Origin: Fuscibacter oryzae
GTDB taxonomy: Bacteria; Pseudomonadota; Alphaproteobacteria; Rhodobacterales; Rhodobacteraceae
Assembly (NCBI RefSeq): GCF_016765795.1
Contig: NZ_JAESVP010000004.1
Location: 62,001-126,000 of the forward strand
Direction: 5' to 3'
Length of the DNA stretch: 64,000 nucleotides
Shown here piece by piece: positions 1 to 64,000 of this stretch. Within the stretch, counting starts at the first letter, position 1, and the number at the start of each line of letters is the position of its first letter. The notes beneath the pieces were generated by a model. It saw only the letters and a program-made list of their open reading frames with translations. It did not search any database and was not told where the DNA came from. Both the position numbers and the translations under genes were made by a program.

Positions 1-1
1 T

Positions 2-511
2 CTGTCCGGCCCCGTCCTCAGCTTTTGGGTGTTTCACATCCTGCGTGACTATGCCCGGCAACTGGCAGAACGCGGCTCGCCCCATCTGCCGCTGATCCCT
101 GCCCTGTTGGCCGAGGCAGAGGGGCTGGAGCAGGCAATCGGCCCCGTCAGCATGGTTCTGGGCCACAATGACCTATTGCCCGGCAACATCCTGAAAGGGG
201 CCGACCGGCTGTGGCTGATCGACTGGGAATATGCCGGTCTGGGCAGTCCCCTGTTCGATCTGGGCGGACTGGCCAGCAACAATGGTTTCACCGAGGCGCA
301 GGAGCGGTTGTTACTTGCCGCCTATTACGATGCCTCGGCCACCGATGCCCTGTGGCACCGCTATCAGGCGATGAAATGCGCCTCGCTTTTGCGCGAAACG
401 ATGTGGAGCATGGTCAGCGAGATCATCTCGAACCTCGACGTCGATTTCGCCACCTATACCGCCGACAACCTGTCGGCCTATCGCGCGGCGCTGGCTGCGC
501 TGAACGCTTGA
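2..511 (+). CDS. Choline kinase/aminoglycoside phosphotransferase-family protein, 3' part only
   Basis: The reading frame is open from the left edge, so the N-terminal lobe of this kinase lies outside the window. The visible part carries the catalytic Brenner motif GHNDLLPGN and the metal-binding LIDWEYAGLG, the arrangement of choline/ethanolamine kinases and aminoglycoside phosphotransferases (APH fold). It would transfer phosphate from ATP to a small hydroxylated substrate in the cytoplasm. The next gene, 7 bases downstream on the same strand, is a dimethylglycine/sarcosine dehydrogenase-like flavoprotein, which suggests choline or methylamine-type metabolism, although the true substrate cannot be read from the sequence. 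A GTG at 29 is an internal codon rather than a convincing start. Confidence 0.8.
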   Translation: MSGPVLSFWVFHILRDYARQLAERGSPHLPLIPALLAEAEGLEQAIGPVSMVLGHNDLLPGNILKGADRLWLIDWEYAGLGSPLFDLGGLASNNGFTEAQERLLLAAYYDASATDALWHRYQAMKCASLLRETMWSMVSEIISNLDVDFATYTADNLSAYRAALAALNA

Positions 512-518
512 GGATGCC

Positions 519-2957
519 ATGAAAGACCTGCCCACCTCGTCGAAAGTTGTCGTCATCGGCGGCGGCATCGTCGGCTGTTCGACCGCCTATCACCTGGCCC
601 GCATGGGGGTAGAGGTGGTTCTGCTGGAAAGGAAAAAGCTGACCTCTGGCACAACCTTTCATGCCGCCGGTCTGGTGGGGCAGTTGCGCACCAGCGCCAA
701 TATCACCCAGCTTTTGGGCTATTCGGTGGACCTTTATAAGCGGCTGGAGGCAGAGACGGGTCAGGCGACCGGCTGGAAGATGAACGGCGGCATGCGCCTT
801 GCCTGCAACGCCGAACGCTGGACCGAGGTGAAGCGGCAGGCGACCACGGCGCATTCCTTCGGCCTCGACATGCAGCTTTTGACACCGCGTGAGGCGCTGG
901 ACCTGTGGCCGATCATGACGATCGACGATCTGGTCGGCGCGGCCTATCTGCCGACCGACGGGCAGGCCAGCCCTTCGGACATCACGCAGGCCCTTGCCAA
1001 GGGCGCGCGGATGGCGGGGGCGAAGCTCTATGAGGATACCAAGGTTCTGCGGGTGCAGATTAATGAAGGCATCATCAAGGGCGTTGAAACTGAACACGGG
1101 TTCATAAACTGCGAAAAGGTGGTGCTGTGCGCGGGCATGTGGACCCGCCCCTTTGCCGCCGCCCATGGGGTGAACGTGCCCTTGGTGCCGGTGGAACACC
1201 AATATCTGATCACCGAGAAAATCGAGGGCGTGCCAACCGGCTTGCCCACCCTGCGCGACCCTGACCGTCTGACCTATTGGAAGGAAGAAGTCGGCGGGCT
1301 GGTGATGGGCGGGTATGAGCCGAACCCGAAGCTGTGGCGCGACGGCAGCCTGCCGCAAGGCTTCCATTATACGCTGCTGGATAACGATTTCGACCATTTC
1401 ACCCCGATCATGGAACTGGCTTTGGGCCGCGTGCCGCTGATGGAAAACGCGGGTATCAAGCAGATGATCAACGGCCCGGAAAGTTTCACCCCCGACGGCA
1501 TGTTCATTCTGGGTGAGGCCCCCGAGCAGCGGAATTTCTTCGTCGGCGCGGGCTTCAACGCCTTTGGCATCGCGTCGGGCGGCGGTGCAGGTATGGCGCT
1601 GGCCGAATGGGTGGCCAAGGGCGAGGCCCCGTTCGACCTGTGGCCCGCCGACATCCGCCGCTTTGGCCGCCCGCATTTCGATACCGACTGGATCCGGAAG
1701 CGCACCTATGAGGCCTATGGCAAGCACTACACCATGGCTTGGCCCAGCGAAGAACACCACTCGGGCCGCCCCAACCGTCGCTCGCCCCTTTATGACACGC
1801 TGAAAGCGGCTGGTGCGGTGTTCGGTGAGAAACTGGGGTGGGAGCGCCCGAACTGGTTCGCCGCGCCGGGTGAGGTGGCCGAAGACATCTACACCTATGA
1901 ACGCCCCAACTGGCACAGTGCCGTGGCCCGCGAACACAAGGCGGCACGAGAGGCGGCGGTGCTGATTGACCAGACCTCTTTCGCGAAGTTCGTGCTGAAA
2001 GGCCCGGATGCCGAGGTGGCGCTGTCGTGGATCGCGGCAAATGATGTGGCGAAACCCGTGGGCAGCCTGATCTATACCGAGATGCTGAACGACCGGGGGG
2101 GGATTGAATGCGACCTAACGGTCGCCCGCATCAGGCATGACGAATATTACATCGTCACCGGCACCGGCTTTGCCACCCATGATTTCGACTGGATCGCGCG
2201 CAGCATTCCTGCGGGGATGAACGCCCAACTGGTTGATGTGACGGGGGCGTATTCGGTGCTGTCACTGATGGGGCCAAAGGCGCGGGATATTCTGGCCGAG
2301 GTGACGCGGGCCAATGTGTCGAACGCCGCCTTCCCCTTTGGCACAGTGCAGACCATCGGCATCGCCGGTGCCCCTGTGCGGGCCTTGCGGGTGACCTATG
2401 TGGGCGAACTGGGATGGGAGCTGCATTGCCCGGTGGAATGTGCCGCCAATGTCTATGCCGCCCTGCATGCGGCGGGCGCCAAGCATGGGCTGGTCAATGC
2501 CGGTTACCGCGCGATTGAAACCCTGCGGTTGGAGAAAGGCTATCGCGCCTGGGCCGGTGACATTGGCCCCGACCATACGCCGGATGAGGCGGGGCTGGGC
2601 TGGGCGGTCAAGCTGAAGAAGGACTTTGCCTTCAAGGGGCGCGAGGCGGTGGCGGCGCAGCGGGCGAATGGCGTCAAGAAAATGCTCGCCACCTTTACCG
2701 CCGCCCCCGAGGTTATCCTTTATGGCCGCGAGACGATTTACCGTGATGGCCAGCGGGTGGGCTGGCTGTCTTCCGGTGGGTATGGCCATACTCTGGGACA
2801 GTCCATCGGGCTGGGCTATGTGCGGAACCCCGAAGGCGTAACGGCGGATTATGTGCTGTCGGGCAACTATCAGTTGGAGGTCGCCAGTGAACTGGTGCCT
2901 TGCGAGGTCACGCTGTCGCCGCTCTATGATCCGAAGGGTGCCAAGATCAAGGCTTAG
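519..2957 (+). CDS. FAD-dependent dimethylglycine/sarcosine dehydrogenase-like protein with GcvT domain
   Basis: This 812-residue protein has the two-part build of mitochondrial-type dimethylglycine and sarcosine dehydrogenases. The N-terminal FAD domain starts with the dinucleotide fold VVVIGGGIVGCSTA (about residues 10-23) and has SGTTFHAAGL, in which His48 matches the histidine that binds FAD covalently in this family. The C-terminal half (from about residue 430) is a GcvT-like aminomethyltransferase region, with GYRAIETLRLEKGYRAW and GLGWAVKLKKDF, which in relatives passes the one-carbon unit to tetrahydrofolate. A GAGGA ribosome site lies 5 bases before the ATG. It probably demethylates an N-methylated glycine derivative. 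Many Rhodobacterales have several paralogues, so the substrate is uncertain. Confidence 0.85.
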   Translation: MKDLPTSSKVVVIGGGIVGCSTAYHLARMGVEVVLLERKKLTSGTTFHAAGLVGQLRTSANITQLLGYSVDLYKRLEAETGQATGWKMNGGMRLACNAERWTEVKRQATTAHSFGLDMQLLTPREALDLWPIMTIDDLVGAAYLPTDGQASPSDITQALAKGARMAGAKLYEDTKVLRVQINEGIIKGVETEHGFINCEKVVLCAGMWTRPFAAAHGVNVPLVPVEHQYLITEKIEGVPTGLPTLRDPDRLTYWKEEVGGLVMGGYEPNPKLWRDGSLPQGFHYTLLDNDFDHFTPIMELALGRVPLMENAGIKQMINGPESFTPDGMFILGEAPEQRNFFVGAGFNAFGIASGGGAGMALAEWVAKGEAPFDLWPADIRRFGRPHFDTDWIRKRTYEAYGKHYTMAWPSEEHHSGRPNRRSPLYDTLKAAGAVFGEKLGWERPNWFAAPGEVAEDIYTYERPNWHSAVAREHKAAREAAVLIDQTSFAKFVLKGPDAEVALSWIAANDVAKPVGSLIYTEMLNDRGGIECDLTVARIRHDEYYIVTGTGFATHDFDWIARSIPAGMNAQLVDVTGAYSVLSLMGPKARDILAEVTRANVSNAAFPFGTVQTIGIAGAPVRALRVTYVGELGWELHCPVECAANVYAALHAAGAKHGLVNAGYRAIETLRLEKGYRAWAGDIGPDHTPDEAGLGWAVKLKKDFAFKGREAVAAQRANGVKKMLATFTAAPEVILYGRETIYRDGQRVGWLSSGGYGHTLGQSIGLGYVRNPEGVTADYVLSGNYQLEVASELVPCEVTLSPLYDPKGAKIKA

Positions 2958-2978
2958 GGCAGGCCCGAAGGCCTGCCC
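2957..2978. terminator. Bidirectional hairpin between convergent genes
   Basis: A perfect 9-bp stem (GGGCAGGCC/GGCCTGCCC) closed by a CGAA tetraloop begins on the last base of the dehydrogenase stop codon and ends 6 bases before the convergent aldolase stop. No T-run follows, so termination strength is uncertain. Confidence 0.6.
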
Positions 2979-2984
2979 ACCGGC

Positions 2985-4019
2985 TCAATAGCGTTTCGCC
3001 ATCGCCTCAACCGGCAGGGGGCGGATCTTGTCGGCGTGCCCGGCGGTGCCAAAAGCCTCAAACCGCTGGCGGCAGACCTCGGCCATCATTTCCATGGCGG
3101 GTTTCATGTATTTGCGCGGGTCGAACTCTTCCGGCTCTTCGGCAAGGGTCTTGCGGATCGCCGCCGTCATCGCCAGCCGGTTGTCGGTGTCGATGTTCAC
3201 CTTGCGCACGCCAGACCGGATACCGCGCTGAATCTCTTCAACCGGAACGCCCCAGGTGGGTTTGATGTCGCCGCCATAGCTGTTGATGATGGCCTGCAAA
3301 TCCTCGGGCACGCTGGAGGAACCGTGCATCACCAGATGGGTGTTCGGCAGGCGGCGGTGGATTTCCTCAATGACGTGCATGGCCAGAATGTTGCCATCGG
3401 GCTTGCGGGTGAACTTGTAGGCGCCGTGGCTGGTGCCCATGGCGATGGCCAGCGCATCCACCCCGGTTTCGGCCACAAAGCGCTGCGCCTCCTCCGGGTC
3501 GGTCAAAAGCTGGCTTTCATCCAGCTTTTCGGTCGCGCCATGACCGTCTTCCTGATCGCCCATCCCGGTTTCCAATGACCCCAGAACGCCCAACTCGCCC
3601 TCAACCGACACGCCGCAGGCATGGGCCATTTCGACCACGGACTTGGTGATGTCGCGGTTATAGGCATAGTCGGCGGGTGTTTTGCCATCGGCCTTCAGGC
3701 TGCCGTCCATCATCACTGATGTGAAGCCATTCTGAATGGCGGTGGCACAGGTGGCCAGACCATTGCCATGGTCAAGGTGCATACACACCGGAATCTCGGG
3801 ATACATCTCGGTCAGCCCGTCGATCAGCCGGGCCAGCACCCGGTCACCGGCATAGGCGCGGGCGCCCCGGCTGGCTTGCAGGATCACCGGCGCATTGCTG
3901 GCCTTGGCGGCGGCCATGATCGCCAGCCCCTGCTCCATATTGGAAATGTTGAAAGCGGGCACCCCATAGGAATGTTCGGCGGCGTGGTCCAGAAGCTGGC
4001 GAAGGGTGATGCGGGCCAT
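2985..4019 (-). CDS. fba: Class II fructose-bisphosphate aldolase, Calvin-cycle subtype
   Basis: This 344-residue protein is a zinc-dependent class II aldolase. It joins or splits dihydroxyacetone phosphate and glyceraldehyde 3-phosphate (fructose 1,6-bisphosphate), and members of this CbbA-like subtype also make sedoheptulose 1,7-bisphosphate from erythrose 4-phosphate. The N-terminus ([20 protein letters not shown]), the zinc-site HLDHGNG, the phosphate-binding [10 protein letters not shown] and KVNIDTDNR are all present at the normal spacing. It is the last gene of the minus-strand run DeoR, tpiA2, rpiB, fbp, fba, and its start lies 10 bases after the FBPase stop. Its position beside erythrose-4-phosphate-forming enzymes is unusual for a general glycolytic aldolase. 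Confidence 0.93.
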
Positions 4020-4028
4020 GACGGTTTC

Positions 4029-5006
4029 CTATTTCGTGTCAGACAGATAGCGGGCGATCAGGTCCACCTCTTCGGCGGCGCCAAACACCAGCGGCGTATG
4101 TTCGTGCAGGTCTTTCGGCAGGCGGTCGAGGATGGGGTTCAGGCCATCGGTGGCCTTGCCGCCCGCCTGCTCGATCAGAAAGGCAATCGGCGCGGCCTCG
4201 TACAGCGTGCGCAGGCGGCCCTGCTCGTATCCCTTGCGCCGGTCGCCCGGGTACAGGAACACACCGCCCAGCAGCAGGATGCGGTGCAGTTCGCCCACCG
4301 CCGCCGCCAGCCAGCGCATGTTGAAATCGCGGCCGCGTGGGCCATCCTTGCCGGCCCGCAGGTCCAGCGCCCATTGCTGCAACCCAAGGGGCCAGTGCCG
4401 TTCGTTCGAGGCATTGTAAGCGATGGTTTTCGCCTGTGGCTTCAGCCGGACATTCTCGCGCACGACGCGGAACCCGTCCAAGGCACGGTCATAGGTGGCG
4501 ATGTGAACGCCATCCCCCAGCGACCAGCCAAAGTCACAGCTATGCCCGAAAGAGGCATAGCCCGAAGCAACCACCGCGCGCCCCGTGCGCAAAAACCCGG
4601 CAGGGTCGGCGGGCAAGATGGAAAACAGCATCCCCAAAGGTGCGCCGATACCAATGCTGCCCGATCCATCAATCGGGTCAATCGCCACATCCCATGCACC
4701 ATCTGGGTTCAGCGTGACGACATGCGGGTCTTCTTCCGACAGAACCTGCCGCACCCCCGCCACGCGCAGGGCCGCCAGCATGTGGTCATGCGCGCCCACG
4801 TCCAGCGCCTTTTGCGCATCGCCGGAATCATTCGTGCCGACAATCGCCGCCGGGTCACCATAGAGCTTGCCCGCCGCCAGCCGGTCGGCCAGTGCAGGCA
4901 CCGCGCGGGCCAGTGCCAGAACGATGGCCGCAGGGCCGTGATCCTTGGGCAGAAATTCATCCAGCGGCGCACCGGTAAGCGCGCCGTCATTCGGCAGACG
5001 CAGCAT
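4029..5006 (-). CDS. fbp: Class I fructose-1,6-bisphosphatase
   Basis: This is a 325-residue class I FBPase. It contains the metal-binding DPIDGSGSIGIGAPLG segment, equivalent to the family DPLDGSSNI signature, and the active-site stretch GRLRTLYEAAPIAFLIEQ near the C-terminus. A longer frame reaching 5084 exists but runs into the end of rpiB. The ATG at 5006 follows an AAAGG ribosome site by about 9 bases, lies 4 bases after the rpiB stop, and restores the family length. The enzyme removes the C1 phosphate from fructose 1,6-bisphosphate; several bacterial homologues also act on sedoheptulose bisphosphate. It sits in the erythritol-type operon between rpiB and fba. Confidence 0.92.
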   Translation of the reverse strand: MLRLPNDGALTGAPLDEFLPKDHGPAAIVLALARAVPALADRLAAGKLYGDPAAIVGTNDSGDAQKALDVGAHDHMLAALRVAGVRQVLSEEDPHVVTLNPDGAWDVAIDPIDGSGSIGIGAPLGMLFSILPADPAGFLRTGRAVVASGYASFGHSCDFGWSLGDGVHIATYDRALDGFRVVRENVRLKPQAKTIAYNASNERHWPLGLQQWALDLRAGKDGPRGRDFNMRWLAAAVGELHRILLLGGVFLYPGDRRKGYEQGRLRTLYEAAPIAFLIEQAGGKATDGLNPILDRLPKDLHEHTPLVFGAAEEVDLIARYLSDTK

Positions 5007-5010
5007 CGGA

Positions 5011-5472
5011 TCAGCCTTTGTTATACTTGGCGTCAACTTCGTCGATGGCGCAGACATTGCCCGCCGACTTGCCGCTGGCATCAAAGTTCATCGTCTCGGC
5101 CAGCCAGGCATCGGCAATCGCCTTGGCCAGTTCGGTGCCGATCACCCGCGCGCCCATGGTGATGATCTGCGCGTTGTTCGACAGCGCGGCACGTTCCGCC
5201 GAATAGGTGTCATGGGTCAGCGCGGCGCGAATGCCCGGCACCTTGTTGGCCGCGATGCACACGCCAATGCCGGTGCCACAGCACAGGATCGCGCGGTCAT
5301 ATTTGCCCGCCATCACCTCATTCGCCACCCGGTCGGACAGGTTGGCATAGAACGGGTCCAGCGCGTCGCCAATACGGCTGACTTCGGTCACCTCATGCTT
5401 GCCCTTCAGATGTTCGGCCAGAACCTTGGCCAAGGGTTCGCCCGCGCTGTCGCCTGCAATTGCCAGTTTCAT
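5011..5472 (-). CDS. eryI: RpiB-family isomerase, probable D-erythrose-4-phosphate isomerase (EryI)
   Basis: This 153-residue RpiB/LacAB-family isomerase shows the active-site cysteine loop [14 protein letters not shown], the phosphate/proton-transfer segment [11 protein letters not shown] and [14 protein letters not shown]. In Brucella the RpiB paralogue encoded next to TpiA2 acts as D-erythrose-4-phosphate isomerase in erythritol breakdown (EryI). The order regulator, tpiA2, rpiB is the same here, which supports that role over ordinary ribose-5-phosphate isomerase, though the sequence alone cannot separate the two. The start at 5472 ([12 protein letters not shown]) is preferred to one 10 codons upstream because it follows an AAAGGG ribosome site and begins at the family N-terminus. 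Confidence 0.87.
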
Positions 5473-5483
5473 GATGTTCCCTT

Positions 5484-6242
5484 TCAGAGTTTCGCGGCGC
5501 ATTTCGCCAGAATGTCGAGGTAGCCTGTGACGTTCCAGGCCGACCGCCCGATGAACAGCCCGTCGATATGCGGGCAGGTGATAAGCTCTTCGCAGTTTCC
5601 GGGGTTGACCGAGCCGCCGTAAAGGCAGGGCACCTTGCGGCCCAGGACGTCCTGGGCCACCGAAATGATCTCGGCCTGCCGCGCATCGGCATAATCTGAC
5701 GTTGCCGGGATGCCGTTCACCCCAATCGCCCAGACAGGCTCATAGGCCAAAAGGATCGGCGCGGAATGCTGCGCAGCAGTCAGCTTGCCCAAGGCCCCGC
5801 GCACCTGCGCCTCCAGCACCTGAACCGCGCGGCCCGCCTCACGCTCGGCCAAGGTCTCGCCGATGCAGATCAGGGGGATCAGACCATGGTGCACGGCAGC
5901 TTCGGTTTTCAGGCCGACGGTTTCATCGGTCTCGCCGAAATGCTCGCGCCGTTCGCTGTGGCCCAGTTCCACGATGTCCAGCGCGCAATCCTTGAGCATC
6001 AGGGGCGAAACCTCGCCCGTCCAGGCGCCCTCATCGGCCCAGTGCATGTTTTGCGCGCCCACCTTCACACGGGTGCCCGCCAGCATCGCCTTTACTTCGC
6101 GCACGGCAGTAAAGGGCGGGATGACAAAGGGCTGGATGCGGGCATCGACGGCAGCACCTTGCAGGCCGCTGGCAAAGGCCTGCGCCTCGGCCAGTGTCTT
6201 GTTCATCTTCCAGCTTGTGCCGATCCAGACTTGCGGGGCCAT
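5484..6242 (-). CDS. eryH: Triosephosphate isomerase paralogue, probable tetrulose-phosphate isomerase (TpiA2/EryH)
   Basis: This 252-residue TIM-barrel isomerase has all catalytic elements of triosephosphate isomerase: the substrate lysine in [10 protein letters not shown], the histidine in [13 protein letters not shown] and the glutamate in [10 protein letters not shown]. The mobile-loop region reads [11 protein letters not shown] instead of the common GTGxTAT, a variant expected for the TpiA2/EryH group that isomerises D-3-tetrulose 4-phosphate during erythritol use in Brucella. The ATG at 6242 is chosen because AAAGGA lies 6 bases upstream; the ATG at 6248 has no spacing to that site. It follows the DeoR regulator directly and precedes rpiB by 11 bases. 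Confidence 0.87.
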
Positions 6243-6244
6243 GG

Positions 6245-7009
6245 TCATTCCTTTGCGATGGTCAGGCGAATGCCCGCGCGGTCAATCGCGGCGCGATCTT
6301 CGGGGGCGGGGGCATCGTCGGTGATGATGCTGTCAAACTCGGCCAGATCGGCCAGCACATGCAGGGCGGACCGGCCAAAGCGGCTGTGGTTGATCAGAAG
6401 GCAGGTCTTGGCCGCCGCGGCCATCATCGCGCGTTTTGACCGCACCACCGCATCATCCATGTGAAACGAGTGCAGCCCCGCAACGGCAGGCGAGGAGATA
6501 AAGGCAATATCGGCCCGTAGGCGCGACAGCGCATGTTCGGTGACCACCCCGAAAAACGCGTTGAACTTGGCATTGAAGATGCCGCCCAAGGCAATCAGCG
6601 TGATGCCCGGCACATCGCGCATCGTATCAATCACGGCAGCATTGTTGGTGATGATGGTCAGCGGGCGCTTGGCGGCCAGCGCCTCGCCCAGATGGGCAGC
6701 CATTGAGCCATCGTTGATCAGCACTGTCATGCCGGGTTCAACCAGATCCAGCGCGGCGCGGGCCATCCGGTCCTTGGCGGCCCCATCCTGCAAGGCGCGG
6801 ATGCGGAAATCGCTTTCAAACTGGGTGCCGGCCTCAATTGTCGCCCCGCCGCGCACCTTGCGCAGCAGGCCTGCCTGCTCCAGCTCATCCAGATCGCGGT
6901 GGATCGTCATCTTGGACACGGCAAACCGGTCGGCCAGATCATCAAGGTCCACCGCGCGGGCCTGAACCAGCAAATCCATGATCGCCTGTCTGCGTTCTTC
7001 GCGCTTCAC
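6245..7009 (-). CDS. DeoR/GlpR-family transcriptional regulator (EryR-like)
   Basis: This 254-residue protein has an N-terminal DeoR winged helix-turn-helix (VDLDDLADRFAVSKMTIHRDLDEL, about residues 20-45) followed by the RKVRGGA linker and a C-terminal sugar-phosphate-sensing DeoRC domain (NDGSMAAHLGEAL, then SRFGRSALHVLADL). A GTG start at 7009 is preferred: GGGGAGGG lies just upstream and the result has the usual family length. It heads the operon with eryH, eryI, fbp and fba. Brucella and Rhizobium have a DeoR regulator (EryR) at the same place. It probably represses its own operon and perhaps the divergent transketolase from the repeats at 7067-7103. Confidence 0.85.
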   Translation of the reverse strand: MKREERRQAIMDLLVQARAVDLDDLADRFAVSKMTIHRDLDELEQAGLLRKVRGGATIEAGTQFESDFRIRALQDGAAKDRMARAALDLVEPGMTVLINDGSMAAHLGEALAAKRPLTIITNNAAVIDTMRDVPGITLIALGGIFNAKFNAFFGVVTEHALSRLRADIAFISSPAVAGLHSFHMDDAVVRSKRAMMAAAAKTCLLINHSRFGRSALHVLADLAEFDSIITDDAPAPEDRAAIDRAGIRLTIAKE

Positions 7010-7066
7010 GGTGCCCTCCCCGGCTTTGAGGATTGATAACACGGATTCGCACTGTCGCAACATTTA

Positions 7067-7103
7067 TTATGTGAATTTGTTAAATAGTAATGTGATTTTT
7101 GTT
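7067..7103. promoter_or_regulatory. Direct repeat in the DeoR/tkt divergent promoter region
   Basis: Two AT-rich copies, TTATGTGAATTTGTT at 7067 and TAATGTGATTTTTGTT at 7088, place their TGTGA cores exactly 21 bases apart, two helical turns. The stretch is markedly AT-rich compared with the coding DNA on both sides and lies between the divergent DeoR and transketolase starts. It is a plausible operator for the adjacent DeoR protein; this is inference. Confidence 0.5.
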
Positions 7104-7154
7104 GTCGGATCACACAGCCTACGTTACGTTAGCGCAAACATAGGGAGGACTCTG

Positions 7155-9173
7155 ATGCCGATGGACCCAACCGTTGCGGCCAAGGCCGCGCTTGATCCGC
7201 AGAACTTTGCGCTGGCCAATTGCATCCGTGCCTTGGCGATTGACGGGGTAGAGGCCGCGAAATCCGGCCATCCCGGCGCGCCGATGGGTATGGCCGATGC
7301 CGCAACCGCGCTGTTTCGCAACCATCTGAAATTCGATGCCGCCAACCCCGACTGGCCCGATCGTGACCGCTTTGTGCTGTCAAACGGTCATGCCTCGATG
7401 ATGCTCTATGCCCTGCTGCACCTGACCGGGTATGAGGACATGACGCTGGATCAGGTGAAGAACTTTCGCCAATGGGGCGCGATCACCGCAGGCCACCCGG
7501 AATACGGCCATGCCAAGGGGATTGAGGTGACCACCGGCCCGCTGGGGCAGGGGCTGGCAACGGCAGTCGGCATGGCGCTGGCCGAACGGCGACTGGCGGC
7601 GGAGTTTGGCGCCGATCTGGTCGATCACCATACTTATGTGTTTCTGGGCGATGGCTGCTTGCAGGAGGGCATCGGGCAAGAGGCGATTTCGCTGGCCGGG
7701 CACTTGGGTCTTGGCAAGCTGATCGTGCTTTATGATGACAACTCCATCACCATTGACGGGCCGACCTCGGTGTCCTTCTCCGAAGATGTTCCGGCCCGCC
7801 TGCGCGCCTGTGGCTGGCATGTGCAATCTTGCGATGGCCATGATGGCAAGGCACTGAATGCGGCGATTGCGGCGGCCAAGGCGGAAGGGGCCAAACCGTC
7901 GCTGATCGCGATGAAAACCGTGATCGGCTTTGGGTCACCGGGCAAGGCAGGCACCTATTCCGTTCACGGCTCGCCCCTTGGCGCGGCAGAGGCGACGCTG
8001 ACCAAAGAGGCGCTGGGCTGGCATGCCGCGCCGTTTGAAATTCCGGCCGATCTGGGTGCCCAGTGGCGCAGCATTGGTGCGCGCGGGGCAGATGCCCGCA
8101 AGGCGTGGCAGGCGCGGCTTGCCGCCCGTTCCCCCGCCGAACAGGCCGAATTCAACCGCCGCATTTCGGGCACCCTGCCTGCCGCCTATGACGCAGCAGT
8201 AAAGGCAGCCCGCGATGCCCTGTTCACCGCCCCGAAAAAGGCCGCCACCCGCAAGGCCAGCCAGATGGCGCTGGAGGCGCTGACCCCCGCGCTGCCCGAG
8301 ATGATAGGCGGTTCGGCCGACCTGACCGGATCGAACCTGACCCGCGTTCCGGCTGTGGACAGCCAATACACCCGCGAATCCCCCGGCCGTTACATCGGTT
8401 ATGGCGTGCGCGAATTCGGCATGGCGGCGGCGATGAACGGGCTGGGCCTGCATGGCGGGTTCATCCCCTATGGCGGCACGTTTCTGGTGTTCTCGGATTA
8501 CTGCCGCAACGCCATCCGGCTTTCGGCGCTGATGGGGCTTGGCACGATCTATGTGATGACCCATGACAGCATTGGTCTTGGCGAAGACGGGCCGACCCAC
8601 CAGCCGGTGGAACACATGGCCAGCTTGCGCGCCATTCCCAATCTGACCGTCTTCCGCCCCGCCGATACGGTGGAAACGCTGGAAGCGTGGGACATCGCCA
8701 TCCGCAACCGCCATGTCCCGTCGCTGCTGGCCCTATCGCGGCAGGATGTGCCGCAACTGCGGTTGGAGGCTGGCACGGAAAACCTGACGGCCAAAGGGGC
8801 CTATGTTCTGCGCCAGTATGGGCAGGGCCGCGACGTGACCCTGATCGCCACCGGCACCGAAGTGGCCTTGGCGGTCGAGGCGGCAGAGGCGCTGCACGGT
8901 CAGGGCCTGTCGGTCGCCGTGGTCTCGATGCCCTCGTGGGAGCTGTTTGAGGCGCAGCCAGAGGCCTACCGTGCCAAAACGCTTGGCACCGCACCGCGCA
9001 TCGCGGTAGAGGCGGCGGGCAAGTTTGGCTGGACACGCTATGTCGCCAGTGAGGCGGATGTGATCGGGATGCCCGGTTTCGGCGCCTCGGCCCCGGCAGA
9101 GCGGCTGTATCAGGAGTTTGGCATCACCAAAGAGGCGATCATCGCCCGCGCCCTTGCCTTGACGGGCCGCTGA
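7155..9173 (+). CDS. tkt: Transketolase
   Basis: This 672-residue enzyme moves two-carbon units between sugar phosphates using thiamine diphosphate and connects erythrose 4-phosphate with fructose 6-phosphate and xylulose 5-phosphate. The cofactor motif GDGCLQEGIGQEA... to DDNSITIDG (about residues 155-195), substrate-binding SGHPGAPMGMA near the N-terminus and HDSIGLGEDGPTHQPVE in the middle domain are intact. The ATG at 7155 has GGAGG 6 bases upstream. The gene is inserted on the opposite strand between the two parts of the erythritol locus, and its stop abuts the stop of eryD with no gap. Its placement suggests that it handles the erythrose 4-phosphate made by this pathway. Confidence 0.95.
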   Translation: MPMDPTVAAKAALDPQNFALANCIRALAIDGVEAAKSGHPGAPMGMADAATALFRNHLKFDAANPDWPDRDRFVLSNGHASMMLYALLHLTGYEDMTLDQVKNFRQWGAITAGHPEYGHAKGIEVTTGPLGQGLATAVGMALAERRLAAEFGADLVDHHTYVFLGDGCLQEGIGQEAISLAGHLGLGKLIVLYDDNSITIDGPTSVSFSEDVPARLRACGWHVQSCDGHDGKALNAAIAAAKAEGAKPSLIAMKTVIGFGSPGKAGTYSVHGSPLGAAEATLTKEALGWHAAPFEIPADLGAQWRSIGARGADARKAWQARLAARSPAEQAEFNRRISGTLPAAYDAAVKAARDALFTAPKKAATRKASQMALEALTPALPEMIGGSADLTGSNLTRVPAVDSQYTRESPGRYIGYGVREFGMAAAMNGLGLHGGFIPYGGTFLVFSDYCRNAIRLSALMGLGTIYVMTHDSIGLGEDGPTHQPVEHMASLRAIPNLTVFRPADTVETLEAWDIAIRNRHVPSLLALSRQDVPQLRLEAGTENLTAKGAYVLRQYGQGRDVTLIATGTEVALAVEAAEALHGQGLSVAVVSMPSWELFEAQPEAYRAKTLGTAPRIAVEAAGKFGWTRYVASEADVIGMPGFGASAPAERLYQEFGITKEAIIARALALTGR

Positions 9174-10124
9174 TCAGGAAACCAGTGCCCTTGCGGTCGG
9201 CTCATCGGTAATCAGCCCGGTCAGCCGCCCGCTTTCCAGAACCGCACGGATGGCCGCCACCTTTTGCCCCCCCCCGGCGATGGCTACGATGCGGCTATGC
9301 GCGGGGCCGTCCAGATCAACCGCCAGCGTGCGCGCCGTCAGCGTGGTTTCCAGAACCCGGCCACGGGCATCAAAGAAATGACCCAGCATTTCGCCCATGC
9401 CGCCGCCTGAATTGATCGCGGCAATCTCTCGCGGTTCGATCATGCCCGACGCGACCAGTTGCGCCCCCGCATCCGCCGTGCCGATACCCACGAATTTCAG
9501 GCCTGCGCCATTCGACAAGTCAAAGATTTCCCGTACACCTGGCTGAGCCAGCAGGATCGCCCGGTCCTCGACCGAATTGGCAAAGAAGGGTACCGGCATC
9601 ACATAGGCCTGCGCGCCGGTTTTCTCGGCCAGACGGTGCATCACGTCATGAGGGTTCGCCGCATAGTGCCGGGTCAGCCCCCCCAACAGCGAAATGAACC
9701 GCACGCCCCCTGCATCGAAACGCGGCAATTGCTGCACCGCAGCGGCAAGGGTGCGGCCGTGGCCAAGGCCGATCACCGAATGCTCGGCACGTTCGATTTC
9801 CCGGCGCAGAAAGGCCGCACCAGCAAGGCCAAGGGCGCGCAGCGGCAGGCCGTCTTCGCCCAGATCGGGCGCCACCTCGCAATGGGTCAGCCCAAAGCGG
9901 CGGCAAAGCTGTTCTTCCAGCTCTGCACATTCCACAATGGCCCCGTCGATCGAGACCTTGACCACCCCATCCGCCACGGCCCGCGCAATCAAGCGGTGCG
10001 CCTTGACGGATGGCAGGCCCAGCCGCTTTGCCACAGCCGCCTGCGTCAGCCCGCCGGCGTAATGCAGCCATGCCGCCCGGATCGCCAGGCTTTCCTCAGG
10101 GTCCAGATCACCACGCCGCGCCAT
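9174..10124 (-). CDS. eryD: SorC-family sugar-responsive regulator, EryD-like
   Basis: This 316-residue protein fits the SorC/DeoR-type sugar-binding regulators: an N-terminal helix-turn-helix (YAGGLTQAAVAKRLGLPSVK, about residues 22-41) and a C-terminal ribose-isomerase-like effector domain with VIGLGHGRTLAAAVQQL and INSGGGMGEMLGHFFD. Length and operon position match EryD of Brucella and Rhizobium, the erythritol repressor at the end of eryABCD. The start codon directly abuts the stop of the upstream iron-type alcohol dehydrogenase. Its stop abuts the convergent transketolase stop, the two forming TGATCA with no intergenic base. Confidence 0.88.
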   Translation of the reverse strand: MARRGDLDPEESLAIRAAWLHYAGGLTQAAVAKRLGLPSVKAHRLIARAVADGVVKVSIDGAIVECAELEEQLCRRFGLTHCEVAPDLGEDGLPLRALGLAGAAFLRREIERAEHSVIGLGHGRTLAAAVQQLPRFDAGGVRFISLLGGLTRHYAANPHDVMHRLAEKTGAQAYVMPVPFFANSVEDRAILLAQPGVREIFDLSNGAGLKFVGIGTADAGAQLVASGMIEPREIAAINSGGGMGEMLGHFFDARGRVLETTLTARTLAVDLDGPAHSRIVAIAGGGQKVAAIRAVLESGRLTGLITDEPTARALVS

Positions 10125-11264
10125 TCAACCCGCCTGTTCCATGATGCTGCGCAGCACGTCAGCCGACAGCGGCGCGGGGTTGGCCTTCATTGAAGAAGAG
10201 GTACTTGCCGCATCCGCCGCCACAGATTGTGCTGCGCGGTCGATGCCCATTTCGGTTAGCTTTGGCAGCCCTTGCTGCCGCGCCCAGGCTGCCAAATGCT
10301 GCGCAGCATTTGGCAGAGAAATGTCGGCCAAACCGAATGTCTGCCCGATCCACCGGCCCACCTGATCCAGCCGCGCAGGGTCGGCCACCGCCGCTCGGTT
10401 CGCCACCAGAACATGCGGCAACAGCGCACCACAGATCGCCCCATGCGCGGCCCCGGTCAGCCCGCCCAAGGGGCCAGCCAGACCATGCACCGCGCCAAGC
10501 CCCGCATTGGCCAGCGCGATGCCGCCGCACAGGCTTACCCAGGCCATTTCATCGCGCGCCGCAGAATCTTCGCCCGCCATGAGCCGGGTCAGCGCCAACA
10601 AGCCGCGTGGGATGGCATCGCGGCATAGCAGATCGGTCATCGGATTGGCGCGGGTGGAGACATAGGGTTCAATCACCTGCGTGATGGCATCCAGCCCCGA
10701 AGCAAGGGTGATGGCCTTAGGGCAGCCATCGGTCAGTGCGGGGTCCACTACCGCAAGCCGGGGCAGCATGCGCAGGTCGCGCAAGCTGACCTTGCGGGCA
10801 TGGTCTGGCACGCCGATCACGGCATTGCAGGTTACCTCGGCCCCGGTGCCCGCTGTGGTGGGCATGGCGACAAAGGGTAGGGGGGGCACATCCAGCGGCA
10901 GGCCAAGGCCCACCACCTCCAGATGGTCCATCATCGGGCGGGGGGCAGGCACCAGGGCCGCAATCGCCTTGCCCGCATCAATCACCGCGCCGCCGCCAAG
11001 GGCGACCACCACCTGCACCCCCGCCTTGCGCGCCAGATCGACCCCGGCTTGCACCAAGGGGACATCCGGCTCTCGCGGCACAGAAAATCGTGTGACCTTG
11101 CACCCCGTCAACGCCGCCGACAGCCAGTCTGACCGGGCAGGATTGCCACCCTGCACCAGCAGAACCCGGCTGCCCATTGCCGCGATGCGTCCGGCCGCCT
11201 GCATGGCCTGCCCGCGCCCGAACAGGATTTCGGTGGCGGTGGCAAAGGCGAAGGGCTGGGTCAT
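10125..11264 (-). CDS. Iron-containing (group III) alcohol dehydrogenase-family protein
   Basis: This 379-residue protein belongs to the Fe-ADH superfamily: NAD(P)-binding VVALGGGAVIDAGKAIAAL (about residues 90-110), MPTTAGTGAEVTCNAV, and the metal-site helices SGLDAITQVIEPYVS and AVHGLAGPLGG with histidine ligands expected in the latter region. It is closer in pattern to the maleylacetate reductase/hydroxyacid-oxoacid group than to glycerol dehydrogenase, but this is not firm. The start at 11264 gives a family-like N-terminus. It sits between eryC and eryD, a position empty in the classical Brucella eryABCD operon, so it may let the locus accept another polyol or aldehyde. A 28-bp perfect palindrome lies inside the gene at 10289. 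Confidence 0.85.
   Translation of the reverse strand: MTQPFAFATATEILFGRGQAMQAAGRIAAMGSRVLLVQGGNPARSDWLSAALTGCKVTRFSVPREPDVPLVQAGVDLARKAGVQVVVALGGGAVIDAGKAIAALVPAPRPMMDHLEVVGLGLPLDVPPLPFVAMPTTAGTGAEVTCNAVIGVPDHARKVSLRDLRMLPRLAVVDPALTDGCPKAITLASGLDAITQVIEPYVSTRANPMTDLLCRDAIPRGLLALTRLMAGEDSAARDEMAWVSLCGGIALANAGLGAVHGLAGPLGGLTGAAHGAICGALLPHVLVANRAAVADPARLDQVGRWIGQTFGLADISLPNAAQHLAAWARQQGLPKLTEMGIDRAAQSVAADAASTSSSMKANPAPLSADVLRSIMEQAG
10289..10316. repeat. 28-bp perfect palindrome inside the alcohol dehydrogenase gene
   Basis: The sequence CTGCCAAATGCTGC followed at once by its reverse complement gives 14+14 bases of perfect symmetry with no spacer. It falls within the coding frame (around SLPNAAQHLAAWA) of the dehydrogenase. 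The function is unknown; it may be chance or a slippage product. Confidence 0.75.
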
Positions 11265-11287
11265 GCGGCGGTCCTGTTCTTGGTCCC

Positions 11288-12220
11288 TCAGATATTCAGG
11301 TCTTTCACGCCGGTGTCGATATGCGGTGCCCAAAACGCCACGCTTTCCGCAATCTGGGGGATGACCTGCCGGTCGTTCGGCTCTCGTTCCTTGAAGGAAA
11401 GCTCCAGACAGATCTCGTTATCCACCGCCCCGCCTTGGGCAAATGCGGCGAGCAGAGGAGTGGGTTGGATCTTGCCCTTGGCGTTGAACTCGGCGGTAAA
11501 GGGACGGTGGCCGCCCTTGTCCATCAGGCTTTGCTTGATGTGGATGATCGGGCTGACCTTTGGTACCGCGCGCGCCCAGGCGTAGGGATCATAATCATCG
11601 GGGTTATCGCTGGTCACATCGCCATGATCGATGTCGGCCATCATCCACATCGGCACGGCCATGTTCGCCGCCGTCAGCCGGGTTTGCAGTGCCATAGATT
11701 CGGCGATGGTGTCGCCAAATTCGCGGCCAATGCTCATCGGTTCCCAGAAAACATAGTGCAGTCCTGCCGCCTTGGCATGGTCGGCCACCTCGGCCCAGCA
11801 GTCGATGGCGATCTGGATCAGGCTTTCCCGCCGCTTTGGATTGTCGAAATCCTGATAGGTGAAAATCGCGAATTGCGTGCCCACCGAGGTGCCGCCCAAA
11901 TCGGCGGTTATATCGGCAAAGGTCTTGAACCAATCGACGTAATAGCGCCGCACATCGCGGTCGGGGTGGCCAAAGTGGTTCAGGCGGCCATAGGGGCCGG
12001 TCATGCCACTGGTCACCCGCACACCGGTGCGCGCCATCGCCGCCGCCATCTGGTGCGTTAGACGGCGGATCACCGGGGCGGGCCAGGACGGGTTGATGAA
12101 CTCATGCGTCAGTTGCAGGTCGCGGATGCGCAGGTCGCGCGCGACGGTGGTGATCAGGGCATCCGGGTCGGCAAAGCGGTTGACCAGCGGATTGGTGTTC
12201 AATGACAGGGTCAGGGGCAT
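11288..12220 (-). CDS. eryC: EryC-like TIM-barrel isomerase (tetrulose-phosphate racemase/isomerase)
   Basis: This 310-residue protein has the look of an AP-endonuclease-2/xylose-isomerase-like TIM barrel. Candidate metal-ligand segments are YVFWEPMSIGREF, MMADIDHGDVTSD, SPIIHIKQSL and DNEICLELSF. Its length, and its position directly after a GlpD-like dehydrogenase and before the SorC regulator, match EryC, which in Brucella converts L-3-tetrulose 4-phosphate to its D form. The ATG at 12220 is chosen because a GAGG site lies 5 bases before it and it starts 7 bases after the eryB stop. Assignment rests on operon order and fold pattern. Confidence 0.85.
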   Translation of the reverse strand: MPLTLSLNTNPLVNRFADPDALITTVARDLRIRDLQLTHEFINPSWPAPVIRRLTHQMAAAMARTGVRVTSGMTGPYGRLNHFGHPDRDVRRYYVDWFKTFADITADLGGTSVGTQFAIFTYQDFDNPKRRESLIQIAIDCWAEVADHAKAAGLHYVFWEPMSIGREFGDTIAESMALQTRLTAANMAVPMWMMADIDHGDVTSDNPDDYDPYAWARAVPKVSPIIHIKQSLMDKGGHRPFTAEFNAKGKIQPTPLLAAFAQGGAVDNEICLELSFKEREPNDRQVIPQIAESVAFWAPHIDTGVKDLNI

Positions 12221-12227
12221 GGGAACC

Positions 12228-13736
12228 TCAGGCAGCAAGATGGGCGGCGAACCAGGCGGCAAAGGCCGCCTGTTCAGCCTCGGTCAGATGCAGGCGGTGC
12301 TTGGTGCGGCGCCAAAGCACATCCTCCGCCGTCTGCGCCCATTCGCGGGCAACGAGATAGCGCGCCTCGGCCTCATATAGATTGCCGCCGAAATGCTGGC
12401 CAAGCTCCGCAAGGCTGGCGGCACTTGCCACCACATCCTTGGTGCGGGCTCCATACAGGCGACCGTAATGCTGCACCAAAGCGCGGGGCATCCACGGATA
12501 GGTTTCGCGCAGGCCATTGGCAAAGGTTTCGTAATCGGCATTCGCAATCTCACCCCCCGGCAGGGGTGCGCCATGGGTCCAGTCGCCGCCCATGTTGGGG
12601 AAGATGTGTTTCAGCCGGTGCAGGCCGCGTTCGGCCAACTCGCGATAGGTGGTGATCTTGCCGCCAAAGACGTTCAGCATTGGCGCGCCGCCGGTCTCAT
12701 CCAGATCAAAGACGTAATCGCGCGTCACCGCCGAAGGGTTGCCCTTGCCGTCATCGAACAGCGGCCGCACACCCGAGAAGCTGTGCAACACATCCTGCCG
12801 CCGCAGCTTTTCCTTGAAATAGCGATTCACGGCGGCCAGCAGATAGTCGATCTCGGTCTCCGCAATCGTCACATCCTCGGCCCGGCCTTCCCAGGCGATG
12901 TCGGTCGTGCCGATCAGCGCCTTGTCGCCCTCATACGGGTTGATGAAGATCACCCGCTTGTCATGGTTCTGCACCAGATAGGCATTTGCCCCGACCCACC
13001 ATTTCGGCACTATGATATGGCTGCCCTTGACCAGCCGCACATTGCGCGACGAGTTTGACCCGGCCACGCTGTTGATGACATCCGACACCCAGGGACCGGC
13101 GCAGTTGACCAGACATTTGGCGCGGAAGGTGCGGGTTTCGCCGCTCAGCTTGTTTTGGGTTGTCACCGTCCAGCCGCCATTCTCGCGTCGGGCAGAGGTG
13201 GCGGGCGAGCGGGTCAGCACCAATGCGCCCTTTTCCGCAGCCCCCACCGCGTTCAGCGTGACCAGCCGGGCATCATCGACCCAGCAGTCGGAATATTCGA
13301 ACCCGCGTTTGTAATCATCCAGGATCGGCGCGCCTTCGGGGTCGCGGTGCAGGTTCAGCGTGCGGGTGCCGGGCAGTTTCTTGCGGCCCCCCAGATGGTC
13401 GTACAGAAAGAGGCCAAGGCGCACCAGCCACGCGGGCCGGTCTTGCGGGCTGTGAGGCAGCACGAAGCGCATCGGCCAGATGATATGGGGGGCCGCATTC
13501 AGCAGCACCTCTCGTTCAATCAGCGCCTCGCGCACCAGACGAAATTCGTAATACTCCAGATAGCGCAGCCCGCCATGCACCAGCTTTCCCGACCGCGAAG
13601 AGGTGCCTTCGGCCAGATCGTCCTTTTCGCACAAGACAACCGAAAGGCCGCGCCCCGCGGCATCGCGTGCAACGCCCGCGCCGTTGATGCCGCCGCCAAT
13701 CACGAAAAGGTCGATCATTCCGGGTTCACTGGTCAT
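12228..13736 (-). CDS. eryB: Erythritol-phosphate dehydrogenase, GlpD-like FAD enzyme (EryB)
   Basis: This 502-residue flavoenzyme belongs to the aerobic glycerol-3-phosphate dehydrogenase family. It has the FAD fold DLFVIGGGINGAGVARDAAGRG at the N-terminus, SSRSGKLVHGGLRYLE, the substrate region YEGDKALIGTTDIAWEG and NVFGGKITTYRELAERGL. Encoded directly after an erythritol-type kinase, it should oxidise erythritol phosphate to tetrulose phosphate and pass electrons to the quinone pool at the membrane. The ATG at 13736 is preceded by CAGGAG and overlaps the end of the kinase gene by 11 bases. A longer open frame upstream is inside the kinase gene and has no family match. Confidence 0.9.
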   Translation of the reverse strand: MTSEPGMIDLFVIGGGINGAGVARDAAGRGLSVVLCEKDDLAEGTSSRSGKLVHGGLRYLEYYEFRLVREALIEREVLLNAAPHIIWPMRFVLPHSPQDRPAWLVRLGLFLYDHLGGRKKLPGTRTLNLHRDPEGAPILDDYKRGFEYSDCWVDDARLVTLNAVGAAEKGALVLTRSPATSARRENGGWTVTTQNKLSGETRTFRAKCLVNCAGPWVSDVINSVAGSNSSRNVRLVKGSHIIVPKWWVGANAYLVQNHDKRVIFINPYEGDKALIGTTDIAWEGRAEDVTIAETEIDYLLAAVNRYFKEKLRRQDVLHSFSGVRPLFDDGKGNPSAVTRDYVFDLDETGGAPMLNVFGGKITTYRELAERGLHRLKHIFPNMGGDWTHGAPLPGGEIANADYETFANGLRETYPWMPRALVQHYGRLYGARTKDVVASAASLAELGQHFGGNLYEAEARYLVAREWAQTAEDVLWRRTKHRLHLTEAEQAAFAAWFAAHLAA

Positions 13737-15333
13737 CCTGGTCTCCTGATGCGTGGCGTGCGGCGGCCAGGGCGTCCCATGCGGGGATGAGGCTGCGCCG
13801 TGCGGCGGTAAATGCGGGGAAGATGCGGTCATAGGCGGCGGCCAGCCTTGGGTCGGGCGGTTCTGCCGGACCCAAAAGCGGCGTGACCCATTCGGCGATG
13901 CAGGCCTGCATGTCGGGATAGGCACCGATGGCGACCGCCGCCATCATGGCGGCGCCCGCAGCCCCGGCCTCTTCGCGGTCCGATACGCGGACCGGCGCAT
14001 GAATGGCCGCCGATAAGATGCCGCGCAACCCTTTGGAGCGTGCAGCCCCGCCGGTCAGCCGCAATTCGGACGGCAGTTTGCCCATGGCGCTGTAACAATC
14101 GCGCATCGCATGGCCCAGACCCTCGGCCACGGCGCGCACCAGATCGGGATAGCCGTGGGTCAGCGACAAGCCGGTAAAGCCGGCGCGGGCATTGGCGTTG
14201 ACAAACGGCCCACGCTCTCCGGCCTCTGAGATATAGGGCATATAGGCGATTTGCCCGGGGCGGGTGGCGGCAAGCCAACCTTCGATCCGGGCGACCAGAT
14301 CGCGGTGGCTGACCTCTTGCCCGAAATCGCGCAAGGCATCGGCGGCAAGGCCAAGAACCCAGTCAAGGTTCAGGGTGGCGGCCATGTTGGTTTGAACCTG
14401 GGTAACAATGCCGGGAATGGGCAGGCAGATCACATAGCCGGTGCCTTCGGCATTCAGATGCACATCCTGCCAGCGCACGGCCCGCATATGCACCCCGGTG
14501 GACCCGACGGTCGAACAGGCCACATCGCCGTCACCGCCATAAACCCCCGCCCCCAGCGCCGTCATAACCATATCGACATAGCCCAGCGACACCGGCGTTC
14601 CGGCAAGTAGCCCGGTCTGCGCCGCAGCCGCAGCCGTCAGCGGATGGGTAATCTGCGTGCCGTCGATGATTTCGGGCAGCAGGGCGCGGCGGTGCGTCAG
14701 CCCCAGCGCAGCAATCACCCCGTCATCATAGGCGCGGTTGCGATAGTTGCCGAAGGTAAAGCTGGCCTCTGACGGGTCGGTGGCGCGAATGGCTGTCAGG
14801 TTCAGATAGAGCCAATCCTTGCAATGCAGCGCAACCTCGGCCCGATCAAGCATTTCGGGCAGGACAGTATCCATATGGGCCATCTGGCTGCCTTGCTGGC
14901 ATGTGTTCAGGCCGGTGCCCGTTGCCTCGAACCGCACGCGGTTGGCGGGTAGGGCTGCCAGCCTGCCCACGGTGGATGCAGCACGGGCATCCAGCCACAG
15001 CCAGGCGTCGCCCGCGGGGCGGTTGTCTCGGCCGACCAGCCAGGTTCCGTCGCCCTGCGCGGTCACCGAAATGGCAGCCGTGCGGGCGGCAAGGCCCGCG
15101 ATCTTTTCGTGCAGCCCCCGCAGGGCCAGAGCGCAATCTTCCCAAGTCTGGCCCAGCGACTGCACCGCCGACCCATCCGCTCCGGTGCGATAGCGATTCG
15201 GGACAGCAGAGGCTGCGAGCTGCTTGCCGCGCAGGTCGAACGCCACGGCCTTGATGACTGAGGTGCCCGCATCGATCCCGATGATGATGTCTTTGACAGA
15301 CATGGATTCCCCACGGCGTCCGCTATCGCTCAT
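13726..15333 (-). CDS. eryA: Erythritol kinase, FGGY family (EryA)
   Basis: This 535-residue FGGY carbohydrate kinase has the N-terminal phosphate loop IGIDAGTSVIKAV, the substrate-side CKDWLYLNLTAIRATDPSEAS, and C-terminal ATP-binding LRLTGGAARSKGLRGIL. The operon order kinase, GlpD-like dehydrogenase, isomerase, SorC regulator is that of eryABCD, so ATP-dependent phosphorylation of erythritol is the likely first step. The ATG at 15333 follows AGGAGG with a short spacer; an ATG at 15303 (MSVKDIIIGID) is also possible and starts nearer the conserved fold. It is the first gene of the leftward operon and faces the divergent importer operon across about 700 bases. Confidence 0.9.
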   Translation of the reverse strand: MSDSGRRGESMSVKDIIIGIDAGTSVIKAVAFDLRGKQLAASAVPNRYRTGADGSAVQSLGQTWEDCALALRGLHEKIAGLAARTAAISVTAQGDGTWLVGRDNRPAGDAWLWLDARAASTVGRLAALPANRVRFEATGTGLNTCQQGSQMAHMDTVLPEMLDRAEVALHCKDWLYLNLTAIRATDPSEASFTFGNYRNRAYDDGVIAALGLTHRRALLPEIIDGTQITHPLTAAAAAQTGLLAGTPVSLGYVDMVMTALGAGVYGGDGDVACSTVGSTGVHMRAVRWQDVHLNAEGTGYVICLPIPGIVTQVQTNMAATLNLDWVLGLAADALRDFGQEVSHRDLVARIEGWLAATRPGQIAYMPYISEAGERGPFVNANARAGFTGLSLTHGYPDLVRAVAEGLGHAMRDCYSAMGKLPSELRLTGGAARSKGLRGILSAAIHAPVRVSDREEAGAAGAAMMAAVAIGAYPDMQACIAEWVTPLLGPAEPPDPRLAAAYDRIFPAFTAARRSLIPAWDALAAARHASGDQDDQ

Positions 15334-15397
15334 GCCCCCTCCTTCGCTTTGGCTGGCGTCTTTCCGTCGCGCAGATCCATCGCTTGGCTATGAAAAT

Positions 15398-15407
15398 TGA
15401 TATATCA
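15398..15407. promoter_or_regulatory. TGATATATCA palindrome upstream of eryA
   Basis: A perfect 10-bp palindrome lies 65 bases before the eryA start inside an AT-rich patch. Nine of its ten bases recur at 15809-15817 on the side of the divergent transporter operon, so one regulator (EryD or the DeoR proteins) could act on both promoters. Binding is inference. Confidence 0.45.
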
Positions 15408-15612
15408 TAAACATCTCACATGGAATGTATTTTTTTACGGACATAGAAATTTATTTCAGTTACGCTGGGTGTGAGGGTGAGGAGATGGCAATCAACCATG
15501 CGGGTCAGGCCGGGCGAGAATGTGATCCTGCTGGGTCGTTGCGGTGAATGCCAGGGTTTGCTGCGTGGCGGCGAGGGTTCGCGGCCAATTCAGCTTATTT
15601 CTTTGTTATATC

Positions 15613-15627
15613 GCAGAATAATTCTGC
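15613..15627. promoter_or_regulatory. GCAGAAT-A-ATTCTGC palindrome
   Basis: A perfect 7-1-7 palindrome in the middle of the divergent region, followed 5 bases later by a weaker copy (GCAGcATGATTtTCTGC). This is the kind of paired site bound by sugar-responsive repressors; no direct evidence. Confidence 0.4.
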
Positions 15628-15777
15628 AAAAGCAGCATGATTTTCTGCGACTGCATGGCGGCCGGACCGTGGTGGGGCTGTCTATCGCCCGCTGCCTACT
15701 GCACCTGATTCTCCGCGCGCCCTTGATAGGCGTTAAGCCTCGGGTTGGCCGTGAGATTAGGGATTTTGGAAATGGAA

Positions 15778-15817
15778 ATCTATCACTCTTGACGAGATAG
15801 ATAACTTAGATATATCA
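15778..15817 (+). promoter_or_regulatory. Candidate promoter/operator of the eryEFG operon
   Basis: An inverted repeat ATCTATC (15778) / GATAGAT (15796) with an 11-base spacer encloses a -35-like TTGACG at 15789; a -10-like TATATC follows at 15811 with a 16-base spacing. The -10 region overlaps a second copy of the GATATATCA element. A repressor at the dyad would block the -35 box. Confidence 0.45.
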
Positions 15818-16018
15818 CATAGGAGCTGCGGATCGCAGAGTCCCTGTCGCGAAGAGGAGAGCGTGGCGAGGACGGACAGAGGAGGGGGAAGGTTATGTCG
15901 CAACAGCGTCAGTATCACCGCGCCAATCGGGGCCACTGGCCCGCGTCTCTCTGCATACTGCTTTGACATTGTGCCGCCCAAAGGCGGCTTTGCCACATCG
16001 AATGCAATCCGAGGTCGA

Positions 16019-16672
16019 ATGATGACGCAAACATCCGCACCCAAAGCCCCGGCCGCCTCGCGGCGAGGATTAGTGATCCTGACGGTCGCGGGGCTGGCCC
16101 TGCTGGGGGCAATCGCTCTTGATACGACCGTTGTCCATATCGGGTCCGAGGCCGATGTGCGCAAGCAGGCGTTCTCGCCCGACAGCTATGGAGAGACCGA
16201 GTTTCCCCGCATTCAGAAGCTGGTTCTGGAAAAGGCAGTTGATGGTTTGACGCTGGGTCCGGCCGTCATGGCCGACAAGGCGGCGGCGGCCAAACAATAT
16301 GGCGTCGCCTCGACCACCGGCGCGATCATGTTGGTTAAACTGTCCGGCGTCGCGGCAGACCCGAAGTCGGGCGTTTATACGCTGGCGGTTGATGGGTTGC
16401 CGCCCGATATCAAGGTGCGCCTGCAAACCGGCCCGGCGATCAATGGCACTGATCTGCGCGATGCGCCCGGTGATATTGAATTCGGCAAGTTCAAAAACCA
16501 GATCGAGTATCAGGATGCGGGCTCCGGCATCAACCGCGCCATGAAAAAGACGGTGCTGGACGGGATCGACACCGCAAACCTGACCGGCAAAACGGTCGAG
16601 GTAGTCGGTGCCTTCCGTCTGGTGAACCCCAAGAACTGGATGATCACCCCCGTTCAGGTGACCGTGAAATGA
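16019..16672 (+). CDS. DUF2291 family protein of the sugar ABC operon
   Basis: This 217-residue protein begins with a basic stretch and one hydrophobic segment (GLVILTVAGLALLGAIAL, about residues 17-34), so it is probably anchored in or exported across the inner membrane. The C-terminal pattern VRLQTGPAINGTDLRDA, FGKFKNQIEY and LTGKTVEVVGAF is that of DUF2291, proteins of unknown function found with ribose/erythritol-type ABC importers. The start at 16019 has GAGG about 8 bases upstream; a longer frame reaches 15863 without a family match. It overlaps the ATPase gene by ATGA and is therefore translationally coupled to it. It has no lipoprotein cysteine that I can see. Confidence 0.82.
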   Translation: MMTQTSAPKAPAASRRGLVILTVAGLALLGAIALDTTVVHIGSEADVRKQAFSPDSYGETEFPRIQKLVLEKAVDGLTLGPAVMADKAAAAKQYGVASTTGAIMLVKLSGVAADPKSGVYTLAVDGLPPDIKVRLQTGPAINGTDLRDAPGDIEFGKFKNQIEYQDAGSGINRAMKKTVLDGIDTANLTGKTVEVVGAFRLVNPKNWMITPVQVTVK

Positions 16673-18210
16673 CCGACATTCCCGCAGCAAACCCCGATGT
16701 GGGCGAAGTGGTGCTTGCCGCGCGCAATGTCGCCAAATCCTATGGCCAAATTCATGCGCTGAAGGGTGTGAATTTCGACATTCATCGCGGTCAGGTCACC
16801 ACCCTGTTCGGTGAAAACGGCGCAGGCAAATCGACGCTGATGAAAATTCTGTCCGGCGTGATCCGGCCCACCTCGGGCGAGATCATTCTGGATGGCCAGC
16901 CGGTGGCCTTCAACACTTCGACCGAGGCGCGCGATCGCGGCATCTCGATCATCCATCAGGAACTGAGCCTCGCGCCCAACCTGTCGGTGCGCGACAACAT
17001 CTTTATGGGGCGGGAAATCAAGGGCCCGATGGGCGTTGATTTCGCCGAAGAAGAACGCCAGGTCCGCAAGCTGCTGGAGGAGCTGGAGGAAGACATTGAT
17101 CCCCTGACCCCGGTTGAAGAATTGCGGCTGGGTCAGCAGCAGATCGTGGAGATTGCCCGCGCCCTTTCGGTCGATAGCCGCATCCTGATCATGGATGAGC
17201 CGACCAGCGCCCTGTCGGCGACCGAAGTTGAGGTGCTGTTCAAGGTGATCCGCGACCTGACCTCCAAGGGCGTCAGCATCGTCTATATCTCGCACCATCT
17301 GGAAGAGGCGTTGCAGATCACCAACCATGCCGTGGTTCTGCGGGATGGGGCGATGACCGCCTATGCGCCCCGGTCCGAGATCGATCTGGAATGGATCGTG
17401 CGCAACATGGTGGGCGAAAACTACGATCTGGGCAGCCCGCCCGGCGGGTATGATTTCGGCCCTGTCGCCCTGTCGCTGCGCGAGGTGACGGTGGCCGACC
17501 CCAAGGGGGGCGATTACAACGTCGTGGACAAGCTGTCGCTGGATGTGCGGGCGGGCGAGGTGGTCTGCATCTATGGCCTGATGGGCGCTGGCCGCACCGA
17601 GCTGATGGAGACGGTTGCAGGCCGCCTGCGCGCCACGACCGGCGAGGTTGTGCTGGAGGGCAAAGAGGTCTCGCATCTGTCCATCGCCCAGCGGATCGCA
17701 CGCGGGCTGGCGCTGGTGCCCGAAGACCGCCAGCGCGACGGTCTGGTGCAAACCATGACCGTGGGGCAGAACCTGTCTCTGGCCTCGATCGCATCCTTTA
17801 CCAAGGGCCTGTTCACCCAGAAAAAGGCCGAACAAGACCTGATTGACCGCACCATCAAAGAGGTGACGGTCAAAACCTCTGGCGGGGCTGCCGCCATCGG
17901 GTCGCTGTCGGGCGGCAACCAGCAAAAGGTGGTCATCGGTAAGATGCTGGCCACGCGGCCCAAGGTGATCCTGCTGGACGAACCCAGCCGCGGCATCGAC
18001 ATCGGTGCCAAGGCCGAGGTGTTCCGCCTCTTGGCCGAAGGGGCAAAGCGCGGTCTGGCCGTGGTCTATTCCACCTCCGAAGTGGGCGAATGCCTGTCAA
18101 TCGCCCATCGGATCATCGTCATGCACAAGGGCCACATCTCGGCCGAGTTCGATTCAACCGTCACCAAGGAACAGATCATGGCCGCCTCTGGCGAGTCCGT
18201 GGCGGCCTGA
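16669..18210 (+). CDS. eryE: Sugar ABC transporter ATP-binding protein, duplicated NBD (EryE)
   Basis: This 513-residue ATPase has two nucleotide-binding domains in tandem, as in RbsA/XylG. The first has Walker A GENGAGKST, signature RLGQQQIVEIARAL and Walker B ILIMDEPTSALS. The second has the degenerate Walker A YGLMGAGRTEL, the signature SLSGGNQQKVVIGKML and VILLDEPSRGIDIGAK. It drives import through the permease encoded next. Placement in a divergent operon beside eryABCD supports erythritol uptake (EryE of Brucella and Rhizobium). The start overlaps the DUF2291 stop by ATGA. Confidence 0.92.
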   Translation: MTDIPAANPDVGEVVLAARNVAKSYGQIHALKGVNFDIHRGQVTTLFGENGAGKSTLMKILSGVIRPTSGEIILDGQPVAFNTSTEARDRGISIIHQELSLAPNLSVRDNIFMGREIKGPMGVDFAEEERQVRKLLEELEEDIDPLTPVEELRLGQQQIVEIARALSVDSRILIMDEPTSALSATEVEVLFKVIRDLTSKGVSIVYISHHLEEALQITNHAVVLRDGAMTAYAPRSEIDLEWIVRNMVGENYDLGSPPGGYDFGPVALSLREVTVADPKGGDYNVVDKLSLDVRAGEVVCIYGLMGAGRTELMETVAGRLRATTGEVVLEGKEVSHLSIAQRIARGLALVPEDRQRDGLVQTMTVGQNLSLASIASFTKGLFTQKKAEQDLIDRTIKEVTVKTSGGAAAIGSLSGGNQQKVVIGKMLATRPKVILLDEPSRGIDIGAKAEVFRLLAEGAKRGLAVVYSTSEVGECLSIAHRIIVMHKGHISAEFDSTVTKEQIMAASGESVAA

Positions 18211-18233
18211 CACACCTTACGGGAGCATATTTC

Positions 18234-19280
18234 ATGTCCGACACAAGTCTTACCCGTTCGGCTGCAAAGGGCAGCGCGCAATCCTTCAGCCTTGGCCGGT
18301 TGTTGCTGGAAGGCCGGGCCTTCTTTGCCCTGATCGCGATTATCGCGGTGTTTTCCTATCTGTCACCCAATTACCTGACGGTTTCGAACCTGCTGATCAT
18401 GGCCAGCCACGTTGCAATCTATGGCATTCTGGCCATCGGGATGCTGCTGGTTATCCTGAACGGCGGTATCGATTTGTCGGTCGGTTCGGTTCTGGCGCTG
18501 TGCGGGGTGCTGGCCGGGGCGCTGATGCAGGGGGTCGAACTGCCGGTCTTTGGTGTGATCCTGTTTCCGCCAGTCTGGGCCGTGGTGGTGCTGACCTGTG
18601 CCGCCGGGGCGTTGGTGGGGGCATTGAACGGCGCGCTGATCGCCTGGTTCAAGGTGCCCGCCTTTGTTGCCACGCTGGGCGTGATGTATGTGGCGCGTGG
18701 GGTTGCCCTGCTGCAAACCAACGGCCTGACCTATAACAACCTGCATGGCCGCCCCGAACTGGGCAACACCGGGTTCGACTGGCTGGGCTTCAACCGGCTG
18801 GCGGGTGTTCCGATCTCTGTTCTGGTGCTGGCCACCATCGCCATTCTGACGGGGTTGATGCTGTCGCGGTCGTCCTTTGGCCGTTGGCTTTACGCCTCTG
18901 GCGGCAACGAACGGGCGGCCGATCTGTCGGGCGTGCCGGTCAAGCGGGTTAAGATCACCGTTTACACCCTGTCGGGCATTCTGGCCGCCGTTGCCGGGCT
19001 GGTGCTGTCGTCTCAGCTTACCTCGGCCGGGCCGACCGCAGGCACGACCTATGAGCTGACGGCGATTGCCGCCGTTGTCATCGGGGGGGCGGCGCTGACC
19101 GGGGGGCGCGGCACCGTGCGCGGCACCATGCTGGGCGCCTTTGTCATCGGCTTTCTGTCCGACGGCCTCGTGATCATCGGGGTGTCGTCTTACTGGCAGA
19201 CCGTTTTTACCGGCGCTGTGATCGTGCTGGCCGTGCTGATGAACTCGATCCAGTACGGCAAAGGCGGCCGCAAATCCTGA
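18234..19280 (+). CDS. eryF: Sugar ABC transporter permease (EryF)
   Basis: This 348-residue membrane protein is an RbsC/BPD_transp_2-family permease with many hydrophobic segments. It contains the family motifs LNGGIDLSVGSVLAL, VPAFVATLGVMYVARGVALL, ALTGGRGTVRGTMLGAFVIG and the C-terminal SYWQTVFTGAVIVLAVL. It forms the membrane channel for the ATPase just upstream and the binding protein downstream. The ATG at 18234 follows a GGGAG site (CTTACGGGAGC) and lies 23 bases after the ATPase stop. Confidence 0.92.
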   Translation: MSDTSLTRSAAKGSAQSFSLGRLLLEGRAFFALIAIIAVFSYLSPNYLTVSNLLIMASHVAIYGILAIGMLLVILNGGIDLSVGSVLALCGVLAGALMQGVELPVFGVILFPPVWAVVVLTCAAGALVGALNGALIAWFKVPAFVATLGVMYVARGVALLQTNGLTYNNLHGRPELGNTGFDWLGFNRLAGVPISVLVLATIAILTGLMLSRSSFGRWLYASGGNERAADLSGVPVKRVKITVYTLSGILAAVAGLVLSSQLTSAGPTAGTTYELTAIAAVVIGGAALTGGRGTVRGTMLGAFVIGFLSDGLVIIGVSSYWQTVFTGAVIVLAVLMNSIQYGKGGRKS

Positions 19281-19290
19281 ACCGAACTTC

Positions 19291-19320
19291 TCCGCGTCGG
19301 CCGCAGCCGGCCCGCGCGGA
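19291..19320 (+). other. Intercistronic hairpin before eryG
   Basis: TCCGCG pairs with CGCGGA, with an inner CGGC/GCCG stem, between the permease stop and the binding-protein gene. It could stabilise the downstream eryG message by shielding it from upstream decay; this is inference. Confidence 0.4.
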
Positions 19321-19366
19321 AAGCCTGCCATATCGGCAAACTACCAACCCAAGGGAGAGAGACCAA

Positions 19367-20314
19367 ATGTTGAAACTGACCCGCCGCGCGCTGATGGCCG
19401 CTGTTGCCGTGACGCCGCTGATGACGTTCGCCGCATCGGCCGAAGGCCTGATCTCGATCATCGTGACCGACCCGGCCAACCCCTATTGGAAGACCGAAGG
19501 CGACGTGGCCAAGGCCACCGCAGAATCGATGGGCTACACCGCCAATGTTGCGGCCCACAAGGGCGACACCAACGCCGAAAGCACCCTGATCGACACCGCG
19601 ATCACCAACAAGTCGGTTGCGATCATCCTTGACCCGGCGAATGCCGACGGGTCGATCGGTGCCGTGAAAAAGGCTGTGGATGCCGGTATTCCGGTGTTCC
19701 TGGTCAACGCCGAGATCAACCAGGAAGGCCTGGCCAAGGCGCAGCTTGTGTCGAACAACGCGCAAGGCGCCGCACTGGGCGCCGAGCAGTGGGTTTCGAT
19801 GGTGGGCGACAAGGGCAACTATGTCGAACTGTTCGGCAACCCCGCCGACAACAACGCTGCCACCCGGTCGAACGGCTATGAAACCGTTATCACCCAGTAC
19901 CCCGATCTGGTGAAAGTCGGCAAGGAAGTGGCGGACTGGGACCGCACCAAGGGCTATCAGAAGATGCAGTCGCTGCTGCAAGCCAACCCCGACATCATCG
20001 GCGTGATCTCTGGCAATGATGAAATGGCGCTGGGCGCGATTGCCGCGCTGAAAGAGGCGGGCAAGCTGGCCAATGTCAAGGTCGGCGGCTTTGACGGTTC
20101 GCCTGATGCGGTCGATGCCGTGAAGGCGGGCGAGATGCAGTACACCGTTCTGCAACCCGTCGCCGTGTTCTCGGCCGAGGCTGTGAAGCAGGCTGACACC
20201 TTCATCAAGACCGGCGCCACGGGGGCCGCGACCGAAAAGCAGTTGTTCGACTGCCTGCTGATCACCAAGGACAATGTGGACAAGTACACCGGCCCGTTCA
20301 CCCTGTCGCAGTAA
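19367..20314 (+). CDS. eryG: Periplasmic sugar/polyol-binding protein (EryG)
   Basis: This 315-residue protein starts with a Sec signal peptide (MLKLTRRALMAAVAVTPLMTF..., cleaved around ASA-EG at residues 24-26) and has the type I periplasmic binding fold of ribose-binding proteins: LISIIVTDPANPYWKTEGD, DTAITNKSVAIILDPANADG and VGGFDGSPDAVDAVKAG. It delivers its ligand to the EryE-EryF importer. A GGGAGAG ribosome site precedes the ATG. Erythritol is the likely ligand by operon context; it might also serve the kinase/dehydrogenase operon that follows, which has no transporter of its own. Confidence 0.92.
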   Translation: MLKLTRRALMAAVAVTPLMTFAASAEGLISIIVTDPANPYWKTEGDVAKATAESMGYTANVAAHKGDTNAESTLIDTAITNKSVAIILDPANADGSIGAVKKAVDAGIPVFLVNAEINQEGLAKAQLVSNNAQGAALGAEQWVSMVGDKGNYVELFGNPADNNAATRSNGYETVITQYPDLVKVGKEVADWDRTKGYQKMQSLLQANPDIIGVISGNDEMALGAIAALKEAGKLANVKVGGFDGSPDAVDAVKAGEMQYTVLQPVAVFSAEAVKQADTFIKTGATGAATEKQLFDCLLITKDNVDKYTGPFTLSQ

Positions 20315-20354
20315 GACCTCCCGAGGGGGTGGCTTTGGCTGCCCCTTTCCTCCT

Positions 20355-20378
20355 GCGGCACCGGGAAACCGGTGCCGC
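20355..20378 (+). terminator. Hairpin terminator after eryG
   Basis: A perfect 10-bp GC-rich stem (GCGGCACCGG/CCGGTGCCGC) with a GAAA tetraloop lies 41 bases after the eryG stop. A following T-run is missing, so it may be a partial terminator or a 3' protecting hairpin. Confidence 0.6.
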
Positions 20379-20458
20379 CCCTTGCCACAGACCCATGGCC
20401 AAGCTTTGCTTGCCTTTCGGGGCAGATGCGCTATCCGCACCTGTCAGGAGGCGCAGGA

Positions 20459-21322
20459 ATGTCCGACAGCAGAGTCCCGATAGATCAGATGCCAGTGCTG
20501 ACGCCCGAGCAGATAACGGCTGATCAGATCCCCTCTGACAGCCGACATGCACGCCAGATCGCGCGCCGCCACCTGATTGCCGAGGCGGTGATGACCGAAG
20601 GCACCATGCGGATCGAGGATCTGACCGCCCGGTTCGGCATTTCGCTGATGACCGCCCACCGTGACCTGGATGAGCTGGTCGGGCGTGGCCTTTTGCGCAA
20701 GACGCGTGGCATTGTATCGGCTGCTCCGACCAGTCTGGTCGAATCCAGTGCAGTGTATCGATCAACCCGGCAAGAGCTGGAAAAGCGGGCGATTGCCGCC
20801 GCCGCCGCCGCCCATATTGAACCGGGTCAGGCGGTTTTCTTTGATGACAGCACCACCGTGTTGCAGATGGTGCCGCATCTCGCCTCTCGTGTGCCGCTGA
20901 CGGCGATCACCAACTCCATCACCCTGATGAACGAACTGCGGGGGGTGCGGGACATCACGCTCTTGGGCTTGGGCGGGCAATTCTATAACTGGTGCAACGC
21001 CTTCATGGGGCCGGTCACCACCGCCGAGATCCGCCGCCTGCGGCCCGATCTGGTCTTTCTGTCGATGTCGGCCATTACCGACGACATGGTGTTTCACCAA
21101 AATCCCGAGATGGTCGAGACCAAGCGCGCCATGTTCGACAGCGCCGCGCGCCGTATCCTGCTGGCCGACCATACCAAGTTTGAACGCCGCGCTTTGCATG
21201 CGATGGGGGCGCTGGACGAATTTGATGTGGTCATCGTTGATGACGGCACGCCGCCCCGCCTGATCGACAGGATGAGGGCGCGGGGCATCAATGTTGAGGT
21301 TGCTGCGGTACAGACCCCTTAG
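20459..21322 (+). CDS. DeoR-family transcriptional regulator
   Basis: This 287-residue regulator has a DeoR helix-turn-helix after an unusually long N-terminal tail: MRIEDLTARFGISLMTAHRDLDEL lies near residues 50-73, followed by RKTRG and a DeoRC effector domain with FFDDSTTVLQMV, ALGGQF-like LGLGGQFYNWCNAF and LLADHTKFERRALHAMG. The ATG at 20459 has AGGAGG about 9 bases before it. It precedes an FGGY kinase across 88 bases that contain a nested palindrome (21323-21369), and a second DeoR protein is encoded after that kinase. Its ligand is unknown; a phosphorylated polyol or ketose is typical. Confidence 0.87.
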   Translation: MSDSRVPIDQMPVLTPEQITADQIPSDSRHARQIARRHLIAEAVMTEGTMRIEDLTARFGISLMTAHRDLDELVGRGLLRKTRGIVSAAPTSLVESSAVYRSTRQELEKRAIAAAAAAHIEPGQAVFFDDSTTVLQMVPHLASRVPLTAITNSITLMNELRGVRDITLLGLGGQFYNWCNAFMGPVTTAEIRRLRPDLVFLSMSAITDDMVFHQNPEMVETKRAMFDSAARRILLADHTKFERRALHAMGALDEFDVVIVDDGTPPRLIDRMRARGINVEVAAVQTP

Positions 21323-21369
21323 TTTGTAACCACAAATATTGGTATAATACCAAATTTCATGGTTACAAA
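21323..21369 (+). promoter_or_regulatory. Nested palindromic operator with a consensus -10 box before the FGGY kinase
   Basis: An outer perfect inverted repeat, TTTGTAACCA (21323) and TGGTTACAAA (21360), encloses an inner 15-bp palindrome TTGGTAT-A-ATACCAA (21339-21353). The inner palindrome contains the perfect -10 hexamer TATAAT at 21343. A repressor bound here would cover the promoter of the kinase operon (start 21411). Either of the two neighbouring DeoR proteins is the natural candidate. Confidence 0.65.
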
Positions 21370-21410
21370 TTGCGCCCACCCGGTTAGTCTGGGGGTGCGG
21401 AGGATTTGCC

Positions 21411-22949
21411 ATGACCAGCACCCCAGGCCCCTGCCTTCTGGGCATCGACAACGGGCTGACCGTTACCAAGGCTGTGGTGTTTGACGCGGCCGGGGTGGTT
21501 CTGGCCGTTGCCCGCCGCCGGTTGCCTCAGATCATTCCTCGCCCCCGTCATGTAGAGCGTGGCATGGCGGCATTGTGGGCCGCGACAGCCGAGGCGATTG
21601 CCGAAGCACTGGCCAAATCGGGCAGGGCCGCAGATATCGCCGCCGTGGCGGCAACCGCACATGGCGATGGGATTTACCTGCTGGATGCTGCTGGCACGCC
21701 GCTTGGGCATGGCATCCTGTCGCTGGACAGCCGCGCTGCCGGGGTGGTCGCCGGGTGGCAAGCGGATGGCACCGCGCAGGCCGCCTTGGCACGGACAGGT
21801 CAGATGCCCCATGCCTCGGCCCCTGCTGCCCTGCTGGAATGGCTGCGCCGGAATGAGCCTGACCGCTTTGCCCGCATCGGCCATGTCTTGGCCTGCAAGG
21901 ACTGGCTGCGCTATTGCCTGACGGGTCAGATCGGCACCGACCTGACCGAGGCCAGCACATCTTTCACCGATGTGAACACGCAGGGCTATGACAGCAATAT
22001 TCTGTCCCTGTTCGGCCTACAGTCCCTGCCTTGCACCTTGCCGCAGGTGGCCCGCCCCGATGAGGTTGTGGGCCATATCAGCGACGTGGCGGCACGGCTG
22101 ACCGGGCTGCGCGCGGGCACGCCCGTGGTGGCAGGCTTGCATGATGTGACGGCTTCGGCGCTTGGCATTGGCGGGCATGGGCTGGGCCAGATTGCCATTG
22201 TTGCGGGCACCTATTCGATCAACGAAACCGTTTCACAGGTGCCCAAAACCGATGCGCGCTGGTTTTGCCGCAACGGACTGCGTCTGGGCGAATGGAACAA
22301 CATGGCGATCTCTCCCGCCTCTGCCGCGAATTACGACTGGTTTCTGGATACGCTTTGCGCGCCCGAACGGGCCAGTGCAGAGGCCGGGGGCGGATCGATT
22401 CACGACCGGATCGGGCAAGAGGTGCAGGTGGCGCTGGACCGTCCTTCGACGGTGTTGTTCCACCCCTATCTTTACGGCTCGCCCCACGGGGCGGGGGCCA
22501 GCGGGGGCTTTCTGGGCCTGCGCGGCTGGCATGACCGGGCCGACCTGCTGCGCGCCGTGATCGAGGGCATCGCCTTTAACCACCGGGTTCATGTCGATGC
22601 GCTGCGCGACGGGTTCAACCCCGGCATCGCGCGACTGACGGGGGGCATTTCGCGCAACCCTGTCTTTGCCCAGATCTTTGCTGATGTGCTGGATATGCCG
22701 GTCTCGGTCAGCCAGACCGAAGAGGCTGCCGCATGGGGTGCTGCCCTGTGCGCAGGCAGCGGTGTGGGTCTGTTCACCAGCCCCACAGCCGACCCGCGTG
22801 ACCTTGACGCACTTGGCCAGACCTACCACCCCGACCCGGCCCGCAGCGCCGATATGGCCCGGCGTTATGCCTTGCATTGCGACATCGCCACCAGCCTTGC
22901 TCCACTGTGGCCCCGGATCGAAGGCCTTGCCGAAGGGGCCGCACCATGA
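21411..22949 (+). CDS. FGGY-family carbohydrate kinase (LyxK/EryA-like)
   Basis: This 512-residue kinase shows the phosphate loop LLGIDNGLTVTKAVVFD, the substrate-side ACKDWLRYCLTGQIGTDLTEAS and C-terminal IARLTGGISRNPVFAQIFAD. It shares the CKDWL motif with the erythritol kinase in this window and looks like the L-xylulose kinase (LyxK) branch of FGGY proteins. It would phosphorylate a polyol or ketose with ATP. It is followed by overlapping DeoR and GlpD-like genes (ATGA junctions), so the product is probably oxidised by that flavoenzyme. The exact substrate is unknown; threitol, xylitol or another tetritol/pentitol are possible. Confidence 0.87.
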   Translation: MTSTPGPCLLGIDNGLTVTKAVVFDAAGVVLAVARRRLPQIIPRPRHVERGMAALWAATAEAIAEALAKSGRAADIAAVAATAHGDGIYLLDAAGTPLGHGILSLDSRAAGVVAGWQADGTAQAALARTGQMPHASAPAALLEWLRRNEPDRFARIGHVLACKDWLRYCLTGQIGTDLTEASTSFTDVNTQGYDSNILSLFGLQSLPCTLPQVARPDEVVGHISDVAARLTGLRAGTPVVAGLHDVTASALGIGGHGLGQIAIVAGTYSINETVSQVPKTDARWFCRNGLRLGEWNNMAISPASAANYDWFLDTLCAPERASAEAGGGSIHDRIGQEVQVALDRPSTVLFHPYLYGSPHGAGASGGFLGLRGWHDRADLLRAVIEGIAFNHRVHVDALRDGFNPGIARLTGGISRNPVFAQIFADVLDMPVSVSQTEEAAAWGAALCAGSGVGLFTSPTADPRDLDALGQTYHPDPARSADMARRYALHCDIATSLAPLWPRIEGLAEGAAP

Positions 22950-23713
22950 CCGCCGACGCCCGCCGCGACCAGATCGCCGCCTATGTCGCCCAGCGGGGCG
23001 AGGTGCGGGTTGACGAACTGGTCACCGCCTTTGGCGTCTCGCGCATGACGATCCATCGCCACGTCGAGGAACTGGCACGCCAAGGTGTGCTGCGCAAGCT
23101 GCACGGGGCGGTCAGCGCCCAGCCCTCGGGCGTTTATGAATCGCTGTTCGGGTTCCGCCAGACCCATGCCACCGCTGCGAAACAGGCGATTGCCCGCGCC
23201 GCCGCGGCAGAGCTTTTGCCCGGCCAGATCGTGCTGCTGGACGATTCCACCACCGTCGCGACGCTGCTTGCCCATGTGCCAAAGGCGGCCCCCCTGACGG
23301 TGATGACCAACAGCCTTGCCCACGCGCCCGTGCTGGCAGGGATGGACGAGGTGCGGCTGATCGCACTGGGGGGCGAGTATCATCCGACCTACAACGCCTT
23401 TATTGGGCATCTGTGCGAAACGGCTTTGGCGCAGGTTCGGGTGAACCTTGCCATCTGCTCGGCTTCGGCGATCGCAGGCAATGCGGCACTGATTCAGGAC
23501 CCGCAGGTGACGCGGGTCAAGCAGGCGATGCTGGCGGCAGCGGCCCGCAAGGTGCTGCTGGTTGATGGCACCAAGTTCGGCAAGGTTGCACTGCATCTCT
23601 TGGCTGACCTTGCGCAGTTTGACGCGATTTATACCGATGGTGCCCTTCCCGACGACGTTGCGCAGCGCTTGCACGATGCGGGCACTAAACTGGTTCAGGT
23701 GAGCGTGAAATGA
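22946..23713 (+). CDS. DeoR-family transcriptional regulator, second copy in the operon
   Basis: This 255-residue DeoR protein has its helix-turn-helix at about residues 19-42 (VRVDELVTAFGVSRMTIHRHVEEL), the linker RKLHGAV and an effector domain with VLLDDSTTVATLLAHV, LIALGGEYHPTYNAF and VDGTKFGKVALHLLADLAQFD. It overlaps the kinase stop (ATGA at 22946) and the start of the dehydrogenase gene (ATGA at 23710), so it is made together with both enzymes. It differs clearly from the other DeoR protein encoded upstream of the kinase. Its ligand is probably the phosphorylated intermediate made by the kinase, as is usual in this family. Confidence 0.88.
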   Translation: MTADARRDQIAAYVAQRGEVRVDELVTAFGVSRMTIHRHVEELARQGVLRKLHGAVSAQPSGVYESLFGFRQTHATAAKQAIARAAAAELLPGQIVLLDDSTTVATLLAHVPKAAPLTVMTNSLAHAPVLAGMDEVRLIALGGEYHPTYNAFIGHLCETALAQVRVNLAICSASAIAGNAALIQDPQVTRVKQAMLAAAARKVLLVDGTKFGKVALHLLADLAQFDAIYTDGALPDDVAQRLHDAGTKLVQVSVK

Positions 23714-25359
23714 CCCCGGAAGACATTGACGTTCTGATCATCGGTGCAGGCATCAACGGGGCCGGGCTGTTTCGTGACCTGTGCGAACAGGGGGTCAAGG
23801 CGGTCATTCTGGACAAGAATGATTTCGGCTCTGGCACCTCGGCAGCGCCCTCCCGGCTTATTCATGGCGGGATCAAGTATCTGGAAACCGGAGAGCTGGG
23901 GTTGGTTGCCCAATCGACGCTGGAGCGGAACCTGCTGTTGAAAAACGCGCCGCATTATGTGCGGCCGCTGCCAACGGTGATCCCGATCTTTTCGTGGTGG
24001 AAAGGCGTGCCCTCGGCCATTCGCACCTTGTTCGGGTCAACCACAGCGCCCCGCAGCCGGGGGGCCGTGCTGATCAAGATCGGCCTTGCGATGTATGACT
24101 TTTATGGCGCGCGCCATCGGGTCATGCCGCGCCATGCGCTGTGGTCAAAGGCGCGCGCCTTACGAGAAATTCCGCCGCTTACGCCCCGAATCGTCGCGGC
24201 GGGCACCTATTACGACGCGACCGTCAGCCACCCCGAGCGGCTGGTGCTGGAACTGATCGAGGATGGCCTGCGCGCCAACCCCGCCAGCGATGCCCTGAAC
24301 CATGCCACCTTGCAGGGAACGGACGGGCAGGCGATTCATGTGGTGCAGGCAGACGGACGATCCCGCAGCTTGTGGCCAAAGGTCGTGGTGAATGCGGCGG
24401 GGCCGTGGATTGATCTGGTCAACGCCCGCCTTGGTGCGGCCTCGCATCTGATCGGCGGCACCAAGGGGTCGCATATCCTGCTGCACCACCCCGAGCTGAT
24501 CCGTGCCCTCAATGGCCGGATGATCTATTTCGAGGCAGATGACGGGCGCATCTGTCTGGTCTTTGACTATCTGGGTCGGGCGCTTGTGGGGTCTACCGAC
24601 CAGCGGGCGGCAGACCCCGACAATGTGCGCTGTGATGAGGAAGAGATCGACTATTTCCTGCAAAGCCTGCAAAGCCTGCTGCCCGGTCTGCACTGTGATC
24701 GCAGCCAGATCGTCTATGCCTATGCCGGTATCCGCCCGTTGCCCGCCACGGATGGCACGGCGGTCGGGCTGATCAGCCGCGACCATTCTGCCCCGGTAAT
24801 CGAACCTGCGGGCGACCGGCAATGGCCCATCATCTCGCTGGTGGGGGGCAAATGGACCACCTTTCGCGGGTTTGCCGAAGAGGTGGCCGATCAGCTTTTG
24901 GTCCGATTGGGTGCCGCCCGGAGGATCAGCACGCAGGGTCTGCCGATTGGCGGTGGCCGGGGCTATCCGGCAGATGAACCGCAAGCCTGGCTGGATGATG
25001 CGGTGGCAAAGTCGGGGGCCACGCCGGGACGAGCGAAGGCGCTGCTTGACCGCTATGGCACCAAAGCGACCGCGATTTTGCAGGCCGAAGGCGATGCGCC
25101 GGTCTTTCTGGCTGATGCTCCCGACTATTCCCGGCAAGAGCTGGACTGGATCACCCGCAACGAGCGTGTGGTACATCTGGAAGATCTTGTGATGCGCCGC
25201 ACCGCCCTTGCTATCACTGGCGAGTTGACCGCGCGGGCGCTGGCGGATGCCGCCGACATCGCCGCCACCGCCTTGGGCTGGCAGCCCGACCAGCGCGACG
25301 CCGAGGTTCGCCAGACACAGGCGACTTTGGAAACCCGGCATCATATGCGTCTGGCATAA
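23710..25359 (+). CDS. GlpD-like FAD-dependent dehydrogenase
   Basis: This 549-residue protein belongs to the glycerol-3-phosphate dehydrogenase family. It has the FAD fold DVLIIGAGINGAGLFRDLCEQG, PSRLIHGGIKYLETGE, LVGSTDQRAADPD and SLVGGKWTTFRGFAEEVADQLL. It would oxidise a polyol phosphate and reduce the quinone pool. It is the last gene of a tightly overlapping operon (kinase, DeoR, dehydrogenase). It is one of three GlpD-like proteins in the window and is closer in motif layout to the one at 60045 (SxVGGKWTTFR) than to eryB (NVFGGKITTYR). Ordinary GlpD is possible, but the FGGY partner argues for another substrate. Confidence 0.87.
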   Translation: MTPEDIDVLIIGAGINGAGLFRDLCEQGVKAVILDKNDFGSGTSAAPSRLIHGGIKYLETGELGLVAQSTLERNLLLKNAPHYVRPLPTVIPIFSWWKGVPSAIRTLFGSTTAPRSRGAVLIKIGLAMYDFYGARHRVMPRHALWSKARALREIPPLTPRIVAAGTYYDATVSHPERLVLELIEDGLRANPASDALNHATLQGTDGQAIHVVQADGRSRSLWPKVVVNAAGPWIDLVNARLGAASHLIGGTKGSHILLHHPELIRALNGRMIYFEADDGRICLVFDYLGRALVGSTDQRAADPDNVRCDEEEIDYFLQSLQSLLPGLHCDRSQIVYAYAGIRPLPATDGTAVGLISRDHSAPVIEPAGDRQWPIISLVGGKWTTFRGFAEEVADQLLVRLGAARRISTQGLPIGGGRGYPADEPQAWLDDAVAKSGATPGRAKALLDRYGTKATAILQAEGDAPVFLADAPDYSRQELDWITRNERVVHLEDLVMRRTALAITGELTARALADAADIAATALGWQPDQRDAEVRQTQATLETRHHMRLA

Positions 25360-25444
25360 GGTCGCGCGCCGTCCCGCAATTGCAGGCATTTGCGCTTGGC
25401 CCCCTTGCAAAAGCCAGCGCAGCAGAGTAACCCGCCCCCACGGT

Positions 25445-25521
25445 CGGAGCGTAGCGCAGTCTGGTAGCGCACCTGCTTCGGGAGCAGGGGGTCGGAGGTT
25501 CGAATCCTCTCGCTCCGACCA
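25445..25521 (+). tRNA. tRNA-Pro (anticodon CGG)
   Basis: A 77-base cloverleaf: acceptor arms CGGAGCG/CGCTCCG, D arm with GCGCAGTCTGGTAGCGC, anticodon stem CCTGC/GCAGG holding loop TTCGGGA (anticodon CGG), T arm GGAGGTTCGAATCCTC, discriminator A and an encoded CCA. It follows the GlpD-like gene by 85 bases; no integrase or attachment-site duplication was seen beside it. Confidence 0.96.
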
Positions 25522-25707
25522 AATTCCCGCATTATCATGAACATTTAGCGGTGCCATAAGGGCGCTCCCGGCACAAAGATTTGCTCTGCCATTGTGCGGG
25601 CGGGGTGGGGCGGTGAATCATCTGCCAAAAGCACCCCGAGACCGAACCGCCAAGGCCTGCCCTGAACCGCTGGCGCCCCGAAGGGTGCCGATGCGTGCGG
25701 CGCCTGC

Positions 25708-26925
25708 CTATGCCTCGCTGCCAAGCGGTGCAAGGAAGCGTTGCGACAGGGGAATCGATGCCGCGCCCAGCGTGCGGGCCTGATCGCCGATGGTGCCTTC
25801 AACGACATCGGGTTGTTCGATTCCCGAAAAATCCAGCGTTTGAAGGTTGGCTCTTACGGCTGAGACCAGCTCTAGCCGCCAATCCAAGGGCAACCAGCCA
25901 TCGATGATCATGGCTCTGATATCGACCACCGCCGTCACCGTCAGGGCGGCATGGGCGATGCCCGCCGCCGCCGCTGCAATCCAGTCGCGGCGAATTTGCG
26001 GTGGCACCGGCCAGTCATGGGCGCGGTCCCAGATGGCGCGCGCATCATGCCCGCCCGCCCGCATCAGATGCTCCAGTCGGGCCAGAGAGCCGACGTTGAT
26101 CAACTGGTGCATTCCGCCATCGGCCCGCGGCACGGGCAGCGAAGCGACAGCGGCCGCATTGCCCGAAGGCCCGACATGCAGCTTGCCGTTCAGCACCAAC
26201 CCGCCGCCAATGAAATGGGCGATGAACAGGTGCAGGAAATCGGCGGGCCGGTCTTCGCGGCCAAAGATCAGTTCTGCCCCGCAGGCGGCGGTGGCGTCGT
26301 TCTGGATATAGGTTGGCAGGCCCGACAAGGTGGCAATTTCGGCCTGAATGTCGCGGTGACGCCAAGCGTCCATTTCGGCTTGCGGTGCGCCAACGAATTG
26401 CGCCCAGTTCCACAGTTGAAACGGCATGGCGATGCCAATGCCCGCGATACGCCCCGCCCGGTCGGCAGGCAGGCTTGCCGCCAGTTCGGGCAGCGCATGG
26501 GCGACGAAATCCATCACGACACCGGGCGTCGGATAGGGATAGGTATGGCGTCTCAGCCCCACGGTCTGGCCGATAAAATCCATCAGCATCAAGTCGGTCG
26601 ATCGCCGCCCGATCTTCAGCCCCAGAAAATACGCCCCATCCGGGGCAAGGGCCATCGGCACCAGTGGCTGGCCAACCTTGCCGCGCACCTTTTCGCGCCG
26701 CACCAGCAGGCCATCATCTTCCAGCGCGCGCATGATCACCGAAACCGTCTGTGCTGACAGGCCAGTCATGCGGGCGATATCGGTCTTGGCCAGCGCACCA
26801 TGCGACCGGACCAGCGAAAGAACCAACCGTTCGTTCTGCGCCCGCATTCCCGCCTGATTGGTGCCGCGCAAGACGATGCTGTCTGTTGCCGGTCGATCAG
26901 CCAAGGTCTCTGGCGTCAGGTTCAA
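25708..26925 (-). CDS. ROK-family transcriptional regulator of the fructose locus (FrcR-like)
   Basis: This 405-residue NagC/XylR-type protein joins a MarR-like winged helix (GALAKTDIARMTGLSAQTVSVIMRALE, about residues 42-68) to a ROK sugar-kinase-like domain (YFLGLKIGRRSTDLMLMD and HFIGGGLVLNGKLHVGPSGNA). The usual ROK zinc-site cysteines are not evident, which fits a regulator rather than a kinase. A TTG start at 26925 follows GAGGATGGAACC, 11 bases after the stop of the mutarotase gene; an ATG at 26847 is the alternative. It is the second gene of a leftward pair, divergent from frcBCA, and probably binds the 36-bp dyad at 27431. Confidence 0.85.
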   Translation of the reverse strand: MNLTPETLADRPATDSIVLRGTNQAGMRAQNERLVLSLVRSHGALAKTDIARMTGLSAQTVSVIMRALEDDGLLVRREKVRGKVGQPLVPMALAPDGAYFLGLKIGRRSTDLMLMDFIGQTVGLRRHTYPYPTPGVVMDFVAHALPELAASLPADRAGRIAGIGIAMPFQLWNWAQFVGAPQAEMDAWRHRDIQAEIATLSGLPTYIQNDATAACGAELIFGREDRPADFLHLFIAHFIGGGLVLNGKLHVGPSGNAAAVASLPVPRADGGMHQLINVGSLARLEHLMRAGGHDARAIWDRAHDWPVPPQIRRDWIAAAAAGIAHAALTVTAVVDIRAMIIDGWLPLDWRLELVSAVRANLQTLDFSGIEQPDVVEGTIGDQARTLGAASIPLSQRFLAPLGSEA

Positions 26926-26935
26926 GGTTCCATCC

Positions 26936-27379
26936 TCAATTCGGCGCGTCGGGCAAGATCACCCCTTTGCGCAGGATGATATTGGCGAACAGGGCGCGCT
27001 CTCCGGTTGCGAAGATGCAGTATGCGGACTTGATCCTGGGGTAAAGCTGATCGCCGCCCAGCGGACGAACCGTGAAAGACGGCGCAAGGCGGGCGCAGGT
27101 GGCGTCTATGCTGTTGTGAATGGGCGCAAACTGGGCTGGATCGTTGTTCAGTGCTGCCCGGAACACCGCATCAGGAACGGCAGTATCCAGCGGCAGAACG
27201 GCCAGAATCGCCTCCAACACCGCCAGCATGTCGTGTCCATCGGCGCGCACCAGGCGGCGCGCATGTTCCTGTGCGGGATAGTTGGCGTCCACCAGGGCCA
27301 CCTCATCCCCATGCCCCATGGACCGCAGCGCATGAAGCGCGTCGGGCGACAGCAGCGGTGGGATGCCGATCAGCATCAT
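26936..27379 (-). CDS. RbsD/FucU-family sugar mutarotase
   Basis: This 147-residue protein carries the RbsD/FucU pattern IPPLLSPDALHALRSMGHGDEVALVDANYPA at its N-terminus (its catalytic His lies in GHGDE) and a C-terminal AYCIFATGERALFANIILRKGV segment. Members interconvert the anomers or ring forms of ribose, fucose or similar sugars before they are used. Divergent transcription from an frc-type importer suggests that it acts on fructose or a related hexose here. A sugar kinase gene, present in the Sinorhizobium frc operon, is absent from this cluster. Confidence 0.88.
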   Translation of the reverse strand: MMLIGIPPLLSPDALHALRSMGHGDEVALVDANYPAQEHARRLVRADGHDMLAVLEAILAVLPLDTAVPDAVFRAALNNDPAQFAPIHNSIDATCARLAPSFTVRPLGGDQLYPRIKSAYCIFATGERALFANIILRKGVILPDAPN

Positions 27380-27430
27380 TTAAATCCTTTGCCTCTATTC
27401 TGGGCAAAGCCTGCATCAGCTTGGCTGGCG

Positions 27431-27466
27431 CGTCAATAATAAATCACTGTGATTTATCTATTGACG
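27431..27466. promoter_or_regulatory. Large palindromic operator between the mutarotase gene and frcB
   Basis: A core ATAAATCAC-T-GTGATTTAT palindrome (27439-27457) is flanked by CGTCAATA on the left and TATTGACG on the right, extending the dyad to 36 bases with one extra base in the right half. AT-rich dyads of this sort are typical targets of ROK/NagC repressors, so the ROK regulator encoded at 25708 is the candidate. TTGACG at 27461 could also be a -35 box for frcB. Confidence 0.65.
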
Positions 27467-27563
27467 TAAGGCAGGGAATCGCGCCATGTTGCGGCCATCG
27501 GCGACCGTTCGGGAAAACAGAGCCGCCGGACCTACAGGATTACCGCTTTCGGGAGGATTGCGA

Positions 27564-28571
27564 ATGAAACTGAAGACCACTGCCCTGCTGGGCGCAGCGG
27601 CGTTTGCGCTGATGGCCGGTTCGGCTTCGGCTGCTGATCTGGTTTGCCTGATCACCAAGAACAACACCAACCCCTTCTTCGTGAAGATGAAAGAGGGTGC
27701 CGAGGCCAAGGCCAAGGAACTGGGCATGGATTTCCAGGCCTATGCCGGTGAGAAGGACGGCGATGCCGGCCCGCAACTGACCGCGATCGAAAACTGCGTT
27801 GCGGCTGGTGCCAAGGGTATCCTGATCACTGCATCGAACGACTCGGTCGCACCGGCGCTGAAAGACGCCCGCGCCGCCGGCATTCTGGTGATCGCGCTGG
27901 ATACGCCGCTGGCCGATGCCGATGCGCAGGACATGACCTTTGCCACCGACAACTTCCAGGCGGGTCTGCTGATCGGCCAATGGGCCAAGGCCCAGATGGG
28001 CGATGCCGCGGCAAGCGCCAAGATCGCCATGCTGGACATCAACAAGGACAACATCTCGGTCGACGTGCAGCGTGACACTGGTTTCCTCAAGGGCTTTGGC
28101 GTCGAAGTGCCGGATCTGAAAGTGATGGGGTCGGAAACCGATGCCCGCGTCATCGGGCATGAATCGTCCGAAGCCAGCGCCGAAGGCGGTCAGCGCGCCA
28201 TGGAAACCCTGCTTGCCAAAGATCCCGGCATCAACGTGGTCTACACCATCAACGAACCGGCCGCCGAAGGTGCCTTCCAGGCGCTGAAGGCCGCTGGCAA
28301 CACCGCGCTGGTGGTTTCGGTCGATGGCGGCTGCCCCGGTGTGAAAAACGTGCAGGCGGGTGTTATCGGCGCCACCTCGCAGCAGTATCCGCTGGATATG
28401 GCCTCGAAGGGCGTCGAAGCGATTGCGGCTTTTGCCAAGGATGGCACCAAGCCTGCCGCCTCGGAAGGGCTGGGCTTCTTCAACACCGGCGTCAACCTGG
28501 TGACCGACAAGCCGGCCGAAGGCGTGCCTTCGATCGACTCTGCCAAAGGGCTGGAGCTGTGCTGGGGCTGA
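27564..28571 (+). CDS. frcB: Fructose-type ABC transporter periplasmic binding protein (FrcB)
   Basis: This 335-residue protein has a Sec signal (MKLKTTALLGAAAFALMAGSASA, cleaved before ADLV) and a type I periplasmic sugar-binding fold: CLITKNNTNPFFVKMKEGAE, AAGAKGILITASNDSVAP, LDTPLADADAQDMTFATDNFQAG and SVDGGCPGVK. The pattern and the following permease/ATPase genes match FrcB of Sinorhizobium meliloti, a fructose/mannose/ribose binder. The ATG at 27564 has GGGAGG about 7 bases upstream. It is first in frcBCA and is divergently controlled with the mutarotase and ROK genes. Confidence 0.92.
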   Translation: MKLKTTALLGAAAFALMAGSASAADLVCLITKNNTNPFFVKMKEGAEAKAKELGMDFQAYAGEKDGDAGPQLTAIENCVAAGAKGILITASNDSVAPALKDARAAGILVIALDTPLADADAQDMTFATDNFQAGLLIGQWAKAQMGDAAASAKIAMLDINKDNISVDVQRDTGFLKGFGVEVPDLKVMGSETDARVIGHESSEASAEGGQRAMETLLAKDPGINVVYTINEPAAEGAFQALKAAGNTALVVSVDGGCPGVKNVQAGVIGATSQQYPLDMASKGVEAIAAFAKDGTKPAASEGLGFFNTGVNLVTDKPAEGVPSIDSAKGLELCWG

Positions 28572-28574
28572 TCC

Positions 28575-28670
28575 GGCCAAACTGAAATTGGCCAGTCTGA
28601 ACCTGACTTGTCTGAACCCGGTCATCTGACCCGGCTTGATTGCGCGAAGGGCGGCTTTGGGTCGCCCTTC
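28575..28670 (+). other. Two intercistronic hairpins after frcB
   Basis: GGCCAA/TTGGCC (28575-28593, 7-base loop) and GAAGGGCG/CGCCCTTC followed by TTC (28646-28670, 9-base loop) lie between frcB and frcC. The second resembles a leaky terminator. Such structures usually keep the binding protein in excess over the membrane subunits. Confidence 0.6.
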
Positions 28671-28725
28671 TTCACAAGGCGGCAATGACCGCCAGGTTTT
28701 CTCCAAGGAAGGGGGCATCTGCGCG

Positions 28726-29805
28726 ATGAGCACGGAAACCACGCCAACCAAGACGGTCTCTGATTACGAGGCCGTGCTGAACAAGGCGGATACCGCCGTG
28801 GCCAGCTTTCAAAAAGATGACAGCACGCTGATACATCGCGCCCGTGGTGTGTTGCGCAACAACCCCACGCTGATTCCGGCGCTGGTGTTGCTGACGGCGG
28901 TCATCATTTTCGGCATCATTGCCGACAACTTTCTGAAGATCGGCGCACTTTCGACCATCCTCAAACAGGTCACGGTCACAGGTTTCATCGCGCTGGCGCA
29001 AACGCTGGTTATTCTGACCGCCGGGATTGATCTGTCGGTCGGAGAGATTCTGGTTCTGTCCTCGCTGATCATGGGGAACCTTGCGGTCAACGCCGGGCTG
29101 CCGGTTGGCATTGCCGTGATCATCGGCATGTTCTTTGCCCTGTTGATGGGGCTGTTGAACGGGGTATTGATCGCCAAGATCAAACTGCCGCCCTTTATCG
29201 TGACGCTTGGCACCTTCTCGATCTTCCGCTCGCTCAAGTTGTGGTATTCGGGGTCGGAATCCATCCGCAACGCCGATATCGTTGAAAAGGCGCCCGGCCT
29301 TTTGTGGTTCGGCAAAGGGATCAATTTGGGCGGTGCCTCGATCCTTTATGGCGGGATCACGCTGATGCTGCTGGCGGGCGTGCTGTGGTATATCCTGAAC
29401 CACACCGCCTGGGGTCGCCATGTTCATGCCATCGGCGACGATCCTGATGCGGCGCGCCTGTCGGGCATCAACGTGGACCGCACGCTGATCTCTGTCTACG
29501 GTGTGGCGGGCCTGATCTGCGGCTTTGCGGCGTGGATCGCGATTGGCCGGGTGCAGTCGGTCTCTCCCATCGGGTTTGAAAACGTGAACCTGGCTTCGAT
29601 CACCGCCGTGGTGATTGGCGGCACCTCACTGTTCGGGGGGCGCGGGTCCATCGTCGGTTCGGTGCTGGGGGCCTTTATCGTGCAGGTGTTCATCACGGGG
29701 CTCTCGCTGGCCGGGGTGGACGACTACTGGCAGATGTTTGCTGCGGGCTGCCTTGTCATCATCGCCGTGGCATTGGACCAATCGCTGCGGAGGGCGTCGC
29801 AATGA
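28726..29805 (+). CDS. frcC: Fructose-type ABC transporter permease (FrcC)
   Basis: This 359-residue inner-membrane permease of the RbsC family has a cytoplasmic N-terminal tail of about 50 residues, then hydrophobic spans with LTAGIDLSVGEILVLSSLIMGNL, LPPFIVTLGTFSIFRSLKLW, GGTSLFGGRGSIVGSVLGAFIVQ and the C-terminal VDDYWQMFAAGCLVIIAVALDQ. The ATG at 28726 lies after AAGGAAGGGGG; an upstream ATG at 28636 would add an unrelated 30-residue leader through the hairpin and is not favoured. It overlaps frcA by ATGA. Confidence 0.91.
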   Translation: MSTETTPTKTVSDYEAVLNKADTAVASFQKDDSTLIHRARGVLRNNPTLIPALVLLTAVIIFGIIADNFLKIGALSTILKQVTVTGFIALAQTLVILTAGIDLSVGEILVLSSLIMGNLAVNAGLPVGIAVIIGMFFALLMGLLNGVLIAKIKLPPFIVTLGTFSIFRSLKLWYSGSESIRNADIVEKAPGLLWFGKGINLGGASILYGGITLMLLAGVLWYILNHTAWGRHVHAIGDDPDAARLSGINVDRTLISVYGVAGLICGFAAWIAIGRVQSVSPIGFENVNLASITAVVIGGTSLFGGRGSIVGSVLGAFIVQVFITGLSLAGVDDYWQMFAAGCLVIIAVALDQSLRRASQ

Positions 29806-30581
29806 CCCAGCAACCTATTCTGCAAGCCACCGGCCTGATGAAGCGTTACGGCACGGTGGTGGCCATGAACGGCGCCGATTTTGATTTGATGCCAGGAGAG
29901 ATTCTGGCGGTGATCGGCGACAACGGCGCTGGCAAATCGACACTGATCAAGGCCCTGTCGGGGGCGGTAACCCCCGACCACGGTACCATCGAACTGGACG
30001 GCAAACCGGTTCATTTCCGCAGCCCCGACGATGCCCGCGCATCTGGCATCGAGACGGTCTACCAGAACCTTGCAATGTCGCCGGCGCTGTCGATTGCCGA
30101 TAACATGTTTCTGGGCCGCGAATGGCGCAAACCGGGCATTCTGGGCAGCGTGTTCCGGCAGATGGACAAGCCGCGGATGAATGCCTTTGCCCGGCAAAAG
30201 CTGTCGGACCTGGGGTTGATGACCATTCAGGACATCAACGTCGCAGTCGAAAGCCTGTCGGGTGGTCAGCGTCAAGGCGTGGCCGTGGCGCGGGCAGCGG
30301 CCTTTGGCTCGAAAGTCGTGATCCTTGACGAACCCACCGCAGCGCTGGGTGTCAAGGAAAGCCGCCGCGTGCTGGACCTGATCCGCGATGTGCGGGCGCG
30401 TGGCATTCCGATCATCCTGATCAGCCACAACATGCCGCATGTGTTCGAGGTGGCCGACCGCGTTCACATCCACCGTCTGGGTCGGCGGCTGTGCGTCATC
30501 AACCCCAAGGACTACACGATGTCCGACGCGGTTGCCCTGATGACCGGCGCCATGGAGATCGACGGCAACAAGGCCGCCTGA
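29802..30581 (+). CDS. frcA: Fructose-type ABC transporter ATP-binding protein (FrcA)
   Basis: This 259-residue single-domain ATPase shows Walker A GDNGAGKSTLIKALSG (about residues 38-53), the signature ESLSGGQRQGVAVARA and Walker B VVILDEPTAALG, then the switch histidine in LISHNMPHV. Most sugar importers of this class use a double-domain ATPase (as eryE in this window); a single-domain protein is characteristic of the frc type. It energises FrcC. No kinase gene follows, and the operon ends with the hairpin at 30589. Confidence 0.92.
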   Translation: MTQQPILQATGLMKRYGTVVAMNGADFDLMPGEILAVIGDNGAGKSTLIKALSGAVTPDHGTIELDGKPVHFRSPDDARASGIETVYQNLAMSPALSIADNMFLGREWRKPGILGSVFRQMDKPRMNAFARQKLSDLGLMTIQDINVAVESLSGGQRQGVAVARAAAFGSKVVILDEPTAALGVKESRRVLDLIRDVRARGIPIILISHNMPHVFEVADRVHIHRLGRRLCVINPKDYTMSDAVALMTGAMEIDGNKAA

Positions 30582-30588
30582 GAACCGC

Positions 30589-30611
30589 CCCCCCGGCATT
30601 ACGCCGGGGGG
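30589..30611. terminator. Hairpin between frcA and the convergent ABC operon
   Basis: CCCCCCGGC pairs with GCCGGGGGG around the loop ATTAC (9-bp stem), filling almost the whole 31-base gap between two convergent stop codons. It can serve both directions; the T-run is weak. Confidence 0.7.
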
Positions 30612-30612
30612 C

Positions 30613-31677
30613 TTACGCCGCCCGCCCGTCCAGCACGATGATGTCGCTGGCATTAACAGAAACGGTCAGGTCTTGGCCCGGCTGTGGCACCATTTGGCCC
30701 TCGCGGTTGAACCGGGCGATGATCAGGGGCATATTTCCCCCGGTCATCACCCGCAGCCGGATGATAGAGCCAAGAAACTCGCTGTCGGCGACGCGGGTGT
30801 TCAGGACCACATTGCCCTCATATCCCATGTGCAGCCCCTCTGGCCGGATCGCCAGCGAAACCGGCGTGCCGGTCGGCTGATCCAGTGTCCGGCCCAGAGC
30901 GATTGCACCTGCCGGAGTTTCAACCAGTCCAGCGGCGGCATCGGTGATCGTGCCGGGCAACAGGTTGAGCGACCCGATGAATTCGGCAACGAAGCGGCTC
31001 GCAGGGCGGTTGTAGATCTCGGAAGGTGCGCCGACCTGCTCGGCCCGCCCGCCATACATCACGACCACGCGGTCAGACATCGACATCGCCTCTTCCTGAT
31101 CATGGGTCACGAACAGGGTGGTGATGCCAAGTTCGCGCTGAATGGCGCGAATTTCGCTGCGCAGGGAAATGCGGATTTTCGCATCCAGTGCGGAAAGCGG
31201 CTCGTCCAGCAGCAGAACGCGAGGGCGCGGCGCGATGGCGCGTGCCAGCGCCACGCGCTGTTGTTGGCCACCCGAAAGCTGGAACGGATAGCGCGCACCG
31301 AACCCGCCAAGACCAACCATGCCCAGCATCTCCTCCACCCGCTTTGCGGCTTCGGAACGCGGGGTGCCGGTAACCTTCAATCCGAAGGCCACGTTTTCGG
31401 CCACGGTCAGGTTGGGAAACAGCGCATAGGACTGAAACACCATGCCGATGCGGCGGCGGTTGGCGGGCAGGCCCGTCATATCCTGCCCGTCGATGGAAAT
31501 CTGCCCAGAAGTCGGGCCTTCGAACCCGGCCAGCATCCGCAGCACGGTGGTCTTGCCGCAGCCCGAGGGGCCGAGAAGCGAAATGAACTCTCCCTTTTCG
31601 ATGCCAAGGGAAAAATCGCGCACCACTTGCGTCGCGCCAAAGGATTTCTGGATGTTTTGCAGCGTTATGAACGACAT
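30613..31677 (-). CDS. PotA/FbpC-type ABC transporter ATP-binding protein
   Basis: This 354-residue ATPase has Walker [17 protein letters not shown] (about residues 36-51), the signature [15 protein letters not shown], Walker [13 protein letters not shown] and the switch [15 protein letters not shown]-terminal TOBE-type regulatory domain ([17 protein letters not shown]) follows. It is the final gene of a leftward operon: binding protein, two permeases, ATPase; its start overlaps the stop of the preceding permease gene by one base (TGATG). The class moves polyamines, iron, phosphonates or choline-like compounds. The substrate here is not certain. Confidence 0.9.
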
Positions 31678-32465
31678 CAGCGGCGTGCCTGCGTATGTTT
31701 TGAGAAACGGGAGAAAAGCTGGATCAGCCCCATAGAGGCCCAGGTGATAGCAAAGGCCACCACCGCCAGCGCGGCAGGTTCATAGGCCTTGTTCCCGCCC
31801 ATCCAGACCATATAGGGGCCAAAGGCCGGGCGGTTCAGCAAGGCAGCAAGGACATATTCGCCGATGACGATGGCGAATGTCAGGAAGGCGCCGGACAGGA
31901 TCGCCACAAGGATATTCGGCAGGATCACCTTGGCCATGATCGTGACCCATCCCGCGCCCAGCGACTGGGCCGCCTCGGTCAGCGTGCTTACGTCAATGGC
32001 GCGCAGGCCGGTGTCGATGGCTCGGTACATATAGGGCAAGGACAGCGTGGCATAGCCGCAGACCAGCAGAAAATCCGACCCCGCCGATGACCCCAGCAGT
32101 GGCAGCCAGCTAGAGGTGTTGTAAAGCCGGATATAGCCGAAGACGATGACGATGGGCGGAATGACCAGCGGCATCAGCGTCAGAAATTCGACCACCGGGC
32201 GCAGGCGCGGCAGTTTCAGCCGCACCCAGAACGCGGTGGGCGCGATGATCAGGACGCCCAGCACAATCGTTGCCATCGACAGGATGAAGGAATAGCCGAT
32301 CGTTTGGTGAAACTGCGGATCGCCCAGCACATTGCGATAAGCATCCAGCGAATATTCGCCCCGCCGGGCCCGCAACGAAAATTCCAGCGTGCCGACCAGC
32401 GGCAGCAGAAAGTAAAGGCAGGCCAGCCCGAAGAACAGACCAGAGACGAGACGGCCGGATTTCAT
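31677..32465 (-). CDS. ABC transporter permease (PotC-like)
   Basis: This 262-residue inner-membrane protein has about six hydrophobic segments and the binding-protein-dependent permease loop EAAQSLGAGWVTIMAKVILPNI (EAA motif), which contacts the ATPase. The start at 32465 (MKSGRLVSGLFFGLACLYFLLPL) overlaps the stop of the other permease gene by ATGA and opens directly into the first membrane span. A longer frame reading further upstream is a shadow of that gene. It forms the channel together with the permease encoded at 32462-33337. Confidence 0.9.
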   Translation of the reverse strand: MKSGRLVSGLFFGLACLYFLLPLVGTLEFSLRARRGEYSLDAYRNVLGDPQFHQTIGYSFILSMATIVLGVLIIAPTAFWVRLKLPRLRPVVEFLTLMPLVIPPIVIVFGYIRLYNTSSWLPLLGSSAGSDFLLVCGYATLSLPYMYRAIDTGLRAIDVSTLTEAAQSLGAGWVTIMAKVILPNILVAILSGAFLTFAIVIGEYVLAALLNRPAFGPYMVWMGGNKAYEPAALAVVAFAITWASMGLIQLFSRFSKHTQARR

Positions 32466-33337
32466 TTCTGCCACCTTTCGGCGCGGGCGCGCAGCGTGAC
32501 GTAGATCAGGTTGGCAATGCCGGTGAAGAAGATCATCGCAAAGGCGACAGCATAGCCCAGATGCGGGTCTTGCAGCACATCGCCGCGGATTTGCGCAAAC
32601 AGGATGATCGGCAGGATCGACAGCGACGATCCGGTCAGCGCCATGGCGGTGGCCACCGCGCCAAAGGCATTGGCAAACAGCAGCGCGAATGTACCCAGAA
32701 GCGAAGGCCACAGCACCGGCAAGGCCACCATGCGCCAGTATTGCGCGCCGCTGGCCCCAAGGCTTTCGGCGGCCTCGCGCCATTCCTTGCGCAAACCATC
32801 CAGCGCGGGGGTGATGATCAGGACCATCAGCGGAATTTGAAAATAGAGGTAGGCCAGTGCCAGACCGGGAAAACTGATCAGGTTAAAACCGGTCGCCATC
32901 AGGTTGATACCGAACCAGTCGCGCAGGATCACGGTGATCAGCCCCAGCCGCCCCAAAGTGGCGATAAAGGCAAAGGCCAAAGGCACGCCTGCAAAGTTTG
33001 AGGCGACGCCCGAAAACGTCATGGTCGCGCCGCGCAGCCAATCGGGCAACCCGCCCCGCGTAACCGCCGCCGCCAGCAGCAGCCCCAGCACGCAGCCCAA
33101 GGCCGCCGTCAGCAGGCTGAGTTTCAGCGACAACGCCAGCGCGTGCAGAATGCTGGGCGTCAGCAGGCCGCGCAGGTTCTGCAAGGTCACGGCCCCGTCG
33201 GGCGTGCGGAATGCACCCGTCACCACCTGCAAGGTCGGCAGGATCAGGAACAGCAGGGCAAAGGCCAGAAACGGAACAACGCCCAGCCAGACCAGCAGTC
33301 TGGACGCCGGGCGATCAGGGGCAAGCGGCATCGGCAT
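32462..33337 (-). CDS. ABC transporter permease (PotB-like)
   Basis: This 291-residue permease has an N-terminal membrane span (LLVWLGVVPFLAFALLFLILPTLQ), several further spans and the EAA loop EAAESLGASGAQYWRMVALPVL. Features such as ATMTFSGVASNFAGVPLAFAFIATLG are typical of spermidine/putrescine- or 2-aminoethylphosphonate-type permeases. It follows the binding-protein gene across 57 bases that contain a strong hairpin (33350-33381), and its stop overlaps the next permease start. Confidence 0.9.
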   Translation of the reverse strand: MPMPLAPDRPASRLLVWLGVVPFLAFALLFLILPTLQVVTGAFRTPDGAVTLQNLRGLLTPSILHALALSLKLSLLTAALGCVLGLLLAAAVTRGGLPDWLRGATMTFSGVASNFAGVPLAFAFIATLGRLGLITVILRDWFGINLMATGFNLISFPGLALAYLYFQIPLMVLIITPALDGLRKEWREAAESLGASGAQYWRMVALPVLWPSLLGTFALLFANAFGAVATAMALTGSSLSILPIILFAQIRGDVLQDPHLGYAVAFAMIFFTGIANLIYVTLRARAERWQK

Positions 33338-33349
33338 ATCCTGAAAAGT

Positions 33350-33381
33350 GGCCCCGCCACGGAGAGCAGCGTGGCGGGGCC
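33350..33381 (-). other. Intercistronic hairpin after the binding-protein gene
   Basis: A perfect 12-bp stem (GGCCCCGCCACG/CGTGGCGGGGCC) with an 8-base loop lies between the binding-protein stop and the permease start. On the transcribed strand it is followed by only a few A/T bases, so partial termination or 3' end protection is more likely than full termination. Confidence 0.7.
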
Positions 33382-33394
33382 GGTTTAGGTCAGA

Positions 33395-34513
33395 TCACTC
33401 GGCGACCTGGGCGCCAACGACGGCATCCCACTGACCCGAAACGACTTCCTTGTTCTTCGACTGTTGTTCGACAGTCGGGAAGACGGCGCGGGTATAGGCC
33501 TCTGCCGGGGGCAGGGCGTCCAGCAGTTCCTTCGGCACTTCGCCAGCCGCAACCATCTTGTTGAAGCGCGCGGTGTGGCAATAGCCCTTGACGTAGCCGT
33601 TCTGTCCTTCGTTCGAGAAGATATGCTCCATCCACAGCTTGGCGGCATTCGGATGCGGAGCATAGGCGCTGATCGCCTGCACATAGACACCGGCCAGAAC
33701 CGGGCCTTCGGGGATCACAACCTCAACCGGGGGGTTGCCCTTCAGGCTGTCACGCCACGCCAGCAGGTTATAGTCCCAGGCGGCGATGATCGGGGTCTGG
33801 CCTTGGGCCATGGTGCCCGACTTGCCGGTCACGGGCACGAAGTTGCCGGCCTTGTTCAGCTCGGCCATGAACTCCAGACCCTTCTTGCCCGACTCTTCGC
33901 CCGGCTGTGCGCCACGCGACAGGCCCGCCGACAGGATCGCCAGAATCGCCTGGTTCGAGGCGCGCGGATCGCCGGTCAGCGCGAAGGATGCGGCATAATC
34001 CGGCTTCAGCAGGTCATCCCACTTGGTGGGCAGGGTCTTGACCAGATCGGTGTTCACGCCGAACGCCATCACGCCGTAATAGGAACCGGCCCAGAAGCCA
34101 TCGGCATCCTTGATGTCGGCGGAAATGTCGTCCCAGGTCGAAACCTTGTAGGGCTGGATCAGCCCCTCGTCCTTGGCTTGCGGACCGAAAGCCAGACCAA
34201 CGTCGATCACGTCGGGGGCCTGTGGGCCGGTGTTGTCCTTGTTGGCGCGGATCGCCTCCAGCTCATCGGCCGAACCGGCGTCGGGGTTCAGCTCGTTGAC
34301 GGTGATTTCCGGATACTTGGCTTTGAAGCTGGCGATGATCTCGCCATAGTTGCACCAGTCATGCGGCAGCGCGATGGTGGTCAGCGCGCCTTCCTTCTTG
34401 GCGGCGGCCTCGATATCGGCCAGCGTTTCGGCCGAAGCAGCGGTCGTGGCCAGAACGGATGCCAGCATGGCGATCAGGCTGGCACCAGAGGCAAGGCCCT
34501 TGAGGGTGGTCAT
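33395..34513 (-). CDS. Periplasmic binding protein of the PotA/FbpC-type ABC importer
   Basis: This 372-residue protein starts with a signal peptide (LASGASLIAMLASVLATTAASA, cleaved before ETLADIE). The rest has the type II periplasmic-binding pattern of the PotD/AfuA group: IALPHDWCNYGEIIASFKAKYP, APDVIDVGLAFGPQAKDEGLI, YYGVMAFGVNTDLVKTLPTKW and YVQAISAYAPHPNAAKLWMEH. It is the first gene of the leftward importer operon. A BetI-like TetR regulator is divergently encoded 230 bases away, which hints at choline or a related amine as ligand, but this is inference from neighbourhood only. Confidence 0.9.
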   Translation of the reverse strand: MTTLKGLASGASLIAMLASVLATTAASAETLADIEAAAKKEGALTTIALPHDWCNYGEIIASFKAKYPEITVNELNPDAGSADELEAIRANKDNTGPQAPDVIDVGLAFGPQAKDEGLIQPYKVSTWDDISADIKDADGFWAGSYYGVMAFGVNTDLVKTLPTKWDDLLKPDYAASFALTGDPRASNQAILAILSAGLSRGAQPGEESGKKGLEFMAELNKAGNFVPVTGKSGTMAQGQTPIIAAWDYNLLAWRDSLKGNPPVEVVIPEGPVLAGVYVQAISAYAPHPNAAKLWMEHIFSNEGQNGYVKGYCHTARFNKMVAAGEVPKELLDALPPAEAYTRAVFPTVEQQSKNKEVVSGQWDAVVGAQVAE

Positions 34514-34743
34514 GTGAAACTCCTGTCATGTCAACGGAACGCCGGTCCGACCCTGCCCCACACAGGTTAGGCGAAAGGTATCGCCCGGTCGGTCACGTCC
34601 TGTCGCTGGCCTAGTCGGCGGGCGTGACGGCCAAGTTTCGGATTTCTTTCAGTTTCGTGACATTCCAGCGGGTGCCCGTTTCAGCGCGCTTATCATGGCG
34701 CGGGCTTTCCTGTATGAGACTGGCACCAAAAATCGGAGTGCAG

Positions 34744-35406
34744 ATGCACCACGCCCAGACCGCCGCCGACCTGTCCTTGCCGCGCAAGCAGCCGCGTGAT
34801 GCCCGCCGTGCCCAACTGATCGAGGCCACGATCGAGGTGCTGGCGCGTCAGGGCTATGCCCGCGTGACCATGGCAGATGTGGCGCGGCGGGCGGGTCTGT
34901 CGCATGGGTTGGTGAATTTCCACTTTCACAGCAAGGAAAACCTGCTGGTCGAAACCTTGATATATCTGGCCGAGGAATATCGCCAGAACTGGACAACTGC
35001 GCTGGAGCGTGCGGGCGATGACCCGGCGGATCGGCTGCACGCCATGCTGACGGCCGATTTCAACCCCGAAATTTTTACCCCCTCGCGCATCGCTGCCTGG
35101 TGTTCCTATTGGGGAGAGGCGCAGAGCCGCCCGCTGTATCAGGAACGCTGCGGCAGCAACGATCTGGCCTATATGCAGGAACTGGAGAGCCTTTGCGCCC
35201 GCATGATCGCCCGCCACGGCTATACCGGCAATGCCGAGCGTATGGCCCGCGTGCTGCGCGTGACGGTCGAGGGGATGTGGCTGGACATGGTGACAATCCA
35301 GACCCCCTATAGCCGCGAAGAGGCGCGGGCGACGGTTCTTACCTCTGCCGCGGCCCTGTTTCCGCGCCATTTCACCGAGGCCGGGTTGATCGGTGGCTCG
35401 GTATGA
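34744..35406 (+). CDS. TetR-family regulator, BetI-like
   Basis: This 220-residue regulator has an N-terminal TetR helix-turn-helix ([37 protein letters not shown], about residues 30-66) and a C-terminal domain with [26 protein letters not shown] and [10 protein letters not shown], a pattern of the choline-responsive BetI group. The ATG at 34744 follows GGAG by 7 bases; the in-frame ATG at 34714 is a less supported alternative. It is divergent from the importer operon at 30.6-34.5 kb and likely controls it. Its stop overlaps the start of queG (ATGA), an unusual partner. Confidence 0.85.
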
Positions 35407-36446
35407 GCGGCTTGCGCGCCCGTCTTTTCGCGCAAGCCCAGGCCGAGGGGTTTGCCGCCATGGGCATTTGCGCACCCGATGCGATCCCGCTGGCGCCCGA
35501 ACGACTGCGGACCTTTCTGGAGGCGGGTGCCCATGGCCAGATGGGTTGGATGGCCGAGCGCGAGGGCTGGCGCGGCAACCCTGCCGCCCTGTGGCCCGAG
35601 GCGCAAAGCGTGATCATGCTGGCCGAGGTTTATACCCCGGAAACCGACCCCACCGCTGGCCTGTCGCTGACCGACCGGGGGGTGATCAGTTGCTATGCCC
35701 AAGGCAAGGATTACCACGATCTGGTCAAGCGGCGGCTCAAGCGTTTGGGCCGCTGGCTGCTGGATCAGGCAGGTGGCGAGATCAAGGTTTTCGTCGATAC
35801 CGCCCCGGTGATGGAAAAGCCGCTGGCGCAGGCGGCGGGTTTGGGCTGGCAGGGCAAGCACACCAACCTGTTGTCGCGCGATCTGGGCAACTGGTTTTTC
35901 CTTGGCGCGATTTTCACCACGCTGGACCTGCCCAAGGACGCGCCCGAGGTCAGCCATTGCGGCAGTTGCATCGCCTGTCTGACGGCCTGTCCGACCAATG
36001 CCTTTCCTGCGCCCTACAAACTGGATGCCCGGCGCTGCATTTCCTATCTGACCATCGAACACAAAGGCCCGGTGGATGAGGCGCTGCGCCCTCTGATGGG
36101 CAATCGTATCTACGGCTGCGATGATTGCCTTGCCGCCTGCCCGTGGAACAAGTTTGCGGTGGCCGCGCGGGACATCGGCTATCAGCCCAAGGTCGGCTTG
36201 CCGGAGCTGGCCGATCTGGCCGCGCTGGATGATACCGCCTTCCGGGCGCGCTTTGCTGGCAGCCCGATCAAGCGGATTGGACGAGACCGAATGGTCAGGA
36301 ACGTGCTTTACGCCATCGGTAATTCTGGCCAGTCCGCCTTGCGTGCCGTTGCCGCGCTCCTTCAGGCAGATGCGGACCCGACCGTGGCCGAAGCCGCAAA
36401 CTGGGCCGTCAGCCGTCTTGACGCAGTTGGTCGCGCAACTCGGTGA
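35403..36446 (+). CDS. queG: Epoxyqueuosine reductase
   Basis: This 347-residue iron-sulfur, cobalamin-dependent enzyme reduces epoxyqueuosine to queuosine in tRNA. Two ferredoxin-type clusters are seen: [15 protein letters not shown] (about residues 186-200) and [10 protein letters not shown] (about 239-248). Further family features are [10 protein letters not shown]..., [18 protein letters not shown] and [22 protein letters not shown]. The start overlaps the TetR gene by ATGA. The 3' end overlaps the convergent ohrR gene by 38 bases, and the protein ends a little after a short HEAT-like C-terminal stretch ([23 protein letters not shown]). Confidence 0.95.
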
Positions 36447-36849
36447 TCGCATCGCGCAAAGCTGTCAGTTGATCCAGATTCAACCCGCAGCGGTCAAAGA
36501 TGCAGGCGGTGACGGCCCCTGACTTGGCCTTCAATACCCGCCCCTTTTCGGTCAGCTTGATATGCACCTGCCGTTCGTCCGCACCGTCCCGGCTGCGTGA
36601 CAACAGGCCCTGCACCTCCATCCGTTTAAGCAGCGGGGTCAGGGTGTTCGACTCCAGTTGCAGCGCCCGGCCCAGGGCGCCAACCGTCTGCCCATCTTCC
36701 TGCCACAGCGACAGCAGCACCAGATATTGCGGATAGGTCACGCCCATATCGGCCAGCAACGGCGCATAGACGCGCTGCATCGCATGGTTGGCGGAATACA
36801 GCGCGAAACAGATCATGTCGGGCAGGGTGGGGGGGGCAGTTTCTGGCAT
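36409..36849 (-). CDS. ohrR: MarR-family organic-peroxide sensor OhrR
   Basis: This 146-residue MarR protein has the OhrR pattern near the N-terminus ([14 protein letters not shown], with Cys14 at the redox-sensing position), then [38 protein letters not shown], the DNA-binding helices, and the wing [19 protein letters not shown]. It is divergent from ohr across 116 bases that contain three copies of a short dyad. In the reduced state it should repress ohr and its own gene. The start at 36849 gives the usual OhrR N-terminus; longer frames upstream have no match. Its 3' end overlaps queG by 38 bases. Confidence 0.92.
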
Positions 36850-36872
36850 CGGGCACCTCGAAGTCCAAAATA

Positions 36873-36956
36873 AATCGTGCGCGATTAAATCGCAAGGGCG
36901 TTGACTCGGATCTCGAGGCGGCATATTGATCGCATACGATATAATCGCAAACGATT
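36873..36956. promoter_or_regulatory. Three AATCG-N4-CGATT-type dyads: candidate OhrR operators
   Basis: AATCG-TGCG-CGATT at 36873-36886, ATCG-CATA-CGAT at 36929-36940 and AATCG-CAAA-CGATT at 36943-36956 share the same half-sites. The last two are centred 15 bases apart; the first lies 55 bases from the second and overlaps a further 13-bp palindrome, GCGATT-A-AATCGC (36881-36893). All fall between the divergent ohrR and ohr starts, the last ending 9 bases before the ohr ATG, a good place for repression. Confidence 0.7.
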
Positions 36957-36965
36957 GGAAATCCG

Positions 36966-37394
36966 ATGTCCGTTGATCCGAAATACTGGACTGAAGCCAC
37001 CGCAACCGGCGGCGGCCGCAATGGCCTGTCAAAGCTGGCGGATGGCAAGCTGACCATGACGATGGCCTCGCCCAAGGAACTGGGCGGCTCTGGTCTGGGC
37101 CACAATCCCGAAGAGTTGTTCGCGCTGGGCTATGCCGCCTGCTATCTGGGCGCGATGCGCTTTGTCGCGGGGGCCGAAAAGCTGGGCACCGTGCCAGAGG
37201 ATGCCAGCGTGACGGCCAAGGTTGGCATCGGCCCGCGTGCCGAAGGGGGCTTTGGCCTTGCCGTGACATTGCAGGTTTCGCTGCCCGGTCTGCCCAAGGA
37301 TGTGGCCGAAAAGATCGCCGAGCGGGGGCATTTCATCTGCCCCTATTCGCATTTTTCGCGCGGCGGCGTGAAGGTTGAAACCGAGGTTGCCTAA
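36966..37394 (+). CDS. ohr: Organic hydroperoxide resistance protein Ohr
   Basis: This 142-residue OsmC-fold thiol peroxidase detoxifies organic hydroperoxides in the cytoplasm. The two reactive cysteines sit in LGYAACYLGAM (Cys59) and GHFICPYSHFSRG (Cys125), with SPKELGGSGLGHNPEELFALGY ahead of the first. It is divergent from ohrR and probably induced by peroxides through the dyads at 36873-36956. Its stop overlaps that of the convergent dehydrogenase gene by 4 bases. Confidence 0.95.
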   Translation: MSVDPKYWTEATATGGGRNGLSKLADGKLTMTMASPKELGGSGLGHNPEELFALGYAACYLGAMRFVAGAEKLGTVPEDASVTAKVGIGPRAEGGFGLAVTLQVSLPGLPKDVAEKIAERGHFICPYSHFSRGGVKVETEVA

Positions 37395-38158
37395 AGGCAG
37401 GCGGACATTCCCCCATCCACGAACAGGACCTGTCCGTTGACATAGGATGCCGCGTCTGACGCCAGAAAGATCGCGGCACCCTGCAATTCGGGCAGTTGCC
37501 CCCAGCGCCCCGCCGGGGTGCGGCGCGCAATCCAGCCGGTGAATTCCGGGTCGGCTACCAGCGCGGCATTCATCGGCGTGTCGAAATACCCCGGCGCAAT
37601 GGCATTCACGCGCAGCCCCTTTGGCCCCCAATCGGTCGCCATGCCCTTGGTCAGATTGGCCACGGCCCCCTTGGTCATCGTATAGGGCGCGATGGTGGGC
37701 CGCGCCAAAGCCGTCTGGATCGAGGCGATATTGATGATCCGCCCCGCCCCTCGCCCGATCATATGGCGCGCGCAGGCTTGTCCCACATGGAAAACCGACG
37801 CGATATTGGTCTGTAACAACGCCTCGAAGTCATCCGGGTCGAAATCCTCCAGCGGCGCACGGCGCTGGATACCAGCGTTGTTCACCAGAATGTCGATCGG
37901 GCGATGGCTGGTCTCATAGCCATCCACCGCTGTCCTTGCCGCCTGATGGTCGGTCACGTCAAACGGCAGCAGGTCCACAGCCGCGCCTGTGTCCAGCAAG
38001 GTTGCTTGCGCACCGATCAGCCGATCAGCACTGCGCCCGTTCAGCACGATACGCGCCCCGGCGCTGGCAAGCCCTATCGCCAGCGACAGCCCGATTCCCT
38101 GACCCGATCCGGTAATCAGTGCGGTCTTGCCTGACAGGTCGAAAAGCGGATGTGTCAT
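37391..38158 (-). CDS. Short-chain dehydrogenase, gluconate 5-dehydrogenase-like
   Basis: This 255-residue SDR enzyme has the cofactor motif ALITGSGQGIGLSLA (residues 13-27), NNAGIQRR, and the catalytic YTMTK (YxxxK) with a preceding serine in INIASIQTA. The N-terminus (HPLFDLSGKTALITGSGQGIG) and the C-terminus (ASYVNGQVLFVDGGMSA) are typical of gluconate 5-dehydrogenase/IdnO-like proteins that reduce 5-ketogluconate with NADPH. The ATG at 38158 is the family start. It is divergent from another SDR gene 64 bases away. The substrate assignment is tentative. Confidence 0.85.
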   Translation of the reverse strand: MTHPLFDLSGKTALITGSGQGIGLSLAIGLASAGARIVLNGRSADRLIGAQATLLDTGAAVDLLPFDVTDHQAARTAVDGYETSHRPIDILVNNAGIQRRAPLEDFDPDDFEALLQTNIASVFHVGQACARHMIGRGAGRIINIASIQTALARPTIAPYTMTKGAVANLTKGMATDWGPKGLRVNAIAPGYFDTPMNAALVADPEFTGWIARRTPAGRWGQLPELQGAAIFLASDAASYVNGQVLFVDGGMSACL

Positions 38159-38222
38159 GGTCGTCTCCTGCCTTGCAGGCGGATGATAGCCGGGTAAGCT
38201 GCCAAAAACAGGGGGGATGATC

Positions 38223-38990
38223 ATGGGTGAACGATTGAAGGGCAAGGTGGCCATCGTTTCGGGCGGTGCCACGGGCTGTGGTGCTGCGGCCGTGCGGATG
38301 TTTGCAGCCGAAGGTGCGGCGGTGGGCATCATCGACCGCAATGTCGAAGTTGGGCAGGCGCTGGCATATGAGATGGTACAGGCCGGTCACCGCGCGGTTT
38401 TCGCCGCCGCCGATGTCAGCCGCAAGGATCAGGTCGAGGCGGCTGTGGCCGCCGTTGCCGCCGCCCTTGGCTCTGTGAACGTGCTGTTCAACCACGCGGG
38501 CACCATCGTCATCAAACCCTTCCTTGAAACCGAAGAAGCCGATTGGGACATGCTGTTCGATGTGAATGTGAAGTCGATGTATCTGATGACCCGCGCCGTC
38601 CTCCCGATGATGCTGGATCAGGGCAAGGGGGCCATCGTCTGCACATCTTCTATCTCGGCGGTTTACGCCACCCCGAATGAGGTGCTGTATGACGCGACCA
38701 AAGGCGCTTGCCATATGTTCGCCCGTGCCATCGCGGTTGAATTCCGCGACCGGGGCATTCGCTGCAACGCCGTCTGCCCCGGTTTCATCGAAACCCCGCA
38801 TGGCAAGCGTGAGGTCGAGCAGTTGTCGGCACTGGGTGTCGATGTCTCTGAGGCGGCGCTGAAGGCTGCGCAGGGCAGGTTTGGTCAGCCCGAAGATATT
38901 GCGCGGGCGGCGCTATATCTGGCCTCTGATGACGCTGAATTCGTCAATGGCACGCAACTGTTCGTTGATAACTGTTTCTCTGCCGTCTGA
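38223..38990 (+). CDS. Short-chain dehydrogenase/reductase, substrate unknown
   Basis: This 255-residue SDR enzyme has the cofactor motif AIVSGGATGCGAAAVRMF (residues 11-28), FNHAGT in the place of NNAG, the catalytic serine in CTSSISAVY and YDATKGA (YxxxK). The C-terminal ASDDAEFVNGTQLFVDN is usual for the family. AGGGGGG lies 7 bases before the ATG at 38223, so this start is chosen over the ATG at 38217, which has no spacing. It is divergent from the gluconate 5-dehydrogenase-like gene. No specific substrate can be read from it. Confidence 0.85.
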   Translation: MGERLKGKVAIVSGGATGCGAAAVRMFAAEGAAVGIIDRNVEVGQALAYEMVQAGHRAVFAAADVSRKDQVEAAVAAVAAALGSVNVLFNHAGTIVIKPFLETEEADWDMLFDVNVKSMYLMTRAVLPMMLDQGKGAIVCTSSISAVYATPNEVLYDATKGACHMFARAIAVEFRDRGIRCNAVCPGFIETPHGKREVEQLSALGVDVSEAALKAAQGRFGQPEDIARAALYLASDDAEFVNGTQLFVDNCFSAV

Positions 38991-39109
38991 TCCGGCGGGA
39001 TTGCGTCGGTATTGGCCCGCGCACCGGCAGATTTCCGGTGGGGCTGCGACAAGACATTTGGGAAATGGCCGATTCGCCCCTACCTTGGACAGACAACAGG
39101 AGGATCGAG

Positions 39110-39292
39110 ATGAAACATCTGATCGACCATCGCAAACCCGCAGGGGCCACGCGGATGCAGCACTTTCTGCGCGTGGCGCGTGACCGCAGCGAAAGCCCTT
39201 GGCGCGGGCTGTGGCAAAAACCCCATCAGCGCGGCACGTCCAATCGCAAAGCCGTGGAATTTGCCCGCATCGAGCGGGGTCGCAGCGTCTGA
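39110..39292 (+). CDS. Small basic protein of unknown function, 60 residues
   Basis: The reading frame starts at an ATG with a strong ribosome site (AGGAGG ending 6 bases before it) and encodes a 60-residue, arginine/histidine/lysine-rich, hydrophilic peptide (MKHLIDHRKPAGATRMQHFL... to ...ERGRSV). It has no signal peptide or membrane span and I do not recognise the family. A GC-rich hairpin (39329-39352) stands 37 bases after its stop, which supports a separate short transcription unit. The ribosome site and terminator together are the argument for a real gene. Confidence 0.55.
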   Translation: MKHLIDHRKPAGATRMQHFLRVARDRSESPWRGLWQKPHQRGTSNRKAVEFARIERGRSV

Positions 39293-39328
39293 CCGGCTTG
39301 ACAGGAGGTTCGACGCCCCATAGCGAAG

Positions 39329-39352
39329 CGGCAGGGCTGCGGGGCCCTGCCG
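39329..39352 (+). terminator. Hairpin after the small basic gene
   Basis: CGGCAGGG pairs with CCCTGCCG around an 8-base loop. It is followed by TCTGCGGCCTTTGG, with little U enrichment. It lies between the small gene and the glyoxalase-related gene. Confidence 0.45.
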
Positions 39353-39477
39353 TCTGCGGCCTTTGGCTTTGGTGAATCCCCGCCTTGATGCAATCCGCTG
39401 AACCTTTCAGGCCGGGCGCATTGGCAATGCAGGCACCATGCAGAACACCCGGCGTCTCGAAAAGGGAACGCAGGATC

Positions 39478-39903
39478 ATGGGACAACTTCCCACATTGGA
39501 CGCAGCCAAGGCGCAGGCCCGCGCGCTGCGCACCGCACTGGAGGCCGAGGGCCGCGAGACTGGCCACAGCGAAGCGTTGGAGTTGGTCGCAAAAAGCCAC
39601 GGGATGCGCGACTGGAACACGCTGCATGCCGCTATTGGCAACCGACCCGCGCCGCCGCTGGCCGTGGGTCAGATCGTCGAGGGCACCTATCTGAAGCAGC
39701 CCGTTCTGGCCGAGGTGATTGGCCTGATGCAGCTTTCAGAGGGGCGATGGGAGGTGCTGTTGCAGTTCGATCAGCCTGTCGATGTCGTCACTTTCGACAG
39801 CTTTTCGAACTACCGTAGTCGGGTCAGCAAGATCATCGGCGCGGACGGACGGTCGTTTGACGCAACTTCCGACGGAGTGCCGCATCTGGTGCTGAAATTA
39901 TAA
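39478..39903 (+). CDS. Glyoxalase-related protein domain protein
   Basis: This 141-residue protein has the short helical pattern of the glyoxalase-related (Glyoxalase_8-like) domain at its N-terminus: DAAKAQARALRTALEAEGRETGHSEALELVAKSHGMRDWNTLHA (about residues 8-50). A small beta-rich C-terminal part follows (VGQIVEGTYLKQPVLAEV, WEVLLQFDQPVDVVTF). The function of this domain is not established. It is encoded alone, and a strong bidirectional hairpin ends it at 39904. AGGA lies shortly before the ATG at 39478. Confidence 0.8.
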   Translation: MGQLPTLDAAKAQARALRTALEAEGRETGHSEALELVAKSHGMRDWNTLHAAIGNRPAPPLAVGQIVEGTYLKQPVLAEVIGLMQLSEGRWEVLLQFDQPVDVVTFDSFSNYRSRVSKIIGADGRSFDATSDGVPHLVLKL

Positions 39904-39930
39904 AAAGGGGGCGGGCCAACCGCCCCCTTT
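39904..39930. terminator. Bidirectional intrinsic terminator between convergent genes
   Basis: AAAGGGGGCGG and CCGCCCCCTTT form an 11-bp stem with a 5-base loop, with A/T tracts on both outer sides, in the 32-base gap between the glyoxalase-related gene and ilvE. This is the best-formed terminator in the window. Confidence 0.88.
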
Positions 39931-39935
39931 CCGTT

Positions 39936-40802
39936 TTAGCTGCGCACCAGCGCCTCGTATTCGGTGGCGATGTCGCGGGTCAGCGCGCCCACTTCGAACG
40001 TGTAATCGCCAATCTGACCCACTGGGGTAACTTCAGCGGCGGTGCCGGTCAGCCAGCATTGCTGAAAGGTTTCCAGTTCGGCGGGCATGATATGGCGTTC
40101 ATGCACGGTGATGCCCTTGGCGCGCAGCATGCCGATCACGGTCTGCCGTGTGATGCCGTTCAGGATGGCGTCGGGCAGGGGGGTATGCACCTCTCCGTCC
40201 TTGACGAAGAAGATGTTGGCCCCCGTCGCCTCGGCCACATAGCCGCGATAGTCGAAGAACAGCGCATCGCTGCATCCTTTGGCCTGGGCTGCGTGTTTCG
40301 ACATGGTGCAGATCATATACAGACCCGCCGCCTTGGCCGCCGTGGGAATGGTTTCAGGCGAGGGGCGCTTCCACTTGGCGATGTCAAGCTTGGCACCTTG
40401 GAACTTGGCATCGCCGTAATAGGCGCCCCAGGTCCAGCAGGCCACGGCCAGACGGACAGGATTGCCAAGGCTGGCCACGCCCATCTCATCCCCCGCCCCG
40501 CGGAAGGCGACGGCGCGCACATAGGCATCGGTCAGGCCATTGGCCTTCAGCACCGCTTCCTTCGCCGCGTTGATCTGCTCAACGGTGTAGGGGATCGGCA
40601 TATCCAGCAGTTCACCCGATTTCAGCAGCCGCTGCGAATGTTCGGTCGATTTGAATATCTTGCCGTTATAGCAGCGCTCACCCTCAAAAACGGACGAGGC
40701 ATAGTGCAGCGCATGGGTCAGAATGTGGACCTGCGCCTTGCGCCATTCGACCAGCTGGCCGTCCATCCAGATAAACCCGTCGCGATCGTCATAGCCAGCC
40801 AT
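39936..40802 (-). CDS. ilvE: Branched-chain amino-acid aminotransferase
   Basis: This 288-residue pyridoxal-phosphate enzyme of fold type IV catalyses the last step of leucine, isoleucine and valine synthesis. Family features are GFIWMDGQLVEWRKAQVHILTHALHYASSVFEGERCY, the lysine-containing region LDIAKWKRPSPETIPTAAKAAGLY, FFDYRGYVAEATGANIFFV and ILNGITRQTVIGML. The start at 40802 has GGAG about 6 bases upstream; an ATG at 40805 is directly beside it. It is divergent from the petP-petR pair, an arrangement seen in Rhodobacter-type genomes. Confidence 0.95.
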   Translation of the reverse strand: MAGYDDRDGFIWMDGQLVEWRKAQVHILTHALHYASSVFEGERCYNGKIFKSTEHSQRLLKSGELLDMPIPYTVEQINAAKEAVLKANGLTDAYVRAVAFRGAGDEMGVASLGNPVRLAVACWTWGAYYGDAKFQGAKLDIAKWKRPSPETIPTAAKAAGLYMICTMSKHAAQAKGCSDALFFDYRGYVAEATGANIFFVKDGEVHTPLPDAILNGITRQTVIGMLRAKGITVHERHIMPAELETFQQCWLTGTAAEVTPVGQIGDYTFEVGALTRDIATEYEALVRS

Positions 40803-40941
40803 CATAGTCTCCGATATTTGCGAATGTTGCGCCTGCAATGTCTGCTTCGGACATAATATTGCGCCAAACTGCGGAATCGCTATCTTTCATGACTTGGAAT
40901 GTCAACAAGGCTGACGTAAGTTCGCGTCAGTGGAGGATGGC

Positions 40942-41442
40942 ATGGCCGAGAATTCAACCGGGGGCGAAAGCCTTCTGTTCCTGACGGATGAACAATTGCG
41001 GAAGGGCATCGAAGCGATGTTCTTTGCCTATCGCGGCTTTACCGCCGACCCGGACCGCATTCTGGAAGGCATGGATTATGGCCGCGCCCATCACCGTGCG
41101 ATCCACTTCGTCCATCGCAGCCCCGGCACCACGGTAGGCAACCTGCTGGCCATTCTGGGCGTGACCAAGCAAAGCCTGAACCGCGTGTTGCGCACCCTGT
41201 TCGATGACGGTCTGGTCGAGGCGCGGGTGGGCAAGAAGGACAAGCGCGAACGCCATCTGTTCCTGACCGAAAAGGGCCGCGCATTGGAGCGCGAATTGTC
41301 TGATGCTCAACGCGCCCGGATGCGGGCCGCCTATCGCGCCGCAGGGCCGCAGGCGGTGCAGGGCTTTCGCACCGTGCTCGAGGCGATGATGGACCCGGAA
41401 TTGCGACAGCAATATCAAGGGTTGAAGGAGGGGCGGCAATGA
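40942..41442 (+). CDS. petP: MarR-family regulator PetP
   Basis: This 166-residue MarR-type winged-helix protein has RSPGTTVGNLLAILGVTKQSLNRVLRTLFDDGLVEARVGKKDKRERHLFLTEKG spanning the recognition helix and wing (about residues 55-110). Its stop overlaps an OmpR-type response regulator gene by ATGA. A MarR/response-regulator pair of this layout is the PetP-PetR pair of Rhodobacter capsulatus, needed there for growth and found upstream of the cytochrome bc1 genes. GGAGG lies 5 bases before the ATG at 40942; a GTG start at 40930 is less likely. Confidence 0.85.
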   Translation: MAENSTGGESLLFLTDEQLRKGIEAMFFAYRGFTADPDRILEGMDYGRAHHRAIHFVHRSPGTTVGNLLAILGVTKQSLNRVLRTLFDDGLVEARVGKKDKRERHLFLTEKGRALERELSDAQRARMRAAYRAAGPQAVQGFRTVLEAMMDPELRQQYQGLKEGRQ

Positions 41443-42140
41443 CTGACCCGCAGGCCCATCTGCTGATTGTCGATGATGACGAACGCATTCGCGGGCTGTT
41501 GCAGAAATTCCTGATCCGCAGCGGCTATTTGGTGTCTGCCGCCCGCGATGCCGCACAGGCGCGTCGGTTGCTGGCGGGGCTGGAGTTCGACATGATCGTG
41601 CTGGATGTGATGATGCCGGGCGAGGATGGCATCGCCCTGACCCGCGATCTGCGCAAATCCAGTGCCGTGCCGATCCTGCTGCTGACCGCACGGGGCGAAA
41701 GCGCCAACCGGATCGAGGGGCTGGAGGCCGGGGCCGACGATTATCTGGTCAAGCCGTTTGAGCCGAAGGAACTGTTGCTGCGTGTGGGCGCCATCCTGCG
41801 TCGGATGCCGCAGGTGGCCCCGGCGCAGGCTGCGCCCAAGGTGCTGCATATGGGGGCGGTGCGCTATGACCTTGATCGCGGAGAGTTGTGGCGCGGCCAG
41901 GAAATGGTGCGCCTGACCGCGACCGAGGCCGCCCTGATGCGCGCCTTTGCCGCCCAGCCCGGCGTGCCGATCAGCCGCGACCGGCTGGTAGGCGACAGCC
42001 CGTCCGATGACAGTGCGGGCCAGGAACGCGCGGTCGATGTGCAGATCACCCGCCTGCGCCGCAAGATCGAGGATGACCCCAAGACGCCGCGCTATCTGCA
42101 AACCGTGCGCGGCGAGGGGTATATGCTGCAACCGGACTGA
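41439..42140 (+). CDS. petR: OmpR-family response regulator PetR
   Basis: This 233-residue two-domain regulator has a receiver domain with the acidic pocket VDDDE, the phosphoacceptor Asp56 (IVLDVMMPGEDG), LLLTARGES and the lysine in DDYLVKPFEPKEL. It is followed by an OmpR/PhoB-type DNA-binding domain (LTATEAALMRAFAAQPGVPISRDRL, VDVQITRLRRKIEDDPKTPRYLQTVRGEGYML). No histidine kinase gene is nearby, as also reported for PetR in Rhodobacter. It is translated together with petP (ATGA overlap). The cytochrome bc1 genes are not next to it in this window. Confidence 0.88.
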   Translation: MTDPQAHLLIVDDDERIRGLLQKFLIRSGYLVSAARDAAQARRLLAGLEFDMIVLDVMMPGEDGIALTRDLRKSSAVPILLLTARGESANRIEGLEAGADDYLVKPFEPKELLLRVGAILRRMPQVAPAQAAPKVLHMGAVRYDLDRGELWRGQEMVRLTATEAALMRAFAAQPGVPISRDRLVGDSPSDDSAGQERAVDVQITRLRRKIEDDPKTPRYLQTVRGEGYMLQPD

Positions 42141-42152
42141 AGTTTGCAGCCG

Positions 42153-42169
42153 CCGGGGCGCTGCCCCGG
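42153..42169. repeat. GC-rich intergenic hairpin of the Rhodobacterales type
   Basis: CCGGGGC-GCT-GCCCCGG is followed by ACCCCGGAGTATTT. This hairpin plus the trailing GGAGTATTT is a sequence I associate with many intergenic spaces of Rhodobacterales genomes. Only one copy was noticed in this window. It may act as a terminator after petR. Confidence 0.5.
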
Positions 42170-42199
42170 ACCCCGGAGTATTTCGAAAGGTGCAAATGG

Positions 42200-43099
42200 G
42201 TGCTGGTCTTTTCACATTCTGATTGCCTGTCACATGCTACGCCCGCAGGCCACCCCGAGCGGGCGGATCGTTTGCACGCGGTAGAGCGGGGTCTTGCTGA
42301 CCTGTCCGTGACGCGGCGCGATTGCCCGATGGGGGATGAGGCGGATGTGCTGCGCTGTCATCCCCTGACCTATCTGGAGCGGGTGAAAGCGAAACTGCCC
42401 GATGAGGGTATGGCCATGCTGGACGGTGACACCTTTCTGTCGCCCGGATCATTGCGGGCCGCGATGCGCGCGGTCGGGGGCGCCTGCGCGGCGGTGGATG
42501 CGGTGCTGAGCGGCGAGGCGTCGCGCGCCTTTGTTGCCTGCCGCCCGCCGGGGCATCATGCCGAAACGGCACAGGCGATGGGGTTTTGTCTGTTCGGCAC
42601 GGTTGCCATCGCGGCGAAACGGGCGCTGGACCATCACGGGCTGTCGCGCGTGGCCATCGTCGATTTTGACGTGCATCACGGCAATGGCACACAGGATCTG
42701 TTGTGGGAAGAGGGGCGCTGTCTGTTCGCCTCTTCCCACCAGATGCCGCTTTATCCGGGGTCTGGCAGCGCGGTGGAAAAGGGCGCGCATGGGCAGATTG
42801 TGAATGTGCCGCTGCGCGAAGGCTCTGGTGGTGCGGCGATGCGCGCGGCCTATCAGGCGCAGGTGTTTCCGCAGCTGGAGGCGTGGCAGCCGGAATTGCT
42901 GCTGATTTCAGCGGGGTTTGACGCCCATGCCGATGACCCTTTGGCTGGGTTGGAATGGCAGGCAGAGGATTTTGGCTGGCTGACGCGGGAATTGGTGCAG
43001 CGTTCCGGCGGGCGGGTGGTCTCGGTCTTGGAAGGCGGTTATGATCTGGATGCGTTGGCCAAAAGCGTGGCCGCCCATGTTGATGCGCTGAAGGAATGA
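42200..43099 (+). CDS. Histone deacetylase/acetylpolyamine amidohydrolase-family protein
   Basis: This 299-residue protein has the arginase-deacetylase fold motifs: CRPPGHHAE (active-site His pair), IVDFDVHHGNGTQD (zinc ligands Asp and His) and SAGFDAHADDPLAGL (third ligand Asp). Bacterial members remove acyl groups from small amines or acetoin-like compounds; the substrate is unknown here. The GTG start at 42200 (MLVFSHSDCLSHATPAGHPERADRL) begins at the family N-terminus, with AAAGG about 10 bases upstream. It overlaps xseB by ATGA and so is coupled to the xseB-ispA-dxs genes. Confidence 0.92.
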   Translation: MLVFSHSDCLSHATPAGHPERADRLHAVERGLADLSVTRRDCPMGDEADVLRCHPLTYLERVKAKLPDEGMAMLDGDTFLSPGSLRAAMRAVGGACAAVDAVLSGEASRAFVACRPPGHHAETAQAMGFCLFGTVAIAAKRALDHHGLSRVAIVDFDVHHGNGTQDLLWEEGRCLFASSHQMPLYPGSGSAVEKGAHGQIVNVPLREGSGGAAMRAAYQAQVFPQLEAWQPELLLISAGFDAHADDPLAGLEWQAEDFGWLTRELVQRSGGRVVSVLEGGYDLDALAKSVAAHVDALKE

Positions 43100-43353
43100 T
43101 GATGACGGACAAGCCCGCAGAAAAATCGGTTGCCGAGATGACGTTCGAAGAGGCGATGGCCGCGCTGGAATCGGTGGTGGGCCAGTTGGAGCGCGGGGAT
43201 GTGGCGCTGGAACAGTCGATTGCGCTGTATGAGCGGGGGGCGGCGCTGAAGGCGCATTGCGCCGCCAAGCTGAAATCGGCCGAAGAAAAGGTTGAATTGA
43301 TCCGCGTGCAGGAAGGCCGCGCCACCGGCACCACTCCGGCGGAGGGGCTGTGA
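43096..43353 (+). CDS. xseB: Exodeoxyribonuclease VII small subunit
   Basis: This 85-residue protein shows the complete XseB pattern: EMTFEEAMAALESVVGQLERGDVALEQSIALYERGAALKAHCAAKL. It joins XseA to form the single-strand-specific exonuclease VII. It overlaps the preceding gene by ATGA and the following ispA by GTGA, a common operon order (xseB-ispA-dxs) in proteobacteria. Three ATG codons in a row make the exact start uncertain by up to two residues. Confidence 0.95.
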   Translation: MMMTDKPAEKSVAEMTFEEAMAALESVVGQLERGDVALEQSIALYERGAALKAHCAAKLKSAEEKVELIRVQEGRATGTTPAEGL

Positions 43354-44219
43354 GCTTTAACGCGGTTCTATCTGCCGATGCGCTGGCCATTCAGGCGCGG
43401 CTGGATGCGGCCTTGGCCGGGCTGGACGATCAGCCGGTCATCCATGCCATGCGCTATGCCGTTCAGGGCGGCAAGCGGTTGCGCGGCTTTCTGGTGCTGG
43501 AAGGCGCGCGGATGCTGGGGGTTAGCGCGGATCGCGCCATCAGCGCTGCAGCGGCGGTCGAGGCGCTGCACGCCTATTCGCTGGTGCATGACGATCTGCC
43601 CTGCATGGACAATGACGACCTGCGGCGTGGTCTGCCCACCGTTCATGTGAAATGGGATGAGGCGACGGCAGTTCTGGCGGGCGACGCCTTGCAGACGCTG
43701 GCCTTTGACTTGCTGACCGATCCGGCGCTGGGCGAGGCGCAGGTGCGGATTGCGCTGGTGGCCGGGCTGGCGCGGGCCAGCGGGGCCCAGGGCATGGTGC
43801 TGGGGCAGGCGCTGGATATTGCCGCCGAAACCGCGCCCGTGCCACTGAATCTGCCGCAGATCACCCGGTTGCAGGCGGGCAAAACCGGCGCGCTGATCGG
43901 CTTTTCGGCCAAGGCGGGGGCTGTGCTTGCCGGGGCCGATCCGGCACCTTTGCGCGCCTATGCCGATGCTTTGGGTCTGGCATTCCAGATCTGGGATGAT
44001 GTGCTGGATGTCACCGGCGATGCTGCCAAGACCGGCAAGCGGGTGGGCAAGGATGCGGGGGCGGGCAAGGCCACCTTTGTCTCTCTCTTGGGACTGGACG
44101 GCGCCAAGGCGCGGGCCGCCGAACTGGTGACACAAGCCGAATCCGCTCTTTCCCTTTACGGGGCCGGGGCTGCGAACTTGATTGCAGCGGCGCGCTTCGC
44201 TATCTCGCGCGAAAGCTGA
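43350..44219 (+). CDS. ispA: Farnesyl diphosphate synthase
   Basis: This 289-residue polyprenyl synthase condenses isopentenyl diphosphate with allylic diphosphates to give farnesyl diphosphate. Both aspartate-rich motifs are present: SLVHDDLPCMDNDDLRRGLPT (first, about residue 82-102) and FQIWDDVLDVTGD (second), with the substrate-binding GGKRLRGFLVL. A GTG start overlaps the xseB stop. It lies just ahead of dxs, giving a small isoprenoid supply operon. Confidence 0.95.
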   Translation: MSFNAVLSADALAIQARLDAALAGLDDQPVIHAMRYAVQGGKRLRGFLVLEGARMLGVSADRAISAAAAVEALHAYSLVHDDLPCMDNDDLRRGLPTVHVKWDEATAVLAGDALQTLAFDLLTDPALGEAQVRIALVAGLARASGAQGMVLGQALDIAAETAPVPLNLPQITRLQAGKTGALIGFSAKAGAVLAGADPAPLRAYADALGLAFQIWDDVLDVTGDAAKTGKRVGKDAGAGKATFVSLLGLDGAKARAAELVTQAESALSLYGAGAANLIAAARFAISRES

Positions 44220-44228
44220 GGAGCCACG

Positions 44229-46142
44229 ATGGCCGACCTTCCCGCCACCCCGATTCTTGACCGCGTGAAATTGCCCGTCGACCTGAAGGGTCTGTCGGAC
44301 CGAGAGCTGCGGCAATTGGCCGATGAGCTGCGCGCCGAAACAATCAGCGCGGTATCGGTGACGGGGGGGCATCTGGGCGCGGGTCTGGGTGTGGTGGAAC
44401 TGACCGTGGCGCTGCATGCCATTTTCAACGCGCCGCGCGACAAGATCATCTGGGATGTGGGCCACCAGTGCTATCCGCATAAAATCCTTACCGGGCGGCG
44501 CGACCGCATCCGAACCTTGCGCACCGAAGGTGGCCTGTCGGGCTTCACCAAGCGCAGCGAAAGCCCCTATGACCCGTTCGGCGCTGCGCATTCCTCAACC
44601 TCTATCTCTGCCGCGCTGGGCTTTGCTGTGGCGGCCGATCTGGGGGGTGACCCCGGCGATGCGGTGGCGGTGATCGGCGACGGCTCGATGTCTGCGGGCA
44701 TGGCGTTCGAGGCGATGAACAACGCCGGCCATCTGAAAAAGCGGCTGTTCGTGGTGCTGAACGACAATGAAATGTCGATCGCCCCGCCGGTTGGGGCCTT
44801 TTCGGCCTACCTCAGCCGGATGTACGCGGGCGCGCCGTTTCACGACCTGAAATCGGCGGCGCGGGGCGTGGTGTCGCTGCTGCCCGGTCCGTTTCAGGAA
44901 GGGGCGCGGCGGGCCAAGGAAATGATCAAGGGTATGGCAGTGGGCGGCACCCTGTTCGAGGAGTTGGGCTTTACCTATGTCGGGCCGATTGACGGACATG
45001 ATCTGGACCAGTTGTTACCCGTGTTGCGCACCATCCACGCCCGGGCCACCGGGCCAATGCTGATCCATGTGCTGACCAAAAAGGGCAAGGGCTATGCGCC
45101 CGCCGAAAACTCCCCCGACCGGGGCCATGCGCGGGCCAAGTTTGATGTGGTGACGGGTGAGCAGAAAAAGGCCCCCTCGAACGCCCCCAGCTATACCCGC
45201 GTTTTCGCCGAAAGCCTTATCAAGGAAGCCGAGGCCGACCCCAGGATTGTCGCCATTACCGCCGCGATGCCCGATGGCACGGGGTTGGACCTGTTCGGCG
45301 CACGCTTCCCCAAGCGCACCTTTGACGTGGGGATAGCCGAGCAGCACGCCGTCACCTTCAGCGCCGGTCTGGCGGCTGGTGGGATGAAGCCTTTTTGCAC
45401 GATCTATTCCACCTTCCTGCAACGCGGTTACGATCAGGTCGTGCATGACGTGGCGATTCAGCGCCTGCCGGTGCGCTTTGCCATCGACCGGGCGGGGTTG
45501 GTCGGGGCCGATGGCGCGACCCATGCGGGCAGCTTTGACGTGGCCTTCCTTGCCAACCTGCCCGGCATGGTGGTGATGGCCGCGGCGGATGAGGCCGAGC
45601 TGGTCCACATGGTCGCCACCGCCGCCGCGCATGACGATGGACCCATTGCCTTCCGCTATCCCCGTGGCGAAGGCGTGGGGGTGGAAATGCCTGCACGCGG
45701 TGTGCCGCTGGAAATCGGCAAAGGCCGCATGATCCGCGAAGGCGGCCGGATAGCGCTTTTGTCCTTCGGCACCCGCCTGTCCGAAGTGTTGAAAGCGGCC
45801 GAGGCGCTGGCGGCCCGTGGCATCACCCCCACCGTGGCCGATGCGCGGTTCGCCAAGCCGCTTGACCGCGACCTGATCCTGCAACTGGCCCGCACCCACG
45901 AGGCGCTGATCACGATTGAAGAGGGCGCGGTTGGCGGTTTCGGCAGCCATGTCGCCCAATTGCTGGCCCATGAGGGCGTGTTCGACCGTGGCCTGAAATA
46001 CCGCAGCATGGTGCTACCCGACTCCTTCATCGATCAGGCCAGCCCCGAGGCGATGTACCGCGTGGCCGGCATGGACGCCCCCCAGATCGAGGCGAAGGTG
46101 CTGGAGGTTCTGGGGGTTTCGGTGGTGGGGAAAAGGGCCTGA
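44229..46142 (+). CDS. dxs: 1-deoxy-D-xylulose-5-phosphate synthase
   Basis: This 637-residue thiamine-diphosphate enzyme condenses pyruvate and glyceraldehyde 3-phosphate, the first step of the non-mevalonate isoprenoid pathway. It has [18 protein letters not shown], the cofactor motif [33 protein letters not shown]-like [18 protein letters not shown] and [15 protein letters not shown]. Length and domain order are normal. It lies 9 bases after ispA. Downstream follow CCCTCTCCCC-type inverted repeats and a UbiH-family gene. Confidence 0.97.
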
Positions 46143-46151
46143 AGGCCCCTG

Positions 46152-46234
46152 CCCCTAGGGGAGAGGGAATTTGTCCCGATGACCACCTATGCCCCGTTGG
46201 CCATCGCAGCCCCCTCTCCCCTCGGGGGAGAGGG
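46152..46234. repeat. CCCTCTCCCC/GGGGAGAGGG inverted-repeat element
   Basis: CCCCTAGGGG followed by AGAGGG (46152-46167) and a second hairpin, CCCTCTCCCC-TCG-GGGGAGAGGG (46212-46234), followed by TCGGGTGAGGGGG. The two parts can also pair with each other. Elements of this composition are dispersed intergenic repeats in many proteobacteria. It fills the gap between dxs and the hydroxylase gene and may end dxs transcription. Confidence 0.7.
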
Positions 46235-46306
46235 TCGGGTGAGGGGGTGAGGGGCGAGACAACCCGGCGCATGGACCTTTTCCATGTGTCGCGCCATACT
46301 CCCGCC

Positions 46307-47530
46307 ATGGAAAACGATGTCCTGATTGTCGGTGGTGGCTTGAACGGCCCCGCCCTTGCACTGGCCCTTGCGCAAGGCGGGCTGACTGTCACTGTGGTCG
46401 ATGCCCGGCCAGCGCCCGCGCGGGCCGAGGCGGGGTTTGACGGGCGGGCCTATGCGCTGGCCGTGGCCTCCAAACGGTTGCTTTCGGTTGTTGGTGTCTG
46501 GCCCCGACTGGCAGACAAGACCCAGCCGATCCTGAAGATCGTTGCCAGCGACGGGCGGGCTGGCGAAGGGCCAGCGCCGTTTTTCCTGACTTTTGACGCC
46601 GCCGAGATTGAAGAAGGCCCGATGGGCTTCATGGCGGAAGACAGGCACCTTTATGCGGCCTTCCTTGCCGCGATGGCCGAAGAGCCGCGCATCCGCCTGA
46701 TTTCGGGTCAGACGGTCGTGGCGCAACAGGTTGGTCCTGCGGGTGTAAGCGTCACCCTGGCCAATGGCGACAGCCTGACCGCCAGGGTTCTGGTGGGCTG
46801 TGATGGCCGCACCTCTGGCGTGGCGCAGCGCGCGGGCATAAGGCGGCAGGGCTGGGGCTATGGCCAGACGGCCTTGGTCGCGGCAGTGCATCACGAACAG
46901 GACCATCACGGTACTGCGCATCAGTTCTTCATGCCCTCTGGCCCTCTGGCCATTCTGCCGCTGCCGGGGGGGCATCATTCCTCGATCGTGTGGAGCGAAC
47001 AGGACGACACGGCAAAGGCGATTCAGGCGCTGGACGATGCCGCCTATCTGGAGATCTTGCGCCCGCGCTTTGGGGATTTCCTTGGCAAGATCGCACTGGC
47101 GGGGGACCGTTTCACTTATCCCTTGAACCTGACCCTGGCCGAGAAATTTGTAGTGCCCCGCATCGCGCTGGCGGGCGATGCGGCCCATGGGGTGCATCCG
47201 ATTGCCGGGCAGGGGCTGAATCTTGGATTGCGCGACGTGGGGGCCTTGGCGCAGGTGCTGGTAGAGGCGGCGCGGCGGGGCGAGGATATCGGCGCGATTG
47301 ACGTGCTGGAGCGGTATCAGACATGGCGGCGGTTCGATTCCACCTCGCTCGCCTTGGGGATGGATACCGTCAACCGGGTGTTTTCCAACGATAACCCGCT
47401 GTTGCGGTTGGGGCGCGATATCGGGCTGGCGGCGGTCAATGCGCTGCCCGGGCTGCGGCGCGGTTTCATCCGGCAGGCGGCCGGGCTGAAGGGCGATCTT
47501 CCGCGCCTGCTGGCGGGGCAACCAATCTAG
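46307..47530 (+). CDS. UbiH/UbiF/COQ6-family FAD-dependent hydroxylase
   Basis: This 407-residue flavoprotein monooxygenase has the FAD fold DVLIVGGGLNGPALALALAQGG at the N-terminus, the DG motif region LVGCDGRTSGVAQRAGI and the second FAD motif RIALAGDAAHGVHPIAGQGLNLGLRDVGAL. This is the pattern of ubiquinone-ring hydroxylases acting with O2 and NAD(P)H. Which ring position it modifies is not clear. The ATG at 46307 directly precedes the FAD fold; an ATG at 46271 is a possible longer start. Confidence 0.9.
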   Translation: MENDVLIVGGGLNGPALALALAQGGLTVTVVDARPAPARAEAGFDGRAYALAVASKRLLSVVGVWPRLADKTQPILKIVASDGRAGEGPAPFFLTFDAAEIEEGPMGFMAEDRHLYAAFLAAMAEEPRIRLISGQTVVAQQVGPAGVSVTLANGDSLTARVLVGCDGRTSGVAQRAGIRRQGWGYGQTALVAAVHHEQDHHGTAHQFFMPSGPLAILPLPGGHHSSIVWSEQDDTAKAIQALDDAAYLEILRPRFGDFLGKIALAGDRFTYPLNLTLAEKFVVPRIALAGDAAHGVHPIAGQGLNLGLRDVGALAQVLVEAARRGEDIGAIDVLERYQTWRRFDSTSLALGMDTVNRVFSNDNPLLRLGRDIGLAAVNALPGLRRGFIRQAAGLKGDLPRLLAGQPI

Positions 47531-47576
47531 CGGTGGGCGCTTGGAACCCATTCATGGCCGGTGTAGCCTGCGCCTC

Positions 47577-47960
47577 ATGGCCCAGACCCCCTTTGCCCCC
47601 GGACTGCATCTGCTGCTTGACCTATACGGCGCCACACATCTTGACGCGGTGGCAGAGTTGGAGTGCGTCTTGCGACGGGCAGCCGAACGTGCCGGTGCGA
47701 CGGTGATCGCCAGTCATTTCAAGCATTTCGGCGGCGGGGGCGGGGTGACTGGCCTCGTTCTGTTGGCCGAGTCCCACATCTCGATCCACACATGGCCCGA
47801 GATCGGCTTTGCCGCGGTTGATATCTTCATGTGCGGCGCGGCCCGCCCCGATCTGGCCTGGCAAGAGATCGAGGCCGCGCTAAAGCCAACCCGCACGCAC
47901 CTTTCCCGGATAGAGCGGGGCACCGATCACTTGAACCAGGCATCCCACCCGGCGCTGTAA
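47577..47960 (+). CDS. speD: S-adenosylmethionine decarboxylase proenzyme
   Basis: This 127-residue protein is the short bacterial (SpeH-type) AdoMet decarboxylase. The self-cleavage site is LAES-HISIHTWPE, with Glu65-Ser66 where the pyruvoyl group forms, followed by DIFMCG containing the catalytic cysteine. It makes decarboxylated AdoMet, the aminopropyl donor for spermidine synthesis. Its 3' end overlaps by 34 bases the 3' end of the convergent spermidine-synthase-like gene, so the two polyamine genes are tail-to-tail. No strong ribosome site precedes the ATG at 47577; an in-frame TTG at 47541 would lengthen it by 12 residues. Confidence 0.92.
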   Translation: MAQTPFAPGLHLLLDLYGATHLDAVAELECVLRRAAERAGATVIASHFKHFGGGGGVTGLVLLAESHISIHTWPEIGFAAVDIFMCGAARPDLAWQEIEAALKPTRTHLSRIERGTDHLNQASHPAL

Positions 47961-49480
47961 TATCCCACCAGCGCATGGGATTGCAGCCGGTTCACATCAG
48001 CGGGCATATCCGCCTCGTCTGGCCCAAAAACCTGTGCCGCGCGCCAGACCTCGGGCGTGGCATAGCGCAGGCCATCCGGCAGATGAATGTCGCGCGGGGT
48101 CAGTGGGTGGGCTGCAACCAGCGTAAACCCCCAATCGCCAAAGCTGGGCACATAGACATGATAGGGCAGCACCCACAGCCTGCCGCCGGGCACAAATGGA
48201 TTGCGCGTCGCCTGCAAGGTGTGAACCACCGACCAATAGCCCTGCCGCGCGAACAGCGGAGAGCCGGATTGCACCACCATCACCCCGGTCGCCGACAGCC
48301 GCTCTGCCAGCATGGCATAGAATTCCTGAGTATAAAGCTTGGACAGCGCAATCGACTTTGGGTCCGGCAGATCAACGATGATCACATCGTAACTGTCGCG
48401 GTTTTCTGCCGCAAAGGCCCAGGCATCGCCCGTCACCACCGTCATGCGCGGGTCGTTCAGCGATCCTGCGTTCAGCGCCACAAGATCGGCATGGCTGCGA
48501 AACAGCCCCGTCACGGCCCCATCCAGATCGACCAGTGTAACCGCCGCCACATCGGCGCTGCGAAACACCTCGCGCGCGGCCAGCCCGTCACCACCGCCCA
48601 GGATCAGCACCTTTTGCCGACGGGGGGCCAGCGCCATCGCCGGTTGCACCAGCATCTCGTGATAGCGGTATTCGTCCTGACTATCGAACTGGATCGAGGC
48701 ATCCAGAAAGAACCGGGTCCGGCCCTGAAACCGCGTCAGGGTCAGGTGCTGATAGGGGCTGTCTTGTGACAGGATCACCTCATCCTCGAAGAGGCTGGCC
48801 TCAACCACCGACACCATCCGTTCCGATTGCACCAGAAAAACCGACAGGGCGCACAGCGCCACGGCCCAGACCACCACCAACCCGCGCGAGACCTGCGCCC
48901 GAAACAGCCAAAGTGAGATACCCGCGACCAGCAGGTTCAGCACCCCGAACGAAAGCGAGGCCGACATCAACCCCAGATGCGGCACGATCAACAATGGAAA
49001 CGCAACCGAGGCCGCAAGCGCACCAACGTAATCGACACTCAGCACATTCTCGAACCGGAAGGCCGCCGCGCCCACCTCTTTCAGAACGCGGGCAATCAGC
49101 GGAATTTCCATCCCGCACAGAATGCCGGTCAGAACCAGAAACAGATACAGCGGCAGTTCAACCTCGCCCATCCAGGCATAGGCAAAGAACATGACGGGCG
49201 CCATGCAGCCGCCGATCACCCCCAGCGCGATCTGTGCCCAGACAAAACCGCTGACCGCGCGGTCCACAAAGCGCGTGACCCAGGCCCCCAGCCCCATCGA
49301 GGCCAGAAACACCCCGATGACCAAGGAAAACTGCCGCACGCTGTCGCCCAGCAGATAGCTGGACAGGGTGGCCGCGACCAATTCGTAAACCATTCCCGCC
49401 GCCGCCACGAGGAAGGTGGCGGCCAGCAGCCAGATCTCGCGCCCGCGCCCGTGGGGTGGGCCATCGTCCAAAGGCGTCAT
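47927..49480 (-). CDS. speE: Membrane-anchored spermidine synthase-like protein
   Basis: This 517-residue protein has an N-terminal membrane domain of about seven hydrophobic segments (first IWLLAATFLVAAAGMVYELVA, then FSLVIGVFLASMGLGAWV) and, from about residue 230, a spermidine-synthase-like domain with ILGGGDGLAAREV, TLVDLDGAV, VTGDAWAFA and DVIIVDLPDP, the aminopropyltransferase motifs. It should transfer an aminopropyl group at the inner membrane surface. The start at 49480 overlaps the DUF350 gene by ATGA. It is the last gene of an operon with DUF350 and DUF4178 proteins, and speD faces it. Confidence 0.9.
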   Translation of the reverse strand: MTPLDDGPPHGRGREIWLLAATFLVAAAGMVYELVAATLSSYLLGDSVRQFSLVIGVFLASMGLGAWVTRFVDRAVSGFVWAQIALGVIGGCMAPVMFFAYAWMGEVELPLYLFLVLTGILCGMEIPLIARVLKEVGAAAFRFENVLSVDYVGALAASVAFPLLIVPHLGLMSASLSFGVLNLLVAGISLWLFRAQVSRGLVVVWAVALCALSVFLVQSERMVSVVEASLFEDEVILSQDSPYQHLTLTRFQGRTRFFLDASIQFDSQDEYRYHEMLVQPAMALAPRRQKVLILGGGDGLAAREVFRSADVAAVTLVDLDGAVTGLFRSHADLVALNAGSLNDPRMTVVTGDAWAFAAENRDSYDVIIVDLPDPKSIALSKLYTQEFYAMLAERLSATGVMVVQSGSPLFARQGYWSVVHTLQATRNPFVPGGRLWVLPYHVYVPSFGDWGFTLVAAHPLTPRDIHLPDGLRYATPEVWRAAQVFGPDEADMPADVNRLQSHALVGYYSAGWDAWFK

Positions 49481-49701
49481 GAATGCAGGACAGCCGCGAT
49501 GATGATGGCCAGCGACACAAAGACCGATCCGATCAGCACGGCAAGGGCGGTGTTCTGATCCTGCTCGATCTCTCGCACCACCGGAAAGGGCGCGATCTTG
49601 GTGATCAGCCACCAGCACAGGCCCATCAGGCCAACGCCAAGGGCGGTATAAAAGATCGTCGAGACGACCTCAGCAGGGTTGATAGCCGAAAACAGGGTCA
49701 T
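49477..49701 (-). CDS. DUF350 family membrane protein
   Basis: This 74-residue protein has two hydrophobic spans, EVVSTIFYTALGVGLMGLCWWLI and ALAVLIGSVFVSLAIIIAAVL, joined by a charged loop (TKIAPFPVVREIEQDQNT). It fits DUF350 (YjfL-like), but with one two-span unit where many members have two. The ATG at 49701 follows GAGGG by about 8 bases; an in-frame ATG at 49716 overlaps the previous small gene. It overlaps the spermidine synthase-like gene by ATGA. The function of DUF350 is not established; it recurs with polyamine and DUF4178 genes. Confidence 0.82.
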   Translation of the reverse strand: MTLFSAINPAEVVSTIFYTALGVGLMGLCWWLITKIAPFPVVREIEQDQNTALAVLIGSVFVSLAIIIAAVLHS

Positions 49702-49712
49702 GCCGTTTTCCC

Positions 49713-49874
49713 TCATTTGACGTTTGCGTTCTGAAATGTGTTGCCGCCGCTGCCAAGACGGATTGAGCGGTCGGTATCCAGGCTTTCGCCGCCGATGCCC
49801 ATATAGCCCAGATAGGCGGCCCCCGATGACACCAGCAAAGAGCTGACAACAAAGACCGTGCGAACAAGGTTCAA
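49713..49874 (-). CDS. Small membrane/exported protein, 53 residues, TTG start
   Basis: I found this gene by translating the gap between the DUF350 and DUF4178 genes. TTG at 49874 overlaps the DUF4178 stop (TTGA), a GGGGGAG ribosome site lies about 8 bases before it, and the frame ends with TGA 11 bases before the DUF350 start. The product has a basic/hydrophobic N-terminus (NLVRTVFVVSSLLVSSGAAYLGY), a single membrane span or signal peptide, and a polar, glycine-rich tail ending NTFQNANVK. The coupling on both sides is the same as between all other genes of this operon. I do not recognise a family. Confidence 0.7.
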   Translation of the reverse strand: MNLVRTVFVVSSLLVSSGAAYLGYMGIGGESLDTDRSIRLGSGGNTFQNANVK

Positions 49875-51196
49875 TCGTCATCTCCCCCAGCATCGGTGTC
49901 TTCGTCTTCCCAGTCCGATCCGCTCCATCGTTCTTTCTCGCGCAAAGAGCGGCGCAGGAAAAGGCCGCCGCCGATCAGCGCAAACAAGGTTGCCAAGCCC
50001 AGAGTGGGAAAGGCGGTCGCCGCCCCGGCGCGGGCGCTGACGGTCAGGGGCGGCGGCGGCATGGTTGCGGTGGTTTCCCCGATGCCACGCTCTGGCAGGT
50101 CAATCTCCATCATATAGCGGCCGGGCTCTTCGGGGCGAAACCGCAACTGGCTGCCCTCGTAACTTTCGGTCCAGCTTCCATCGCTGTCATGGCCGGAAAA
50201 CCGGCCCAGTTCCCGCCCGATCTGAAACATCGGCTGGTCGTCGGGGTCACTGACCGTCACCTCCAGCCAGGCCCAGGTGTTATCATTCAGATCGCCGCGA
50301 AAGTTCACGACCGTCAATCGCCCCGCCTGATCAACCTCCAGCGGCAGTTCAACGGGCAACTGGGCCGCCGAAAGGCGGGTTGGTGGCAGGATCTGATGGC
50401 CTGACATGCTGGCGAAAACCGCGCTTAGCAGCAGGCCAAGCCCGGCAAAGGCTGCTGCTGCTGCGATCAGAAACCGCTCGTTCGGGGGTTCGCCAATGGT
50501 CTCAAGGGGGTGGCGCCCAAGTGCGCGCACTGGAGCGGCAGCAAATCCGAACGATTGCCACAGCGCGGTCTGCGGCGGCAGAACCGTGCGCTCCACCTCG
50601 CGCTCTGCCCCGGTTTCGGTGAACGACAGCATCGCGTCACTGCCAAGCAGGGTGATGGTGGTGGCGCGGTCGCCGATATGGGGCCGCCAGGTGAACTCTC
50701 CTTCGGCAAAGGTGATCCGCGCCTTTGACGTTTCGTAATAGGCATAGCTTTGCCCTGCCAAGCGGACCTGCGGGCGGCTGGTTGAGGTTTCGACCGCGAT
50801 CTCGCTGACCCAGCCCGGCTGCGTGCCCTGACGCCAGCGGCGGGTCAGGAACAGGCGTCTCGCTTCCAGCGTCAGCCAGGAATAGCCGTGGGTTGGCGAA
50901 TAGATCAGATGGTCGGTCCAGTCCCAGCTTTTGCCATCCGCCTCTTCGCGCCAGCCCAGAATGCCGATAATCTGATGGTCAACGCCCAGAACCTTGCCGC
51001 TGTCACCAATTTTAAGCGGTGTCTCCGGGCGCGGCATTTCGGCAAATTTGCTAAGGACGCGATACCCTGCGACGGCATCAAGCTCGGAACTGCAATAGCC
51101 GCAGATCTGGCTGACCACCCGGCCACCGCCCAGCACATTCAGCCCCGCCCCGCAGTTGGGGCAGCTTATGGCGGCAGGGGAACTGGCGGATTTCAT
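49871..51196 (-). CDS. DUF4178 protein with zinc ribbon and two membrane spans
   Basis: This 441-residue protein starts with a zinc ribbon (ISCPNCGAG...QICGYCSSE, about residues 10-38), then a DUF4178-type beta-rich domain (LKIGDSGKVLGVDHQIIGILGWREE...YSWLTLEARRLF, about 60-200), a membrane span near residues 242-265 (FLIAAAAAFAGLGLLLSAVF), an outside beta-domain of about 130 residues and a second span (FPTLGLATLFALIGGGLFL) before a short acidic tail rich in Asp and Glu. The function of DUF4178 is unknown. It overlaps the second DUF4178 gene upstream and the 53-residue gene downstream, in an operon with DUF350 and a spermidine synthase-like enzyme. Confidence 0.82.
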   Translation of the reverse strand: MKSASSPAAISCPNCGAGLNVLGGGRVVSQICGYCSSELDAVAGYRVLSKFAEMPRPETPLKIGDSGKVLGVDHQIIGILGWREEADGKSWDWTDHLIYSPTHGYSWLTLEARRLFLTRRWRQGTQPGWVSEIAVETSTSRPQVRLAGQSYAYYETSKARITFAEGEFTWRPHIGDRATTITLLGSDAMLSFTETGAEREVERTVLPPQTALWQSFGFAAAPVRALGRHPLETIGEPPNERFLIAAAAAFAGLGLLLSAVFASMSGHQILPPTRLSAAQLPVELPLEVDQAGRLTVVNFRGDLNDNTWAWLEVTVSDPDDQPMFQIGRELGRFSGHDSDGSWTESYEGSQLRFRPEEPGRYMMEIDLPERGIGETTATMPPPPLTVSARAGAATAFPTLGLATLFALIGGGLFLRRSLREKERWSGSDWEDEDTDAGGDDD

Positions 51197-51795
51197 GCCA
51201 CCGTCACCTCGAACGGATCAACCCAGGTGCCCAGAAACCACGTCCAACTGTCAGGGCCACTTTCGCCCGACAGCAAGCTGCCGTCATTACCCGTGCAATT
51301 GACAAACCGATAGCGGTCCCCGACCCGCAGGATTTCCGGGAAAGACCCTGCAAGTGCCACGCATTCGGCCTCTTCCACCTCGGTCACGCTGAACCAGCGG
51401 CCGTCGGCGCCAACCTCTGCACCCAATGTTTCGGCTGGGGCGGTCTTGGGTGCGTCGGTGGCTGACAACGGGCGCTGAATCACGACATCGCCTTCGTCAA
51501 CCGAGATCCAGACCCCACCGTCTTGGGTTTCGGCCCAGAATTCATCCCACTCTCCCCGGCCATAGCTGAACCGGGCCTGTCCGCGTGGAAAATAGGTCTG
51601 CCCGCCAATCGTGACGCTTTGGCCCAATCGGATCAGTTGCGCCGTATCGTGCATCACTCCCGCCTGACCGGCCAGCACGAACTGATCGTCCTGCAAAAAT
51701 GATGTGGTGCCGCAATGCACGCAACTGACCATTTTAAGGGCCTTGAGCCTTGGTCCAAGGCCCGCACCGCATTTTGGACAGTTCATCTCGGTCAT
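51193..51795 (-). CDS. DUF4178 protein with N-terminal zinc ribbon
   Basis: This roughly 200-residue soluble protein has a zinc ribbon with two CxxC pairs (NCPKCGAG and SCVHCGTT, first 35 residues) followed by one DUF4178-like domain (LIRLGQSVTIGGQTYFPRGQARFSYGRGEWDEFWAE, then GGVWISVDEGDVVIQRP). It is the first gene of the leftward operon and overlaps the larger DUF4178 gene by ATGA. The start is uncertain: ATG at 51795 and 51786 both lack a clear ribosome site. No function is established for the domain; a regulatory or scaffold role on the membrane complex is a guess. Confidence 0.8.
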   Translation of the reverse strand: MTEMNCPKCGAGLGPRLKALKMVSCVHCGTTSFLQDDQFVLAGQAGVMHDTAQLIRLGQSVTIGGQTYFPRGQARFSYGRGEWDEFWAETQDGGVWISVDEGDVVIQRPLSATDAPKTAPAETLGAEVGADGRWFSVTEVEEAECVALAGSFPEILRVGDRYRFVNCTGNDGSLLSGESGPDSWTWFLGTWVDPFEVTVA

Positions 51796-52386
51796 AGGCA
51801 AAGGATGGCGCAAATGTCCGTATAAAACCACGGAGATTTGCGCCTATGCGCTTGCCCATAGCGGCAGGCTGGCGGCACTGGCCGCGTATCGTGGGCTTTA
51901 CCGCGCGGGGCGGAGTGCCTCTGTCGCCTTCGTGCCGCTGGTTGATCCGGTGGTGCGCCGATTTGTCGAGCGTTACATCAAAGGTATCGGCTGGGTCGGC
52001 CAGATTCCCTTTGATCTGAGCCGCCGCCCGGATGGCTCGGTTCTGCCTTCGGAATGCAAACTTCGGGAGACAAGCGGGCGGCCTCTGTCCGTGCGATACG
52101 GTTGGCTGAGACGACCTACGATCAAGTCTTCAGCATCGCAGGCAAAGCGGCGTTCGACCCCGGTTGCGGTTGCCAAAGGCCAATTCGTAAGCCAGCACAA
52201 CGCATCTCTCCTGGGCGAAGGAGCGCATTTGAGGGGAAAAAACCGTCCACTCCAGCAATCATGAAACCAATTCCGACCCCGAGAGGCTATCATTGTGTGG
52301 TCAGATGCCGCGCCACATAAAGCTGCAAGGTGTCGAACGGGGCTGCCATATCCGTAGCAGTCGGATCATCGGATCATCGGGCCCGG
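51796..52386. other. 591-base gap without a confident gene
   Basis: The gap lies between the DUF4178 operon start and the end of the SorC gene. Open frames exist on both strands (for example plus 51846-52019 and a longer plus frame through 52264; minus 51973-52293) but none has a good ribosome site, a known motif or convincing composition. The first 100 bases should hold the DUF4178 operon promoter. The rest may be a decayed gene or a non-coding element. Confidence 0.5.
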
Positions 52387-53331
52387 TTAGATCCCCAGAA
52401 CCGCCGCCGCCAAGGGTGCGTCGATGACGATCCTGTCTACATAGCCGCCCCGCAAGGCGGCGCGCGTCGGCTCCAGCTTGTGCAGGCCACTGACCACCAG
52501 CAGCCCGGTCATCTGCCGCAACGTCTGGTGATCGGTGCCGATCAGACGTTCATCCAACGCACCCAGCACGGGCGCACCGTTGGCATCAATGAAGCGACCG
52601 GCGATGATGCCCACCGCGCCACGCGCGACATAATCGGCCACCTCGGCCTCGGTCGCGATCTTGAACTGCACCACATGGGTGTCAGGCGTGCAGGGGCTCA
52701 GGGAATAGATCGACTTTGTGCAGCGCGCCAGATTGGTCAGTTGTTCTGCGATGATCGGCTCTGCCCGCAACATGCCCGCCAAGGCCGCCGTGGTGCAGAC
52801 CGCCGGTGCGTTCAGGTTGATGCAGGCCGCCGACAGCCGGCGTGCGATTTCAGTTGAACAGCTTTCCGATGTGGGCAGCAACGGGTTTGCCATGGAGCCG
52901 ATCAACTGGCGAACCGTCAGATTGGAGATTGGCCACCACGGCACGTTTTCCGACACAAACCAGACCGTCTGGCCCCAGCTGACCCCAAGCTCATCGCCCG
53001 GTTCCACGAAATCGGGCAGCGTCTGGGCCGCAGCCTCGCAGACCGCGCGGGTCAGCGCCTCGCCTTCCAGCCCCTCGGCGGGGATGACCTGCGCATCTTG
53101 CAGGTTGAACCGCGTGCGCAAGCCATCGGCCAGTTCGTTCAGCCGAAAATGCTCTCCGGCGATCTTGACGCAGACGATCTGACGCTCTTTTGCCAGCTTG
53201 AGATAGCTGATGATCGTCGGGCGCGACAGGTTCAGCTGCTTGGCAATTTCGCCTTGCGTCAGGTTCTTGGCATAGTAGAGCCAGGCCACCTCGGCGACGA
53301 TGCGGTTTGATGGCTGGTTGCTGCGGCTCAT
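52387..53331 (-). CDS. SorC-family sugar-responsive transcriptional regulator
   Basis: This 314-residue protein has an N-terminal helix-turn-helix (LYYAKNLTQGEIAKQLNLSRPTIISYLKLA, about residues 18-47) and a SorC effector domain (GDELGVSWGQTVWFVSENV, GAVGIIAGRFIDANGAPV, LLVVSGLHKLEPTRAALRGGYVDRIVID). It resembles EryD-type regulators and terminates the leftward operon dehydrogenase, kinase, ABC importer, aldolase-like protein. The likely ligand is a phosphorylated sugar or polyol of that pathway, and the AT-rich dyad at 61774-61809 is a candidate target. Confidence 0.9.
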   Translation of the reverse strand: MSRSNQPSNRIVAEVAWLYYAKNLTQGEIAKQLNLSRPTIISYLKLAKERQIVCVKIAGEHFRLNELADGLRTRFNLQDAQVIPAEGLEGEALTRAVCEAAAQTLPDFVEPGDELGVSWGQTVWFVSENVPWWPISNLTVRQLIGSMANPLLPTSESCSTEIARRLSAACINLNAPAVCTTAALAGMLRAEPIIAEQLTNLARCTKSIYSLSPCTPDTHVVQFKIATEAEVADYVARGAVGIIAGRFIDANGAPVLGALDERLIGTDHQTLRQMTGLLVVSGLHKLEPTRAALRGGYVDRIVIDAPLAAAVLGI

Positions 53332-53363
53332 GGTTCTCCTCGCACTGGCTTTTGCCTGCCGCG

Positions 53364-54386
53364 TCAGTCGGCAGTTGCGGCCAGTTTCAGCGCATCTTCG
53401 GTAATGTGCAGGTCGGTGTCCAGATCACGGTCTGCAATCAGGTTTTGCCTTGCCAGATCGGCATGATAACCCCGAACGGCCTGTGCGGGCGTAGCCTCGC
53501 CATCGGCCACAAGGCGCATCCAGCGGATCAGGGCCAGCTGATCCTCTGACGCGTTGATCTTGCGGCCAAACAGCGCTAACCGCCCGCCAAAGCGCTCGGT
53601 CTGCGCCACCAGTTCAAGCGTGTCGCGATGCGTGCCGCTGCCCCCGCCCAGAACGCCAACCACCAGCGACGGGTCATGCCCGGCCAGTTCCTCCAGCGCG
53701 GCAGGGCCATTATAGGCGATCTTGAGGAATTCTGGCCGCTCGGCGCGGGTCAGGCTGCCCATCGCGCGCAAGATGCAATCATTGACATAGGCACCCAGAC
53801 CATCCGGCGGGACACCGATATCAAGGTTGGGGTTGAACACCTCCAGAAAATGCATGACCCCGGCCTTGCGGGTATCGGCGCGAAAGGCAGCATAGGCCTC
53901 CAGCGTGGCAGCGTCCCTTGCGGCATCATTCTGAAAGGTCAGCGAATAGAGGCCAAGGGGGGCGCGGGCCAATGACATGTCCGCCCCACGATAGGGGTGC
54001 GAGGCAAAACTGCGATAGCGCCCATGCCGGATGATGCCCCACATATCGGTCGCCTCGTTGCCGCGAAAGGCTGGCATGACAGCAGAGCCGTCAAAGGCAC
54101 CATCTTCGGCCAGCGCCTCGATGTTGCTGGCAGAGGCCAGCATTATGTCGATGACATCCTGATCGATCAGGGCGCGCATCCGGGCCAGAAACTCGGCCCG
54201 GCTTCTGTAGCCGGTGATGCGCCCCGCGGCGTCGCGGCGGGGACCAGTTATCATCACGCCGCCCGACAGGTCGGCATCCTTGGCATCGGCCAGAATAAAG
54301 TCGCCTCGCCGGTAGTCTCCGGCGCGGATACGGGCGATCTTGGCGGCATAGCGGGTATGGGCATGGGACAAAAGCATGGGCATCAC
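53364..54386 (-). CDS. Aldolase-like alpha/beta-barrel protein of the third polyol operon
   Basis: I do not recognise an established function for this 340-residue protein. Its pattern suggests a class I (DhnA/LsrF/FbaB-type) aldolase barrel: GDFILADAKDADLSGG and DVIDIMLASASNIEAL as early strands, FLEVFNPNLDIGV in the middle, EFLKIAYNGPAALEEL with Lys222 in a Schiff-base-like place, VVGVLGGGSGTHRD, and LALFGRKINASEDQ resembling the phosphate-binding GRNI segment. The start overlaps the ABC ATPase stop by ATGA. Next to a kinase and a polyol-phosphate dehydrogenase, cleavage or isomerisation of the resulting ketose phosphate is a reasonable guess. Confidence 0.7.
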   Translation of the reverse strand: MMPMLLSHAHTRYAAKIARIRAGDYRRGDFILADAKDADLSGGVMITGPRRDAAGRITGYRSRAEFLARMRALIDQDVIDIMLASASNIEALAEDGAFDGSAVMPAFRGNEATDMWGIIRHGRYRSFASHPYRGADMSLARAPLGLYSLTFQNDAARDAATLEAYAAFRADTRKAGVMHFLEVFNPNLDIGVPPDGLGAYVNDCILRAMGSLTRAERPEFLKIAYNGPAALEELAGHDPSLVVGVLGGGSGTHRDTLELVAQTERFGGRLALFGRKINASEDQLALIRWMRLVADGEATPAQAVRGYHADLARQNLIADRDLDTDLHITEDALKLAATAD

Positions 54387-55453
54387 GCAAGGCAGGACCG
54401 GCCAGTGGCACGGTCAAAGATGTGAAGGTGGTCGGGCGACAGTGCAAAACTGACCGGATCGCCAATGGAGAGACCGCGAAAATCGCGAGTGACAAAGGAC
54501 ATATCGGCACCGTCAACCTCGGCGATGATCTGGCCTTCTGCGCCCATGTTCTCGATCAGCGAAACGCGGCCCGTGATTGCGCCCTCGGCGCCGGGCGAAA
54601 CCCTTTCCATCCGGGTGGGGCGCAGACCCAGCTCAACCTCTTGCCCCTCGGCGACGGCAAAGCGACCCGGCGGCAGCGGGATGCGGACAGAGCCTGCCAC
54701 CGCGGCGCCCCTCTCGATCCGGCCAAGCCGGAAATTCATTGAAGGGGAGCCGATGAAATCGGCAACGAAACGTGTGGCCGGGCGATCAAAAATCTCGTCC
54801 GGCGTGCCTTGCTGTTCGATGGCGCCCGCCCGCATCAGCACGATGCGATCAGCGATCGTCATCGCCTCCAGCTGATCATGGGTGACAAAGATCGTCGTCG
54901 TCTTCAGGCTGTTGTGCATCTTGCGGATCTCGGTCCGCAGCTTTTCGCGCAGCTTGGCATCTAGGTTCGACAAGGGTTCATCGAACAGGAACACCTTGGG
55001 GGTCTTGATCATGGCCCGCGCCATGGCAACCCGCTGCTGCTGACCACCCGACATCGCCTTTGGCTTGCGGTTCAGCATCGGCTCCAGCCCCAGCATTCGT
55101 GCAACTTCGCCAAGGCGGCGATCAATCTCTGGGCCAGGCACGCCCGCCCGACGCAGGCCGAAGGTAATGTTGTCGGCCACCGTCATGTGGGGATAAAGCG
55201 CATAGCTTTGAAATACCATCGCGACGCCGCGCTGGCCGGGGTGGCGGTTGGTTACATCTGCCCCGCCGATGCTGATGCGCCCAGCCGTCACCTCTTCCAG
55301 CCCCGCGATCATGCGCAGCATGGTGGATTTTCCGCAGCCAGACGGGCCAAGGAAAACCACGAACTCATGGTCAGGGATCATCAGGTTCAGCCCGTCAATT
55401 ACCGGATGGGCGCCATAGCTTTTGACGATACCAGAGCATTCGATATGGGCCAT
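54383..55453 (-). CDS. Carbohydrate ABC transporter ATP-binding protein (UgpC/MsmX-type)
   Basis: This 356-residue ATPase has Walker [18 protein letters not shown] (about residues 34-50), the signature [15 protein letters not shown], Walker B VFLFDEPLSNLDAKLREKLR, the switch VTHDQLEAMTIADR and a C-terminal TOBE region (LGLRPTRMERVSPGAEG). This is the MalK/UgpC class that powers sugar and glycerol-phosphate importers. It follows the second permease gene by 3 bases and overlaps the aldolase-like gene by ATGA. Confidence 0.92.
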   Translation of the reverse strand: MAHIECSGIVKSYGAHPVIDGLNLMIPDHEFVVFLGPSGCGKSTMLRMIAGLEEVTAGRISIGGADVTNRHPGQRGVAMVFQSYALYPHMTVADNITFGLRRAGVPGPEIDRRLGEVARMLGLEPMLNRKPKAMSGGQQQRVAMARAMIKTPKVFLFDEPLSNLDAKLREKLRTEIRKMHNSLKTTTIFVTHDQLEAMTIADRIVLMRAGAIEQQGTPDEIFDRPATRFVADFIGSPSMNFRLGRIERGAAVAGSVRIPLPPGRFAVAEGQEVELGLRPTRMERVSPGAEGAITGRVSLIENMGAEGQIIAEVDGADMSFVTRDFRGLSIGDPVSFALSPDHLHIFDRATGRSCLA

Positions 55454-55456
55454 GTC

Positions 55457-56281
55457 TTAGCCTTTCGTGCGTCCGCCGCTGCGGATCATAGAGTTGATAA
55501 GGCCCATCAGAAGGCCGATGAAGAAAAGCGGGGGCAGCACCAGAACCACCGTCGCGGCATTGATCACGCCCCAGGGCACTTCCTTGCCCAAAGAGGTGAT
55601 AGAGGCCGCAACCACCGGCAGCGTGGCATTCTGCGCGGCAAGGGTCAGCGCCAGCAGCAATTCGTTCCAGACCAGAACGAAGGTAAAGACCAGCGCGCCA
55701 AACAGGGATGGCGCCGCCACCGGCAAAGAGATGCGCCAGAAAACCTCGGCCTCCGAGCAGCCCTCCATCGCGGCGGCTTCCTCGATTTCGGGCGGAACCC
55801 GTTCGAAGGCAGGCGTCGCCAGCCAGATCATGGTTGAGATCGTGGTCACCAGATAGACGAGGATCAGCCCGCCCAGACTGTCGTAGATCCCCAGATCAAG
55901 GTAGATCACGATGAAGGGAATGGCGATGGCCACCGGCGGCATGAAGCGCAGCGACAGGACGAAGAACTGGATGTCATCGCCCCGCCGGCGCATGTGACGG
56001 GCCAGCGTGTGGGCCGCCGGAATCCCCAGCAGCGCGCCGATCCCCACCGATGCCGCCACCACCAGAACCGAGTTTACCAGCCCGTCGCGAATGGTGGGAT
56101 TGCCAAGGATGGTGGCAAAGTTATCCAGTGTGGGCGTGAAGAACAGCTTTGGCACCGGCGTCACGATGTCGCGCAGCTCTTTGAAGGCGCCAAGTGCTGT
56201 CCACAGGATAGGCGCCAGCGCGATCAGCACCAGAAGCCCAAGCGCCAGCCGCGCCAGAATACGAAGGATCAACGGGACCAT
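55457..56281 (-). CDS. Carbohydrate ABC transporter permease (MalG-like)
   Basis: This 274-residue membrane protein begins MVPLILRILARLALGLLVLIALAPILWTALGAFK, the usual MalG-type first span, and has the EAA loop EAAAMEGCSEAEVFWRISLPVAAPSL. The start at 56281 overlaps the end of the partner permease by 13 bases; a longer upstream frame is only its shadow. The C-terminus ends in the short basic tail SGGRTKG. It forms the channel with the MalF-like partner for a sugar or polyol. Confidence 0.9.
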   Translation of the reverse strand: MVPLILRILARLALGLLVLIALAPILWTALGAFKELRDIVTPVPKLFFTPTLDNFATILGNPTIRDGLVNSVLVVAASVGIGALLGIPAAHTLARHMRRRGDDIQFFVLSLRFMPPVAIAIPFIVIYLDLGIYDSLGGLILVYLVTTISTMIWLATPAFERVPPEIEEAAAMEGCSEAEVFWRISLPVAAPSLFGALVFTFVLVWNELLLALTLAAQNATLPVVAASITSLGKEVPWGVINAATVVLVLPPLFFIGLLMGLINSMIRSGGRTKG

Positions 56282-57141
56282 TTTCTGCTCGCACGCCAGA
56301 TAAGGGTGAAGGCGACCGTAGTGACGATCAAAAGCAGGATCGACATGGCCGAGGCATAGGACACCCGACCCCCAAGGTTGATGCCGGATTGATAGGCGTA
56401 AAGATCCAGCGTTTCGGTCGCTGTGCCGGGGCCACCGCCAGTCATGACAAAGATCAGATCGAACGACCGCAGCGATTCCACCGCCTTGACCAGTGCAAGG
56501 CTGATCAGCGGCCCTTTCAGCATTGGCAGGGTGACATAGGCATGAATCTGCCATGTGCGGGCGTTGTCCAGCATCGCCGCCTCGATAGGGTCGCGCGGCA
56601 TGGTCTCCAGCAGCTTGACGAGGATCACCGTGAAGAACAGGCCCCATTGCCAGATATCGACCACCGCAACCGAAACCAGTGCCAGTGACGGGTTGGCCAG
56701 AAACTCGACCGGCCCTAACCCCGCCTCTCCGACGATCCAGTTCAACAGACCCAGCGAGGGCGAATAGAGGAACCGCCAGATGAAGGCCGCCGCCACGCGG
56801 GGCAGCAGAACCGGCGCAAGGAAGGCAAAGCAGATCAGGTTGCGCCAAAGCGCCCGCTTCACCGTTTCATGCACCAGAACCGCCAGCAGAACCGCCACCA
56901 CCAAGGTGCCGGCAACCGTGATCAGCTCCCAGATCAGAGAGATCTCCAGCGCGTTGAAGAACCGCTTGTCGCGCAGAAGCCGCAGATAGTTGTAAAGCCC
57001 GACGAATTCATAGTCGGGCGACCCCAACACCCGGTTCATCAACGAAAACCAAACAGCCCCGGCGGTCGAAACCGCCGCCAGGAGGCCCAGAACGGTCAGC
57101 GCCGGGGCAAGGGTTAAAAGTATAAAGCGCTGTCGCGTCAT
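56269..57141 (-). CDS. Carbohydrate ABC transporter permease (MalF-like)
   Basis: This 290-residue permease has an N-terminal span (RFILLTLAPALTVLGLLAAVSTAGAVWFSLMN), the segment LLNWIVGEAGLGPVEFLANPSLALVSVAVVDIWQW and the EAA-like loop EAAMLDNARTWQIHAYVTLPMLKGPL, followed by FDLIFVMTGGGPGTATETLDLYAYQSG, a strong signature of sugar permeases of the MalF/UgpA type. It follows the binding-protein gene across 64 bases with a hairpin, and overlaps the second permease by 13 bases. Confidence 0.91.
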   Translation of the reverse strand: MTRQRFILLTLAPALTVLGLLAAVSTAGAVWFSLMNRVLGSPDYEFVGLYNYLRLLRDKRFFNALEISLIWELITVAGTLVVAVLLAVLVHETVKRALWRNLICFAFLAPVLLPRVAAAFIWRFLYSPSLGLLNWIVGEAGLGPVEFLANPSLALVSVAVVDIWQWGLFFTVILVKLLETMPRDPIEAAMLDNARTWQIHAYVTLPMLKGPLISLALVKAVESLRSFDLIFVMTGGGPGTATETLDLYAYQSGINLGGRVSYASAMSILLLIVTTVAFTLIWRASRKWSR

Positions 57142-57165
57142 CTTTGGTCCTTCCGTGGCAGGTTA

Positions 57166-57198
57166 CCCGGACCGGGCACAGGGTCTGGCCGGTCCGGG
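57166..57198 (-). other. Intercistronic hairpin after the binding-protein gene of the third polyol operon
   Basis: A perfect 10-bp stem (CCCGGACCGG/CCGGTCCGGG) with a 13-base loop lies between the binding-protein stop and the MalF-like gene. It probably serves differential expression within the operon, as at 28575 and 33350. Confidence 0.6.
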
Positions 57199-57205
57199 CA
57201 GGCCA

Positions 57206-58492
57206 TCATTTCACACGCGCCAGCGCGTCTTCGGCGGCAAAAGACACCTCGTCCAGCGATGCCTGAATGTCGCTGCGGGTGCCGGTGAACAGTTCTTCCA
57301 GCGCAAGGCCCAGCGTGTCACCGATCTCTGGCCAGGCCGGGTTGGCCATGATCAGCAGGTTGGTCCTGGGGCCGGTCGCCAGCAGCGCGTCGATGTATTC
57401 CTGCGGTACGGCCTTTTTGTAAGCCTCGCTTTGCAGGCTGGAGATGCGGGCGATGTCAGAGGCGATACCTGCGGCAAGGCGCTGCTGCTCCATCTCTTTC
57501 GATGTGGCCCAGCCCACGAAATCACCCGCGATGACCTTGGCGCAATCGTCCTTGGCCCCCACGGTCGAAATCGCCCAGCCATGCGCCCATCCCGCCGAGG
57601 GCAGGGGTTCCGGTGGCGGCGCATAGCCGACTTTGCCCACGACCTGACTTTTGCTGGCATCTTCCATCCACGGGCCGAAGACGTCGCTTTCGATCAGGAT
57701 CGCCACCTGGCCACCGCGAAATGCCTCGACCGAATCCGACCAGTTGAAGGTGCCCACGCCGGGTGGGGCAGAGTGCATCAGGTCAATATAAAGGTCAGTC
57801 GCCTTGACCGCCGCCTCAGAGGCAAAGGCCGGTGCGCCGTCTTTCAGCCACTCGCCGCCCATGGCACGGAAGAATGGCGTCCAGCGCCACACGTTCATGC
57901 CAGAGCCGCGCTGCCCCCGCGCTGACCAGCCATAGACCTTGTTCGCAGGATCGTTCAGCGCCTTGATCGCGGCTACCATCTCGTCCAGCGTTTTCGGCGG
58001 GGCAATGCCTTTGGCCTCCAGCAGATCCTTGCGATACATCATGATGTCGCCGCCGCCGACAAAAGGCGCAAAATACTGCACCCCGCCGGACGAGGCGACA
58101 TTGGCCAGATCGACGCGGAAATCCTTGAGGTCATAGTCAGCCGGAACCACGTCAGCCAGCGGATAAACCCAACCGGCATTGACGTATTCGGCCAGATTGG
58201 CCTCGTCCATGTAAATGACCTGATAGGAACCTGCGCCGGTCGATACGTCCAGCCGGGCCTTTGCGCGCCGCTCATTCTCACCCAAAAGGGTGATCTTGAC
58301 CTCGGTTCCCCATTTCTTGTTGAACTCGGCCAGATGGGCGTCCAGCGCGGTTACGGCGGGCATACCTTGCCCGATCACGTTCAACTCTGGCAGCTTGCCC
58401 ATGCAGGCGGCGGTATCCTGCGCCATTGCCGCCAAAGGCAACAGGGCGGCACAGGCGGTGCCAGCCATAAATCCCTTCAGTGTCATCGTCAT
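57206..58492 (-). CDS. Extracellular solute-binding protein, family 1, of the third polyol operon
   Basis: This 428-residue protein has a signal peptide (MTMTLKGFMAGTACAALLPLAAMA, cleaved before QDTAA) and a type II sugar-binding fold with LNVIGQGMPAVTALDAHLAEFNKKWG, YQVIYMDEANLAEYVNAGW, YFAPFVGGGDIMMYRKDLLE and GQVAILIESDVFGPWMED. It captures the substrate of the operon for the MalF/MalG-type permeases. It is preceded by the kinase gene, 53 bases upstream. The ligand is not known; a polyol is likely because of the neighbouring kinase and polyol-phosphate dehydrogenase. Confidence 0.91.
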   Translation of the reverse strand: MTMTLKGFMAGTACAALLPLAAMAQDTAACMGKLPELNVIGQGMPAVTALDAHLAEFNKKWGTEVKITLLGENERRAKARLDVSTGAGSYQVIYMDEANLAEYVNAGWVYPLADVVPADYDLKDFRVDLANVASSGGVQYFAPFVGGGDIMMYRKDLLEAKGIAPPKTLDEMVAAIKALNDPANKVYGWSARGQRGSGMNVWRWTPFFRAMGGEWLKDGAPAFASEAAVKATDLYIDLMHSAPPGVGTFNWSDSVEAFRGGQVAILIESDVFGPWMEDASKSQVVGKVGYAPPPEPLPSAGWAHGWAISTVGAKDDCAKVIAGDFVGWATSKEMEQQRLAAGIASDIARISSLQSEAYKKAVPQEYIDALLATGPRTNLLIMANPAWPEIGDTLGLALEELFTGTRSDIQASLDEVSFAAEDALARVK

Positions 58493-58545
58493 TTTCCTCT
58501 CTCCCTATGTGGTCGTGCAGTTCCGATCTGTCGCCCGATGCGCGA

Positions 58546-60048
58546 TCAGGGCGGTGCCGACGTTGCGGCGGCCAGATCCATCATTCCCCGGTCAAGCCGT
58601 TGGAATTCCTTGTAACCTTGCTCGTACAGCGCGGTATGGTCCTTGGATGGCGCATGGCTGCGACCGATCCGGCACATGGCGGTGCTGGCCGCGCCAAGAT
58701 CTCGATAAAGCCCACCTGCCACCGCCGCGCAGATCGCGGCCCCCAAGGCACCAACTTCTTCAGCCTCCACCACCTCGACCGGGCGGCCGCAGACATCGGC
58801 AAAGATCTGCGCCCAGTGTGGTGACCGCGCGGCCCCCCCCGTCAGGCGGATCGCTGCGGGCCAGTGGCCATCTGCATGGCGCAGGATCTCTTCAGCATGG
58901 CGGCGGTGTTGAAAGGCCACCGCTTCGCAGATTGCGCGGATCATGCTGCCCGCGTCATCCGATGCGGCAAGCCCGATAAAGGTGCCCTGCCGGGGCAGCG
59001 GGCCATGGACATAGGGCAGAAACCGGCAGCGGCGGGCGGCAACCGGCACACGGGCCATGGCCTCCATGGCTTCGGCCATCGTCATCCGGCCCGCCATGGC
59101 GCGGTCGATATACCATCCCAGATTGGCGGCGGATGAGGGGCTGCCTTCGGCCACCAGCCGGGCCGCGCCGTCGCGGTGCAGCATGTTCAGGATCGGTGGG
59201 TCGTTTACCGTGGTGGCTTGCACCTCCAGCGCGTTGATCGCCCAGGTTCCGGCAATCATCACCATCCGGTCGGACGAGGTGACACCGGCACCCAAGGCGC
59301 AGGCGGCAACATCCATCATGCCGCTTGCCACGGGCAGGCCTTCGGGCAGGCCGGTCTGAGCGGCGGCGGCGGCATTTACCCGTCCGGCCACCGCCGAACT
59401 GCTGACAACGGGCGGCAGCCTAGGCGTCAGGCTTGGCAGGGCCAGCACCTGCCAGATTTCGGTTGAATGACTTGCCCTGTTCAGGTCCATCAGCCCGCCG
59501 CCACTGGCATCGGTGGGGTCGGTTGCCGCCGTGCCAGTCAGGCACATCCGCAGATAATCCTTGCAGGACAGGGCCCAGCGGCTGGCAGCCATCACCTCCG
59601 GCTCGGTCTCGGCCAGATGAGCCAATTGCATCACGGTCTGCCCGCCCCAGATGCGCTGACCGTTCATCTGTGAAATCAGGGTGGCCCGCCCGTCGCGGTG
59701 CAGTCGATCAGCCAGGGGTTGCGCCCGGTGATCGACCGAAACGATGCAGGGTCGCGTCGGCTGGCCCGCACCGTCCACCAGAAAGATGCCGTTGCCAAAT
59801 CCGGTACAGCCCACCGCGACCAGCCGACTCGCGGCATCCGCGTGCTGCATCAGGCCGCGAATGGCCGTTGCGGTCGCCTGCCAGAAAGCCACAGGATCAC
59901 GCTCTACCCGCCCGTCCGGGTGATGCAGGGTGGCCACCGCCGCAGCCTGTAATGCCTCTACCCGGCCAAAGGCGTCGATCAGCGCAACCTTGACTGCGGT
60001 GCCCCCCGCGTCAATCGCCAAGACCAGCGGCAGGTCGCGGCGGGTCAT
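58546..60048 (-). CDS. FGGY-family carbohydrate kinase of the third polyol operon
   Basis: This 500-residue kinase has the phosphate loop VLAIDAGGTAVKVALID at residues 9-25, the substrate-side SCKDYLRMCLTGTAATDPTDAS and C-terminal AIRLTGGAARSPHWAQIFADV. The CKD motif is shared with both other FGGY kinases of this window. It should phosphorylate the imported polyol or ketose with ATP. It overlaps the dehydrogenase gene by ATGA, so kinase and dehydrogenase are made together. The substrate is unknown; similarity of pattern is to L-xylulose/erythritol kinase-like proteins. Confidence 0.88.
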   Translation of the reverse strand: MTRRDLPLVLAIDAGGTAVKVALIDAFGRVEALQAAAVATLHHPDGRVERDPVAFWQATATAIRGLMQHADAASRLVAVGCTGFGNGIFLVDGAGQPTRPCIVSVDHRAQPLADRLHRDGRATLISQMNGQRIWGGQTVMQLAHLAETEPEVMAASRWALSCKDYLRMCLTGTAATDPTDASGGGLMDLNRASHSTEIWQVLALPSLTPRLPPVVSSSAVAGRVNAAAAAQTGLPEGLPVASGMMDVAACALGAGVTSSDRMVMIAGTWAINALEVQATTVNDPPILNMLHRDGAARLVAEGSPSSAANLGWYIDRAMAGRMTMAEAMEAMARVPVAARRCRFLPYVHGPLPRQGTFIGLAASDDAGSMIRAICEAVAFQHRRHAEEILRHADGHWPAAIRLTGGAARSPHWAQIFADVCGRPVEVVEAEEVGALGAAICAAVAGGLYRDLGAASTAMCRIGRSHAPSKDHTALYEQGYKEFQRLDRGMMDLAAATSAPP

Positions 60049-61727
60049 GCTCTCGTCACGACTTGCAGGCCCAGAATGCGCGGATCACGCAGCACCGTAG
60101 CCAGTTCAGCCTCGATCCAGCTTTCGTCGCGGCCCAGCTTGCGGGCCATCACAGCGGCGCAGGCACGCAGGGTTTCGGCTGTCAGGCACCCGGTTGTTAC
60201 CAGACCTGTGCGCCGCAGCACGAGGTCTTCCAGACGGCAAGCCATGCGGTTGCGCACCAGCCACGCAATCTCGGCCTCGCTATAGTCGGGCTGACCGGGC
60301 AGTGCCACCATGGGGCCGGCTGCCTCTTCGACGGCAACCGCTGCCGCCAGCGCGCCATATCTGACAATCAGGGTAGCGATCCGGGCCTCGCTTGTCCCCA
60401 GCCGTGCGGCAAGGGTGGCCGCATCCAGCGCCGCCGCGCCCGGATAGGGCCTGCCAGCGGTAGATAAATTGCGCCTGCGGCCCAGCCGCGTCAGCGCGAC
60501 ATCAGCAGCCTGTTCGGCGAAAGAGCGAAAGGTTGTCCATTTGCCGCCCACCAGCGACAGAACCGGCACGGTGCCATGCCGTGCCTCGACCAGTGCATGA
60601 TCGCGCGCGGCCTGCGTCGCGCTGCCATCGCCCGCCTGAAGCGGGCGGATGCCCGTTGTCACCGCGATAATCTGGTCTCTGGTGGGACGAATGTCGGCGA
60701 ACAACCGGGTGAGCGCCGCCAGGAGATAGCCAATCTCGGCCCCTTCAACATTGCGGTCGTCAGGATCGGCGGTCTCTACCTCGGTCGTTCCCATCAGGAT
60801 GCAATCACCGACAGGCAGGCAGATCACCATTCTCCCGGTGCCATCATCAAAGTAATAGGCCCGCCCGTTCATGCGGCGCTGCAACAAAGCATTGCGCAGC
60901 AACAGATGGGCCCCCTTGACCCCCCGGATCAAAGTGCCAGCGATGCCAAGGCGCGCGTTCACCCGGTCAATTGCCGCGCCAGCCGCATTCACGATCACGC
61001 GCGGATGCACAACTGCCTGTCGCCCACCCTGAATGGTATCGGTGATCACGATGCCACCCGCCCCGTCGGGGGCCCATGCCACATGGTTCAGGGCTGTGAC
61101 ACCGGACTGCGTCATCGCCTCGCCCAGCATTTCCATCACCAGCCCCTCGGGGCACAGGATCTGGCCGTCAAAATAGGTAACCACGGCTTTCACGCCATCG
61201 GGCATTCCCTTGGTCACGGCAGCGTTGCGCCCCCAGGCGGAATGACGCGGCAGGGCCCGGCGCACCGCGCCAAAGCGCTCATAAAAAGTCAATGCGCCCT
61301 TCAAGGCCACAAGGCTAAGGGGGCCGGGCCGCTTTGACAGACCGGAAAAGCGCAGTATGGCCCCGCCCAGACCTCGCAGCCGATGCTCCAGCGGGACCAC
61401 AATCTGCAACGGCCGCACCGCATGGGGCGCGTCATGAAGCAGGGCGTTGCGTTCGCGCGCGGCTTCGGCCACCAGCCGGAACTCTCTCCCCTCCAGATAC
61501 CGCAAGCCGCCATGCGCCATCCGGCTGGAGGCGCCACTGGCGCCAGAGCAGAAGTCGCCCTGCTCGACCAGCACCGCCGTCACGCCGTTCAGCGCCAGAT
61601 CCCGCAGCGTCGCGACGCCGTTCACCCCACCGCCGATAATCAGAACATCGACCTGCGACAGCCCGCCCAACACAGACCACGCCGCATCGCGGGCAAGGGG
61701 GGTGTCGGGTGATGTTGCGGAAATCAT
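60045..61727 (-). CDS. GlpD-like FAD-dependent dehydrogenase of the third polyol operon
   Basis: This 560-residue flavoprotein of the glycerol-3-phosphate dehydrogenase family has the FAD fold DVLIIGGGVNGVATLRDLALNG (after a 28-residue tail), SSRMAHGGLRYLEGRE, CILMGTTEVETADPDDRN and SLVGGKWTTFRSFAEQAADVALTRLG. It should oxidise the phosphorylated polyol and feed electrons to the quinone pool. It is the first gene of the leftward operon; the AT-rich dyad at 61774-61809 lies 47 bases upstream of its start. It is related in motif layout to the protein at 23710. Confidence 0.88.
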   Translation of the reverse strand: MISATSPDTPLARDAAWSVLGGLSQVDVLIIGGGVNGVATLRDLALNGVTAVLVEQGDFCSGASGASSRMAHGGLRYLEGREFRLVAEAARERNALLHDAPHAVRPLQIVVPLEHRLRGLGGAILRFSGLSKRPGPLSLVALKGALTFYERFGAVRRALPRHSAWGRNAAVTKGMPDGVKAVVTYFDGQILCPEGLVMEMLGEAMTQSGVTALNHVAWAPDGAGGIVITDTIQGGRQAVVHPRVIVNAAGAAIDRVNARLGIAGTLIRGVKGAHLLLRNALLQRRMNGRAYYFDDGTGRMVICLPVGDCILMGTTEVETADPDDRNVEGAEIGYLLAALTRLFADIRPTRDQIIAVTTGIRPLQAGDGSATQAARDHALVEARHGTVPVLSLVGGKWTTFRSFAEQAADVALTRLGRRRNLSTAGRPYPGAAALDAATLAARLGTSEARIATLIVRYGALAAAVAVEEAAGPMVALPGQPDYSEAEIAWLVRNRMACRLEDLVLRRTGLVTTGCLTAETLRACAAVMARKLGRDESWIEAELATVLRDPRILGLQVVTRA

Positions 61728-61773
61728 GGCGTGCGCTCGGTTGGGTCTTTGGTCCGAGAACGCTAGGAAATAG

Positions 61774-61809
61774 ATTTATAAATGTCAATTTAGCTTATCA
61801 TTTATAAAT
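61774..61809. promoter_or_regulatory. Paired ATTTATAAAT sites: candidate operator of the third polyol operon
   Basis: ATTTATAAATG (61774-61784) and CATTTATAAAT (61799-61809) form a perfect 11-bp inverted repeat; each half is itself the palindrome ATTTATAAAT. Centres are 25 bases apart. The site lies 47-82 bases upstream of the first gene in an AT-rich island. The SorC regulator at the end of the operon is the likely binder. The remaining gap up to 61922 shows a CACGGGTACCCGTG palindrome but no gene. Confidence 0.65.
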
Positions 61810-61922
61810 ACTAAAGTACAATACGGCCTGCTTGCTGCTGCGTCACCAAAGCGCAATGCACCACAGCGCCACGGGTACCCGTGACGGCTCGCTTGCAGGG
61901 GATGGAGGAGTTCGTATAACCA

Positions 61923-61963
61923 AAGCACACGGGAAACGGCTTAGACCGTCATCCCGTGTGCTT
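61923..61963 (-). terminator. Terminator hairpin of the tctBA operon
   Basis: AAGCACACGGGA and TCCCGTGTGCTT form a perfect 12-bp stem with an inner ACGG/CCGT stem, 26 bases after the tctA stop. On the transcribed strand TTTGGTT follows, a short U-rich tail. Confidence 0.75.
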
Positions 61964-61989
61964 CGGTTTCGTGCATTGACCCTTGTGGA

Positions 61990-63507
61990 TCAGTCTTCTT
62001 CCGCCGCCAGTTGCGATAGCATCTGCCCCTTGCCACGCATCCGCAGCACCATTGGCACCACCAAAGCCAACACTGAAAAGGCCAGCAGCGTGGCCGACAG
62101 GGGCGAGCCGACTAACGTTAACACGTCGCCCTGCGCAATCGACAGTGCCCGGCGCAGTTGCTGTTCGGCCATCGGCCCCAGGATCAGGCCCACCACCACC
62201 GGCGCGATCGGATAGCCATGCACCCGCATCAGATAGCCCATCAGGCCAAAGATCAGCAGCATGGCCAGTTCCACGGGCGAAGGGTTGGCCCCGATGGTGC
62301 CCAACGTGGCGAAGACCATGATGCCCGCGTAAAGCCAGGGCTTCGGGATGGTCAGCAGACGCACCCACAGCCCGATCAGCGGCAGGTTCAAGACCAGCAG
62401 CATGCAGTTGGCAATCAGCAGGCTGGCGATCAGCCCCCAGACCAGTTGCGGGTTGGTCACAAACAGCAGCGGCCCCGGTTGCAGCCCGAATTGCTGAAAC
62501 CCGGCCAGCATGATGGCGGCTGTTGCACTGGTGGGCAGGCCCAGCGTCAGCAGCGGCACCAGCGTTCCGGCGGCCGAGGCGTTGTTCGCGGCCTCTGGCC
62601 CTGCCACGCCCTCAATCGCGCCATTGCCAAACTCCTCCGGGTGTTTGGACAGCCGCTTTTCGGCGGCATAAGACAGGAAAGTGCCAATTTCGGCCCCGCC
62701 CGCAGGCAGCGCGCCGATTGGAAAGCCAATCACCGTGCCGCGCAGCCATGCCTTCCACGACCGCGCCCAGTCCTGCGCCGTCATCCAGACCGAGCCTTTG
62801 ATGGCAATGACCTGATCGTCGCCCGTGGCGCGGTTACCCGCCACAAAGAACGCCTCGCCCAGCGCAAACATGGCGACGGCCAGCGTTGTCACCTCGATCC
62901 CGTCCAAAAGCTGCGGCACGCCGAAAGCCAGCCGCGCCTGCCCGGTCAACTGGTCAATCCCCACCAGCGCCAGCGACAGCCCGATGAACAAGGAAATCAG
63001 CCCCTTGCGCGCACTGTCCCCAAAAGCCGACGATACGGTGATGAACGACAGGCACATCAGGGCAAAGTAATCACGCGGCCCAAAGGCCAGCGCCACCTTG
63101 ACCACATAGGGCGCAAGAAACGCCAGCGCGAGCGTGGCGATCAGACCCGCGATGAACGACCCGATGGCGGCGGTTGCCAGCGCCGGGCCACCCCGCCCCG
63201 CACGGGCCATCTTGTTGCCCTCCAGCGCGGTGATGATCGACGCACTTTCGCCGGGCGTGTTCAGCAGGATCGAAGTGGTTGAACCGCCATACATCCCGCC
63301 ATAGTAAATGCCCGCGAACATGATCAGCGACCCGGCAGGGTCATGGCCATAGGTCACCGGCAACAAAAGGGCGACGGTCAACGCCGGGCCGATGCCGGGC
63401 AGCACTCCCACGGCGGTGCCCAAGGTCACCCCGATCAGCGCATAAAGCAGCAGCATCGGGTCCATCGCGACCGACAGCCCCTGCATCAGGAAGGAAAGCG
63501 CCTCCAT
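61990..63507 (-). CDS. tctA: Tripartite tricarboxylate transporter large permease TctA
   Basis: This 505-residue membrane protein of about 11-12 spans has the TctA features [31 protein letters not shown] near the N-terminus and [28 protein letters not shown], with [25 protein letters not shown] in the second half, a repeated glycine-rich pattern characteristic of the family. It is the main channel of a secondary importer for citrate or other carboxylates. It follows tctB by one base; the binding protein TctC is presumably outside the window on the right. Confidence 0.94.
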
Positions 63508-63508
63508 C

Positions 63509-63997
63509 CTATTTCCCCAAAAACAGATGCTCCAGCGGCCCGGCTGGCAGGGTCAGCTTCAACAGCCCCGCAAAAACCAGATAGACCACCAGCGCAAAGA
63601 TGATGCCCACAGGAATGGTCAGCGCCAGATTGCGCTTGCCGAAACCTCGGGCGGTAAAGGCGAACAAAAGCCCAGTCGCAATGGCAAAACCGGCGGTGTT
63701 CAGCAGCAGGATCTGCGCGCCAAGCCCGCCCGCAACCCACAGCACCGACACCGCATCCTGCCGGGGCGGACGGACCGGGGTTTCGCGAAAGGCCGCAACC
63801 CCCGACCAGACCGCCAGCGCCAGCAGGGCATAGCCGATCCAGCGGGCCACATCACCGGGGCCCACACCGCTGTATCCGCCGGTCTGGTGCAGGCGCGCCG
63901 CATCCCACAGGATCACGCCACCAAGGACCGCTAGCAGCCCCGCCATGGCCAGCGCCGCCCCATCGGGGCGGCGCTGCGAGGGGTTGTACCCGCTCAT
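63509..63997 (-). CDS. tctB: Tripartite tricarboxylate transporter small permease TctB
   Basis: This 162-residue protein has four hydrophobic segments ([72 protein letters not shown] and [22 protein letters not shown]), with the TctB ending. It pairs with TctA. The ATG is 3 bases from the right edge, so its ribosome site and any upstream gene cannot be seen. Confidence 0.9.
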
Positions 63998-64000
63998 TTC

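Follow-up and report, generated by a model that had tools for sequence, protein, structure and literature searches.

We lean towards the view, drawn from sequence comparison, that a five-gene operon of Fuscibacter oryzae encodes a protein-tail aminopropylation system, in which a spermidine synthase fused to predicted membrane spans (TM-SpeE) would act on the C-terminal lysine of a small membrane peptide. The lysine side chain has the N-(CH2)4 arm of putrescine, so that an aminopropylated lysine would be spermidine-like. The new element is the C-terminal lysine of the operon peptide; earlier publications already contain this type of cluster and the suggestion that its aminopropyl acceptor is something other than putrescine. 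The operon and the opposing speD gene make up the six genes present at positions 47577–51795 of the window, the whole 64,000-nucleotide stretch of DNA that was analyzed:

47577..47960, + strand: speD, AdoMet decarboxylase (PF02675 AdoMet_dc, 112 bits; TIGR03330, 117.3 bits, cut-off 75.65)
47927..49480, − strand: TM-SpeE, 517 aa, seven predicted spans followed by an aminopropyltransferase domain (NF002956, PF01564, AlphaFold2, Foldseek, catalytic residues)
49477..49701, − strand: DUF350 protein, 74 aa, one unit (PF03994, 44 bits)
49713..49874, − strand: 53-aa peptide, TTG start, one membrane helix and a tail with a final Lys (homologues in 7/7 family loci)
49871..51196, − strand: DUF4178 protein L, 441 aa (PF13785, 49.8 bits)
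51193..51795, − strand: DUF4178 protein S, 200 aa, zinc ribbon (PF13785, 62 bits; CPxCG...CxxC in the translation)

The Pfam matches of speD, TM-SpeE, DUF350 and both DUF4178 proteins are all above the curated cut-offs. Every component named in a preliminary description of this DNA (two zinc-ribbon DUF4178 proteins, a 53-residue membrane peptide, a one-unit DUF350 protein and a 7TM-SpeE fusion) is present. The five genes had been described as overlapping, which holds for three junctions with overlaps of four bases by their coordinates (DUF4178 S/DUF4178 L, DUF4178 L/peptide and DUF350/TM-SpeE), but not for the peptide and DUF350 genes, which are separated by 11 bases. The speD gene does lie tail-to-tail with the operon, overlapping the TM-SpeE gene by 34 bases. 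A Pfam scan identified an FAD monooxygenase and a sugar-binding regulator as the genes flanking the cluster.

Conservation of gene order, on which the preliminary description had staked its proposal, was found in the family: the order DUF4178-DUF4178-peptide-DUF350-SpeE is kept in all seven TM-SpeE loci of Rhodobacteraceae compared, more than chance would give. The position of speD is more variable in these seven loci. It is opposite TM-SpeE only at the present locus and at L043, lies downstream in the same direction at L042, and was not found near TM-SpeE in the remaining four. Any DUF350 is encoded by just 7 of 100 Rhodobacteraceae genomes (one per genus, including this one), and the DUF350/TM-SpeE cluster is thus accessory in this family.

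The peptide has no Pfam match at an E-value of 0.1 and no NCBIfam match above cut-off. Its homologues in the seven Rhodobacteraceae loci all end in lysine. Across a wider set, tails were picked within a reach of 150 nt of single-unit DUF350 genes, by a rule that ignored the final residue; of the 72 adjoining peptides obtained in this way, 67 end in lysine, and the remaining five are wrong-frame picks at loci where the true peptides are also Lys-ended. The background frequency of a final lysine is 71/915 (Fisher P = 2e-58 for 67/72, a value that is too small, as it carries no correction for the relatedness of the sequences). Two other rules were rejected. With a reach of 260 nt, lysine was final in 32/85 picks; the DUF4178 gene was picked at many loci, since it ends ∼210 nt upstream. 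A filter on G/S content alone gave Lys tails in 31/80 named loci and missed others because many tails are less G/S-rich; with this filter, lysine was the final residue in 31/85 picks on the gene strand and 5/104 on the opposite strand (Fisher P = 4e-8, likewise too small for related sequences).

The lysine is held at the very end while the rest of the tail drifts. The preceding residue among the 67 is His (26), Gly (26), Val (9) or Ile (6), and the Lys-ended tails use both lysine codons and all three stops. By look-ups made with the pattern in mind, a Lys-ended tail is encoded at 104 of 106 TM-SpeE loci or elsewhere in their genomes, as well as by 12/12 plasmid records and genome G121. The tail gene is away from the TM-SpeE locus in 12 of the 106 cases and was not found in two, where the contigs end. 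The carrier of the tail varies: it may be a short peptide, the C-terminus of a DUF4178 protein or a protein of 300–600 aa. The sister tails of DUF1190 proteins are different. None of 25 picks ends in lysine (seven of these are wrong ORFs), and the 18 readable tails end in Gly (13) or Ser (5); in this control, the adjoining ATP-grasp gene was checked in E. coli only.

TM-SpeE has the features of an aminopropyltransferase. It matches Spermine_synth (PF01564) with 111.5 bits and the NCBIfam model NF002956, "polyamine aminopropyltransferase", with 598.5 bits over residues 14–515 (cut-off 472). The helices of its AlphaFold2 model (mean pLDDT 91.5) fit seven spans followed by an aminopropyltransferase fold, and a Foldseek search with the model retrieves aminopropyltransferases. 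The decarboxylated AdoMet (dcAdoMet) motif GGG(D/E)G is kept, with D298 present in 106/106 TM-SpeE sequences, as are two further donor-site residues, D370 (104/106) and H274 (106/106). The soluble SpeE model TIGR00417 scores 123.3 bits, below its cut-off of 249.55. Where B. subtilis SpeE has the acceptor-side loop PTYPSG, TM-SpeE contains a nearly invariant PSFG-DWGF, in which F447 is conserved in 102/106 and W450 in 104/106 sequences. No viral relative of TM-SpeE was confirmed in viral_contigs; three partial phage matches cover 34–39% of the query.

The polyamine genes of this genome also bear on the acceptor. A carboxyspermidine decarboxylase is encoded separately, with an adjoining dehydrogenase-like gene, and TM-SpeE is the only PF01564 protein in the genome. 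That TM-SpeE acts on something other than free putrescine, as the preliminary description had proposed, is indirectly supported by these separate genes, the lack of a second PF01564 protein and the altered acceptor loop. The carboxyspermidine genes, the altered loop and the sub-threshold score to the soluble SpeE model argue against an unlikely alternative, in which TM-SpeE is an ordinary membrane-anchored synthase of spermidine or another free polyamine; DUF350, DUF4178 and the peptide would form an envelope sensor coupled to it, and the lysine end would serve for binding only. This reading leaves the invariant lysine end unexplained, and the fusion studied by Li et al. 2019 reportedly did not complement an E. 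coli speE mutant. It agrees with the NCBI family name and the intact catalytic residues. Sensing of polyamine concentration is also considered in the main text of Ravi et al. 2024 (PMC11237479).

The preliminary description had left open whether a lipid, a peptide or an exported amine is modified. The peptide is the favored candidate, because the operon's own peptide has a near-invariant final lysine. In the proposed mechanism, SpeD would produce dcAdoMet, from which TM-SpeE would transfer the aminopropyl group to the ε-amine of the peptide's C-terminal lysine; in other bacteria the accepting lysine would be that of a DUF4178 protein, or of a longer protein ending in a similar tail. The product, N6-(3-aminopropyl)lysine, would be a spermidine-like side chain ending a flexible, acid-poor Gly/Ser/Arg tail. 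The DUF350 and DUF4178 proteins might keep the substrate in place or present it; the cationic tip could act at the membrane or envelope. The conserved lysine could instead be a recognition or sorting end.

Several observations count against the transfer model. Loop charges predict an extracellular catalytic domain in 103/106 TM-SpeE sequences, and the odd number of predicted spans in tail fusions likewise predicts that enzyme and tail are outside. We know of no occurrence of dcAdoMet outside the cell, so its supply would be a difficulty. In addition, SpeD is located outside the operon in most Rhodobacteraceae loci, the tail gene is away from TM-SpeE in the 12 cases given above, and some TM-SpeE genomes show no match to SpeD or to DUF4178.

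Modification of an amine in the membrane, such as a lipid head group, with the Lys-ended peptide as a substrate-guiding subunit or regulator, appears less likely still than free polyamine synthesis. The enzyme, the peptide and DUF350 all reside in the membrane, and such an acceptor is within the broad wording of both the preliminary description and the main text of PMC11237479; however, the operon itself contains no amine-lipid gene, and the position of the lysine at the very end of drifting tails would have no explanation. It is improbable that the lysine end is joined to something else, through an isopeptide or other conjugate, while TM-SpeE modifies a different protein. A free lysine end would suit other conjugations too, and FAD oxidoreductase, SPFH or presumed SHOCT-like proteins in some clusters are compatible with them, but the operon in the window has no ligase gene and TM-SpeE is the sole PF01564 enzyme there.

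The DUF350 gene of the cluster is the only copy in the genome. DUF4178 L consists of a zinc ribbon, the DUF4178 domain, a helix, a beta domain, a second helix and an acidic C-terminus, and has two hydrophobic stretches. Its zinc-ribbon cysteines (C12, C15, C32 and C35) are invariant in 22 sequences. The AlphaFold2 model (pLDDT 90.1) has no confident PDB match, with query TM-scores of at most 0.20 among the best 50 listed. TM-SpeE is found in 22 of 200 genomes and DUF4178 in 13, all of which also have TM-SpeE; DUF4178 is not essential, since a match to it is missing from nine of the 22 genomes with TM-SpeE. In SpeD, the ESHxxIHTWPE motif and the Cys region align to the T. maritima enzyme (1tlu). 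SpeD is present in 46 of 49 TM-SpeE genomes and was not found in two Sulfurovum MAGs and one Frackibacter draft; a search of these three for class-2 AdoMetDC gave no match even for its positive controls.

The substrate of the membrane spermidine synthase fusions is a question that Li et al. 2019 are said to have posed. They reportedly described an MFS-SpdSyn fusion with SpeD and DUF350 and proposed a substrate other than putrescine, naming no protein. The question is posed again in the main text of Ravi et al. 2024 (PMC11237479), which describes an operon of 7TM-SpeE, DUF350, DUF4178 and a lipoprotein with PspA and CesT/Tir and suggests aminopropylation of other substrates. TM-SpeE, DUF350 and DUF4178 occur together here too, whereas PspA and CesT/Tir were not found among the window genes scanned, and the place corresponding to the Ctha_1186-type lipoprotein holds the one-helix peptide. 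The word lysine is absent from that main text, so that no lysine end is noted there. A C-terminal lysine acceptor for TM-SpeE was not found in the literature among the matches listed, most subscription papers and supplementary files lying outside that scope. The overlooked operon peptide makes the question simple to test.

According to the report on fungal NHMT (PMC10349129), that enzyme also combines seven spans with a SpdSyn-like domain and modifies a protein end, as proposed for TM-SpeE. This common layout would allow TM-SpeE to be a methyltransferase acting on a protein end, which we regard as very improbable. NHMT methylates an N-terminal His, and its GxG(D/E)G motif, as described there, is without the acidic residue, unlike TM-SpeE with its invariant D298; the frequent company of SpeD also argues against methylation.

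In E. coli, YgiC and YjfC carry the RefSeq product name of peptide--spermidine ligases, which provides a precedent for polyamines on protein ends in a DUF350 operon. Pederick et al. 2023 reportedly described the ygiBC and yjfIJKLMC systems as encoding peptide-spermidine ligases, and YgiB and YjfM are inferred to be the substrates. Lysine ε-amines bearing a polyamine arm are found in hypusine and silaffin, made by other enzymes on internal lysines. As in the present operon, yjfIJKLMC includes a DUF350 protein (YjfL), in addition to a PspA-like YjfJ, and in both E. coli systems a membrane protein or lipoprotein with a G/S/R-rich tail adjoins an enzyme that places, or here would place, a polyamine on a peptide. 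In contrast, the E. coli enzyme is an ATP-grasp ligase, which is absent from the operon genes scanned here, where SpeE is present, and the E. coli tails end in GG rather than Lys; DUF1190 has no match in the F. oryzae genome. If the proposal is true, the modification would be a new one, SpeD would have a reason to be retained where spermidine has another route, and the placing of polyamines at the termini of envelope proteins would be a logic shared by DUF350, DUF4178 and the sister operon of E. coli. We give about an even chance to this fuller picture, in which a membrane SpeE aminopropylates a protein C-terminal lysine, probably at the outer face, to form a spermidine-like end, the seven-span domain may carry dcAdoMet to that face, and an ATP-grasp ligase (Gly/Ser ends) and the unrelated TM-SpeE (Lys ends) have converged on membrane proteins with a polyamine tip, which DUF350 serves.

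Pfam and NCBIfam upheld each assignment made in the preliminary description for the cluster genes (speD, TM-SpeE, DUF350 and two DUF4178 genes), which are arranged as follows (window positions).

51193-51795, minus strand, DUF4178S, the shorter (200 aa) zinc-ribbon DUF4178 protein (Pfam/NCBIfam)
49871-51196, minus strand, DUF4178L, the longer (441 aa) zinc-ribbon DUF4178 protein (Pfam/NCBIfam)
49713-49874, minus strand, 53-aa one-helix membrane peptide, TTG start; no family match over cut-off in Pfam or NCBIfam
49477-49701, minus strand, DUF350 protein (Pfam/NCBIfam)
47927-49480, minus strand, TM-SpeE, seven predicted membrane spans fused to a spermidine-synthase-type aminopropyltransferase domain, 517 aa (Pfam/NCBIfam)
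47577-47960, plus strand, speD, overlapping the TM-SpeE end by 34 bases (Pfam/NCBIfam)

The speD gene begins 46 bases beyond a co-directional gene for an FAD-binding monooxygenase (window 46247-47577) and may therefore be transcribed together with it, and not with the SpeE operon. DUF4178L proteins without a tail (C-terminus of window 49871-51196 and relatives) have a conserved acidic C-terminus (RW-x-x-SD...DDD), whose charge is the reverse of that of the peptide's tail.

This type of cluster is already described in Ravi et al. 2024 (PMC11237479). Neither the arrangement nor the general idea of an acceptor other than putrescine is new; the new part is a testable substrate proposal, in which TM-SpeE would move the aminopropyl group from dcAdoMet, made by SpeD, onto the lysine at the end of the cluster's own small membrane protein.

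Little is common to the seven family peptides beyond a helix, an Arg-x-Gly-Ser/Thr motif and the final lysine. We compared 106 TM-SpeE loci: the window, five family loci, a phylum sample of 200 genomes (TM-SpeE over cut-off in 22, F. oryzae among them; of the remaining 21, 20 were read), and named genomes, where the best 80 of 546 confirmed loci were read. The loci span Pseudomonadota, Campylobacterota, Bacteroidota, Acidobacteriota, Gemmatimonadota, Myxococcota and others. Tails were picked as same-strand ORFs of at least 35 aa ending between 150 nt upstream and 20 nt inside the DUF350 domain start, the strongest hydrophobic stretch deciding among them. Under this rule, the ORF ends in lysine in 67 of 72 loci with a single-unit DUF350; among the 915 non-overlapping ORFs of 150 aa or longer that serve as background from those loci, 71 do so (Fisher P 2e-58, relatedness of sequences being ignored). 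The five other picks (L075, L076, L090, L099 and L100) are overlapping wrong-frame ORFs, and the actual peptides of those loci end in lysine. An earlier rule with longer reach gave lysine in 32/85, because it picked DUF4178 genes, and was dropped.

Look-ups beyond these 72 loci were made knowing the lysine pattern. They place a Lys-ended tail protein within all 13 loci with a longer or multi-unit DUF350, and within 7 of 21 loci without a usable DUF350 (L053, L089, L097, L116, L131, L132 and L133). The genomes of the other 14 were searched for DUF350 (present in 13), six also for DUF4178; the tail gene adjoins DUF350 or DUF4178 elsewhere in the genome for 12, and no tail gene was found in the locus or genome search for L103 and L145, whose DUF4178 contigs end early. 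Overall, with these pattern-aware look-ups included, 104 of 106 TM-SpeE loci or their genomes have a Lys-ended tail, which is present too in a genome outside the 106 (G121).

The 67 rule-picked tails use both lysine codons (AAA 49, AAG 18) and all three stops (TGA 32, TAA 27, TAG 8); thus, selection works at the level of the residue. The final lysine follows His in 26 of them, Gly in 26, Val in 9 and Ile in 6. The same four residues, and no others, precede it in a larger set of 112 tails (45 chosen for their Lys end); in this set the last ten residues form 102 distinct sequences, and Asp and Glu are absent from the last 16 residues in 100. The tail is carried by a one-helix peptide of 45-90 aa, by a DUF4178 protein at its C-terminus in Variovorax and its relatives, or by a protein of 300-600 aa.

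All 12 near-full-length plasmid matches, including near-duplicates (a pair each from Tritonibacter mobilis and Alteromonas mediterranea), served as a hold-out read once the pattern was fixed. The tail is on the SpeE strand in nine; in the remaining three, all Burkholderia, it lies in a divergent DUF350-DUF4178 operon. In these three (L208, L212, L228) TM-SpeE stands alone, and the operon encodes DUF350, a protein whose end we take to be SHOCT-like, DUF4178 and the Lys-tail protein. The 48-aa Novosphingobium peptide is annotated by NCBI only as 'hypothetical protein'; its cluster, on plasmid p1 of Novosphingobium sp. ES2-1 (L207:2583-10374), also includes an upstream gene for an SPFH protein and, between TM-SpeE and speD, a FAD-dependent oxidoreductase gene, perhaps for an oxidase of the modified end. 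The Lys-ended protein of the A. mediterranea plasmids (L210, L229) is lipoprotein-like and 510 aa long, and the cluster there neighbours cytosine methyltransferase and toxic-anion-resistance genes.

Around eight SpeE genes of the soluble type, read with as much as 1.5 kb of flanking sequence, no Lys-ended G/S-rich tail was found with a filter passed by 55 of the 72 rule picks. All 13 DUF4178-bearing genomes of the 200 have TM-SpeE, as do 22 overall (hypergeometric P 6e-15, uncorrected for relatedness); nine of the 22 lack a DUF4178 match. We are highly confident that the protein with the lysine end genuinely belongs to the system and is under selection.

TM-SpeE is the sole PF01564 match in the Fuscibacter oryzae genome by profile search, and DUF350 is single-copy. 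The same genome encodes a carboxynorspermidine/carboxyspermidine decarboxylase (TIGR01047, 409.7 bits, cut-off 409.05, scored with its neighbours); 41 bases past it begins a saccharopine-dehydrogenase-like gene, which we infer from sequence and position to be CASDH. SpeE need not be the source of spermidine here. A 2019 paper by Li et al. reportedly linked the fusion to DUF350 and found SpeD functional, spermidine absent and the fusion enzyme unable to complement. Within Rhodobacteraceae, DUF350 is present in 7 of 100 genomes, F. oryzae counted, and the cluster in five of the other six; in the sixth (G090, 142-aa DUF350), the window's proteins are all absent within the 13 kb examined.

The AlphaFold2 model of TM-SpeE (24-sequence alignment, pLDDT 91.5) has helices compatible with seven spans, followed by an aminopropyltransferase fold. 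D298 (of GGGDG), H274, Q264 and R303 each occur in 106/106 TM-SpeE sequences, D370 in 104 and Q404 in 102. Where B. subtilis SpeE has its PTYPSG loop, TM-SpeE has PSFGDWGF, near-invariant across the family, a residue pattern consistent with a retained donor site and an altered acceptor site. Of 50 TM-SpeE genomes chosen, 49 were searched for SpeD and 46 have it; no match was found in two MAGs of Sulfurovum and in Candidatus Frackibacter (L075, L076 and L132) despite TM-SpeE and a Lys tail, which raises the question of the aminopropyl donor there.

Loops 2-3, 4-5 and 6-7 are richer in Lys/Arg than loops 1-2, 3-4 and 5-6 in 103/106 TM-SpeE sequences, a bias that, given seven spans, would place the catalytic domain outside. 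Long tail proteins have an odd number of spans ahead of the tail in 19/19 (three in L138, one otherwise; L083, L102 and L130 are probably short peptides whose ORFs were called too long), which would put the tail on the membrane side opposite the zinc ribbon. The ER enzyme NHMT has a layout that agrees with an outward TM-SpeE domain and tail (PMC10349129). This topology raises the problem of how dcAdoMet would reach the outer face: it may be carried outward by the seven spans or, alternatively, the tail may be modified prior to export.

We lean slightly towards the C-terminal lysine of the tail protein as the acceptor. Similar tails, rich in G/S/R, occur in DUF1190 lipoproteins (YgiB, YjfM and relatives; L166:745-1416, L167:8388-9026, L168-L192). 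None of 25 DUF1190 picks has a final lysine: the tail is readable in 18, with Gly as the last residue in 13 and Ser in 5, and the other 7 are wrong ORFs. RefSeq names YgiC and YjfC peptide--spermidine ligase, a name said to go back to Pederick 2023, and the Gly/Ser end is likely the acceptor end for such ligases. E. coli YgiB and YjfM end in GG.
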